This document shows positions 1 to 41,449 of a DNA stretch of 41,449 nt, one piece after another (the first letter of the stretch is position 1; every line of letters begins with the position of its first letter). The stretch comes from a virus. The notes beneath the pieces are model-generated. The model was not told the DNA's origin. It did no database searches and saw nothing but the letters and a program-made list of their open reading frames with translations. The stretch is taken from positions 1-41,449 of the IMG/VR virus record IMGVR_UViG_3300006919_000119. The stretch is one strand, 5' to 3'. Made by a program: the position numbers and the translations under genes.

Positions 1-348
1 AGAATAATTAAAAAGGTACTCCCAACCAGGAGCGTTACCAACAGTAACGTTGTCTGCAGTATTTCTTTCAGTACCTGTATACCATGTTTGACGTTTTGTT
101 TCATAATCGAATCTTGCTATTTTGCGCAGGCCTAGCGTTAAATTGTAGTCGTAAGGAGAGACCCACGTTACGTCCTCATAACCTTTATCTACAGCTATAT
201 AATCCTCTCTTTCTGTGAATGGCGTGTTAGTTGTTACGGACGTATAAAAAGTAGAGTACTTAAAAAAGTCTTTTATTTGTGCACAACATTTCTTTGGCGT
301 AGCACATGATATTAGTAATATTACTAATAGTAATAATAGTTTTTTCAT
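1..348 (-). CDS. Putative phage lipoprotein, 3' part outside window
   Basis: The reading frame starts at ATG 348-346 and runs open off the left edge, so 116 residues are visible and the C-terminus is missing. The N-terminus is a lipoprotein signal: MKK, a run of Leu/Ile/Val, then the lipobox L12-I-S-C15, with two more Cys soon after. The mature part has a conserved-looking region (KDFFKYSTFYTS, then DYIAVDKGY and NAPGWEYLFNY) rich in aromatic residues, suggesting a beta-rich envelope protein. From memory, similar proteins occur in uncultured marine phages without known function. Export to the host envelope is inferred; roles in superinfection exclusion or lysis are possible but unproven. It is the last visible gene of the small-gene cluster, 0 bases after the 93-aa gene. 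Confidence 0.75.
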   Translation of the reverse strand, partial: MKKLLLLLVILLISCATPKKCCAQIKDFFKYSTFYTSVTTNTPFTEREDYIAVDKGYEDVTWVSPYDYNLTLGLRKIARFDYETKRQTWYTGTERNTADNVTVGNAPGWEYLFNYS

Positions 349-630
349 TTATTTTTTCTTTTTATTTTTTGTAGCCCAATCCATTGATGCCTCATATCCA
401 CCAGCGCCTAGAGCTTCTTCTCTTTCACCTAAACCATATCCAGCTTTTTGTAAAAGTTTGTCTGCTTTTTGTATTCTTTTTTCTGACTTATCAAATTTTG
501 ATTCATCAAAATCAGGTGAATCTGAAGTAGTGTTTTTAACGTTTCTTCTCGTGATCCGTTTAGCTCTTTTTATTCTTCTATTCTTTTGATAATCTTCGTT
601 AAAAGGAAATCCTTTCATTTTAAATGCCAT
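349..630 (-). CDS. Small basic protein with MAFKMKG leader
   Basis: This 93-residue protein is Lys/Arg-rich and has no membrane segment. It opens with MAFKMKGFP, nearly the same leader as the 108-aa protein at 3663-3989 (MAFKMTG). The middle has basic clusters (RRIKRAKRITRRN) followed by an acidic Ser/Asp stretch and a helical region ending in KNKKKK. The start has the genome's typical ATAATTATG context and lies 2 bases after the DUF5675-like gene. Function is unknown; the shared leader and position among late genes suggest a small virion-associated or packaged protein (inference). Confidence 0.75.
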   Translation of the reverse strand: MAFKMKGFPFNEDYQKNRRIKRAKRITRRNVKNTTSDSPDFDESKFDKSEKRIQKADKLLQKAGYGLGEREEALGAGGYEASMDWATKNKKKK

Positions 631-632
631 AA

Positions 633-1124
633 TTATATAGTTTTATATGTTATTGTTACTTCTTCTCCACAATCTAAAGCCTCAGCAATACGTGGGTATA
701 TTCTTTTATAAGCTTGAGTGGATTTACCTATAAATCCATCTTTTGTTATTAAGTTGTTTTCTTGTGAATCACCTACCAGTAAACAACCGGCAGTATGCTC
801 ATCTGTGTTTCCACAATGGATAAGTATATACTCAAAGCCAGGAACATCAAGAACATGAAGCATACCAATATGTATATGAGGAAATCTTTTCGTATACCTG
901 CCATGATATCCTCCAACTTTCCTAAGACCCAATTTATAAACTCCGTTTGGAATTCTCGTTTCGCCAAATACTTTCTTATCTCTTTGTTCATCTTCTAATG
1001 TGTATGCTAAAAATTTTTTTTGTTGCCACAACCCGTCTATATCATTACCCTGTTCTATTACTTCTAATAACATACCGTTGGTACTATCTGTACCACTTGA
1101 AAATCTAATTACTTCTAATTTCAT
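633..1124 (-). CDS. DUF5675-like protein, possible peptidoglycan-active enzyme
   Basis: The 163 residues match my memory of the DUF5675 family found in phages and Bacteroidetes: a start like MKLEVIRFSSGTDST, then YTLEDEQRDKKVFGETRIPNG, and the signature IHCGNTDEHTAGCLLVG at residues 102-118. The paired H103 and C114 (H, then GC) are arranged somewhat like the His and Cys of YkuD-type L,D-transpeptidases, so a cell-wall role is a reasonable guess, but catalysis is not shown. There is no signal peptide. Its start overlaps the stop of the 96-aa gene by one base (TAATG). If it is the lysis enzyme, its partner holin is far away at 36816-37238. Family call fairly sure; function uncertain. Confidence 0.8.
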   Translation of the reverse strand: MKLEVIRFSSGTDSTNGMLLEVIEQGNDIDGLWQQKKFLAYTLEDEQRDKKVFGETRIPNGVYKLGLRKVGGYHGRYTKRFPHIHIGMLHVLDVPGFEYILIHCGNTDEHTAGCLLVGDSQENNLITKDGFIGKSTQAYKRIYPRIAEALDCGEEVTITYKTI

Positions 1125-1414
1125 TATTTTAATATTATTGTACAGTTTGAACTATTTGTTGTTGTTATCTTTAAATCGAATGTTCTATAATTATAATGTG
1201 GAACACTGATCTCAAGTGCTGCCCCAACTGGTATTTTAACGTTTGCTATAATATCATATTCAGTACCATTGTCTATATATAATCTATCAACTATTAAGTC
1301 TGTGGAATCATGAGTACAAGCTACACGAACTTTTGACACCGTAAGTTTGTCGACATGCTTCCTTACTAGCGTTGTGTCAGTAGTATTACCTGTAAAATTT
1401 TTATATATTGCCAT
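1124..1414 (-). CDS. Small beta-rich protein, tail-fibre accessory candidate
   Basis: This 96-residue protein has no recognised family. It is rich in Thr, Val, Ile and Asn with alternating hydrophobic residues, predicting a beta-sandwich such as a small fibre or decoration subunit. It sits between a coiled-coil protein and the DUF5675-like gene with single-base TAATG overlaps on both sides, so the three are probably translated as a coupled set. The fibre gene at 1813-3369 lies just upstream, so a tail-fibre accessory role is inferred from context. Confidence 0.7.
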   Translation of the reverse strand: MAIYKNFTGNTTDTTLVRKHVDKLTVSKVRVACTHDSTDLIVDRLYIDNGTEYDIIANVKIPVGAALEISVPHYNYRTFDLKITTTNSSNCTIILK

Positions 1415-1809
1415 TATGCTAGTGTTAGTGTTATTGTTTTTGCTACAGTTTTAGTACCTGAGCTGTCAGTCACTGTCATAACAACGCTGTAAACTGCTTT
1501 ACCTTTTACCAATGTTGTTGTTAAAGCTCCAAATGATATTGCGTGATTAGCTGTGCCAGTTACGTTTGGTATTACTTTATCTTTATTAGCCGACACCTCT
1601 GTTCTAAGATAATCTATTTCATCTTGCATTTGCTGTAGTTGATATATCAAAGGTGACATAACTGGATCATCAATATAATTTTTACAACCCTCTGCCTTAT
1701 CGCTATCCCAAGCTGCAGCCATTTTTGTTAATTTAGTTGAATCTACTTTATCTGAACCACTGCCTGTGGTAACATAAAACGATTCGTGTTTTTTACTTGT
1801 TAATGCCAT
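1414..1809 (-). CDS. Coiled-coil plus beta-domain protein, probable tail-fibre accessory
   Basis: The 131-residue product has an N-terminal half ending in a short predicted coiled coil (IYQLQQMQDEIDYLRTEV, about residues 55-72). A Thr/Val-rich beta region follows that resembles a single Ig-like strand set (SVVMTVTDSSGTKTVAKTI). This layout fits a small trimeric fibre or adhesin-like protein. It starts 3 bases after the large fibre gene with the context AAATTATG. I do not recognise a named family; the tail-associated role is inferred from architecture and position. Confidence 0.7.
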   Translation of the reverse strand: MALTSKKHESFYVTTGSGSDKVDSTKLTKMAAAWDSDKAEGCKNYIDDPVMSPLIYQLQQMQDEIDYLRTEVSANKDKVIPNVTGTANHAISFGALTTTLVKGKAVYSVVMTVTDSSGTKTVAKTITLTLA

Positions 1810-1812
1810 AAT

Positions 1813-3369
1813 TTAAGATATATCTATTACATAATAAGTTAACCAAATATCTGTACCATTTGTACTATTTAATAATGCCGCACTATCTAAACTAACCTCT
1901 AACGCTTTGTTTACAGTGTCTGTCAAGTTTTGAGCTATATGACCATTAATTATCGGCATTAAGCTATAAGTTCTATCACCCAATTCATTATACATAAACC
2001 TTCTCAAGAACATAACTGACTCTGAAAAGTTAGTACCAGGCTCTTGACCATCATAATGAAAGGCCATGTCACAAGAACTATTATTTTGAGTAAGAGCTCG
2101 TGTTACCCTCATTATTGCTTGTGAGAATACTATAATTGTGTTCGCTCCTTGAGCAGCAACTAGCTGTATAGGGGCTGTGTGCAAGCCATTAACATCTCCT
2201 TTTGATAAAGTAACCTTAACTTGTTTTAATATAACATTTTCATTGTGACCCGCAAGTTCAGTTCCTAGAGCGACTGTTTTACCTTGTACTGTGACAACAC
2301 CTGCTGAAGATCTAGCTATTGTAGTATCATCAGCGTGACCTAGTTCTATTGCGCCACTTGTTGTTAACCCAGTTAAAGTTCCTACCGATGTTATATTTGT
2401 TTGTGCTGCAACAGAAACTAAACCAGCATTAGTCATAGCAGCTGTACTACCCATTGTTAATGTCCCGGCTATTGTTGCTGTAGACGACGTACCATAACCT
2501 ATATTTGTATCAACTTGGAACGCGCTAGAACTACCAGTTGCTTTAAATGCGTTTGCTGTCAAACCCGAGACACCGTTACTACTAATCACACCTATGTCTA
2601 TTATTCCAGACTCAGAATTAGCCGTAACCTCTGCGGCGGTAACTGAAATTTGTGAAAAAGTTTTTTGAGCCTGAGCGGCATTATCACCTTGAAATGCAAT
2701 TAAACCAGGTGAATCGCCATTTAAACCAGCTGCACCTTTATCTTTTACAAAATATAAATGCGGTGGCTTAGCGTGATTTGCTGTAGCTTTTATGTATACA
2801 TCTGGGCGAGCGGTCGATGCTGATGTTATTGTAAGATCATCACCGTCCCAAGTTAAACCTGATTCTGATGTTACCGTTCCATCACCATCATCTGTTATTA
2901 ATTGATTAGCAGATCCAGTTACAAAACCAGTCATTGTCGTTATGTTTGGCTGTGCTGCTTGCGTTGTAGCCGTATTAGGGGCTAAGCCAGCTATTGTGGC
3001 TACGGTCCCAGCCTGACCTGTCGTGTCTTGATTTAGTGTTGGTACTGCAGCTGAAGTTAATCCAGTAACATGCCCGTATGTATCCAACGTTACATCTTGT
3101 ATAAATGTTGAACCACTATTGTCAACACTAGCTTGCGACGATGTGTCTTCGTGGTTTATAGTTATTGCTCCAGTATCTCCTCCTCCAGTTAAAGCATCTC
3201 CAGCTGTAACACCTGTTATATCACCAACAGACACGTCTTGTTTATATAGCTTTCCATTAGCATCAATTCCAACAACGTGATCTTGAGCTGATTCAGCTAC
3301 GTTTTCTAGATACACATCACTACGAAATCTAGATATAAAACTCCATATGTGTTGACCTATCCATTTCAT
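1813..3369 (-). CDS. Tail fibre protein
   Basis: This 518-residue protein begins with MKWIGQHIWSFISRFRSDVY, a short amphipathic anchor-like start I recall from marine phage fibre proteins. GIDANGKLYK and repeated Gly/Thr/Ala/Ser-rich beta segments follow (GDALTGGG, VTLDTYGHVTGL, GTLTMGSTAAMTNAG), typical of trimeric beta-helical shafts. The last ~130 residues are less repetitive and form a probable C-terminal head domain for receptor binding (VKVTLSKGDVNGLHTAPIQL onward). The start lies 1 base after the 25-aa gene. Fibre identity is well supported by composition and context; the receptor cannot be told. Confidence 0.8.
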   Translation of the reverse strand: MKWIGQHIWSFISRFRSDVYLENVAESAQDHVVGIDANGKLYKQDVSVGDITGVTAGDALTGGGDTGAITINHEDTSSQASVDNSGSTFIQDVTLDTYGHVTGLTSAAVPTLNQDTTGQAGTVATIAGLAPNTATTQAAQPNITTMTGFVTGSANQLITDDGDGTVTSESGLTWDGDDLTITSASTARPDVYIKATANHAKPPHLYFVKDKGAAGLNGDSPGLIAFQGDNAAQAQKTFSQISVTAAEVTANSESGIIDIGVISSNGVSGLTANAFKATGSSSAFQVDTNIGYGTSSTATIAGTLTMGSTAAMTNAGLVSVAAQTNITSVGTLTGLTTSGAIELGHADDTTIARSSAGVVTVQGKTVALGTELAGHNENVILKQVKVTLSKGDVNGLHTAPIQLVAAQGANTIIVFSQAIMRVTRALTQNNSSCDMAFHYDGQEPGTNFSESVMFLRRFMYNELGDRTYSLMPIINGHIAQNLTDTVNKALEVSLDSAALLNSTNGTDIWLTYYVIDIS

Positions 3370-3370
3370 T

Positions 3371-3448
3371 TTATTTTCTTTTTACTGCTACTCTAAATAT
3401 TATTAAACCTACAATAGCAGCTGTTGTACATATTGGACAAGGACACAT
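3371..3448 (-). CDS. 25-aa Cys-motif membrane mini-protein
   Basis: A very short frame encodes 25 residues: MCPCPICTTA, then a single hydrophobic helix (AAIVGLIIFRVAV) and a basic tail KRK. The ATG overlaps the stop of the 61-aa gene by one base (TAATG), and the stop lies one base before the fibre start, so it fills the gap exactly. The CxCxxC start could bind metal or be lipidated; the helix plus KRK end predicts a single-pass membrane protein with its basic end inside. Function is unknown. Tight coupling on both sides is the main reason to call it real. Confidence 0.55.
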   Translation of the reverse strand: MCPCPICTTAAIVGLIIFRVAVKRK

Positions 3449-3633
3449 TATGATCCTATCTCAAACCCAAAGTTTAACAACATTATTCTAAACTTATTTT
3501 TACAACAAGTTTCCGAGCTTTTACATGAAGCACACCATTTAACTTCCCATATAGTCAACCAACCAAATCTAAATGTAAAATCTATTTTATTTTTTTTATT
3601 ACTTGATTTCCAAGAGTTAATCCAATTTATCAT
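3448..3633 (-). CDS. 61-aa Cys-rich hypothetical protein
   Basis: This small protein has an aromatic, strand-like middle (FTFRFGWLTIWEVKW) followed by a Cys cluster, CASCKSSETCC, and a hydrophobic tail. The four Cys could bind zinc or iron or form disulfides. No family is recognised. The leader is almost pure A/T and has no Shine-Dalgarno. Its stop is coupled through TAATG to the 25-aa Cys-motif gene, and the shared Cys richness suggests the pair work together (inference). Confidence 0.6.
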   Translation of the reverse strand: MINWINSWKSSNKKNKIDFTFRFGWLTIWEVKWCASCKSSETCCKNKFRIMLLNFGFEIGS

Positions 3634-3662
3634 ATTTTTTATTTTTTATATTTTTTATTTTT

Positions 3663-3989
3663 TTATTTTGGTCCACAATTCCACCTTCTTCTAGCTGCTC
3701 TACCTCTTTCACTTTTCCAACCGATTGATCTAGCACAAAATGATGTTCTACGATTAGCTTTCTTACTACCACGTTTTAATTTAGAAGGTGGTGTGGTAAC
3801 AGCGGTCTGCAATTTACTTCCTGGGTTTTTACTTTTATATTCATTAACACCTTTTTGAGTCATACCACCACCAGCGGCAGCACCAACCCCAGTTGATCTT
3901 GCTTTATTAAAATTTTTACCAGGACCTATAGTACGTCTTGGCTCTGCTGATTTAGTATATGGGCTCCAGCCCGTCATTTTAAAAGCCAT
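3663..3989 (-). CDS. DUF6321-like small basic phage protein
   Basis: The 108 residues carry a motif set I associate with DUF6321 phage proteins: NPGSKLQTAVTT, then KLKRGSKKANRRTSFCAR, ending in an Arg-rich stretch and WNC close to the C-terminus. The leader MAFKMTGWSPYTK is shared with the 93-aa gene at 349-630. It is strongly basic with two Cys. The family is widespread in tailed phages with no proven role; a packaged or DNA-associated virion component is possible. It starts 2 bases after the next small gene and has the only TAATCATG-type variant of the common start context in this cluster. Confidence 0.8.
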   Translation of the reverse strand: MAFKMTGWSPYTKSAEPRRTIGPGKNFNKARSTGVGAAAGGGMTQKGVNEYKSKNPGSKLQTAVTTPPSKLKRGSKKANRRTSFCARSIGWKSERGRAARRRWNCGPK

Positions 3990-3991
3990 GA

Positions 3992-4177
3992 TTACATTTT
4001 TACACAGTTATCAACTCGCTTACCTCCCTTCATCTTTGTACCTTGCTGCTTATAACCTTTCCAACAAGCTTTACCATCTATGCCTTTTTTCTTTTTAAAT
4101 GGATTTCCCATTTGTTCTACTCTACGTCTACCGCAACCGGTTTTAGTTATTGGATTATTTTTTTGTATATAGGCCAT
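3992..4177 (-). CDS. Small basic CWKGY-motif protein
   Basis: A 61-residue, very Lys-rich protein. Its C-terminal half reads ACWKGYKQQGTKMKGGKRV followed by DNC, a motif (CWKGY, GTK, GK-x-V-x-N-C) I remember from several marine phage proteins, sometimes as a C-terminal tail of larger ones. The N-terminus MAYIQKNNPI is distantly like the MAFKM leaders nearby. Function is unknown; a small packaged virion protein is a guess. The start has the ATAATTATG context, 18 bases after the giant gene. Confidence 0.75.
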   Translation of the reverse strand: MAYIQKNNPITKTGCGRRRVEQMGNPFKKKKGIDGKACWKGYKQQGTKMKGGKRVDNCVKM

Positions 4178-4195
4178 AATTATATTATTACACGT

Positions 4196-7100
4196 TTATT
4201 GGTGAGCATAACACCTTTTGTTCTTATTCTCAGTTTTGTTCTTACATCTCTTACCGTTAGTTTTAGTAGCTGTGCATCTATATTCTTTAACACCATCACC
4301 ATCCCTATCGTCTCCGTCTTTAAAATCTTTATGATGTGAACACTTCCAAGACTTAGCTTTTATTAGATCAGAATATAAACCACACTGATTTCCAACAGAA
4401 TTAGTTCCAGAACACTGTACTCTTTTATAACCTTCTTTTTCTAATCTTTCTTCTTCCTCTCTTTTATTTTTCTTTTTATCAGATGTTTTATTATTCTTAG
4501 CATCTTTCTTAGCCTGCTCCAGTTCTTCGTCTTTCACACCTATTTCCCACTTACTCCATCCTAAAGCTAAAGCTATCTTCTGCCACGTTAAATGATTACC
4601 AGTTATAGCTTCTTCTAAATTATTAACCTTTTTAACTATTCTCTGTGTTGGTACATTTGTTACAGCCTCTATTACACTAGCCCATTTATATAACGTAGGG
4701 TTCTCTATTCTAAAACCTATTTCTTCACTAACACCTTTATTATATTGCTCGGTTTTAATAGCATTGTATATTTTCCTTAACTTACTACCAATAGGTGGTG
4801 AAAAGTTTACTATCTCTAATAAAGTTCTACCATCTTCTCTATTCCAGTCTTTTTTATTTTGAATGTTATGTTGTATAATAGTATTCTTAGCTGTAGATAT
4901 AATAGCACCATACAAACCAGTACCACGTAAGAAAGAATCTAAAGCGCTATTAGCAACTCTTTGAGTTTTATTTTCTATCTCTTCTTCGTCGTCTCCCCAT
5001 AACATAAATGCTAAAGCAGTCTGTAAAGAAGCAAACACTATATTTTGAACAGCGCCGTAGTATATTATCTTAGACATGTTAGTCTTCCAATCACCCCTAC
5101 CGTTAATCAAATCTGATAAAGCTTTCTTAGTTAAACGAGTATACTGCATTGTAACGTTTTGAAATGCTAGTATTAATCTACCTATTACACTAGCCTGTTG
5201 TTTAGATATAAGATCTTCTCTTGACGACTGTTGAGTTTCTTCAGCGACTTCTTGGAAATCTAACATAGCCTTTTCGTTTGCCTCAACTTCAGAAAAGCCC
5301 TGCTTCAAATAAGTATTAAGTCTATTTCTATAAAGCGTAGCACCACCAAAAGATATAGCCATACTATCCGCTATCTGTGTTGGAGTAAATCCTTTTTCTA
5401 ATAACCAACTTATAACACCTTGAGCCTTACCTCTTCCTTCTTTAAATGCTCTAGATAACTCTGATGCGGAAACATCTATCTGTATACCAGTTCTTCTCTG
5501 TTTCAACATTGGAGAATTAAATATCATAGCAAAATCTTTCCAAAACTGTGGTTGATTAGCAAATGCTGCTGATGCTTTAAATATATTATTGTCGCTCCAG
5601 TTTATAAAGTTAACAGTTGATATAGTCTGTAGTATTGCAGACCTCATGTTAAAGAACATAATGGCACCAATAGAACCATTAATCCAGTTATATAATCTAT
5701 TAACTTGTCTATCAGGGCTAACTAATCTATTACCACCGTTTTCCATTCGGTACATAATGTTTTCTAAAGCCTCTCTAAATCCAGTACCATATAAAGCTTC
5801 TATTTTATTCATGTTCTCAGGGGTGAATATAGCTTCTGCGTTATGCAAGTATTCAGCTAAAAACTCTTTTCTTCCAACCTTGTTAACGACATTATTTAAA
5901 TCCATAGATATAGTACCTAAAGACCAGTGAGCGTCTGGCGCTACATAACCTTGTTGAGTTCTAGTTATATTACTTAATACATCAGCAAAACCTTTAACCT
6001 CAGTATCGTTATTAACAAAATCTATTAATTCATTTTTAGTAGCCTCATCTAATCCAGGTATAGTATGACCATGTTTATTCCACAAGTAAACACGTATAGC
6101 GGTATCAACAGTAAATGGTGTGCCTTCTACAGTATAGTTTAATATCTTAGTAACATTAGGTAAGCTTTTTCTTAACTGCTTATATTCATTAACCATTTCT
6201 TGTTTATAAATATTCCAAGCTCTAATACCTTTTGCGAATGGGTCTAGTAATTTTATCTTAAAATACTTCATGTGCATATTACCCTGTTGACCCTTACCTA
6301 AGAATCTGTATAATAAACCTCTAAAATCCTCAGCGGAAGGTGGTATAAATATTCTCCACCATCCTTTATGTTGTCCAGTTTTTTTAGCCTCAGCCGCAGA
6401 AAAAGTTCTACTTCTACTAGTTCCTTGCGATTCTTCTAATATAGTATTAAAGTTTTCACTAGCTGTTTTACTAAACTTAATTTTAGCTTGTACAACTTTA
6501 GATTTGATATCTAATTGATCTAATACGGTTTTAACAGCTTCAACATTAGGTAAAGCATCGTCGACAAAATACATATCATTATAACCTTCCGAAAACTTCT
6601 CTAACATCCACCGTGCTTTAGCCTCGCCTTTACCATCTCCTAATCCAGTTATGTTTTTAAATGGTATGTTTATACCTTTAGATTCTAACCAACCATGTAT
6701 AGCTGTATCTGAAGTCTGTGGTCTAGCCGTTAAAACAAAAACATTTTTAGGCCCATACTTAGCTATTTGATTTTTCATTTTTTGAAGTAATGGACCATCA
6801 ACTCCACCTCTTACGTTTACAAAATCATCAAAGTTAAAAGTGTAACCTTGATCAGCTAGCTCAGGGCCTAATAAAGGCCATTCGCCAGATTTTACATTTT
6901 GAGTTTCACCTGTATTAGGATTAGTTGCTACAACAAAGTTCTCACCATCTATAATTAACGTTTCATCAAAATCAAATGTAGACATACCTTTGCTAAACTT
7001 GTAACCTCTAGCCTCAAGGTCAGCTTGTATAATATCGTTTGCTTTTTTTCTATTCCCAGCAATTTTTTCAAAAGTTGTAGTAATAGGTTCAGCAGGTTTA

Positions 7101-10100
7101 TCAACAAACGTGTAACCTCTTTTTTCTAAATCAGCTTGAATAGCTTGATTTTGCTTTTTTCTGTTTTCAGCTATTTGATTAAAAGTTTGCAACACGCTTT
7201 TTCTAGAATTCAAAGATTTTTTTATATCAGCCTTTGAAGTTTTAACTACAATATCAGAGAATTTTTTTATAGTGTTCTTAGCTTTTGTTTTAGTTATAAC
7301 ACCTGTTAATTGCTTAACTATTAACTCGTTTTGTAGTGGTACCAAAAATTCTATTTGATTATCTGTTAAGTTCTTAATATCTACACCAACACCAAAGTAT
7401 TCTGTAAACGTAGTGTCAGCAGGTTCTCTTAACATTAACTCATTTAGATTGACACCTTGTACAGCCATTCTAACTATAGCAGCTATACCATCTGGTAAAC
7501 TAAGATCACCATTTAATACTCTAGGTAAGATCTTGTCAAATAAAATTTTTGTAGTTTTGCTTTTTAATTTCTCTGGTACACCATATATATTTTTACTACC
7601 ATCGTTTATTATATCGTCTGCTGCTATTTTTATAGGACCTTGCATAGCTATAGACCTTATACCAACAAAAGTTTCTTTAACATTGTTTTCAATAGCAGCG
7701 TATAACAACATCCCATGCACATCATTAGCCGGTGTAGAATGTTCTTCCCTCATGTTATCGGTAGTATTTAACTTTCTAGTTCTTTGGTCTACTGTATAAA
7801 ATCCATTTTTAAAATGAGTTCTAACAGAGTGCCCCATACCAGCAGCACCACTATCTTGAAGGAAAGATATCCACAACCAAGCATCATTAGGATTAGATTG
7901 TAACCACTCTTGAACAGCTATAAAATAATCTCTTAAATTATCTAACTTTCTATCTTCAATAAGTTTTTGTTTTTCCGTAAGCTTTGCTATACCTGATTTT
8001 TGTTTTAATTTACTGTTATAATAAAATCTAGGATTTGATATAACCTCAACACCTTTAGGCGCTTTTGGAACGTTAGCGTTATATTCATCGTTAACGCCAA
8101 ACGTAGATCTACTAATACCACCCATACCCATCAACCTATGTATCTCTCTAAACTTCATGTTATCTTTGGTATTTAAAAAGTCTCTAGTTACAGTGTACTT
8201 GCGATCATAAAACGTTTCTTCAGTTTCAGGATTATAAATTCCTCTAAATTGACTTTTATCTCCTTTATATTTCATTATAAACGGAAGTGGACTACCTGTT
8301 TTCTCCTTCACAAACCTAGCAAAGTCAGTAGCTGTCATGTCATTACCTCTATTGAGGGACTTAGCAAACATCATCGCTGGTTTACCAACGCCTACTTCAG
8401 CAGCTTGGTTATTAACTAAAGATCTAGCTTCTTGATTAGCTGCAAAAACTGAAGCTTGTGTTATAACTCCTTTAACAGCTCCATCATATTTTCTTTCTGC
8501 AGGCATTAAAGTAAAATCTGGATTAATACCAAACACCATTAATATATCAGTGTTGGCCATACGATCGACGTTTAAGGCTTTACCATATAAATTAGGAACC
8601 CTCATTTTACCATCTACATAAAACTCTTTTAATAACTTAGTGTTTATACCTATAGCTTTACCAGACTTAGGATTAAAATTAACGTTAGGTAATATAGAGT
8701 TAATAAACTCTTTAGGTCCTATTCTCTCCATGACCTCTGCTATTTTAGTTCTAGCAGCAATTGACTCTGGATTAGTTAACGTTTGCGGCTTAGCTAGTAT
8801 TGAGTTTGGGTTTACGCCAAATTCGTTAGTAGATATAGTTTCTAAAATAGGATATAAAACACCTGTAGGTTGTACTCTATTTTTTGATGTTTCATTTGGA
8901 TTAGCTTGAGACATCATATCTTCTTTCACATCTTCATACAACTTATTATCTACATCATAATTAATTTTTTCTAATGAACTACGTATAGGCGTAACTGTAT
9001 CTTCTTTAAAATTTAAGTTACTTGCTACAAACTGTGCTTTCTTTTTAGTCTTAAGTAAACCTTTCTTTTTTTGTATTTGTGTTTGTAAAGAAAGATCTTG
9101 TGTGTCAAAGTCGGCTTCAGGTTGAGTAGTATCTTGTACTTGTATTTGAGTATCACCTTGATCTATCTTAGTTTCTTGAGATGTTTGCTCAGCAGTTTTT
9201 ATACCTAATCTACGGGCTAAGCTTTGAGCCCTTAGATTTAGTCTATTACTAACAAACTGATCAAGTGGTTGTCTACCATTGTATTCGTTGTTAACTAATG
9301 TTGCAGCTTCATTTATTAAATCGGCTTGATAGCTTTGTCTAGATACACCAGCATCATCAGCTATATTTGTAGGTATAGGATCAAATAATCTTTGTGTTAT
9401 ATTTTGAACTATAGGCATTATCTCTTGACCAAACTCAGAATCTATAGTTGCTATATAATTCTTAAATTTATCTTCTCTATACGTCACTGGTCTACCATCA
9501 GCGTTTTTACGAACAGTTTGATTTATCATTCTTCTCGTATCACCATCAAACCTATCTAGCATGCCAGCAAGATTTGATTTAGCAAACTTCATTTCATCTG
9601 GCACGATAGTTGTATCAGCTGTAGCACTTACTATACCGCTACTTAAAGAACCTTTATGTATACTTCTATTATATTCTTTTAAGAACTCAAATACATCTTT
9701 ACCTGTATTAAACTTTATTTTCTTAAATCCAGCGGCTCTAAGTATAGGTAAAATAAAATCCATTAATGGTTGGAACACGCTTTCATTATAAGTAATGTCA
9801 CCAACGGCTATAGCATCGGACGTCAACGTAATCCACTCATCTGGATTTTGCGTCATATATTCCTCTGTGTATCCAGCTATTTCAACTCTTTTTTCAACAG
9901 TGGCCCATTGAGCACCTATTTGTTGTGATAAATCTTGTCTTATATTAGTGAATTGGTTTGGGTTAGCCTTCATCGATTTTCTAAGAATACCATGCAATAG
10001 TTCGTGATTACCTACATTAACAGCACCTGTAAATTGCGCTACTTGAGTATTAATTATCATTTGATCCTCATATACAAAACCATCTGAGTCCGCAGCTTCA

Positions 10101-11977
10101 TCACCATATGCTTTTCTTATTTCCTCTCTAGTTAAAGTATCATTATACTTTAAACCATATAATGCACTATGTTTTTTAGCAAACTCTAAATTACTTTTAA
10201 ACATACGTTCAGCTCTATCTTGATTAAACTCAGCAGCATCTTGCTCTATTGTTTGAGCCTCTGCTGAATTAGGATCTACTTGCCCTTGATACGGAGCTAG
10301 TATCTCTTCTATCTTAGAGTTGATATCGTCAAAATCTTTTCTAGCACCTGGCACAGCGAATACTCCAGACTTTTTTAAATCTTGCTCAGCTTTTAATCTT
10401 TTGTTTTCTAATTCAACTAAACGTTTTCTATCAGCTGGATCAGTTACTATAGCATCAATATTTAATTCTACGTTAGCATCATTTAACGCTTTATCAACAA
10501 TACCTTTTAGTGTGTCATCATTTGTTATTTCAGTGCTATTTAACACCTTCGCTTTCTCAGCTGTCGATAGATATTTACTGTTTACTATACTAAGAACTCT
10601 TTTCTTATTAACATCACCTCCATTGATTTTATATTTTCTACCCTTACTGTTATCAAGAATAATATCCGTATTGAATATAGCGGTTGGTCCTTCTAATATA
10701 CCTTCTAAAAATATCTCCTCACTATCCATATTCTCAAAACCTTTCTGAACACTGAAGCCATCTTGCTCTGCTATACCACCAGAAGTAAACTGCCCAACAG
10801 CCTCACCAGTAGCACCACCAACCATTTCAGTACCTGTCACCGCTGCAGCTGTAACGCCTTTAGACGCTGTCTTATTTAACACTGAAGTACCAACACCTCT
10901 TGCTACACCAAACGTTAATGCTTCTACTAAAGCAATACTCATACCTCTTGCTATAGCTTTCTGCTTCATTCTTTCCATTGCTTCCGCATCGTTAAGTATT
11001 ACCCTAACGTTGCCAGCTGTAAAACCATTTTCAAAGTCATTAGGGTCAACACCAAGGGTTTTTAACTCATCTTGTAATAGTTGACTAAATTCTAATCCAG
11101 ATTCCATAGCACCTATACCAGCACTATAAGCCCCACTAATAGCCCCATACTTCCCTGCTCCAAATTTTTTTCCAACACCATACCCACCAGCAGCACCAGT
11201 ACCTGCGGCAGCTAACATCTCTTCAGATCCAGACCCTAAAGAGTGTGCCATTGTTGATATAGATTTAGTCACCTCTAATAAACCATAGTCTATAGCACCA
11301 AATGGATCTTTTGCCGCAGCAACTATGTTACCCCATATACCACCACCTTCAGCTTCTTTTCTTTCTTTAAACTCTCTTACAGCCTCTGGCTCTTGTATAT
11401 TATTAACTTCTTCTATATCTTTTATAAAACTTTCTATTGTAGCATCATCAACGTTATTACCACGCCTCATTATATCAAAAGCTTCTTCTACAGATAAACC
11501 ACGTTTACCTTGTTTAAGCGCTAATGTAAAATCATTCATGAAACCACCGTCTTCTGGTATGTTATCATTTTCATCCGTCCATGTATCTAGATGTGTTCCT
11601 TTAGGGAAATCAGCTATTATAGCATCAGGATTTTGTTCTTCAAATAGTTTGGTATTTGTTACGTTTACCTTTACTATCTTGTTGCCCATTCTGTACTTTA
11701 CTAATCCCGCAGAACCAGTTTCCGAAGACAACCCCATATCTTGTTGTTGATTTTGTTGGGGCTGACTCGCCCCTTGTGACTTTCCCGGCTGTTCTCCTTG
11801 GTAGTTACCGTGATCCTCTTTACTTACATAACCCTTTTCTGGATCAGTAGTAAATGAAGTTTCTTTTTTCCACCATCCAGGTTTTTTAGTTTCAGCCATT
11901 GGATTTGCTTTGACAAAAGCTTCGATGTGCTCTGGCGCAACCTTTACGGTTTTACCATTTAATATAAATTCTTGCAT
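4196..11977 (-). CDS. Giant internal virion (ejection-type) protein with zincin-like and HAD-like domains
   Basis: This 2593-residue protein follows two ejection-type proteins and probably enters the host with the DNA (inference). Visible parts in order: two N-terminal copies of a 25-aa motif (residues 4-28 and 94-120); a Gly/Ala-rich, membrane-interacting-looking region (about 215-410); an HExxH motif H658-E659-LL-H662 with E714 as candidate third zinc ligand; Q-rich linkers (about 945-1000); a tandem 37-aa repeat (1599-1661); a HAD-like phosphatase domain with D1669-x-D1671-x-T, T1750 in VLTAR, K1783/K1787 and D1806-D1807; a long helical region (about 1850-2450) with hydrophobic stretches; and a basic C-terminus with two Cys3His modules (C2522, C2532, C2546, H2549; C2568, C2578, C2589, H2592) around a DRDGDG loop. 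It is far longer than T7 gp16 (about 1300 aa). Role as an ejected multi-enzyme protein is likely; each activity is predicted only. Confidence 0.85.
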   Translation of the reverse strand: MQEFILNGKTVKVAPEHIEAFVKANPMAETKKPGWWKKETSFTTDPEKGYVSKEDHGNYQGEQPGKSQGASQPQQNQQQDMGLSSETGSAGLVKYRMGNKIVKVNVTNTKLFEEQNPDAIIADFPKGTHLDTWTDENDNIPEDGGFMNDFTLALKQGKRGLSVEEAFDIMRRGNNVDDATIESFIKDIEEVNNIQEPEAVREFKERKEAEGGGIWGNIVAAAKDPFGAIDYGLLEVTKSISTMAHSLGSGSEEMLAAAGTGAAGGYGVGKKFGAGKYGAISGAYSAGIGAMESGLEFSQLLQDELKTLGVDPNDFENGFTAGNVRVILNDAEAMERMKQKAIARGMSIALVEALTFGVARGVGTSVLNKTASKGVTAAAVTGTEMVGGATGEAVGQFTSGGIAEQDGFSVQKGFENMDSEEIFLEGILEGPTAIFNTDIILDNSKGRKYKINGGDVNKKRVLSIVNSKYLSTAEKAKVLNSTEITNDDTLKGIVDKALNDANVELNIDAIVTDPADRKRLVELENKRLKAEQDLKKSGVFAVPGARKDFDDINSKIEEILAPYQGQVDPNSAEAQTIEQDAAEFNQDRAERMFKSNLEFAKKHSALYGLKYNDTLTREEIRKAYGDEAADSDGFVYEDQMIINTQVAQFTGAVNVGNHELLHGILRKSMKANPNQFTNIRQDLSQQIGAQWATVEKRVEIAGYTEEYMTQNPDEWITLTSDAIAVGDITYNESVFQPLMDFILPILRAAGFKKIKFNTGKDVFEFLKEYNRSIHKGSLSSGIVSATADTTIVPDEMKFAKSNLAGMLDRFDGDTRRMINQTVRKNADGRPVTYREDKFKNYIATIDSEFGQEIMPIVQNITQRLFDPIPTNIADDAGVSRQSYQADLINEAATLVNNEYNGRQPLDQFVSNRLNLRAQSLARRLGIKTAEQTSQETKIDQGDTQIQVQDTTQPEADFDTQDLSLQTQIQKKKGLLKTKKKAQFVASNLNFKEDTVTPIRSSLEKINYDVDNKLYEDVKEDMMSQANPNETSKNRVQPTGVLYPILETISTNEFGVNPNSILAKPQTLTNPESIAARTKIAEVMERIGPKEFINSILPNVNFNPKSGKAIGINTKLLKEFYVDGKMRVPNLYGKALNVDRMANTDILMVFGINPDFTLMPAERKYDGAVKGVITQASVFAANQEARSLVNNQAAEVGVGKPAMMFAKSLNRGNDMTATDFARFVKEKTGSPLPFIMKYKGDKSQFRGIYNPETEETFYDRKYTVTRDFLNTKDNMKFREIHRLMGMGGISRSTFGVNDEYNANVPKAPKGVEVISNPRFYYNSKLKQKSGIAKLTEKQKLIEDRKLDNLRDYFIAVQEWLQSNPNDAWLWISFLQDSGAAGMGHSVRTHFKNGFYTVDQRTRKLNTTDNMREEHSTPANDVHGMLLYAAIENNVKETFVGIRSIAMQGPIKIAADDIINDGSKNIYGVPEKLKSKTTKILFDKILPRVLNGDLSLPDGIAAIVRMAVQGVNLNELMLREPADTTFTEYFGVGVDIKNLTDNQIEFLVPLQNELIVKQLTGVITKTKAKNTIKKFSDIVVKTSKADIKKSLNSRKSVLQTFNQIAENRKKQNQAIQADLEKRGYTFVDKPAEPITTTFEKIAGNRKKANDIIQADLEARGYKFSKGMSTFDFDETLIIDGENFVVATNPNTGETQNVKSGEWPLLGPELADQGYTFNFDDFVNVRGGVDGPLLQKMKNQIAKYGPKNVFVLTARPQTSDTAIHGWLESKGINIPFKNITGLGDGKGEAKARWMLEKFSEGYNDMYFVDDALPNVEAVKTVLDQLDIKSKVVQAKIKFSKTASENFNTILEESQGTSRSRTFSAAEAKKTGQHKGWWRIFIPPSAEDFRGLLYRFLGKGQQGNMHMKYFKIKLLDPFAKGIRAWNIYKQEMVNEYKQLRKSLPNVTKILNYTVEGTPFTVDTAIRVYLWNKHGHTIPGLDEATKNELIDFVNNDTEVKGFADVLSNITRTQQGYVAPDAHWSLGTISMDLNNVVNKVGRKEFLAEYLHNAEAIFTPENMNKIEALYGTGFREALENIMYRMENGGNRLVSPDRQVNRLYNWINGSIGAIMFFNMRSAILQTISTVNFINWSDNNIFKASAAFANQPQFWKDFAMIFNSPMLKQRRTGIQIDVSASELSRAFKEGRGKAQGVISWLLEKGFTPTQIADSMAISFGGATLYRNRLNTYLKQGFSEVEANEKAMLDFQEVAEETQQSSREDLISKQQASVIGRLILAFQNVTMQYTRLTKKALSDLINGRGDWKTNMSKIIYYGAVQNIVFASLQTALAFMLWGDDEEEIENKTQRVANSALDSFLRGTGLYGAIISTAKNTIIQHNIQNKKDWNREDGRTLLEIVNFSPPIGSKLRKIYNAIKTEQYNKGVSEEIGFRIENPTLYKWASVIEAVTNVPTQRIVKKVNNLEEAITGNHLTWQKIALALGWSKWEIGVKDEELEQAKKDAKNNKTSDKKKNKREEEERLEKEGYKRVQCSGTNSVGNQCGLYSDLIKAKSWKCSHHKDFKDGDDRDGDGVKEYRCTATKTNGKRCKNKTENKNKRCYAHQ
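6995..7183 (-). repeat. Tandem 37-codon repeat inside the giant gene
   Basis: Residues 1599-1624 and 1636-1661 of the giant protein are two copies of the pattern F-x-x-I-A-x-N-R-K-K-x-N-x-x-I/A-QADLE-x-RGY-x-F, starting 37 codons apart. The second copy ends directly before the HAD-like domain. The copies differ at several positions, so the duplication is old or has been diversified; it is probably a paired helical linker. Confidence 0.85.
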
Positions 11978-12008
11978 ACTGTTTCGTTAGTTACCCGTTA
12001 ATAATTAT

Positions 12009-13361
12009 TTACTGTGGTACCCAAACTCCCTCAGAGTTTACTGTTCCTCCTGAGAAGTCATCGGTTTGCCCTTGGTTTGGATTTGATCTCATATTAGCTG
12101 GTATATTTTTTTGGTACTCTCTAGCCTCATATAAAGTAAAGTATTGAGTCATCATTGTTTTTAACATCTTCTCATTACCCATTATTTTTTTTGTAATAAC
12201 ATTAGCATCTCGTTCAGTCACTTTACCATCTCCAGGTGTAGGGTCTAATTTTTTAATGTGTTCATCTTTTAAACCTAGTTGTTTATAATCCATTGTTAGC
12301 AACTTCTCCGTTAAATCATCTTTAAATGAAGTATCACCTACCATTTTCTTTGTAGCCAATTTATACGGATCAGTACTGTTCATTAATTTAGTATATTTAT
12401 CTTGTGCTTTCTCAAAATTAAATTTAACTGGATCTCCAGGTTTTAAATTCTGCGCCTCTTGCCCACCACCCATAATAAAAGTACTTAATTGTTGAGCTGC
12501 TTTACCGTCAGCAGCGTGTCCTTTAATATGGTCTTTTATCTCATCCATTGTGACGTGCTTCTTCTCATCTTTCAATAACGCCTCAGCTTCGTCAGGATCC
12601 AAGTATTCTCTCTTACCTGTCTGTGAATCAATATGTAAAACTTTTTCACCACTCTTTCTAGCTTTCCTTATCCAATCTAACTTAGAAGCTCTTACAAATT
12701 CTGAATATCCTTCGTCACTATTAGGATACTTATTGCCAAATTTATCTGTTTTAAACTGTCCATCTTCTGATACTTTAAATCTATCATCTCCCCAAGCTTG
12801 TTTATAACTAGCTAATTTAGGATTACCCTCTTCATCTTCTTGAACAAACTCTTGTAATTCAGCGTTATTCATAGCATAACCCACCCTACCGCTTTCATCT
12901 TTAGTAGGTTCTATTTTCCCAGTTATAACATCTTCAATCATATCATTATTGATATCTTTAGTATCTATTTGATTATTTTCATCTGTTATAATATCAGCTA
13001 TTTCGTCTTTATCAGCCTCAGTCTTCTTGTATTCACCCGCCTCTTGTGTTACCTCTCTTTCAAAATCCATTCGTTGTTTCTTGTTAAGATAAACGTAAGC
13101 ACCTCTTCTTCTTTTAAGTTTCTTGTATAAAGCGTTATACTCTTCATCACTTAAACCTTCTTTGCTTAACTGTTGATCCATTATATTATTGAATTCTTTA
13201 TTTCTTCTTTGAAAAGTTTTAGCTAAACCTTTAGATAAATGTCCGGCTACTTTAGTAGCAGCTTGAGATTCTACTAAATTATCCATGTTTCTAGTTTGTG
13301 CTACATCTGAAGCGCCTTGTACTAGCTGCAAGTTCATTTTTAAAGGACTTTTTTTACTCAT
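12009..13361 (-). CDS. Internal virion protein candidate (450 aa, highly charged)
   Basis: The product is hydrophilic and mostly helical, dense in Lys, Glu and Asp, with a basic region near residues 80-90 (KKLKRRRGAYVYLNKKQRM) and no membrane segment. Near the C-terminus a D-P-T-P-G-D-G-K-V segment looks like a degenerate calcium loop. No family is recognised. It lies between the gp14-like 310-aa protein and the giant ejection-type protein, the order expected for a T7-like set of three internal core proteins (gp14, gp15, gp16), so an internal role equivalent to gp15 is inferred. The start has the ATAATTATG context. Confidence 0.75.
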   Translation of the reverse strand: MSKKSPLKMNLQLVQGASDVAQTRNMDNLVESQAATKVAGHLSKGLAKTFQRRNKEFNNIMDQQLSKEGLSDEEYNALYKKLKRRRGAYVYLNKKQRMDFEREVTQEAGEYKKTEADKDEIADIITDENNQIDTKDINNDMIEDVITGKIEPTKDESGRVGYAMNNAELQEFVQEDEEGNPKLASYKQAWGDDRFKVSEDGQFKTDKFGNKYPNSDEGYSEFVRASKLDWIRKARKSGEKVLHIDSQTGKREYLDPDEAEALLKDEKKHVTMDEIKDHIKGHAADGKAAQQLSTFIMGGGQEAQNLKPGDPVKFNFEKAQDKYTKLMNSTDPYKLATKKMVGDTSFKDDLTEKLLTMDYKQLGLKDEHIKKLDPTPGDGKVTERDANVITKKIMGNEKMLKTMMTQYFTLYEAREYQKNIPANMRSNPNQGQTDDFSGGTVNSEGVWVPQ

Positions 13362-13372
13362 AATTATATTTT

Positions 13373-14305
13373 TTATTGTCCAAAGCCAGCAAACATATCT
13401 GCTGCTCCAGTTAAACCACCTGTCAACGCATCCATTTTGGCTTGCTTAGCTTGAGCTACCGCCGCATTATCAGCTGCCGCTTTCTGTTGAGCCATACCGA
13501 ACATTGTTTCTGTTTGACCTTGTTTCATCTCTCTAGATAACATATCACCTTCTCTTTCCATACCTTGTATTTGTCCAGCCATTTGTCTTTCAGCCATTTG
13601 GTTTTGAGACTCTTGTTGGCCTATACGAGCAGCTCTACTCTGCGCTCCTAACTGTCCTGATTGAGCCATTTGTTGAGCTAATGCTGCAACACCACTACCA
13701 CCAGCCGCACCTTTCAATGAATCTAATATATTGGCTTCACTTTGTTGAGCTTGTTGTGATTCTAATTGAAATTGTTTTTGATTGATAGTTAAATCTTCCA
13801 TCGTGTTCTCCATATTGAGGTATGGATTACTTGTATCTAAATTTCTATAAGCTTCTTCTTGTCTTTGTCTTTCTCTCTCAGAAGCCTTAGCTTGTTTCTC
13901 TGCTTTTCTTTCAGCTTTCTTAGCTTTCTTAAAACCTATAACACTACTAGCTAAAGATAATCCTATACCTAAAGGACCAGCAGCGTTTTCCATAAAACCA
14001 CCTATTTTACCTAATAAACCTCCACCACCACCACCGCTAGCAGCAGGATCACCGATCTTCCACATATTAGACATCTTATTAAACATGTCTCCGCCAGGTA
14101 GCATATTCTGCACGAAACCACCACCAGTGCTAGGTTGTGGTTGTGGACCAATCATTGATTGTTGATTAGCGTTAGGATTTAGCATAGGTATCGGCCACAT
14201 ATTATTACCACCAGCTGTAGGTTGCTGTTGGTTAGAATTTTGCATGCCTTGCATCCATTCAGGTATCGGCCAATTAAAATTATAAGGACTATTATTGTTA
14301 TTCAT
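13373..14305 (-). CDS. Internal virion protein, T7 gp14-like
   Basis: The 310 residues have three parts. An N/Q/P/G-rich N-terminus (1-100) includes a duplicated WPIP motif (NWPIPEWMQ, MWPIPML) and a run of six Gly. A hydrophobic segment follows (GPLGIGLSLASSVIGF, about 110-125). A long Lys/Glu/Gln/Ala helical region completes it (KKAKKAERKAEKQAK, then many QQ/AQQ blocks). A short hydrophobic stretch followed by a charged helix is typical of T7 gp14-type ejection proteins, which insert into the outer membrane during DNA entry. Identity rests on architecture and position before two other internal proteins, not on a strong sequence signature. Confidence 0.7.
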   Translation of the reverse strand: MNNNNSPYNFNWPIPEWMQGMQNSNQQQPTAGGNNMWPIPMLNPNANQQSMIGPQPQPSTGGGFVQNMLPGGDMFNKMSNMWKIGDPAASGGGGGGLLGKIGGFMENAAGPLGIGLSLASSVIGFKKAKKAERKAEKQAKASERERQRQEEAYRNLDTSNPYLNMENTMEDLTINQKQFQLESQQAQQSEANILDSLKGAAGGSGVAALAQQMAQSGQLGAQSRAARIGQQESQNQMAERQMAGQIQGMEREGDMLSREMKQGQTETMFGMAQQKAAADNAAVAQAKQAKMDALTGGLTGAADMFAGFGQ

Positions 14306-14354
14306 ATTAGATAATTTACTATATTATAATTACATTTATTACTCTTTATTTACA

Positions 14355-14714
14355 CTATCTGCTACTTTCTTCTATCTCACACGCCGCTTCGTGTAATTCT
14401 GCTTTTTTTGTTGAGTTATTTCTAAACTGAACTTTAGCGTAATACCCAAGTATAGAACCTATTTCTACTAAATTGTTTTTACTGAAAAATACAAAATCAC
14501 TTGTGGTAACTGATTCTGCAAATTCACCTTCTATTTCTATATTCAAAACAACGTTCGCACCAACAGTTGTGATAGTATTTATAGTGCCAATTAAATTTGT
14601 TTGACCTGCTACTGAAAAACCACCCATTGTAGAAGTGTTAACAAAGTATGCGGTGTCTCCTATCTTGCAAGAAACATTTATTGGTGAAGGAAATGTTAAG
14701 TCTAATGTTGCCAT
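14355..14714 (-). CDS. Small beta-rich virion protein
   Basis: This 119-residue protein is made of alternating strands and contains motifs I recall from small proteins in related marine phage genomes: DTAYFVN, a glycine turn, LIGTI, SDFVFFSKNN and LGYYAKVQFRNNSTKKAEL, ending in ESSR. It lies 1 base after the 470-aa gene. A structural role, such as decoration or tail accessory, is inferred from context and composition. No enzymatic motif is visible. Confidence 0.75.
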   Translation of the reverse strand: MATLDLTFPSPINVSCKIGDTAYFVNTSTMGGFSVAGQTNLIGTINTITTVGANVVLNIEIEGEFAESVTTSDFVFFSKNNLVEIGSILGYYAKVQFRNNSTKKAELHEAACEIEESSR

Positions 14715-14715
14715 A

Positions 14716-16128
14716 TTATGTTGCTATGTTATCTACGTTAATATTAAATACTGTATCTTCAGATTCGTATCCTAGATTTAATTCAGCTTTTATTGTGTAA
14801 GTTGTAGTACCAGTACCGCTACCAGTTATTATACCACTTATGTTACCATCTCCACTTGCTTTTACAAAATCAGCTATATTTGGTTTTCCAGAAACTTTAG
14901 TAAAAGTTATTCCAGTTAAAGTGTATACTAATAAAATAGTTCTTTCACGTTTAGATAAGCTTGAGTTGCTATAACATGTGGAGTGTGTCACGCCACCTGC
15001 TAATCCATTTATTCTAACATTACTATCAGCCGTTGTTGCGTTAAAAGTTATAATATTATTTAAGTTCTGTGTTATAGTATTAGTTGGGTACGTAGCATTT
15101 ATTTTACTATCTTTTGATCCAGTTGTTTCAACGTTAATCTTATAACTAGCAGCTCTTCTAAACATTACTTTTTTATTGTCTGCTAACGTCAAATTTTTTG
15201 AAAGTGTACAAACAAAAGTGCTGTCTATTGACACAACTTTTATTGTTTCACCGTTATTAATCTTTCTGCTTCTAGAGTCCGTTACTATTATTTCATCACC
15301 AACTAGAACTCCGCTTAAACTATCAAAAGTAATTTGACTTACATTAGTAGCTCCTCCACCTACATTAACAGCTGTAGCTAACACTATAGGCGCGGAAGGA
15401 AATTTTTGATAATGAGTGTAGTAACCTCTTTTATTAAGTGTGCCAGTTAAAACGTCTACAACTCCAGACGGCGTAACACCTGTACTATTAGAATAACTTA
15501 ATAGATTTTTATCATTATTATCTAATACACTTAATTCAAATGGTGCGTTTGGTGTACCATATATTTTTATATTCTTACTACAACCATATGTTGGTATATT
15601 TTTTTTACCTACATATATTTTTTTAATAACATCACCAGCTAAAACTACGGGTGCTTTACTTATTAAATAATCTACATCAATAATAACATTTTCAGATTGT
15701 TTTATCTCTCTCTCCGTTTTACATATTAAATTGTAAGTATTAGCAGTGGTAGTTTCTTCAAGAACAACTTTTAATCCATCAATAGGTTTTCTTAATATAG
15801 CGCTAGGCTTTCTTAATATTTTATAATTACTTATTGGAGTTATAGTTATTAAAGCTATTTTTAAAGCTTCGTTATAAGGCATTATAGCTTTCACAAGATT
15901 TGTGCTAACTTCATTTACAGTGCCAGCATCTGCTCTAGTCAATGCTGAAGTCGATGTGTTGCTTGTTGTGATAAAACCATCCGTAACTGTAGTGTTACCA
16001 AAATCAAACGTTTTATTTCTAACTTTAAACTTTTGAGGCACGGGAATGCCATTAACTGAATAGGTGGTATTACCCTTAGTTTTAGCTATTAATTTTAAAG
16101 TTAAATTTGTTGTAGTATTCAATGCCAT
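14716..16128 (-). CDS. Beta-rich structural protein, tail or fibre candidate
   Basis: The 470 residues are rich in Thr, Asn, Val and Ile with many short strands and Gly turns, like a multi-domain beta-sandwich protein. There is no signal peptide, membrane helix or catalytic motif. It lies 15 bases after the 541-aa protein and directly before the small beta-rich protein, inside the tail module. I do not recognise a family. A fibre, spike or tail-associated protein is the best guess, from composition and position only. Confidence 0.7.
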   Translation of the reverse strand: MALNTTTNLTLKLIAKTKGNTTYSVNGIPVPQKFKVRNKTFDFGNTTVTDGFITTSNTSTSALTRADAGTVNEVSTNLVKAIMPYNEALKIALITITPISNYKILRKPSAILRKPIDGLKVVLEETTTANTYNLICKTEREIKQSENVIIDVDYLISKAPVVLAGDVIKKIYVGKKNIPTYGCSKNIKIYGTPNAPFELSVLDNNDKNLLSYSNSTGVTPSGVVDVLTGTLNKRGYYTHYQKFPSAPIVLATAVNVGGGATNVSQITFDSLSGVLVGDEIIVTDSRSRKINNGETIKVVSIDSTFVCTLSKNLTLADNKKVMFRRAASYKINVETTGSKDSKINATYPTNTITQNLNNIITFNATTADSNVRINGLAGGVTHSTCYSNSSLSKRERTILLVYTLTGITFTKVSGKPNIADFVKASGDGNISGIITGSGTGTTTYTIKAELNLGYESEDTVFNINVDNIAT

Positions 16129-16143
16129 AATAATATTATTAAG

Positions 16144-17769
16144 TTAATCTAACCACGGGTTAACAATCCAAGCGGGTTGATCAAGCATTTCTGGATATAT
16201 GTTTATAAATATTTTATTATACCTTCTAAAATTGTCTGTTCCTTCTGGTCCAAATCTACTAATAGATAATCCACTTTTAAATGGTATTTTTATTTTGACA
16301 GTTTTACTGTCTATCTGCGTTAATTCAATATTGTTAATATCTAAATCACTGTTGTTACTTGTTGAATCAGATATGAAATGATTTACATTATCAGAATCAG
16401 TTGTCCACCCATCTACACCAGCTAAAGGTCCTATAGCTACTGGAGTGTTTTCGCATGGATAATTAAATGTTGGGTCTGGTTGTTGATAACCAGATGGGAT
16501 ATTATAAGTAAAGTTACTGTTATTTTGTATTGTTATTATTTTCCAGACATCTATAAAATCAGTGGAAGCAGTTAAATCCCAGTTTTCATTATTACCTACA
16601 CTAAGATACCAACATAAAGCACTTGGTAAAACCGGCCCACCTGGTTCTATAGTTGGGTAATCAGTTAAAGATAGAAATCTAGCGCCGTCTACATTTGGTT
16701 CTACTTTAAAAGTGTAACCACTTCTCATTATATTACTACCTACAGACCCAACATTTGGGTGGTCTGGATATCCATTACCTCCCATTTGAACTGGATTTGT
16801 TGCTATTAATTGTCCACACAATGTTGAGAGTGTGTTAGGTGCATCAGCTGTAGGTGGATTTTGGTAACTAGTTGTGCCGAAGTTGTTGCTATAGTTAGTA
16901 TAACAAGTTGGTTGAAAACTTAATAAACATCCACACCAATCATCTTGCGTGCTTCCCCAATAGTTAGTGTAAACAGGATTTCCATTAGCGCCTTGAATTA
17001 AAGCATAATTCCAGTCATATACAGGAACTGTTGAAGCACCTGTTGGGGCATACCCATTAATATAACTTTCTTGATTGTCAAAGTTCCAAATAGAAGAAGC
17101 GTGAGATTCTTCTTCGTAATATTGAGCAAAGTATAATCTAACATTATTTATAGTGTCATTATACATTTGATAATTAGAAACAAACACGTCATTGTAAATC
17201 CAAAATGGTGCTGTGTTAGTTTCTACTGGATCTGGTTCAGGTGGTGGAGGAGGCGCAGGCGGGTTACACTGCACGGCCATACCACCAAAGTCTATAGCAA
17301 TTTCTACGTTACTGTTTGGCATAACAAATTCAGGAGTTATACCTACTTCAACTCTTACAACGTTATCACAATTAGCAAAATCAGCGGCTAAAGTATCATA
17401 TATTCTAATAAAATTTATATTAGGGTAAGTAGCATTATCTCCCATAAGAAAATAAACAGCTTGCCCATTAGGATATTGCTGATAACCGCCCGTATCTACA
17501 CCGGTAAAACTAAATTGAGTACCATCGTTTATGTTACTAGGCTCTATCACTGCTCCACTATTATCATAAACACTAACTAATGATCTATCAATACGGTGTC
17601 CTGGATTTGGTTTTATGTCTAAATAATATGTACCTTGCGCGGGTGACCCAGAAAAAATACTACCACTTGGTGGTGTTTGCATTTCTAAATTTTCAGACGA
17701 CATGCCATCGCCAGGGAATTCCTGCGCTGAATAAGGTTGTACTGGTTGGCAATTTACTAAACTAGGCAT
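16144..17769 (-). CDS. Tail-associated protein with poly-Pro linker, aromatic and Asn-rich
   Basis: I take the start as ATG 17769, which sits in the genome's usual GATTATG context, giving 541 residues. A GTG 24 bases upstream would give 549 and a longer overlap with the previous gene. The protein has an N-terminal beta domain, a proline linker (PPAPPPPPEPDP, about residue 175), and a large Tyr/Asn/Pro/Trp-rich region with several Cys (DDWCGCLLSFQPTCYTNY). The C-terminal ~70 residues look like a compact domain (KTVKIKIPFKSGLSI). The aromatic, Asn-rich composition suits a receptor- or glycan-binding tail protein (inference). The 8-base overlap with the nozzle gene and the matching Pro-rich end of that protein suggest the two products touch. 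Confidence 0.75.
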   Translation of the reverse strand: MPSLVNCQPVQPYSAQEFPGDGMSSENLEMQTPPSGSIFSGSPAQGTYYLDIKPNPGHRIDRSLVSVYDNSGAVIEPSNINDGTQFSFTGVDTGGYQQYPNGQAVYFLMGDNATYPNINFIRIYDTLAADFANCDNVVRVEVGITPEFVMPNSNVEIAIDFGGMAVQCNPPAPPPPPEPDPVETNTAPFWIYNDVFVSNYQMYNDTINNVRLYFAQYYEEESHASSIWNFDNQESYINGYAPTGASTVPVYDWNYALIQGANGNPVYTNYWGSTQDDWCGCLLSFQPTCYTNYSNNFGTTSYQNPPTADAPNTLSTLCGQLIATNPVQMGGNGYPDHPNVGSVGSNIMRSGYTFKVEPNVDGARFLSLTDYPTIEPGGPVLPSALCWYLSVGNNENWDLTASTDFIDVWKIITIQNNSNFTYNIPSGYQQPDPTFNYPCENTPVAIGPLAGVDGWTTDSDNVNHFISDSTSNNSDLDINNIELTQIDSKTVKIKIPFKSGLSISRFGPEGTDNFRRYNKIFINIYPEMLDQPAWIVNPWLD

Positions 17770-20700
17770 AATCGTTGTTTGTGTTTTGATCACTAGGATC
17801 GTTATCTGTTCTATTCATTATTGTAAGCGTAAACGTTTGCGGTGGTGTTGGTGGATCAGTTTCTGTGTCTGGTGGATCAGCATCTGGTAAATCTACCACA
17901 GTAGGCGAACCAATACCTTGAACTGTAAACTCACTTGTATCTAAGTTTTCAAGACTTGTTTCTAACCCGCATATCTTATTAAACCATTTATTTTCTTTAT
18001 CAACAAACCAAGTTATTTTACCTTCTTGCAAATCAGTTTGTATATTAGAAACCCACCAACCATTTTTAGGTACTAAATTGTAATACTCGCCGTCTGTATA
18101 ACTAATATTATCTACTACCTGTGAAGTAAATTGATCTACCCTTGCTTGTGACCCTTCGTAGTTCATAGCTTTGAATGATTTAACCTGCCCTGGCACATCA
18201 TTAAACATTATGGTTAAAGTTGATTGAGAGCCGGCTGTTATTTCAGTTGCTCCGTAAAATAAATTTCTATTATTAACTTCACCGTCTTCACCAAACGTGT
18301 CTGTATAATGTTTGTATATTGTACCTTTTTTAACTGTTAAGTATTTACCAGAAACTGAAACACCTTGATCTGGTATAAACGATTTAAAGCTAGACCAACC
18401 TTTGCCACCCTCATTAAATGAAACCATTGTTTGATTACTAACGCCTAAGTTATACTCACCACTAACACTGTCAAATGTACCTAATAATCTAGTTCCATAA
18501 CCATTTACTCCTGTTATATTTTCTCTAAACCAAGTTTTCATACCAACATTTGATATAGGTGTTATACCATCCATAGATATTCTAAGTACGGCGCCTCTTT
18601 GTGAGTCAGTACAGTATAATCTATAATTATCTTTAGCTAATGATTCAGGATTTTTTGATATACCATAGTCACCTAAAAATGTAGATACCGTACCCAGCAC
18701 TCTATCTGTAGCAACTATGTTCGGATCATTATCAGCCATAAATACAGCTTCTTTATTAGCTTGTACTTTTAGTATTCTATCTTCACAAAACACTACAACA
18801 TTAGTATCTCTAGTTTTTAAAGCTTGAACTGTTCCGTACTCTGGGTTTAAATCTTTTATTATTTTTTCACCCATGTTAAATTCATTAAGATCATTAACGC
18901 CCGATGTAGTATTATATAATCCTGAGAAAATTAAACTGCTTGATCTTTCTTCTTTTCCGTATTCATTTAAAGTTGTGGATACTCTGACACCATTATCTAT
19001 TTGTGGCGCGTTAAAGTCATCTCGTATCCTATCTGACTCTACACCATTACCAAATGAATAGCAGTTATGCCAACCAAGTTTTACTTTATACTTGTAAACG
19101 TCTTTATCTATTTTATAATATCCAGTGGGATTAGTAAGCGTTACAGCTAGACCAGATATAGTACCCTCAATCCAAGAGGTATCTGTCAATATTGGTATAG
19201 TGCCACCATCACCTACAACTGCTGAAACAAAAACACCTGGTGGTATACCTTCTCCAGTTATTAACATGCCATCTACAAGATCCGTTGTGTCTGCTAAAAG
19301 CGCTAGTCCAAAATTAAAACTTAAAGTTGTTGTAAAAGATGCTTGTGGTGTGTACGTGCAATTTTCTCCACTAGTTGGCGCTACATAATAATCTTCAACA
19401 ACACTCCTTGTTTGTAGTCCACTACTATGTTCAAATACTATTGTGTCTCCTATACCTATACCAAATGAATGTAGACCTACAGCATCTGTTCCTTCTTGTT
19501 CACTCATGGTAACACTAGAAGATACCACTTTTATGATTACACCATCCTCTAAATATTCAGCTCCACCGACCATTATATTGTAATACTGTTGACCATTCTC
19601 TGTGTTAATAGTTAAATCATCAATTATTGTATTACCAGTTAAAGGATCTATTCTTTCAACAAAAACTCTAGACTTTAAAGGCGCATAAGCTAGTGTATTA
19701 CCTTCTTTTAATTTCATAGGTAATGCGTGTGTAGCTTCGTAGTATAAATCTAAGTCAGCATCTTCTTTTGGCTCTGTTTCCCAAACTGCCCTGTCTTCTT
19801 CTACTTCTACTTCTTCACCACCTGATATGACGCCTGGTTTTAGTATTTTTATTTTAATACCACCGTGTGTACCATCATGCTTAGCCCAACCTCTAGGGTC
19901 AAAATCTTCCGGAATAACACCTATATTAGTAGGTAAGCCCGTTTCCTTGTCTACCCTTCTAAATTCAAATCTTATTGACTCTCTAGTACAAACTTTAGAA
20001 TCACCGTATGTTCCGTATCCATCATATACAGATTCTGAAACGTTGCATTGTCCACATATCTTGTTGAACCTGTTGTTGCATGGGTCACCATTAAAAGCAT
20101 AGTCATTGTTACCAGTATCATTAGCTAGTACACCAACTCTTAGCTCCATAGGTCCTAAGCCCAACGCATCTCCAAGCATGTCAAAATTTAAATTTTGCCA
20201 GCACGGTGCATTTTGAACACCAAATTCATCAGCACAAGTTTGATTTTCACCTGAGAAATTAACGCCATCATAATCACTATCACCGTATTGCAGACCACTC
20301 CATATATTTAGTGGCTCACTACGTTTCTCTGTATCTTCACAGCCACTATCCCCGTCTCCATAATTGGCAGCTCTTCTTAGCCAACCAAAATTTCTACTAG
20401 CTTGAGGTATTGTTTTTTGTACAGGTATAATAATATCATCGTCTTCCGGATGAGTGGTTATAACTTTATACACATGTGCTTCGCCATTATCAGATTCGTC
20501 ATTTACGAAAGAGAAGTAAGTACCACTAGCTGAGTCACCTGCAAAATAATTATATATAGCACCCGCAACAGGGTTGCCAGCATCAATGCCCCAATTACCT
20601 AGCTTACTAAGAACCATCCTACCTAAACCTTCTGAAGCGTATCCTTCATCTAATGCTGTAGGTTTGTAATTATAAATAGCAGGGGCATCTACGTAACCTA

Positions 20701-23700
20701 TACTACCACTTTCTGCCTGCGAGTCATTAGTGACTATAAATTCTTGGCCAGGAGAAACAGTTTGGACACCTTGCTCTGTGGTAGTGTTAATATCAGTTCC
20801 ATACTCTTTAAGTTGAAATTGATTAGCTCTAGCTCCATCTAAAAACACTAAATGCTCGTTAGCTAAGTTTGAACCATCTGGCCCTACATTTTCATATCCA
20901 TATTCATCAGAAAATCTATGAAACATTTTATATGTCTGCCAAAATTGATAAGTTATTTGAGCATAATTAATAGTTCCCTTTAAGTTCATGTCATTAAATT
21001 GACCATCATCCCCATTTATTTCCCCATCCGCCGAATTATACGGCATGTCATTATGATCATCACCAGTAACTGAGTGGTTACATCCTAAAGCAAAAAAGTG
21101 GGCCTGTCTAGAATCATATTGAGTATCATCATCACCATTATTATTTTGAAAAGTATAAGATGCATCTCCACTATGAGGATGAGTTTGTGAAAATCTACCC
21201 CAACCCCACCATTCATAAGGATTTGTAGGGTCTGTATATATCCTAGGATCACCATCATATATACCAGTTGTAAAATTACTCATTAAACCAGTTGTAGCGT
21301 CATATATATCCGTATTACCCTCATCACCAGTTCTTGAATACGGCCCTTGTTTAGCTGGGCTAAACTGCTGTGAGTCTACATAATTTATTGTGAACTGAAA
21401 TATCTCAAAGAAAGTTAAACCGCTTTCAGACGTTATCTCTATCGTCTCTTCAGTTGTTTCATCTTTTTCTATAAGAACAAAAAATCTTCCATCAAATTCT
21501 GGCTTATTTTCTATAACATCTTCTTTGAATTCAAAATAATACTGTAAACATTGAGTAGCGCAATCACCATCTATAGGATAACCCATAGCCGCAAATCTAT
21601 TTACCATATCAGCGGATCCTAGAAATGAACTATCATATGTTACTACACCTACTTCATTTTCAAGTTGTGCCGCTGGCTTCACATAATGATGTGTTACTTT
21701 TTTATAATCACCACTGTTTAATCTGTTAAATACACCACCAGAAGCTATATTTTCTGTTTGACCCACAACTCTAACAAAAAGTTGCCCTCTTTTATTTTCT
21801 CCATACAAGTTTAAAAAACCTTGCCAAGAACTATTTGGCACTTCTATTCTAGTGTTTGTTGGTGATGTTAAAAGAAATGGTTCATTTATCTGTGGGTCAG
21901 CTGCACCAATTGGTGACTCAGAGCCAGCATCAGTTGGGTCCCCAGTTATATTCACCAATCCTAAATTTCTTGTATCTGTTTTTATGAAATCAGGAGCTTC
22001 ATTTTTAATATCTATTATTTTATACCTAGCCTTATCTAATATAGCGTCATCACTTCCGTGGGCCTTTTTTAAATATAAATAAGTTTCAAGATCAACCTTG
22101 TTTCTATCTGCAGACGGAAAAGATAACCATATGTTATTTTCTTTTTTAGCTTTATACCATCTGTCTAATACAAGATTATAGTATTCATTACTAGTTTCTT
22201 TAACGTAATATTTTACGTATTCCATCCAAGTCATAGACGATGGATCACCGCCCGGCAAACCTGGTTTATCCCATACCTGCTTAACAGATAACTTATTCGC
22301 TTGAGCGCAAAGCTCTTTAGGTATAGTTAATTCGTCTGTTGAGGCAAAAAACTCCTCATCACCAAAAACATCAATTCCTGAAGTTATTTTATTTGATGCT
22401 ATAACCGGTGTTTCTCTACCATATATATCTCCAAATACCATACCAACCTTGTAGTCTCTAATTGTTTTAACCGATCTTTTAGGTTGATTATCAACTGACT
22501 CGCTTACTACATCTTGATTTAATCCAACTGGATATTTTAAATCAAATCCTTGAGTAAAGTTACCATATAGTACTCTACTTCCGGTTATCTCTTGGGCTAA
22601 AGCAATTCTAGGTACGTTATCAAAAGTTCTTAACGTTTGGTTAGATGGTAAAACTCTATGTATAGTTTCTGACTTTATCTCTAATGCACCTGTTCCTAAA
22701 GAACTTTGAGTTGCATCATTGTTATCTAAATTACCATCAGGCGTAAACAGCTCCCATTCACCGTCTCTTATTTTTTTAATACTTTTTATTGTGTATACGT
22801 TTGGTGAATCAGTAGACTTATATAGTATCTCTACCTCAATTATATCTAAAGATCTATCAGTGTAATACGGTATAAAATCTTTTATAGTTAATTTTTTAAT
22901 AGTGTTAACCATACCTAGATTATAACCTTTTACGGGATCGTAATCAAATAAACCTGGATCAAATGCTAATTCGGACCAAGGAGAAAAAGCTGAGTATTCA
23001 CCATCTTCGTATTTATATCTATATCCAAACCTTGCAAACTTTAATTCAAACTTAGAATCTTTATCATTAGCAAGCCTGAATGACCAATCGTGCATACTAT
23101 TGCTAGGTAAATAATTAGGTGCCTTTATTATTTCTACTTTTATTAGATCCGTAGGTGATTCAGATAGTTCTAAACTAGGGTAACCATTATAATACCCTAA
23201 GAACTTAACTTTAAAAATTACCGGAGTAAAACCTTCTTCAACCTCCTCTTGTGACACAACAAAAATATCTCCTATTTCAAAAGGTACTTGACTTAAATTT
23301 GGTATAGTATCGCCATAGTAATGTAAGATATCAGGAGTAGAGTCAATAGCTGTTGAACCTATAAATGCTGTGGTACCAACCATACTTTCTACGTCCTCTT
23401 GAATATCCCATAAACTAGTTAAAGTTTCAGTGTCACTGTCACCCTCTATAGTTGTTGAGTAAAACTCGCTTACAGAGAATTCTAATTCTGCATCATCTTT
23501 TAATTCAACATCTATCGTTGGTGGAGTTTTAGGCGCTGGCCTTAAAACAGTAATATGCTCTTCTAGTAAATCGCTATTTAAACCAGTTAGCTCTAACGAC
23601 CCTGCATCTGCCAACTCCTCTGTATTAGGATTAGTTATAAATAATTTAGTATGTGAAGTCCCATCAACATTAGTACCTTTTTTACATCTTTCTATATTTA

Positions 23701-24490
23701 TTTTTTTTGGCTCAGTTTTTCCGTCTGTCCAAAATAATAAATTATCTATTATGTTTATTCCTGTAATAAGTTGCTTTTTAGAAAAATGTAAAGCTCTAGG
23801 GTGAGTAAATCTAGCATGAGTAAAGTTAGCCCATGTAGCATCAGCAGTATTTATTTGATCGTATAAATGTATTGTATTACCATCTATTTTTTTTATTTTA
23901 ACTGTAGCAAAATTACCAACATTTGCTGAGTCGGTAAATTCTATAGTCATACCTTCTCTTATTTTTGCTGGAAGAGTAGATATAGCATTGAACGTAGTTA
24001 TAGTGCCAGTTGGTGCTTCGTTGTCTGAAGCATCTCCATTGTTATTACCCCATACATTAATTATAGGTGTTTGTAGTCCCCACCTATCCACGACTACAGG
24101 GGCATTTAAATTAGTTTTAACACTATGCTCTACTATAGTATCTATTTTTATTATTTCAGTAGTTGAAGTATAATCAGCTGCTAAAAATATATCTGTTGTA
24201 AAAAAGAAATAACCCGAGTCAGTTTTTTCGTGAGCAATAGAACCTATACAAGTAAAGTCAGTATCAACAAAACTAGCGGATAAAGTATCACCCGTTGCTG
24301 TACCGATGCTAATATTGCCTTGTAAATTTTGTACGACCCCAGCATCTCCAATACCATCACCTTCACCGCTTCCAGCTGTGGTTCTAACTTGGATATTCAT
24401 TGCATCTCTATATTCACCTTGCTGAACTAAACGCTCATCAAGATCTTTATTCATCTTTCCACCCGTAAAACCATGTTTAATTTCTCCCAT
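17762..24490 (-). CDS. Giant tail nozzle / stabilisation-type protein (2242 aa)
   Basis: The N-terminus carries a signature I associate with large tail stabilisation or nozzle proteins of marine podovirus-like phages: GFTGGKMNKDLDERLVQQG then EYRDAMNIQV (about residues 8-37). Many strand-rich repeats follow, a Cys-rich stretch (about 1380-1505) and a region reading DRILKVQANKEAVFMAD. The C-terminus is proline- and acid-rich (DLPDADPPDTETDPPTPP). It is much longer than T7 gp12 (794 aa), so extra domains have probably been inserted; the Gly/Asp/Tyr-rich middle (about 1080-1400) is the likely insertion. It directly follows the two adaptor candidates, the order expected for a short-tail nozzle. 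Virion role is well supported; exact equivalence to T7 gp12 or P22 gp10 is inferred. Confidence 0.8.
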   Translation of the reverse strand: MGEIKHGFTGGKMNKDLDERLVQQGEYRDAMNIQVRTTAGSGEGDGIGDAGVVQNLQGNISIGTATGDTLSASFVDTDFTCIGSIAHEKTDSGYFFFTTDIFLAADYTSTTEIIKIDTIVEHSVKTNLNAPVVVDRWGLQTPIINVWGNNNGDASDNEAPTGTITTFNAISTLPAKIREGMTIEFTDSANVGNFATVKIKKIDGNTIHLYDQINTADATWANFTHARFTHPRALHFSKKQLITGINIIDNLLFWTDGKTEPKKINIERCKKGTNVDGTSHTKLFITNPNTEELADAGSLELTGLNSDLLEEHITVLRPAPKTPPTIDVELKDDAELEFSVSEFYSTTIEGDSDTETLTSLWDIQEDVESMVGTTAFIGSTAIDSTPDILHYYGDTIPNLSQVPFEIGDIFVVSQEEVEEGFTPVIFKVKFLGYYNGYPSLELSESPTDLIKVEIIKAPNYLPSNSMHDWSFRLANDKDSKFELKFARFGYRYKYEDGEYSAFSPWSELAFDPGLFDYDPVKGYNLGMVNTIKKLTIKDFIPYYTDRSLDIIEVEILYKSTDSPNVYTIKSIKKIRDGEWELFTPDGNLDNNDATQSSLGTGALEIKSETIHRVLPSNQTLRTFDNVPRIALAQEITGSRVLYGNFTQGFDLKYPVGLNQDVVSESVDNQPKRSVKTIRDYKVGMVFGDIYGRETPVIASNKITSGIDVFGDEEFFASTDELTIPKELCAQANKLSVKQVWDKPGLPGGDPSSMTWMEYVKYYVKETSNEYYNLVLDRWYKAKKENNIWLSFPSADRNKVDLETYLYLKKAHGSDDAILDKARYKIIDIKNEAPDFIKTDTRNLGLVNITGDPTDAGSESPIGAADPQINEPFLLTSPTNTRIEVPNSSWQGFLNLYGENKRGQLFVRVVGQTENIASGGVFNRLNSGDYKKVTHHYVKPAAQLENEVGVVTYDSSFLGSADMVNRFAAMGYPIDGDCATQCLQYYFEFKEDVIENKPEFDGRFFVLIEKDETTEETIEITSESGLTFFEIFQFTINYVDSQQFSPAKQGPYSRTGDEGNTDIYDATTGLMSNFTTGIYDGDPRIYTDPTNPYEWWGWGRFSQTHPHSGDASYTFQNNNGDDDTQYDSRQAHFFALGCNHSVTGDDHNDMPYNSADGEINGDDGQFNDMNLKGTINYAQITYQFWQTYKMFHRFSDEYGYENVGPDGSNLANEHLVFLDGARANQFQLKEYGTDINTTTEQGVQTVSPGQEFIVTNDSQAESGSIGYVDAPAIYNYKPTALDEGYASEGLGRMVLSKLGNWGIDAGNPVAGAIYNYFAGDSASGTYFSFVNDESDNGEAHVYKVITTHPEDDDIIIPVQKTIPQASRNFGWLRRAANYGDGDSGCEDTEKRSEPLNIWSGLQYGDSDYDGVNFSGENQTCADEFGVQNAPCWQNLNFDMLGDALGLGPMELRVGVLANDTGNNDYAFNGDPCNNRFNKICGQCNVSESVYDGYGTYGDSKVCTRESIRFEFRRVDKETGLPTNIGVIPEDFDPRGWAKHDGTHGGIKIKILKPGVISGGEEVEVEEDRAVWETEPKEDADLDLYYEATHALPMKLKEGNTLAYAPLKSRVFVERIDPLTGNTIIDDLTINTENGQQYYNIMVGGAEYLEDGVIIKVVSSSVTMSEQEGTDAVGLHSFGIGIGDTIVFEHSSGLQTRSVVEDYYVAPTSGENCTYTPQASFTTTLSFNFGLALLADTTDLVDGMLITGEGIPPGVFVSAVVGDGGTIPILTDTSWIEGTISGLAVTLTNPTGYYKIDKDVYKYKVKLGWHNCYSFGNGVESDRIRDDFNAPQIDNGVRVSTTLNEYGKEERSSSLIFSGLYNTTSGVNDLNEFNMGEKIIKDLNPEYGTVQALKTRDTNVVVFCEDRILKVQANKEAVFMADNDPNIVATDRVLGTVSTFLGDYGISKNPESLAKDNYRLYCTDSQRGAVLRISMDGITPISNVGMKTWFRENITGVNGYGTRLLGTFDSVSGEYNLGVSNQTMVSFNEGGKGWSSFKSFIPDQGVSVSGKYLTVKKGTIYKHYTDTFGEDGEVNNRNLFYGATEITAGSQSTLTIMFNDVPGQVKSFKAMNYEGSQARVDQFTSQVVDNISYTDGEYYNLVPKNGWWVSNIQTDLQEGKITWFVDKENKWFNKICGLETSLENLDTSEFTVQGIGSPTVVDLPDADPPDTETDPPTPPQTFTLTIMNRTDNDPSDQNTNNDYA

Positions 24491-24494
24491 AATT

Positions 24495-25397
24495 TTATTT
24501 TATTTGTTTACCCATTCCTTTTAGAACTTGCGTAAATTCTTCTATCTTAATATTTGATAATCTAATTTTTGCCTTTCTGGTTTCAGCAAACCTTTCTTTC
24601 TTAAATCTAGCAACTAAATATTCTGGTATATTAGATCTTGTGGATAATACGCCATACGCTATATGTTTGTAACAAGCTTCTTCGCAAAACTTATGTACAA
24701 CCATCTCTGAATCTTTACCTAATCCATCACTAACATAATGTAGCGTTACAGTTACACCAGCTAATGCTGAGCCAAAATTAATCACGCCCCTTGCGTTATC
24801 TATAAAATAACTACCATTTATTTGTGTATGCTCTGGATCCAAACCATACCTTCTACCTTGTGGGCTTATCTCTGTATCGGTAACATAATTAATATCATAC
24901 AAATGATAATTAACTGGTGTTTGATCCGTAAAATTACTAGATGTATCACTAGGTGTTTGCTCAGTTAGTATATTACCAGTGCCATCACTATCAGTATCTG
25001 TATATTGATAAACACCATCTCCATCTTGAGTTATAGCAAAAGGATCTGAAGTTTTTCTAGCTGGATATAAAACTCTTTCTATACCATCACTACCAACTCT
25101 AACTATCTTAATATAATTAACATAATCTTGAGGTAATATCATAGATAAACTATTAGGTACTTCTATTTCTTGACTTTTAAAAGATCTAAGTATATCGTAA
25201 GATAATTCTTGTATTGCACGCATAGCGTGAAACTGAACATCTGTTCTATTTATTTTAGATATTATTTTTCCTTCACCCACGTATATATACATAAATGCGT
25301 TTATAAGATTCTCTAATGTAACAAACTGATAGTTACCGTAGTTAGCGCTTGAACCTGTATAATATTGATATTCATTTGTTCCGTCTAATAATCCCAT
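24495..25397 (-). CDS. Head-tail adaptor / neck protein candidate
   Basis: The 300-residue product has a helical N-terminal segment (RTDVQFHAMRAIQELSYDIL, 51-70), then SLSMILPQDYVNYIKIVRVG (about 83-102), a pattern I associate with portal-adjacent adaptor or tail-tube-A-like proteins. A variable loop in the middle contains a calcium-loop motif D134-T-D-S-D-G139. The C-terminus is helical and basic (KERFAETRKAKIRLSNIKIEEF). It lies between the other adaptor candidate and the nozzle gene with gaps of 2-4 bases. A role as the ring between portal and nozzle is likely from position; the fold is not proven. Confidence 0.75.
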   Translation of the reverse strand: MGLLDGTNEYQYYTGSSANYGNYQFVTLENLINAFMYIYVGEGKIISKINRTDVQFHAMRAIQELSYDILRSFKSQEIEVPNSLSMILPQDYVNYIKIVRVGSDGIERVLYPARKTSDPFAITQDGDGVYQYTDTDSDGTGNILTEQTPSDTSSNFTDQTPVNYHLYDINYVTDTEISPQGRRYGLDPEHTQINGSYFIDNARGVINFGSALAGVTVTLHYVSDGLGKDSEMVVHKFCEEACYKHIAYGVLSTRSNIPEYLVARFKKERFAETRKAKIRLSNIKIEEFTQVLKGMGKQIK

Positions 25398-25399
25398 AA

Positions 25400-26131
25400 T
25401 TAACTATTTTGTTGTTGTTTCATTAATTGTATATCTTGAACACCAGCTTGCTGTATTTCTGGTTTCTGTATTGTTACACCAGCTAACATTAATATTCTTG
25501 ATACTAAATTTTCTTCTTCACCTACATGTAATTGAAAGTCAGTTGAATTAGTAGCGTTATATAAAGCTTTTTCATTTGTAACTACATAAGCCCAATTAGG
25601 TGCTGATGGCGCTGAATAATAACTTACTTCAAAAGCTTCTGCGTCAACTTGACCATCACCATTTGTATCCACGTTCCAAGTAGCCGCTGATGCAGCTGGA
25701 TAAACTGTTACGCTACCAGAATCTTCTCTAACAAAAACAGATCTTGTTAGAACGGCTTTAGTTAAAGGATTTCCTTCTGTAAATGTTATTTGAGTTTTAT
25801 TAACTTGAGATAATTGAGTTCCATTTGCTCTAGTAATACTTATTATTTTATGGATAGATGGTAAAGCTAAATTAGCAGCTGCTACATTAACTGTAGTATC
25901 AATATGAAAAGGATGTAGTTTTTCTTCTAACATTTCAACTTCATCTGCGTATAGCATTTGATCGTTTGGTTTTCTTTGAGCACCTTTAAAACCGTGAAAG
26001 TAATTATCAAATATTTCATTTTGGGCTTTATCCGCAAATAGATTAAATTCTTGAGGTGTTATATAACCTCTCTGTTCTTTATTAGCTAGCGCTAATACTT
26101 TTTGATATACATTATCTATAGTTACAGCCAT
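25400..26131 (-). CDS. Head completion / adaptor protein candidate
   Basis: The first 45 residues contain a motif I recall from neck-region proteins of Bacteroidetes and marine phages (EQRGYITPQEFNLFADKAQ then NEIFDNYF). A strand-rich middle follows, with a calcium-loop-like D155-T-N-G-D-G-Q-V-D163, and the C-terminus is Gln-rich. Length is 243 residues. It follows the head module and precedes the second adaptor candidate, so connecting portal and tail is the likely job. The start has the ATAATTATG context, 2 bases after the 55-aa gene. Confidence 0.75.
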   Translation of the reverse strand: MAVTIDNVYQKVLALANKEQRGYITPQEFNLFADKAQNEIFDNYFHGFKGAQRKPNDQMLYADEVEMLEEKLHPFHIDTTVNVAAANLALPSIHKIISITRANGTQLSQVNKTQITFTEGNPLTKAVLTRSVFVREDSGSVTVYPAASAATWNVDTNGDGQVDAEAFEVSYYSAPSAPNWAYVVTNEKALYNATNSTDFQLHVGEEENLVSRILMLAGVTIQKPEIQQAGVQDIQLMKQQQNS

Positions 26132-26133
26132 AA

Positions 26134-26301
26134 TTATTTTTGTTTATGATAAGGAAACTGTTTATTAAGCCAAGCTTTTCTTTTATTACAACCGCATTCT
26201 TTATAGCCAGTAGCCCTCATTGCTAATTGAGTTAAAGACTTTACGCCAGTAGCTCGAGTAATTTTCTCAACAGTGTCCCCAAGTCCTTTTGATTTACTCA
26301 T
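26134..26301 (-). CDS. 55-aa conserved CGC-N-KRK protein
   Basis: This short frame reads MSKSKGLGDTVEKITRATG at the start and ends with ECGCNKRKAWLNKQFPYHKQK apart from small flanks. The pattern G-L-G-D-T-[IV]-x-K-[IV]-T-x-A-T-G followed by CGCxxRKxxLNxxFPY is one I remember in many small proteins of Bacteroidetes and marine phages; its function is unknown. The CGC pair may bind metal. It is preceded by a terminator and an A/T-rich, promoter-like leader, and lies 2 bases before the adaptor gene, so it may be the first gene of the tail operon. Confidence 0.8.
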   Translation of the reverse strand: MSKSKGLGDTVEKITRATGVKSLTQLAMRATGYKECGCNKRKAWLNKQFPYHKQK

Positions 26302-26317
26302 ATTATTATATTTTATA

Positions 26318-26350
26318 CTATATTATAGTCACATGATAAAGTGAAAGGTT
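26318..26350 (-). promoter_or_regulatory. Possible promoter for the tail operon
   Basis: Between the terminator and the 55-aa gene the minus strand has a TATAAT box (26327-26322) in an A/T-rich leader. A TTTCAC hexamer lies only 13 bases upstream, too close for a standard sigma70 pair, and no Bacteroidetes TAnnTTTG box is seen. Location after a strong terminator is the main support; the call is weak. Confidence 0.25.
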
Positions 26351-26360
26351 AGCACTTAAA

Positions 26361-26390
26361 TAAAAATAGCCACCCGTAATGAGTGGCTAT
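26361..26390 (-). terminator. Intrinsic terminator after the 283-aa gene
   Basis: A perfect 8-bp stem (ATAGCCAC 26366-26373 with GTGGCTAT 26383-26390) closes a 9-base loop. On the minus strand the stem is followed at once by TTTTTATTTAA. It lies 20 bases past the stop of the 283-aa gene and marks the end of the head transcript. Confidence 0.85.
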
Positions 26391-26410
26391 AATTATTACT
26401 AATATTAAAG

Positions 26411-27262
26411 TTACTTAATTCTTTTTTCGATATTTGAATATATCTCCATACCTTCGTCAGTTTTAAACCAAGCAGCTAATGCTGAAAATGGATGCTCATC
26501 AAAAGGAACTGTCATAATTTTTCTACCAGTCGATGACCACTCAAAGTGGCGTTGGTCATTAGATAATTTAATTATGTTAGCCTCTGAAGCTTTAATACCA
26601 AAATTTCTAAGTTGAACATTATCATCTTTAGCTAGTTCTAAGAACAATTTAGGATTATCCCTAGCAAATAGTAGTAAATCTCTTCTAAGTTCTTTAGAAC
26701 TCATCTTAGTAACCGAGGATCCTGACTCTACTCTCATAACAGCTTCAGCCATATCAATATCCATTTGTCTAGCTAATACCATAGCATCAGCTTCCATTTC
26801 TAATATTTCAATTTGATTTTCAGCTATTTTCACTGGCTTATGCTCGTAGAATATTTGATCTCTATGAGGATGAATTGATAAAAATTTTTGCAATGTAACT
26901 TTTTCTTTGGGAACAAATAAAGATCCGCTTCTAAATATAATATGTTCTAATCTCTGATCTCCTTTCATTTCATCAACAAAACAAGTTTTTTGATTTTGAC
27001 AATATTTTATTTCTCTTTCGTATGCTTTATCTTCATCAAACCAATATAAATTAGCTGATCTTATAGAGTGTGATAAAGGTTTCTTTCTACCTTTTAAATA
27101 ATAAACTCTATCTTTTACTTCCCATTGATTTTTTGGTTTATGTTCAACTGTAAGAATTTTTACCTCAGGAACTTTAACCTTTGCAATCGGCTGTTCTTTA
27201 ACAGCCACTGTTTCTTTAACTATAGGTTTTTCAACCTTAGTTGTTTCTTTTTTCTTTGCCAT
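26411..27262 (-). CDS. Conserved head-module protein of unknown function
   Basis: The 283-residue product begins with a Lys/Val/Glu/Pro repeat-like tail (about residues 1-40) followed by a domain with RKKPLSHSIRS, LYWFDEDKAYEREIKYCQN, CFVDEM, IIFRSGSLFVPKEKVTLQKFLSIHPH and, near the C-terminus, a helical part (LEMEADAMVLARQMDIDMAEA; SSKELRRDLLLFARDNPKLFLELA). I recall similar proteins in marine phages beside capsid genes, without a known role. It lies between two intrinsic terminators, right after the capsid gene. An internal head or head-completion role is possible. Confidence 0.8.
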   Translation of the reverse strand: MAKKKETTKVEKPIVKETVAVKEQPIAKVKVPEVKILTVEHKPKNQWEVKDRVYYLKGRKKPLSHSIRSANLYWFDEDKAYEREIKYCQNQKTCFVDEMKGDQRLEHIIFRSGSLFVPKEKVTLQKFLSIHPHRDQIFYEHKPVKIAENQIEILEMEADAMVLARQMDIDMAEAVMRVESGSSVTKMSSKELRRDLLLFARDNPKLFLELAKDDNVQLRNFGIKASEANIIKLSNDQRHFEWSSTGRKIMTVPFDEHPFSALAAWFKTDEGMEIYSNIEKRIK

Positions 27263-27285
27263 AATATAATATATAATATAATTAA

Positions 27286-27320
27286 TAAAAATATAAGGGC
27301 GATATTACACCGCCCTTATA
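27286..27320 (-). terminator. Intrinsic terminator after the major capsid gene
   Basis: A perfect 10-bp stem (TATAAGGGCG 27292-27301 with CGCCCTTATA 27311-27320) closes a 9-base loop, and the minus strand continues TTTTTATTAATT. It lies 11 bases past the capsid stop. The next gene starts 23 bases further on with no room for a separate promoter, so partial readthrough is expected. Confidence 0.88.
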
Positions 27321-27331
27321 AATAAATAGTT

Positions 27332-28861
27332 TTACTTCATCATCATGAAATTGTTAGCACCTTGAACAACTAAACATCTTTCAGTTAAGAAGTGTAGTTG
27401 CATTGCGTCTAACGCTGATGTAGTTGCCCCGACAGAACCAGTAGTCCAAGTTTTCATTTTTCTATTGTCTGTTTGAGAAGCTCTATATCTAACATGCAAG
27501 AAAGGTCTTTTTAAGTTTTTACCCATAGTTTGGTCATAAACTGTAGAAACACCCGCTGGTATCATCATACCTCTGATCGCGTTAGCGCCAGCTATATCAT
27601 TAATACCACCTCTTGTAGCTTTGTCATTTAAGTATCTGAAATCAGATTTGTAGAAGTCATAAGAACCTCTTCTAAATCCTGAGAAACCTAAGTTTAATGC
27701 CATATCTTCGTCGTTGTCAAATACTCCATAAGAAGTACCTCCAGCTCCGTAAGAATTCATTGAAGCTAACATGTCATCCATTGCTAAACTAGTTTGTCTA
27801 TTTACAAACATCATGTATTCTTCAATAGCGCCTTGCTTGTCAAACTCAGCTAATATAGAGTCGAACTCAGCTAAATCAGTAGCAGCGTTAATACCGGTTA
27901 CACCAGTAGTAACATTACCTCTTGATTCGATAGCTGCGAATAAACCTTCAGTACCAGTAGCATTACCAGTAGCATTATATAACGCATCCGCTGATTCCAT
28001 TATATCAGTACCAGCACCACCTTTTTCAGCTTCTAACATCGCCATTTCAACATAATCATTGAATCTTGCTCTTGTATCAGACTCAGCTTTTAAATACCAT
28101 AAGTATCCGCTTTTGCCTTCTTCAGAAGCAACTTCGATCCAACCGATTCTACCTGTATCAGATCCTGATACTTCGTAGTAATCTTTCATTATGATTGGTT
28201 TGTTGTTAAAAGTTTTGAACGCAGGTTCGTTAGCAGTTCTTGATTCGCTAGCAGCACCACCCTCACCAGTATGGTAAGAAGCACCTTTTTTGTATTCAGA
28301 ACCGTAAACTAGTATCGTTGATGATTTCGCAACAGCAGAATCAGTTAATACCGTAGGAGCTTCTCCATAAGGTACAACATCTATTGTATCTGTTGCTACT
28401 TTTGTTACAAAACATTTTTTAACCTCAGTAGCATTAGCAACGATAATAGTATCGTTTACTCTAATACCGTGGTTAACAATTGATAAACCATTAGATATAC
28501 CAGCGTCAGCACCTTCAGCTTCATCAATATCATATTGAATCAATATCTGTGCAGATGCAACTGAATCAATAGTTGCGCCACCGTTATTATCTGATACCCT
28601 ACCTTTGTAAGATAAATGTAATCTACCTTGCTCCGACCAAATAACTTGATCTGAAGACATAGATTCTTCTGCTCCAATCTTATCTAAGAAACCTGATATT
28701 GTTCTTGGTCCAAAGACCTCAGCTTCCTTTTCCATAAGTTCAGGCAGATATTGTTGCGCCCAGGTAGTACCTGACGCAGTAAAATCGATATAGTTTGTAG
28801 ATAACGTTTGTTGCTGATGAGCAGGAACGCTATTCAAACTATTCCCTCCTGTAATTGCCAT
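27332..28861 (-). CDS. Major capsid protein
   Basis: The 509-residue product follows an acidic scaffold and portal and is followed at once by a strong terminator, as expected for the most expressed head gene. Features include an N-terminal arm (NYIDFTASGTTWAQQYLPEL), FGPRTISGFLDKIG, a strand-rich middle, EYMMFVNRQTSLAMDDML and a C-terminus with HVRYRASQTDNRKMKTW and an FLTERCLVVQGANNF-type end. The HK97 fold is assumed, as for all tailed phages, but not readable directly. It may be a substrate of the phage GroEL/GroES. The start has the ATAATTATG context. Confidence 0.85.
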   Translation of the reverse strand: MAITGGNSLNSVPAHQQQTLSTNYIDFTASGTTWAQQYLPELMEKEAEVFGPRTISGFLDKIGAEESMSSDQVIWSEQGRLHLSYKGRVSDNNGGATIDSVASAQILIQYDIDEAEGADAGISNGLSIVNHGIRVNDTIIVANATEVKKCFVTKVATDTIDVVPYGEAPTVLTDSAVAKSSTILVYGSEYKKGASYHTGEGGAASESRTANEPAFKTFNNKPIIMKDYYEVSGSDTGRIGWIEVASEEGKSGYLWYLKAESDTRARFNDYVEMAMLEAEKGGAGTDIMESADALYNATGNATGTEGLFAAIESRGNVTTGVTGINAATDLAEFDSILAEFDKQGAIEEYMMFVNRQTSLAMDDMLASMNSYGAGGTSYGVFDNDEDMALNLGFSGFRRGSYDFYKSDFRYLNDKATRGGINDIAGANAIRGMMIPAGVSTVYDQTMGKNLKRPFLHVRYRASQTDNRKMKTWTTGSVGATTSALDAMQLHFLTERCLVVQGANNFMMMK

Positions 28862-28879
28862 AATTATAAATTTTTAAAG

Positions 28880-30043
28880 TTAATTTTTCTTTTTGTTACT
28901 CTTAATTCTAAAAGATCTATTTCTAATGTCTTCAGAAGATTTACCTACAACCTTGTATTGTACACCGCCAACATTAACTTCGCCGTGCGTTTTTCTAGGT
29001 TCTAAGTTGATATTTTTATCTTTAGCTATTCTGTCTTTAATTGCATCAGATTTGCCTTGCTCGTAAAAATGCTTAGCAATAGCATCTGGATTCATAGCGG
29101 TAAATAAAGATTTGTGATAACCTTCAGCATCATCAATAGTTGCTTTATCATCGCCAACAAACTTGTTGACAAAATTATTGATGTCGCTTTGTGTCGTCTT
29201 TACTTTATTAACATCTTTAACATTATACCTATATTTTTTATCCCCAACTTCATATTCAAAACCTTTGAATTTGTCATTAAAAAGATTATTGGTTTTATTT
29301 AAAAATGTTTTCTTACTAGCTTCGGATAACTTCTTTTGACCTTCTTGATCTTCGTTGTGCTTATGATAAAAACTAATAGCATGTTGTTGCTCAGGAGTTA
29401 ACTTAACTCCAGCTTTAATTTCTTCATAATATTTAGACTTCTGCCCGTCTAAGTAGGCTCTAGCCTCAGCAACTTGCTCTTTAAGGGCTATCTTTTTTTT
29501 ACGTACTTCTCTTTCATCATCAGATTCTTCGTTAACACCAAATCTATCTTCTAATAAAAAGTTTCTTTCTTCTGCTGATAAATGAGATTTCGTTGTTCTA
29601 TAATATTCATCTAATACATCTGAATCATCCATACTAGATAAATCTCTATTTAAATTAACGTAGTCTTGCAAGTCACCACCAGTTTCATTCATAAACTCTA
29701 CTACCTTTTGAATATTCTCAGGTAGTGGTTCGCCAGTTTCAACAGCTTCGGCTACAGCTTCCACTATCTCTTCTTCAGCTTCTTGTATAGTTTGAGGCTC
29801 TTCATCTGTTACCTCCTCCATAATAGGCTGTTCTTCTTCTACAGCCTCTTCCTCTTCAACTACTGGTGTTTCTACGTTTTGCTCTTGTTTAGGCGTGTTA
29901 TCTAAATCTATTTTAATAACGCTTTCGTCTCCAGCGCTATCAAACTTAGTTTCATCTATAACATCCTCAACCTCTTGTTCTAAAGGTTGCTCTTCTTGTT
30001 GTTCGGTTGTTTCTTCTACAACCTCTTCGTTTAGTTCTTCCAT
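28880..30043 (-). CDS. Capsid scaffolding protein
   Basis: This 387-residue protein has an extremely acidic first ~110 residues (long Glu-rich runs with EEVVEETTEQQEEQ), a helical Lys/Glu middle (about 150-250) and a basic C-terminus ending RIKSNKKKN. An acidic helical protein between portal and major capsid, with a basic tail to bind capsid subunits, is the standard picture of a tailed-phage scaffold. No protease domain is visible, so proteolytic maturation would need another gene. It starts 34 bases after the portal stop. Confidence 0.8.
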   Translation of the reverse strand: MEELNEEVVEETTEQQEEQPLEQEVEDVIDETKFDSAGDESVIKIDLDNTPKQEQNVETPVVEEEEAVEEEQPIMEEVTDEEPQTIQEAEEEIVEAVAEAVETGEPLPENIQKVVEFMNETGGDLQDYVNLNRDLSSMDDSDVLDEYYRTTKSHLSAEERNFLLEDRFGVNEESDDEREVRKKKIALKEQVAEARAYLDGQKSKYYEEIKAGVKLTPEQQHAISFYHKHNEDQEGQKKLSEASKKTFLNKTNNLFNDKFKGFEYEVGDKKYRYNVKDVNKVKTTQSDINNFVNKFVGDDKATIDDAEGYHKSLFTAMNPDAIAKHFYEQGKSDAIKDRIAKDKNINLEPRKTHGEVNVGGVQYKVVGKSSEDIRNRSFRIKSNKKKN

Positions 30044-30077
30044 AATAAAATTTTATAAAATATTAAAAATTAAAAGA

Positions 30078-32465
30078 CTACAGGTTCAATCCTGCATTCC
30101 CGGTAATATTATCATTACCTGACGACTCAAACCTTTTAAGTGAATTACCCTCACTTCTTCTATCTACCATTTGTTTTTGATGAGCCGCTTGCATATCAAC
30201 TCTATTATCTCTTCTATCTTCCCTCATTCCCTCAAGTTGATTGTTCGTTTTTTGTTTTGCAGACTCTATTTTAGATTCTAATTCAAACTCATAAGCCATT
30301 AATTGTTTTTTAGCTTCTACTTCAGCAAGTAAGTATTGTGTTTTTAATTGATTTTTAGTCTGTTCTAATTGTACTTCAGCCTGCATTAGACCCTGTTTCT
30401 TTTGTACCTCCGCTTGAGCAGCAGCTTGTTGAGCTTGAGCATTAGCTTGAGATTGAGCTTGAATATTTTGTTGCTGCATTTTCTGCTCTCTTTCTTGTTT
30501 CTTTTTTCTTTTAACTTTTAATAATTGATTGGCTAATTTAACATTACGAACAGATCTTAAGTCTATTGCGTCGTCTAAGTCAATACTACCTTGTTGTAAA
30601 GAAACTTGTATATTATTTTCTAACATCTGTTTTTCTTCATCATCTGGCATTAATTCTATAAATATACCAAAATCATATAGATGTAAGTTCTTCATCTCAT
30701 CTAATGTTGCTACGTTGTGTGCACCTAACGCTCTAATAAAAGCGTCTTTTGTTGGTGAATATTCTATTATATCAGCTATGCGCAGTGATAAACATTCTGC
30801 AACTTCAGCTGTTATGTATAACATAGATTGTAAAACATGTCTAGTAGCTGTATTAGAATTAGCTGCGGCCATTTTTTGTACGCCAACTAAAGCGTTTCTA
30901 TCTGGCGTGCTAGCGTCCCTTGCTTCATTTAACCCGGTCACATCTCTTATCATCTGCAAATAGTAATTATAAGTTTGTATTAAACTTTGTAACTTACCTC
31001 CATTTACGCCATTGTTTATTTGTTGTATTGGTATTTTACCGGGGTTGCCATCTCCATCAGCTGTGAAACTTCTACCTATAACACTACCAGTTTGGAAGAA
31101 CATGTTTAAAGCTTCTTGTGGATTATAATTCGTCCCGTTACCTAAATCTATTTCAGCTAAACCATCAGCGTCAAGATAAACGCCATCTGGCACCATACGC
31201 GCCATAACTTGTTGTAGCTTTAAATGCGTTAATTGTATCATATCAGCAAAGCTAGTTATTCTACCTACTAAACTTTCTATTCTACCTTCATACATTCTAG
31301 GCGCAACTATTTGATAATTCATTTTTACTCTGTTGAAATCAGAGTCAGTACGCATCATGTTATCACACATTTTCCACGTAAGTAATTTATCCGCACCCAC
31401 AACATAAACGCCTTCATACAACACTTCAACAACTCTTTCTAATCTCTCAAAGTTTCCATCCATACTCTCCACTGGAGGATTAAATGTATCATCTTTTTCA
31501 ATAACCTTTTCCGCACCTGTACCTAACTTTTTAAGTTTGTATACATTGTTCATGTGTGTTTTATAATTAAAGTACAGAACTTTAACTTTATTTTTATCAT
31601 CACTTGAGACGTTATTAGTAGAGTAAGATTTTTTATCTACTAATTCTGTAATATCTTCTTCGGATAACTTTGGAAATTGTTTGACTAATTCATTAATAGG
31701 TATGTCTTTTACTTCACCTACGTAATATATATCCTCAAAATAAGGAGATTCAGTATGTGAATACACTAAATTAGTTGGATCAACGTATTCAGCTTTAGCT
31801 CCATCAGCCCAATCAAACGTGGTTTTTGTAGCGCCAATACCTAATACAGCTAAGTCGTACAAACATCTTCTTCTAACTAAATCATAATCACTTCCCTCTA
31901 ATAAAACTTTTAATGCTTGCTCTTCAGCTAACTCCACGCCTTGCTTGTAACTCAATTGCATATGCAGCTTTAATTCTTCTTCTGAATCTGGTAAAGTTTC
32001 AGGGTCGTTTTCTTTTAAGTCTATATCATATTGTTGTTGAACCATTTTATCAAAGTTCTTAGCTCTCATATCTCTTAATAATGATTCCATATATGCAGTA
32101 CGTTTACTTACGCCATACTCATCTTGTGAATAACAATTAATTTGATAGTTTCTTTGAGCCATACCGTTAACCACGATATCAACAAATTTAGGGATAATTG
32201 GAACAGGTTTCCAATCTAAATTAAGATAAGATAAATCACCATTAATAGATAATTCATTTTTATATTTTTGTATAGGTTGTTCACCTCTTGCGTATAGCCT
32301 TAAGTTATGAAAATTATTTCTATAAACATTATACTTAGATGTAGCACCAGAAAACCACTCGTGTTTTATAGCTCTCGCTATCTTTAAGCCATACTCTTTA
32401 TTTAACTTCTCTAAATCACTAACAGCTTGTGATGGAAAATTTATAGAATGTTGTGTTAACCTCAT
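30078..32465 (-). CDS. Portal protein
   Basis: The 795-residue product immediately follows the large terminase with an ATGA overlap. It has portal-type features: an N-terminal helical region with WKPVPIIPKFVDIVVNGM, a YDLVRRRCLYDLAVLGIGATK segment leading into YVDPTNLVYS, and a conserved helical part RDVTGLNEARDAS followed by ALVGVQKMAAANSN, which I associate with portals of Bacteroidetes and marine phages. The last ~150 residues are Gln/Ala/Glu-rich coiled coil (QQNIQAQSQANAQAQQAAAQ), a probable barrel extension into the head. The portal forms the DNA channel at the packaging vertex. Confidence 0.88.
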   Translation of the reverse strand: MRLTQHSINFPSQAVSDLEKLNKEYGLKIARAIKHEWFSGATSKYNVYRNNFHNLRLYARGEQPIQKYKNELSINGDLSYLNLDWKPVPIIPKFVDIVVNGMAQRNYQINCYSQDEYGVSKRTAYMESLLRDMRAKNFDKMVQQQYDIDLKENDPETLPDSEEELKLHMQLSYKQGVELAEEQALKVLLEGSDYDLVRRRCLYDLAVLGIGATKTTFDWADGAKAEYVDPTNLVYSHTESPYFEDIYYVGEVKDIPINELVKQFPKLSEEDITELVDKKSYSTNNVSSDDKNKVKVLYFNYKTHMNNVYKLKKLGTGAEKVIEKDDTFNPPVESMDGNFERLERVVEVLYEGVYVVGADKLLTWKMCDNMMRTDSDFNRVKMNYQIVAPRMYEGRIESLVGRITSFADMIQLTHLKLQQVMARMVPDGVYLDADGLAEIDLGNGTNYNPQEALNMFFQTGSVIGRSFTADGDGNPGKIPIQQINNGVNGGKLQSLIQTYNYYLQMIRDVTGLNEARDASTPDRNALVGVQKMAAANSNTATRHVLQSMLYITAEVAECLSLRIADIIEYSPTKDAFIRALGAHNVATLDEMKNLHLYDFGIFIELMPDDEEKQMLENNIQVSLQQGSIDLDDAIDLRSVRNVKLANQLLKVKRKKKQEREQKMQQQNIQAQSQANAQAQQAAAQAEVQKKQGLMQAEVQLEQTKNQLKTQYLLAEVEAKKQLMAYEFELESKIESAKQKTNNQLEGMREDRRDNRVDMQAAHQKQMVDRRSEGNSLKRFESSGNDNITGNAGLNL

Positions 32466-34699
32466 ATTTTACTTTTAATTATTCTAGATGAAAATCCAGA
32501 GTTATTATATTTTGATATACTTAAGTTTAATTTTTCTTTACTCTTATTTGGGTTAGGTCTATATAAATGTCTATTACAAGCCATTATAGCTAAACCCGAA
32601 CTTATTGAAGCATCGTGTTTAGTTCTTTTATTTATATCAAACTTAGACCAATCATTTAATGTTTCGTTAAAGTATGTGGTACCATAAGTACCATCTTGTA
32701 ATAATCCAACGTGATCATTAATATACATTTCAATAGCAGCTGCGTGAGCTTGCTTTATATCTTCACTAGAGTTTGGTATTCCACCAACTTCTTTTTCTGC
32801 AACTGATAATTTATTCCAAATTTTATCAGGTCTGTTCATACTAAATCCTCTATAACCTCTTCTACGTAAATAGTATAGTAATCTTGGTTTATTATTCTCT
32901 GCAAGTATTGGCATACCGTAAAATACTAATGCCATTAAAACATCTTCAAAAAATATTTCAGCCGTTTGTGGTCTTGCTATGTATTCAAGGAAAAAAGTAT
33001 TTACTGGAGCATCTTCCATTGAAAACTTTGTTAATCCGTGCAAAGCACCTTTTGAGCCTCGTTTATCTACTGTTCCAGATATATCGTATGAGTCACAACC
33101 AAATGCACCCATATGCTCATTACCTGGATATCTTACGCCATTTTTTAATATAACGTTATTTTGTAATTTAATCCCTGGCACCCAACTAATTTTAAATCTA
33201 CCGTTTGGATCTGGGTTAAAAACAACTTGCGTATCTTTTTTACCATTAATCCATTGAAAATTACCTGTTGTTAATACAGATGAGTTTCTGTTACCTTCGT
33301 TATAATCTATTTGCTCGTATATTTTAACTAAATTAAATAAACTATTTTTTGTCTCATCTCTAAACGCGTGCTCTTCAGTTCTTGGAAACTGGCGATAAAA
33401 TTCATTTAAAGCGTCTTGATCATCTCTTAATCCATCAACTTCATTATTCCAATAGTCTATAACACCGTGTTCTATTTCTAAGCCATGCGGATCAACTGTT
33501 TGTTCTCTAGGAGCGTTGAACACAGGTCTTCCATACTCGTCGATGAAACCTTCGTAATTCCATTCCATAGGAATAAACAAAGAATATAATCCTGACTTAG
33601 TCTGTCCATTTCTATTTCGTTTTGTAACATCTGAATTATTGTATAAGTTTTTAAAATTATCACCACCTTTTTCTAACGCATTAGACGTACTACCCATCAT
33701 ACATTTACCAACTATTCTACTACCTAATCGTAAACAAGTTTTTGTAACTCTCCAGTTATTTTTTATATTATCAGGTCTTTCCCACTTACCACTTTCATCG
33801 TGAACTAATAAGTTTAGTTTTTCACCATCATAACTATTATCACCTGTATTTTTCCAGTCAATAGTTGTATCAAGTCCTTGTATATCATCTATCTCCTCAC
33901 GTTCTCGTATTTTTTTACGAGTAAACTTTTTTGCAGGTACTCTATATGCTAGCTCAGACTTTGGACGGTCCATACCATCTTGTATTGGTTTAAAGAAAAA
34001 TGGATAGTTAATACTAATAGGTACTACTTTATCTGTAAACATTTTCTTTGCATCAGCACCTGTCTTAGATAGTATCCCAAATCTACTATCACTAGCTAAT
34101 GTAGCTAAATTAACGGTTTCAGCTGAACTCATAAATGAAAAACCAGAACGTCTATTTTTTAAGTAACACATCCCATAACATCTTTTATCTGCCTTGCAAG
34201 CTTCCCAAAATATAAAAAATAATCTATTTGATTCTCTATAGTCTGGCGCACCTACATCAATCTTGCTCCATTGTAAATACATATAATGTGTACCTGTTAT
34301 ATAGGTTGGTTCACCATTATTCATAAACCAAAAACCTTCTTCTCTTCTTCTAAACTCTTCGTCTATATATTCATAATGGCTTTGTTTAAAGTCATCTGGA
34401 TATCCTTGCCAATCAAATACAGTTTTAATTCTTTTAAAAGGTGGGTTATGATCAAACTTACGCCACTTTTGTTTTGACTTAGTTTTACTACAACTATAAA
34501 TTTCTTTAGGTTGTTTAGGTAAAGCTACTTTTAAACCCTGTATATCAAGCACTTCACCTACCGTGCCATTCTTAGATATAACGATAATATCGTTTTCTTT
34601 ATTATAACCATACTCCCATTTTTTAGATTTGTTTAATCTTTTTAATGTATTAAGTTTGACTGGTTCAATTACTGCATATAATGTTTGCTCGTAACTCAT
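32462..34699 (-). CDS. terL: Terminase large subunit
   Basis: The 745-residue protein is the ATP-driven DNA packaging motor and nuclease. The N-terminal third contains a phage-type signature, YITGTHYMYLQWSKID (133-148). The ATPase part has a deviant Walker A (KNRRSGFS, 181-188), Walker B with catalytic acid (LNLLVHDE, 295-302) and a coupling motif MMGSTSNA (334-341). The C-terminal RNase-H-like nuclease shows D536 in GAFGCDSYD and D696 in KRTKHDAS as metal-binding acids. It overlaps the portal (ATGA) downstream and the small upstream gene (ATGA). It is somewhat longer than typical large terminases (about 500-650 aa), mainly through an N-terminal extension of about 85 residues. Confidence 0.93.
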   Translation of the reverse strand: MSYEQTLYAVIEPVKLNTLKRLNKSKKWEYGYNKENDIIVISKNGTVGEVLDIQGLKVALPKQPKEIYSCSKTKSKQKWRKFDHNPPFKRIKTVFDWQGYPDDFKQSHYEYIDEEFRRREEGFWFMNNGEPTYITGTHYMYLQWSKIDVGAPDYRESNRLFFIFWEACKADKRCYGMCYLKNRRSGFSFMSSAETVNLATLASDSRFGILSKTGADAKKMFTDKVVPISINYPFFFKPIQDGMDRPKSELAYRVPAKKFTRKKIREREEIDDIQGLDTTIDWKNTGDNSYDGEKLNLLVHDESGKWERPDNIKNNWRVTKTCLRLGSRIVGKCMMGSTSNALEKGGDNFKNLYNNSDVTKRNRNGQTKSGLYSLFIPMEWNYEGFIDEYGRPVFNAPREQTVDPHGLEIEHGVIDYWNNEVDGLRDDQDALNEFYRQFPRTEEHAFRDETKNSLFNLVKIYEQIDYNEGNRNSSVLTTGNFQWINGKKDTQVVFNPDPNGRFKISWVPGIKLQNNVILKNGVRYPGNEHMGAFGCDSYDISGTVDKRGSKGALHGLTKFSMEDAPVNTFFLEYIARPQTAEIFFEDVLMALVFYGMPILAENNKPRLLYYLRRRGYRGFSMNRPDKIWNKLSVAEKEVGGIPNSSEDIKQAHAAAIEMYINDHVGLLQDGTYGTTYFNETLNDWSKFDINKRTKHDASISSGLAIMACNRHLYRPNPNKSKEKLNLSISKYNNSGFSSRIIKSKI

Positions 34700-34968
34700 T
34701 TTGATCTACCTTCTGCGAAGCCTTTAAATTTAACTTCTTTTTTATTTTCAACTTTACCTTCAAGCATGTTCTCCTCTTCTTGTATACGGTTTAAAATCTC
34801 AAACGCATCGAATATAGCTAGCTTTTTAGTAGCTGCGGCGTTTTTTAATCTATCTGCAGAAACATCATCGCCAGAATCAACAATAGCTTCTTTAGCAACT
34901 TTAATTAGCTCTTCAACTGCTATGCGCCCAGCTTGGATTATATTCTTTTTCGTTTCCTTGATATTCAT
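34696..34968 (-). CDS. Small helical protein before terL, possible small terminase subunit
   Basis: The 90-residue protein is predicted all-helical (ETKKNIIQAGRIAVEELIKV, then ADRLKNAAATKKLAIFDAF) and ends in a basic tail. It overlaps terL by the ATGA pattern and overlaps the upstream 195-aa gene by 56 bases. Small helical proteins directly before terL are often small terminase subunits, but no clear DNA-binding helix-turn-helix is visible and the length is short for TerS. The TerS call is from position; alternative: an unrelated conserved helper. Confidence 0.65.
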   Translation of the reverse strand: MNIKETKKNIIQAGRIAVEELIKVAKEAIVDSGDDVSADRLKNAAATKKLAIFDAFEILNRIQEEENMLEGKVENKKEVKFKGFAEGRSK

Positions 34969-35500
34969 ATTTAATTGTAATAAATTTATTTAATACCCTG
35001 TATAATCTTTTGTTTTCGATTATAAACTCATATTCACTATTAGGTGTAAAACCAACTAATTGATTTTTGTTGTAAGTACCATCACTATATTTAATAACGC
35101 CAACTAAAGGTTTTTCTGCCTCACTAGTTAAATTATTGCTTGATACTATAGGTTGAACAAAACTATAACCTGGCATAGCCATCCAGTCTTTTTTCTTATA
35201 AAGAAATATTTGATCTGTAGATATAAAGTATTTATCTTCTTTCCAGTATGATCTACTATTTTTTTCTCTACCTTTAACATCATGCCATCTTCTAAAAACG
35301 TTATGATGTAATATTATCTCATCTTCTTTTTCAATAGGTGTATCAAATAATATTGGAGTTTCTAATACTAATGCTAATCTATTTATAAACTGATGATTAA
35401 ATATTTCAGTATTAAGTATTAATTCTTTTTCTCCAACTTTTTTAGAATTATTATATCTCTCACCTATCGGTGATACTATAAAATCTTTATAAGCTTTCAT
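34913..35500 (-). CDS. Possible tandem GroES-fold protein
   Basis: No sure family match. The 195 residues split into two halves, each resembling the order of elements in GroES. First half: DFIVSPIGERYNN (6-18), KELILNTEI, RLALVLETPI (41-50), KEDEIILHHNVFR (58-70), an insertion, then KYFISTDQIFLY (90-101). Second half: PGYSFVQPI (110-118), KPLVGVIKYSDG (130-141), TPNSEYEFIIENKRLYRVLNK (152-172, with flanks) and ITIKYE. These correspond to the GroES elements rPlhDRVlv, GiVvavG, GDxVlf and yxilrexDIlav. A doubled GroES fold acting with the phage GroEL is inferred, not proven. It is coupled to the upstream gene by a TAATG overlap. Confidence 0.75.
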   Translation of the reverse strand: MKAYKDFIVSPIGERYNNSKKVGEKELILNTEIFNHQFINRLALVLETPILFDTPIEKEDEIILHHNVFRRWHDVKGREKNSRSYWKEDKYFISTDQIFLYKKKDWMAMPGYSFVQPIVSSNNLTSEAEKPLVGVIKYSDGTYNKNQLVGFTPNSEYEFIIENKRLYRVLNKFITIKYEYQGNEKEYNPSWAHSS

Positions 35501-35724
35501 TAGTATTCTAGATTATACTCAACTGATATAGCCATGTTTTTATTAAAATCTTTCCATGGTATTACTACATCACCCTTTCTAATATATATACAATACTTAT
35601 CCTGTTCTTCTACTATATCACAGATCTTATGCCCACCATAAACCTCCTGATCTACAGCGTAGTGCATTGAATCATTTTTATAATCCTTACCTATAGTTAT
35701 TTTTCTGATGATATTATTTTTCAT
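35500..35724 (-). CDS. 74-aa hypothetical protein
   Basis: No family is recognised. The protein is strand-rich with a pattern of VYGGHKICDIVEEQDKYC and IYIRKGDVVIPWKDF, like a small beta-barrel or OB-like domain. It overlaps the upstream coiled-coil gene by 11 bases and the downstream gene by one base (TAATG), so translation is probably coupled. Virion or assembly role unknown. Confidence 0.65.
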   Translation of the reverse strand: MKNNIIRKITIGKDYKNDSMHYAVDQEVYGGHKICDIVEEQDKYCIYIRKGDVVIPWKDFNKNMAISVEYNLEY

Positions 35725-35995
35725 CTTTACTTTCTTTAGGCCAATTAATCGTTCCGTCGCTTAGATTAACATCAAAGGTGCCATATTCTTTCATTAACAT
35801 CTCTTGCATTTTTTGAATACCTTTTTGTGCTTCATCTAAATTATGAAGTAAGTGATGCTTCTGTGATTCTATTTTACCTATATTAAACTGTAACCCGTTT
35901 ATAGTATTAACTACTTGCTGTAAGTTAGCTAAGTGCTCATCTGATACTTTATCAACCTTAGGTTTAAGGTCAATCACTTTTTCTTTTTTTCCCAT
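35714..35995 (-). CDS. 93-aa coiled-coil protein
   Basis: The middle of this small protein (about residues 18-70) is a predicted coiled coil with heptad-like Leu/Ile/Val spacing (NLQQVVNTINGLQFNIGKIE). The ends are charged, and FDVNLSDGTINW near the C-terminus is strand-like. Similar short coiled-coil proteins occur before terminase genes in marine phages; function unknown. The leader has four TTTAA units just upstream of the start and no Shine-Dalgarno. Confidence 0.7.
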   Translation of the reverse strand: MGKKEKVIDLKPKVDKVSDEHLANLQQVVNTINGLQFNIGKIESQKHHLLHNLDEAQKGIQKMQEMLMKEYGTFDVNLSDGTINWPKESKDEK

Positions 35996-35999
35996 TATA

Positions 36000-36027
36000 T
36001 TTAATTTAATTTAATTTAATTTATTTA
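36000..36027. repeat. TTTAA short tandem repeat in an intergenic leader
   Basis: Four perfect TTTAA units (36000-36019) are followed by TTTA-type units up to the stop codon of the 261-aa gene. On the coding (minus) strand this is an AAATT/TTAAA-rich leader just upstream of the 93-aa start, and it may be prone to slippage or act as an unstructured ribosome entry leader. Confidence 0.8.
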
Positions 36028-36028
36028 T

Positions 36029-36814
36029 TTAAAACTCAAATCCAAGTACCATTTTAATTGGATTTCTTGGATTTAGTATTTCGCCGTGATCTATTTGTGC
36101 GCTTATATTTTTTACTTTCATTTGAGTAGCGCTATCCACAGAAACAACTTCCATAGTAACAGTGTTTGTACTACCAGTAATAATATCACCAGGCGCAAAA
36201 ACGTTTCTAGGATCAGTGCCACTAGTTGTTAATGTAACACTTGCCCCAGTTGTATCAGCGTCAACATTTGCACTAGCGGCCATATTTAAAGCAACTGATG
36301 AGTCAAAATCAAATTCACTTGTAGTTCCACCTACTCCTGCTACCCATATTGTTTGATAACCTGTTGTGCTAGGATAAGCCGGGTCACCTTGTAATAGTAC
36401 CCCCATTGGTCCTTCTATCACATTAGTACCTGTACCCGTGTTTGATAAAACATCATAACCAATTAAACTGTTCCCGTTATTAACCATTTGATTTTGATCT
36501 ATAAAGGTCATACCTATCACGTTTCTTCTACTTGGAGCAACTGATGTTGCTGTTAATGCAGCGTGAACTGTTCCTAGTGATGTAGGCGCTGTAGCACCAC
36601 TTGATTTAGCGAAATAAAGAACTAAGTCGTCATTCGCTTGCGCTGCTGCACCATCTTTTCCAAAATAAATAATCGTAGTATTAACTAGTGCTCCCGCACC
36701 ATTAGGTATTTCAAATGGTGTCCAATCAAAGATAAGATCTTTATTAGTATAAGCTGTTCCATTAGCCACATCAAGATTAGGCTCAATTGTTGTTGTATAA
36801 TATTTTCCGTGCAT
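36029..36814 (-). CDS. Beta-rich probable virion protein (261 aa)
   Basis: The product is rich in Thr, Val, Ala and Gly and looks strand-dominated. It opens with HGKYYTTTIEPN and includes VLYFAKSSGATAPTSLG, IGMTFIDQNQM and a C-terminal part with DIITGSTNTVTMEVVSV and a FEF end. No enzyme motif or membrane helix is seen. It is separated from the holin by one base. Capsid decoration or head-associated role is the best guess, from composition only. Confidence 0.65.
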   Translation of the reverse strand: MHGKYYTTTIEPNLDVANGTAYTNKDLIFDWTPFEIPNGAGALVNTTIIYFGKDGAAAQANDDLVLYFAKSSGATAPTSLGTVHAALTATSVAPSRRNVIGMTFIDQNQMVNNGNSLIGYDVLSNTGTGTNVIEGPMGVLLQGDPAYPSTTGYQTIWVAGVGGTTSEFDFDSSVALNMAASANVDADTTGASVTLTTSGTDPRNVFAPGDIITGSTNTVTMEVVSVDSATQMKVKNISAQIDHGEILNPRNPIKMVLGFEF

Positions 36815-36815
36815 T

Positions 36816-37238
36816 TTATTTATTATTTATTTGTTCATTTTTTTTTGACGATCCCCCAAAGAAGAAATCGACAACTGTATTTACCTTAGCACTCATAGCA
36901 CCAAATATTGTTGATATAAAGCTTATTTCAAATTCGCCTAAATCTATATCACCCATCATAAAGAATCTAAACATAACAAAGCTTAAAGCAAAATATGCTA
37001 CCGTGAAGAGTGTGGCAAGTATCTTTTGAATAATTGCATCGTCTTTGTACATATCTCTAGCGCTTTTTCTGTCTTCAACTTCTTTCGCGAAAGCTTCTTT
37101 TTCGGCTTCAAGTAATATCCTTTTAATCGCGAGTTTTGCCTCATCACGCTCTTTGTCTGTTGTAATAACTTTGTCAAGTATTCCTTCTGCATTATCTACT
37201 ATTTTGCCGAATAAGCCACCTACTAAATTTTTTATCAT
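36816..37238 (-). CDS. Holin, 3TM-type
   Basis: The 140-residue protein has an N-terminal amphipathic/hydrophobic start (IKNLVGGLFGKIVDNAEGIL), a charged Glu/Lys/Arg helix (about 28-66), a hydrophobic helix (residues 70-94, FTVAYFALSFVMF), an acidic loop (GDIDLGEF) and a second hydrophobic helix (about 104-127) ending FFGGSSKK. This matches the 3TM holin layout known from phages and gene-transfer agents, with a C-terminal FGSS-type motif. It would form lesions in the host inner membrane at lysis. It overlaps the upstream winged-helix-like gene by 4 bases (ATGA). Confidence 0.78.
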   Translation of the reverse strand: MIKNLVGGLFGKIVDNAEGILDKVITTDKERDEAKLAIKRILLEAEKEAFAKEVEDRKSARDMYKDDAIIQKILATLFTVAYFALSFVMFRFFMMGDIDLGEFEISFISTIFGAMSAKVNTVVDFFFGGSSKKNEQINNK

Positions 37239-37675
37239 CTTTCATTATCTTTTATCATATCATCGATAGACTTATTCATGACCTTATCAGTGTATGATTG
37301 GTTAGTAAAAAACACACTCTTTTCCGAAGTAGGTATATCTTCCTCTCCTAATAATATTCGATATATTCTACTAATTAAGTGTGAGCATTTAAAAGAGGTT
37401 TTGAATACAGAGTATTTGATGGTTGTTCTGTTTCTGTGTCTCCACGTTTCTATCCAACCATTCCTCTTTAGTTTCTCCCAACGGTTCTTATCCCAACTCA
37501 TGGTATATGTTCCGTCGATAAATTCTTGACGCGTAAATCTTCCTTTACAATCTAAGTAAATAAGAAGTTCTAAATCCGCGTCAGTCAATCCGTAAGTCTT
37601 ACAGGCCCATTTTCTAACGAGCCTGTAATACTTAAGGATTTGTAAATCACGTAAATCGTGACTAGTTAATCTCAT
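37235..37675 (-). CDS. Winged-helix-like (MarR-type) DNA-binding candidate
   Basis: The 146-residue protein resembles a winged-helix layout: LTDADLELLIYL (residues 30-41), FTRQEFIDG (52-60), a recognition-helix-like DKNRWEKLKRNGWIE and a basic wing RHRNRTTIKYSVF. This suggests DNA binding and possibly late-gene control. It lies inside the virion module, directly before the holin with an ATGA overlap, so it could regulate lysis. It could also be a structural or packaging protein with a similar fold; regulation is inferred. Confidence 0.6.
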   Translation of the reverse strand: MRLTSHDLRDLQILKYYRLVRKWACKTYGLTDADLELLIYLDCKGRFTRQEFIDGTYTMSWDKNRWEKLKRNGWIETWRHRNRTTIKYSVFKTSFKCSHLISRIYRILLGEEDIPTSEKSVFFTNQSYTDKVMNKSIDDMIKDNER

Positions 37676-37680
37676 TCAAA

Positions 37681-38385
37681 TTAAGATGCTGTAACCCAGT
37701 CATCAGAAATTCCCATTCCAAAAACTTTCCATTTTGCCGCAGAAGTAGAATAAATCAACTCAAGATAATCACCAACTTCAAATTTATTAGAAGCGATAGC
37801 TATATTAGTTGTGTTATCTAATGTGCTAGCGTGAGTGTTGTCAAGTACAATACCTTCAAACTCACCAGCAATAGTAATAGTGTGAGCGCCTGAAGCTACT
37901 TCACAAACTAATCTATAGTTACAGCCTTCTACTGGAGAAGATGGTAACGTAATAGTTGAATTATCACCAGTTGTTGGTATAGTTACTAGAGATCCAGATT
38001 GTGCGTTCGTTAATGTAATATCGTGAGAACTAAAAGCTCCAACTATTACATTTTTAAATGTGCCAGCTCCTGTGTCTACAGATATAGAATCTACAGCTGT
38101 AATATGACCACTTATATATTTGCTATTTTGATCATCGGCAACAACTGTCATTCCAGATCTTCCTTCAGCAACAGCTCCAGCTAAAAGTTCCATCATTTCT
38201 TCTTCTTTACCCGCAGTAACAGTTAAAACTACCGCATCAGTACTTGTAGCAGTAGCAGAAGCGCCTTGACCTAAGAATCTCATTGTTATTGCTGTTGTAG
38301 CAGATGACATAGAAGTTAAGTTGTCTGCGTAATTTGCATAAGAGGTATTTGACCCATTATGAAATACTAACATATTTTTTCCCAT
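37681..38385 (-). CDS. Probable virion protein (234 aa)
   Basis: This protein has an Ala/Ser/Thr-rich N-terminal part with a helix (EEEMMELLAGAVAEGR, about 60-76) and a second half of short strands (HDITLTNAQSGSLVTIPTT; SGAHTITIAG) ending in KWKVFGMG. The second half resembles beta-sandwich or beta-helix domains in capsid fibre or decoration proteins. No enzyme motif is seen. The start leader is A/T-only with no Shine-Dalgarno. Virion role inferred. Confidence 0.65.
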   Translation of the reverse strand: MGKNMLVFHNGSNTSYANYADNLTSMSSATTAITMRFLGQGASATATSTDAVVLTVTAGKEEEMMELLAGAVAEGRSGMTVVADDQNSKYISGHITAVDSISVDTGAGTFKNVIVGAFSSHDITLTNAQSGSLVTIPTTGDNSTITLPSSPVEGCNYRLVCEVASGAHTITIAGEFEGIVLDNTHASTLDNTTNIAIASNKFEVGDYLELIYSTSAAKWKVFGMGISDDWVTAS

Positions 38386-38460
38386 TTTTTTATATTTTTT
38401 AAGTTATTAATTAATTGTTTTTGATTTTTTGTTCCCGGATTATGGGTTGTGGTTTGTGTA

Positions 38461-38481
38461 TAATCTCTTTAATAGAGATTA
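38461..38481. other. Hairpin in the groES-to-234-aa gap
   Basis: An 8-bp stem (TAATCTCT 38461-38468 with AGAGATTA 38474-38481) with a 5-base loop lies 22 bases past the groES stop. On the minus strand no T-run follows; on the plus strand CACGTTTTT follows, so as a terminator it would only stop antisense transcripts. It may instead be an RNA stability or processing element. The gap 38386-38502 holds nothing else I can support. Confidence 0.45.
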
Positions 38482-38502
38482 CACGTTTTTAGCGAATAGT
38501 AA

Positions 38503-38760
38503 TTATTCTACTATAACTATATCTCTAGCACGTATCACCCTGTACATATTATCGTTATAAGCAATATCGTGCCCAGCAATAGCATCATAATATATACTAT
38601 CACCAGTTTTAACCACTCCCACCAGTTCTCCGACAGAAATGATATTAGCTTTTTTATACCTGTTTGTTTCATCTGTATCATCTGTTAATATGAAGCCACC
38701 TACTTTTTTAGGTCCCTCTTTTATTATATCTATTATTACATAATCGTTAACTGCCTGCAT
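38503..38760 (-). CDS. groES: GroES-like co-chaperonin
   Basis: This 85-residue protein matches GroES in order of elements: VNDYVIIDIIKEGPKKVGGF (the D-x-V-I-V start and mobile loop with GGFIL), KKANIISVGE, VKTGDSIYYD and RVIRARDIVIVE (the conserved end DIL-AIV). It is about 10 residues shorter than typical GroES (about 95-97). It would cap the phage GroEL. It overlaps the end of groEL by 14 bases, so it is translated from within the groEL message without a clear Shine-Dalgarno. The order groEL-groES is reversed from bacterial operons. Family call strong for a phage form. Confidence 0.88.
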   Translation of the reverse strand: MQAVNDYVIIDIIKEGPKKVGGFILTDDTDETNRYKKANIISVGELVGVVKTGDSIYYDAIAGHDIAYNDNMYRVIRARDIVIVE

Positions 38761-40312
38761 TTTCTACTCTTATATTTGATATTACACAATCTGCTGACAT
38801 AATAGTTAAAGCTACACTTACAGCATTCTTAAGTGCAGACTTAGTCACAAGTACAGGATCAATAATACCTTCATCAATCATCTTAACATACTCACTAGTT
38901 ATAACATTACAACCATAACCTTCTTTCATACCAGTATTAAGTTTCATACCAGCATTATCAATAATAGTTTCATACGGTGAAGATAAAGCATCAAGCAACA
39001 CCTTACCAGCTCTGCTGGTCGAAATTTTTTGAGATGCGTTTAACAACGCAATGCCACCACCTGGAACTATACCTTCTTGCAAAGCAGCTTTAGTTGCGTA
39101 TATAGCATCTTCAACTCTATCTCTCTTCTCTTTTAATTCAACCTTAGAATTAGCACCTACTCTTATTATACCAACGCTACCAGATAACATAGCTAATCTA
39201 TCTTCAAGTTTCTTTTTTATAAACGCATTTTGCTCTTTAGCTAATTGTTTATTTAAATCATCTATTCTATCTTCGATATTTTCTGTCATACCTTCTAAAG
39301 TTAACACAGTATTTTTATCATCAGTAACGCAGAAGTCAGCCTCACCTAAATGATCAGGCTTCATTAAATCTAAATCATCGCCTAGCTCTTCATTTATTAC
39401 TGTAGCCCCCGTCAATATTGCTAAATCTTCTGTAGCATCTTTCTTAGTAGGACCAAAGCCTGGCAAATCAATGATATTAACTTTAATAGTACCTTTTACT
39501 TTATTCATAAGTAGTGCAGCTTTAACTTGCTGTGCCACTGGCGCTATTATAAGTAACGCTCTATTATTTTTAATGACATATTCTAATATAGTTTGTATCT
39601 TACGTACATTAGGTATTTCAGATGAACATATAAGCACTAATGGGTTATCAAGTTCACAATTTTGTTTTTCTGTATTAGTAACAAAATGTGGAGATGTTAA
39701 ACCACAATCAACTTTTACACCATCGACTACGTCGACATACGTATCCTCTGATTCACTCTCCTCCATAAGCACTACACCGTTTTTACCAACTTTATCATAA
39801 GCTTCAGCTATAATAGCTCCTAGCTTATAGTCGTTGTTACAAGATATAGCACTAACAGATTTAAGCATATCACCTTCAACATCAATAGATATATTATTAA
39901 GATATTTAATAACATCTTCTAGTGTTTCATTAACCCCATCTTTAATTTCTCTGATTGTAAGACCTTCTGCGACCGCAGCGTCTACTTGCTTGATTATTGC
40001 TTCAGCTAATACTGTAGCAGTTGTTGTACCATCACCAGCATCTTTAACTGTATTTCTGGCAGCTTCTTTGATTAGAGTTGCACCCATATTTTCTACCGAG
40101 TCATATAAGACTACGCTTTCTGCAACGGTTACTCCGTCTTTTGTTATGACCGGTTTGCCTCTCCCATCTTCATAGATAACACATTTTCCTGATGCACCTA
40201 ATGTTGATTTAACGGCTTGGGCTAACTTATTAACTCCGGTGATAATTCTATTTTTAGCTTCACCACCGAAGTCTAAGTTTTTTACCAACTCATTTGGTAA
40301 ATTATATTCCAT
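38747..40312 (-). CDS. groEL: GroEL chaperonin, phage-encoded
   Basis: The 521-residue protein is a complete GroEL-type chaperonin and would fold phage or host proteins, probably including the capsid protein (inference). It keeps the ATP-site signature (DAGDGTTTATVLA; D94 corresponds to E. coli D87), KPVITKDGVTVA, the catalytic aspartate D402 in RVEDAIYAT (E. coli D398), the PGGG turn (417-420) and GIIDPVLVTKSALKNA (482-497). The apical domain shows RALLIIAP and IDLPGFG. It ends without the usual GGM-repeat tail and is about 27 residues shorter than E. coli GroEL (548), partly in the equatorial region after residue 430. The start follows an A/T-rich leader. Intact motifs suggest an active protein. 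Confidence 0.95.
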   Translation of the reverse strand: MEYNLPNELVKNLDFGGEAKNRIITGVNKLAQAVKSTLGASGKCVIYEDGRGKPVITKDGVTVAESVVLYDSVENMGATLIKEAARNTVKDAGDGTTTATVLAEAIIKQVDAAVAEGLTIREIKDGVNETLEDVIKYLNNISIDVEGDMLKSVSAISCNNDYKLGAIIAEAYDKVGKNGVVLMEESESEDTYVDVVDGVKVDCGLTSPHFVTNTEKQNCELDNPLVLICSSEIPNVRKIQTILEYVIKNNRALLIIAPVAQQVKAALLMNKVKGTIKVNIIDLPGFGPTKKDATEDLAILTGATVINEELGDDLDLMKPDHLGEADFCVTDDKNTVLTLEGMTENIEDRIDDLNKQLAKEQNAFIKKKLEDRLAMLSGSVGIIRVGANSKVELKEKRDRVEDAIYATKAALQEGIVPGGGIALLNASQKISTSRAGKVLLDALSSPYETIIDNAGMKLNTGMKEGYGCNVITSEYVKMIDEGIIDPVLVTKSALKNAVSVALTIMSADCVISNIRVENAGS

Positions 40313-40362
40313 AATATTTGATTTAATTTAATTATATTTATGTAGATTTAAAGTTCTACCTC

Positions 40363-41449
40363 TTATCTTCCTACAAGACCAGCTAACTTGTCGCCAAGTC
40401 CAACCATTCTTCTTTTTCTAGTTTTAGTTACCTTTCTACCAGTTCTTTTATTGATCTTAGTTTTAGTAACAGTGTCCGCAGTCTTTTTGGTAATCTTAAC
40501 TTTTCTTAGATTTTTACCATCGCCTTTCATTTTGACTTTCTTCTCTAAATTACCTTGTGCGTCGTAAAATCTTTCTTTTACTTTACCAGCATCTTTTTTG
40601 GTTTTTCTTTCTTTAGATTTTCCAGTTATGTAACTTTTAGCGTGGTCAACTTGTTTTCTTCCACCTATTGCTCTGTCTTTAGTCATCTTAGCTCTCTCTC
40701 CTATACCCGGTGTTCTACCCCTTGTTACTGTAGTTCTACCTTTAGTAGCAGTAGTTTTAGTAACACCATGTCTTTTCTTAACACCATAAGCTCTGTTAAT
40801 TCTGTTTTGCGCAGCGTTGTAAGCTTCAGAACCTTTAGGGTGCTTATTTCTTTCAGCAACAAACTTAGCTAATTTAGGATCTCTCTTTGCTGCTTTATTA
40901 TAAGCATTTGCTTGACTTCCTTTCTTTGCTTTATCTGCTGCAAATTTAGCTCCTTTTGCTGCTGCCGCCGCAACTCCGCTTTTTTGTTTCTCCGTTAAAT
41001 CCTTGGCTTTCTTACCTGGAAACATTAACCCAAGAGCTTTATCAAAAGCGTAACCACCAACCATGTACTTAGCACCGCTTTTAAGACCAGATACAATTTT
41101 TTGTCCAGTTGTTTTCGCTGCAGCCTCAGGTACGTAAGTTACTGCCTTCGCTGCATTCTTCGCTCCTTTCTTAGCAACAACCTTACCTCCAGAACCAATT
41201 ACTCTTGGTAAAAGTTTACTTCCTACTCTTACAAGAGCACCACCTACAAATTTTTGAGGTGAACCTCCTGCAGTACCAGCAGACCCGATCATTCTTCCAG
41301 CTTTTGTCGATGCTCTGGATAACCCTGCTGATTTAGCTGTGGTCCTACCAATTCCAGTACCAGATCCAGCTGCAGCTGCAGATTTTGCATTTCTCAAAAC
41401 AGCTCCTCCTAATTTACCTGTTCCCTTAATTGCTTTTCTTATTAATTTA
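40363..41449 (-). CDS. Very basic histone-like or virion protein, 5' end outside window
   Basis: The frame stays open to the right edge, so the start is missing; the readable upstream part is KLIRKAIKGTGKLGGAVL. A TTG at 41397 could be an internal start and has AGGAGG 9 bases upstream, but this genome does not use Shine-Dalgarno starts, so I prefer a longer protein. About 360 residues are visible. It has a Gly/Ala-rich first third with hydrophobic stretches (GGALVRVGSKLLPRVIG; YMVGGYAFDKALGLMFPG), then a long Lys/Arg/Thr-rich region with blocks such as TKTTATKGRTTVTRGRT and KRTGRKVTKTRKRR. Such composition suits DNA condensation in the head or a nucleic-acid-binding virion protein. No family recognised. 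Confidence 0.7.
   Translation of the reverse strand, partial: KLIRKAIKGTGKLGGAVLRNAKSAAAAGSGTGIGRTTAKSAGLSRASTKAGRMIGSAGTAGGSPQKFVGGALVRVGSKLLPRVIGSGGKVVAKKGAKNAAKAVTYVPEAAAKTTGQKIVSGLKSGAKYMVGGYAFDKALGLMFPGKKAKDLTEKQKSGVAAAAAKGAKFAADKAKKGSQANAYNKAAKRDPKLAKFVAERNKHPKGSEAYNAAQNRINRAYGVKKRHGVTKTTATKGRTTVTRGRTPGIGERAKMTKDRAIGGRKQVDHAKSYITGKSKERKTKKDAGKVKERFYDAQGNLEKKVKMKGDGKNLRKVKITKKTADTVTKTKINKRTGRKVTKTRKRRMVGLGDKLAGLVGR

Follow-up and report, generated by a model that had tools for sequence, protein, structure and literature searches.

Among the closest described counterparts of the protein analysed here are the polyvalent proteins (Iyer et al. 2017, PMC5512222), giant multidomain proteins encoded near late genes, with a zincin-like HEXXH metallopeptidase as their commonest domain and other domains that are exchangeable, and which are presumed to be packaged and ejected. 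Giant virion enzymes that are ejected into the cell are also described for N4 and crAss-like phages, where they are RNA polymerases (PMC12633501, PMC10136315). As for phosphatases, T4 Pnkp (PseT) and bacterial Pnkp1 combine an HAD domain bearing DxDxT with a P-loop kinase in one chain, while T5 Dmp, a deoxynucleoside-5'-monophosphatase, is a phage HAD-type phosphatase active at the start of infection as a free enzyme, its gene being on the first-step-transfer DNA. Fusions of an HAD phosphatase with polynucleotide kinase are also described in jumbo-phage RNA repair, in passages that do not assign them to virions (PMC7824862).

Here we describe an HAD domain that sits inside a giant, likely virion-borne phage protein. 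The window, that is, the whole stretch of DNA analysed, corresponds to an IMG/VR virus record with a length of 41449 bases. We give a probability of roughly 0.4 to the reading that the locus encodes a virion-borne, end-healing HAD 3'-phosphatase module of a polyvalent ejected protein, in which we infer the substrate, the packaging and the ejection, and which builds on the computed fold model, active-site conservation, embedding in a giant ORF, slot exchange and nested kinase in relatives. The open-access PubMed Central papers searched contained no earlier description of an ejected phage protein with an HAD module, with or without a nested kinase; relative to those papers, both the placement of an HAD domain in a swappable slot of a giant, probable virion protein and the insertion of a kinase within the HAD domain of relatives are new.

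Genomic context and the giant late protein

The terminase and portal of the window match those of podoviruses of Flavobacterium, Cellulophaga, Tenacibaculum and Maribacter, as well as MW202828, a circular podovirus genome from Manatee Spring; judged by these matches, the phage is an uncultured podovirus and kin of Bacteroidota phages. Its late operon runs from terminase and portal through virion structural proteins to an ORF of 2593 amino acids (4196-11977, minus strand, as are all features of this protein given below), the last large gene of the operon and the one that carries the HAD domain. The giant ORFs of complete relatives encode 2135-3601 amino acids (n = 64), and the domain lies within a large ORF in 80 of 80 loci, these being the best 80 of 260 matches. 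Contigs of two metagenome-assembled genomes (Sphingobacteriales and Maricaulis) also carry an HAD-bearing giant and are probably phage sequence binned with bacteria (L087 and L088). Elsewhere in the window, a phage GroEL was found at 38747-40312 (phrog_5725, E = 1.4e-133), and the small ORF beside it (38503-38760) may be GroES, by its position.

As in the polyvalent proteins, multiple unrelated domains are found in one large polypeptide near the late genes. A zincin-like patch (9548-10060) contains HELLH at residues 658-662 (9992-10006), an HEXXH motif that was read directly in the window protein and is also present in relatives; the patch had no Pfam match, and its match to elemo gp21, seen with HMMER filters off, vanishes by default and was discarded. 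Two copies of a linker repeat, IAxNRKKxNxxIQADLExRGY, recognised in the sequence, lie immediately upstream of the HAD domain (7001-7174), and a Cys/His-rich tail (residues 2515-2593, 4199-4435), likewise read from the sequence, possibly binds zinc. What sets the window protein apart from the polyvalent proteins is the HAD domain ahead of a constant C-terminal module. The main text of PMC5512222 mentions neither a phosphatase nor a haloacid-dehalogenase domain; no LPD domain was recognised by Pfam in the window giant.

The giant ORF occupies the same late-operon position as the terminal giants of elemo, phi38:1, phi18:3, Panino and MW202828; those of elemo, phi38:1 and phi18:3 are structural proteins, and that of MW202828 is a giant ORF. 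In phi18:3 the positional equivalent, gp123, is labelled 'structural protein, experimental MS/MS' in the Cellulophaga phage record, and it matches the same PHROG as phi38:1 gp101. At the sequence level, residues 250-520 (10418-11230) are homologous to elemo gp21, the annotated terminal structural giant (E = 2.8e-16, with no matches in reversed or shuffled controls), and phrog_32588 matches residues 146-510 (E = 2.5e-26); Gly and Ala together make up 47% of residues 250-300. Homology of residues 250-520 to phi38:1 gp101 and phi18:3 gp123 appeared only with HMMER filters off, with heavy composition bias in phi18:3, and because the default filters leave only elemo gp21, we rely on that protein alone for the N-terminal homology. 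The window-type HAD domain is absent from all five terminal giants. In Maribacter phage Panino, the last late giant (L085:13229-18718) has a tRNA methyltransferase domain (phrog_4752, E = 1.7e-16), an RNA-directed enzyme in a similar position.

The preliminary description had taken the HAD-bearing protein for a probable ejected virion protein. The virion half of that statement is upheld indirectly, by late-operon position, homology to elemo gp21 and the MS/MS label of the phi18:3 counterpart, and we consider it likely that the giant is a virion protein. Ejection is probable by analogy with polyvalent proteins (PMC5512222) and with the virion RNA polymerases (PMC12633501, PMC10136315); in contrast to the latter, no RNA polymerase domain was recognised in the window giant.

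A complete HAD active site inside the giant protein

The preliminary description had placed four HAD motifs in order inside the giant protein, and each was found where it had been proposed, with one correction in motif III. The domain (residues 1663-1834, 6476-6991) was delimited from Pfam, alignment, AlphaFold2 and Foldseek results. Motif I, D1669-F-D1671-E-T1673 (6959-6973), would supply the nucleophile and the acid/base Asp; motif II is VLTAR at residues 1748-1752 with T1750 (6722-6736, from sequence and alignment); motif III is K1787 (6617-6619); and motif IV is D1806-D1807 (6557-6562), part of VDD at residues 1805-1807 (6565-6557). In a conservation set of 189 related domains, with a minimum identity of 41% and a median of 57% to the window, T1750, R1752, K1787, D1806 and D1807 are found in 189/189. 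Motif I is invariant in every ungapped row, D1669 and D1671 being Asp in 182/189 with the other 7 rows gapped, and T1673 being Thr in 184/189 with the other 5 gapped. For motif III, K1783 and K1787 had both been named; since K1783 is variable (Lys in 13/189), the motif III lysine is K1787.

Profile and structure comparisons agree on the fold. Pfam DUF2608 matches 78 of the 78 members tested (alignment A1) at E <= 1, with a best value of 2e-6, and scores 23.5 bits against the window domain for a cut-off of 22.6, the matches spanning mostly the motif III-IV part; we take DUF2608 to be a member of the HAD clan. The structure-model check proposed for the HAD core came out in its favour: the AlphaFold2 model (pLDDT 80, pTM 0.69) predicts the HAD strand order with the motifs at strand ends, and the leading Foldseek matches in the PDB are mostly HAD enzymes, with Ceg4 first (E = 5e-4), which together describe a predicted Rossmannoid HAD fold. 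PDB sequence searches with the domain gave no believable match, and named phages searched by sequence with the HAD domain or the whole protein gave none. Taken as a whole, the evidence far exceeds chance similarity to short motifs, and on conservation and modelling the window domain almost certainly has an HAD fold with an intact active site.

The same conservation bears on whether the domain could be a non-catalytic relic that the virion protein retains as a spacer or for its structure. The domain lies next to a conserved module that is probably structural, and structural constraint could account for its own conservation, but catalytic residues that show no variation in 189 domains with identities as low as 41%, and relatives that manage without the domain, make such a relic scarcely probable. 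The Foldseek results likewise bring up a protein phosphatase that would be injected and would act on a phosphoprotein of the host, as the best PDB matches of the window domain are the Legionella HAD effectors Ceg4 and Lem4 and haloacid-dehalogenase-type HADs. Ceg4 and Lem4 are presumably phosphotyrosine phosphatases. We regard this role as quite improbable, given that the identity to Ceg4 and Lem4 is 13-15% at a modest TM-score of about 0.44, that fold similarity inside the HAD superfamily does not fix the substrate, and that the class of kinase nested in the HAD domain of some relatives acts on nucleic acids or small molecules.

Scans of IMG/VR viral contigs gave 260 tblastn-confirmed stretches with the window domain (of which the best 80 were kept), at least 554 with the HAD domain of a divergent relative, and 32 with a kinase-bearing segment; these three sets overlap, were not deduplicated and cannot be summed. 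The HAD module is thus not rare in IMG/VR.

Short F[SA]K motifs flank the HAD domain in the window (6458-6478 and 6980-7000) and in relatives. They occur in 27% of 113 flanks upstream, against 3% in shuffles, and in 50% downstream, against 9%; because these flanks are homologous and no clear enrichment was seen next to the zincin patch, we did not adopt F[SA]K as a processing site, which is only a lead, and a linker is possible.

A kinase nested within the HAD domain of relatives

In a group of relatives with divergent HAD domains (L089-L096 and L100), DFDDT is kept and a P-loop kinase of about 200 amino acids stands between the motif I hairpin and the remaining cap, so that motifs I and II are 277 residues apart instead of about 70-90. 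The window's own HAD domain is without a nested kinase; compared by eye, side by side, its cap turn at residues 1687-1692 (6902-6919) matches the place of insertion in these relatives. The nested-kinase scan returned 32 loci, 30 of which were parsed by pattern and keep a constant spacing of motifs II and IV, several of these loci being the same contigs as in the first group (L216 = L091, L245 = L089). Both Pfam AAA_33 and Zeta_toxin match the nested kinase above cut-off, AAA_33 scoring as well or better, and AAA_33 had no match in any of the 35 records from relatives that lack the nested kinase, where no end-healing partner is thus apparent.

Among PDB structures, the model of the kinase-HAD composite (pLDDT 83, pTM 0.67) is matched best by Pnkp1, from the Pnkp1/Rnl/Hen1 RNA repair complex (E = 2.7e-9), and by T4 Pnkp (E = 6e-8), over about 360 columns; the TM-scores are low (0.24-0.33 for the full-length matches, normalised to the query), which a different arrangement of the domains would lead one to expect. 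Such a difference is seen in the chain itself, where the relatives' kinase is inserted inside the HAD domain after motif I and not fused in front of it as in T4 Pnkp and Pnkp1; the window domain differs further in having no kinase and in forming part of a probable virion protein, where T4 Pnkp and Pnkp1 are free enzymes. Among NCBI families, TIGR04075 (bacterial Pnkp) gives weak matches in 21/26 members and is the family matched by most, and TIGR01663 (PNK-3'Pase) gives weak matches in 4/26. The likeness to polynucleotide-phosphatase-like enzymes that had been suggested for the window domain is independently supported by its kinase-bearing relatives, whose best matches are Pnkp1 and T4 Pnkp; the window domain itself is structurally nearest to Ceg4, Lem4 and haloacid-dehalogenase-type HADs.

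The nested kinase also resembles zeta-toxin-type and adenylate kinases, and it might instead belong to a metabolite switch, with a zeta-toxin-like kinase phosphorylating a UDP-sugar or nucleotide in the relatives, their HAD domain reversing the reaction, and kinase-less HAD domains such as that of the window countering a kinase of the host or a rival. The name UDP-N-acetylglucosamine kinase is carried by a related protein of an uncultured virus, and the Zeta_toxin match above cut-off fits as well; set against the equal or better AAA_33 scores and PDB matches that favour polynucleotide kinases, we hold such a switch to be very improbable. In Pelagibacter phage HTVC008M (L134:4209-8402), a homolog of the nested kinase occurs as a free protein, and nearby lie a DUF6267 protein that has a KWDG motif and a DUF5824 protein resembling cytidylyltransferases.

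Slot exchange ahead of a constant C-terminal module

When the window protein was aligned with 64 complete relatives and identity was averaged per 50 residues, residues 1-1650 had mostly 0.06-0.26, the HAD domain 0.72-0.76 and residues 1851-2500 0.40-0.74. The HAD domain is thereby the most conserved block of the protein, a result that is partly selection because the relatives were collected with the HAD domain as query. The C-terminal module (residues 1857-2500, 4478-6409) is conserved in relatives with and without the HAD domain. A search with this constant part gave 45 loci, 17 of which matched the C-terminal part and not the window-type HAD profile; two of the 17 (L118 and L129) are on contigs that end at the module or shortly before it on the upstream side, leaving 15 with upstream sequence and no HAD domain. 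The motif I pattern was absent from all 12 HAD-less slot loci that were read out of these 15. Slot sequences differ among the HAD-less loci, and the independent cases number fewer than 15 because some loci are near-copies of each other, L112 and L126 having identical slot sequence.

Two of the HAD-less slots (L124 and L127) have GxD...EVK patterns, noted by eye, that are suggestive of a PD-(D/E)XK nuclease; neither had a Pfam match. Another domain, unassigned and without a Pfam match, shows a GAxxxxH-type stretch and, after it, EH(A/S)-like residues in the window (7811-7849, residues 1377-1389), and by eye it seems to recur upstream of the HAD domain or in its place (L114, L119, L121 and L122).

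Relatives that keep the HAD domain differ in which part they share most closely with the window. Identity is 80% in the C-terminal module and 58% in the HAD domain for L089, 77% and 55% for L090, and 68% and 83% for L002. The incongruence of these pairwise identities points to an exchange of the slot between phages. Overall, the sequence comparisons argue for an HAD domain that occupies a swappable slot before the constant C-terminal module, a feature that the preliminary description had not noticed.

Substrate of the phosphatase and its role in infection

In pairwise hhalign comparisons, the HAD profile aligned best with the phosphatase domain of T4 Pnkp (E = 3.7e-4, over 54 columns only and from a low-diversity alignment), followed by T5 Dmp (E = 0.011), with unrelated controls at 0.3-0.6. 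Together with the composite model, this gives moderate support for a polynucleotide-end role; that polynucleotide 3'-phosphatase is the main activity of the domain is a tentative proposal to which we give somewhat less than even odds. An injected nucleotidase would instead dephosphorylate mononucleotides or nucleotide second messengers at entry, serving nucleotide salvage or blunting nucleotide-based immunity. T5 Dmp offers a parallel, as it removes 5'-phosphates from deoxynucleotides early in infection and dmp sits in the first-step-transfer region; viral fold matches include a deoxynucleoside-5'-monophosphatase and HAD fusions named nucleotidyltransferase or deaminase; and nucleotide-targeting domains, e.g. 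InPase, are proposed in polyvalent proteins (PMC5512222). With the hhalign match to T5 Dmp weaker than that to T4 Pnkp, and the relatives' inserted kinase structurally closest to polynucleotide kinases, a nucleotidase seems to us unlikely.

Co-occurrence with an RNA ligase was considered and rejected. PF09414 matched in 16/44 records, but two of these proteins were examined and both are ATP-dependent DNA ligases with a better match to DNA_ligase_A_M; because of this, and because DNA ligase is present in 33/44 records whatever the slot contents, the RNA ligase link was dropped. No RNA ligase was recognised in the records examined, and a T4 RNA ligase family search had no match anywhere, its controls also being silent.

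In the end-healing reading, the giant 'polyvalent' virion protein of these Bacteroidota podoviruses would probably travel in the phage head and be ejected along with the genome. Its N-terminal part, with homologs in related virion proteins, may have a packaging or delivery role; the zincin-like peptidase patch and variable domains would come next, then the HAD slot and the constant C-terminal module. The protein might be cleaved by its own zincin-like patch, as self-cleavage by such a domain is proposed for polyvalent proteins (PMC5512222), and proteolysis might in this way release the HAD domain. Inside the cell, the domain would strip 3'-phosphates from nucleic-acid ends, as polynucleotide kinase-phosphatases do, with 2',3'-cyclic phosphates perhaps opened first. 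The 3'-phosphate ends would come from host nucleases that cut DNA or tRNA, and broken phage DNA or host tRNA would thereby be readied for re-ligation; T4 PseT heals such ends together with T4 RNA ligase, according to database record notes. A phage DNA ligase, which is usually encoded and is not tied to the HAD domain, could later seal healed DNA ends.

Extended to the family, the proposal would be that virions of Bacteroidota podoviruses contain an end-healing module, an HAD 3'-phosphatase with or without a nested kinase, that comes in along with the genome and mends cut DNA or tRNA ahead of any phage gene expression, from a slot that reassorts with nuclease-like and other domains; in this full form we consider it doubtful. 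Provided that the HAD module is active and is injected, it would counter DNA- or tRNA-cutting defences ahead of expression, as a delivered protein and not as an early gene, and the exchangeable slot would be a handle for comparing the cargo that such virions deliver.
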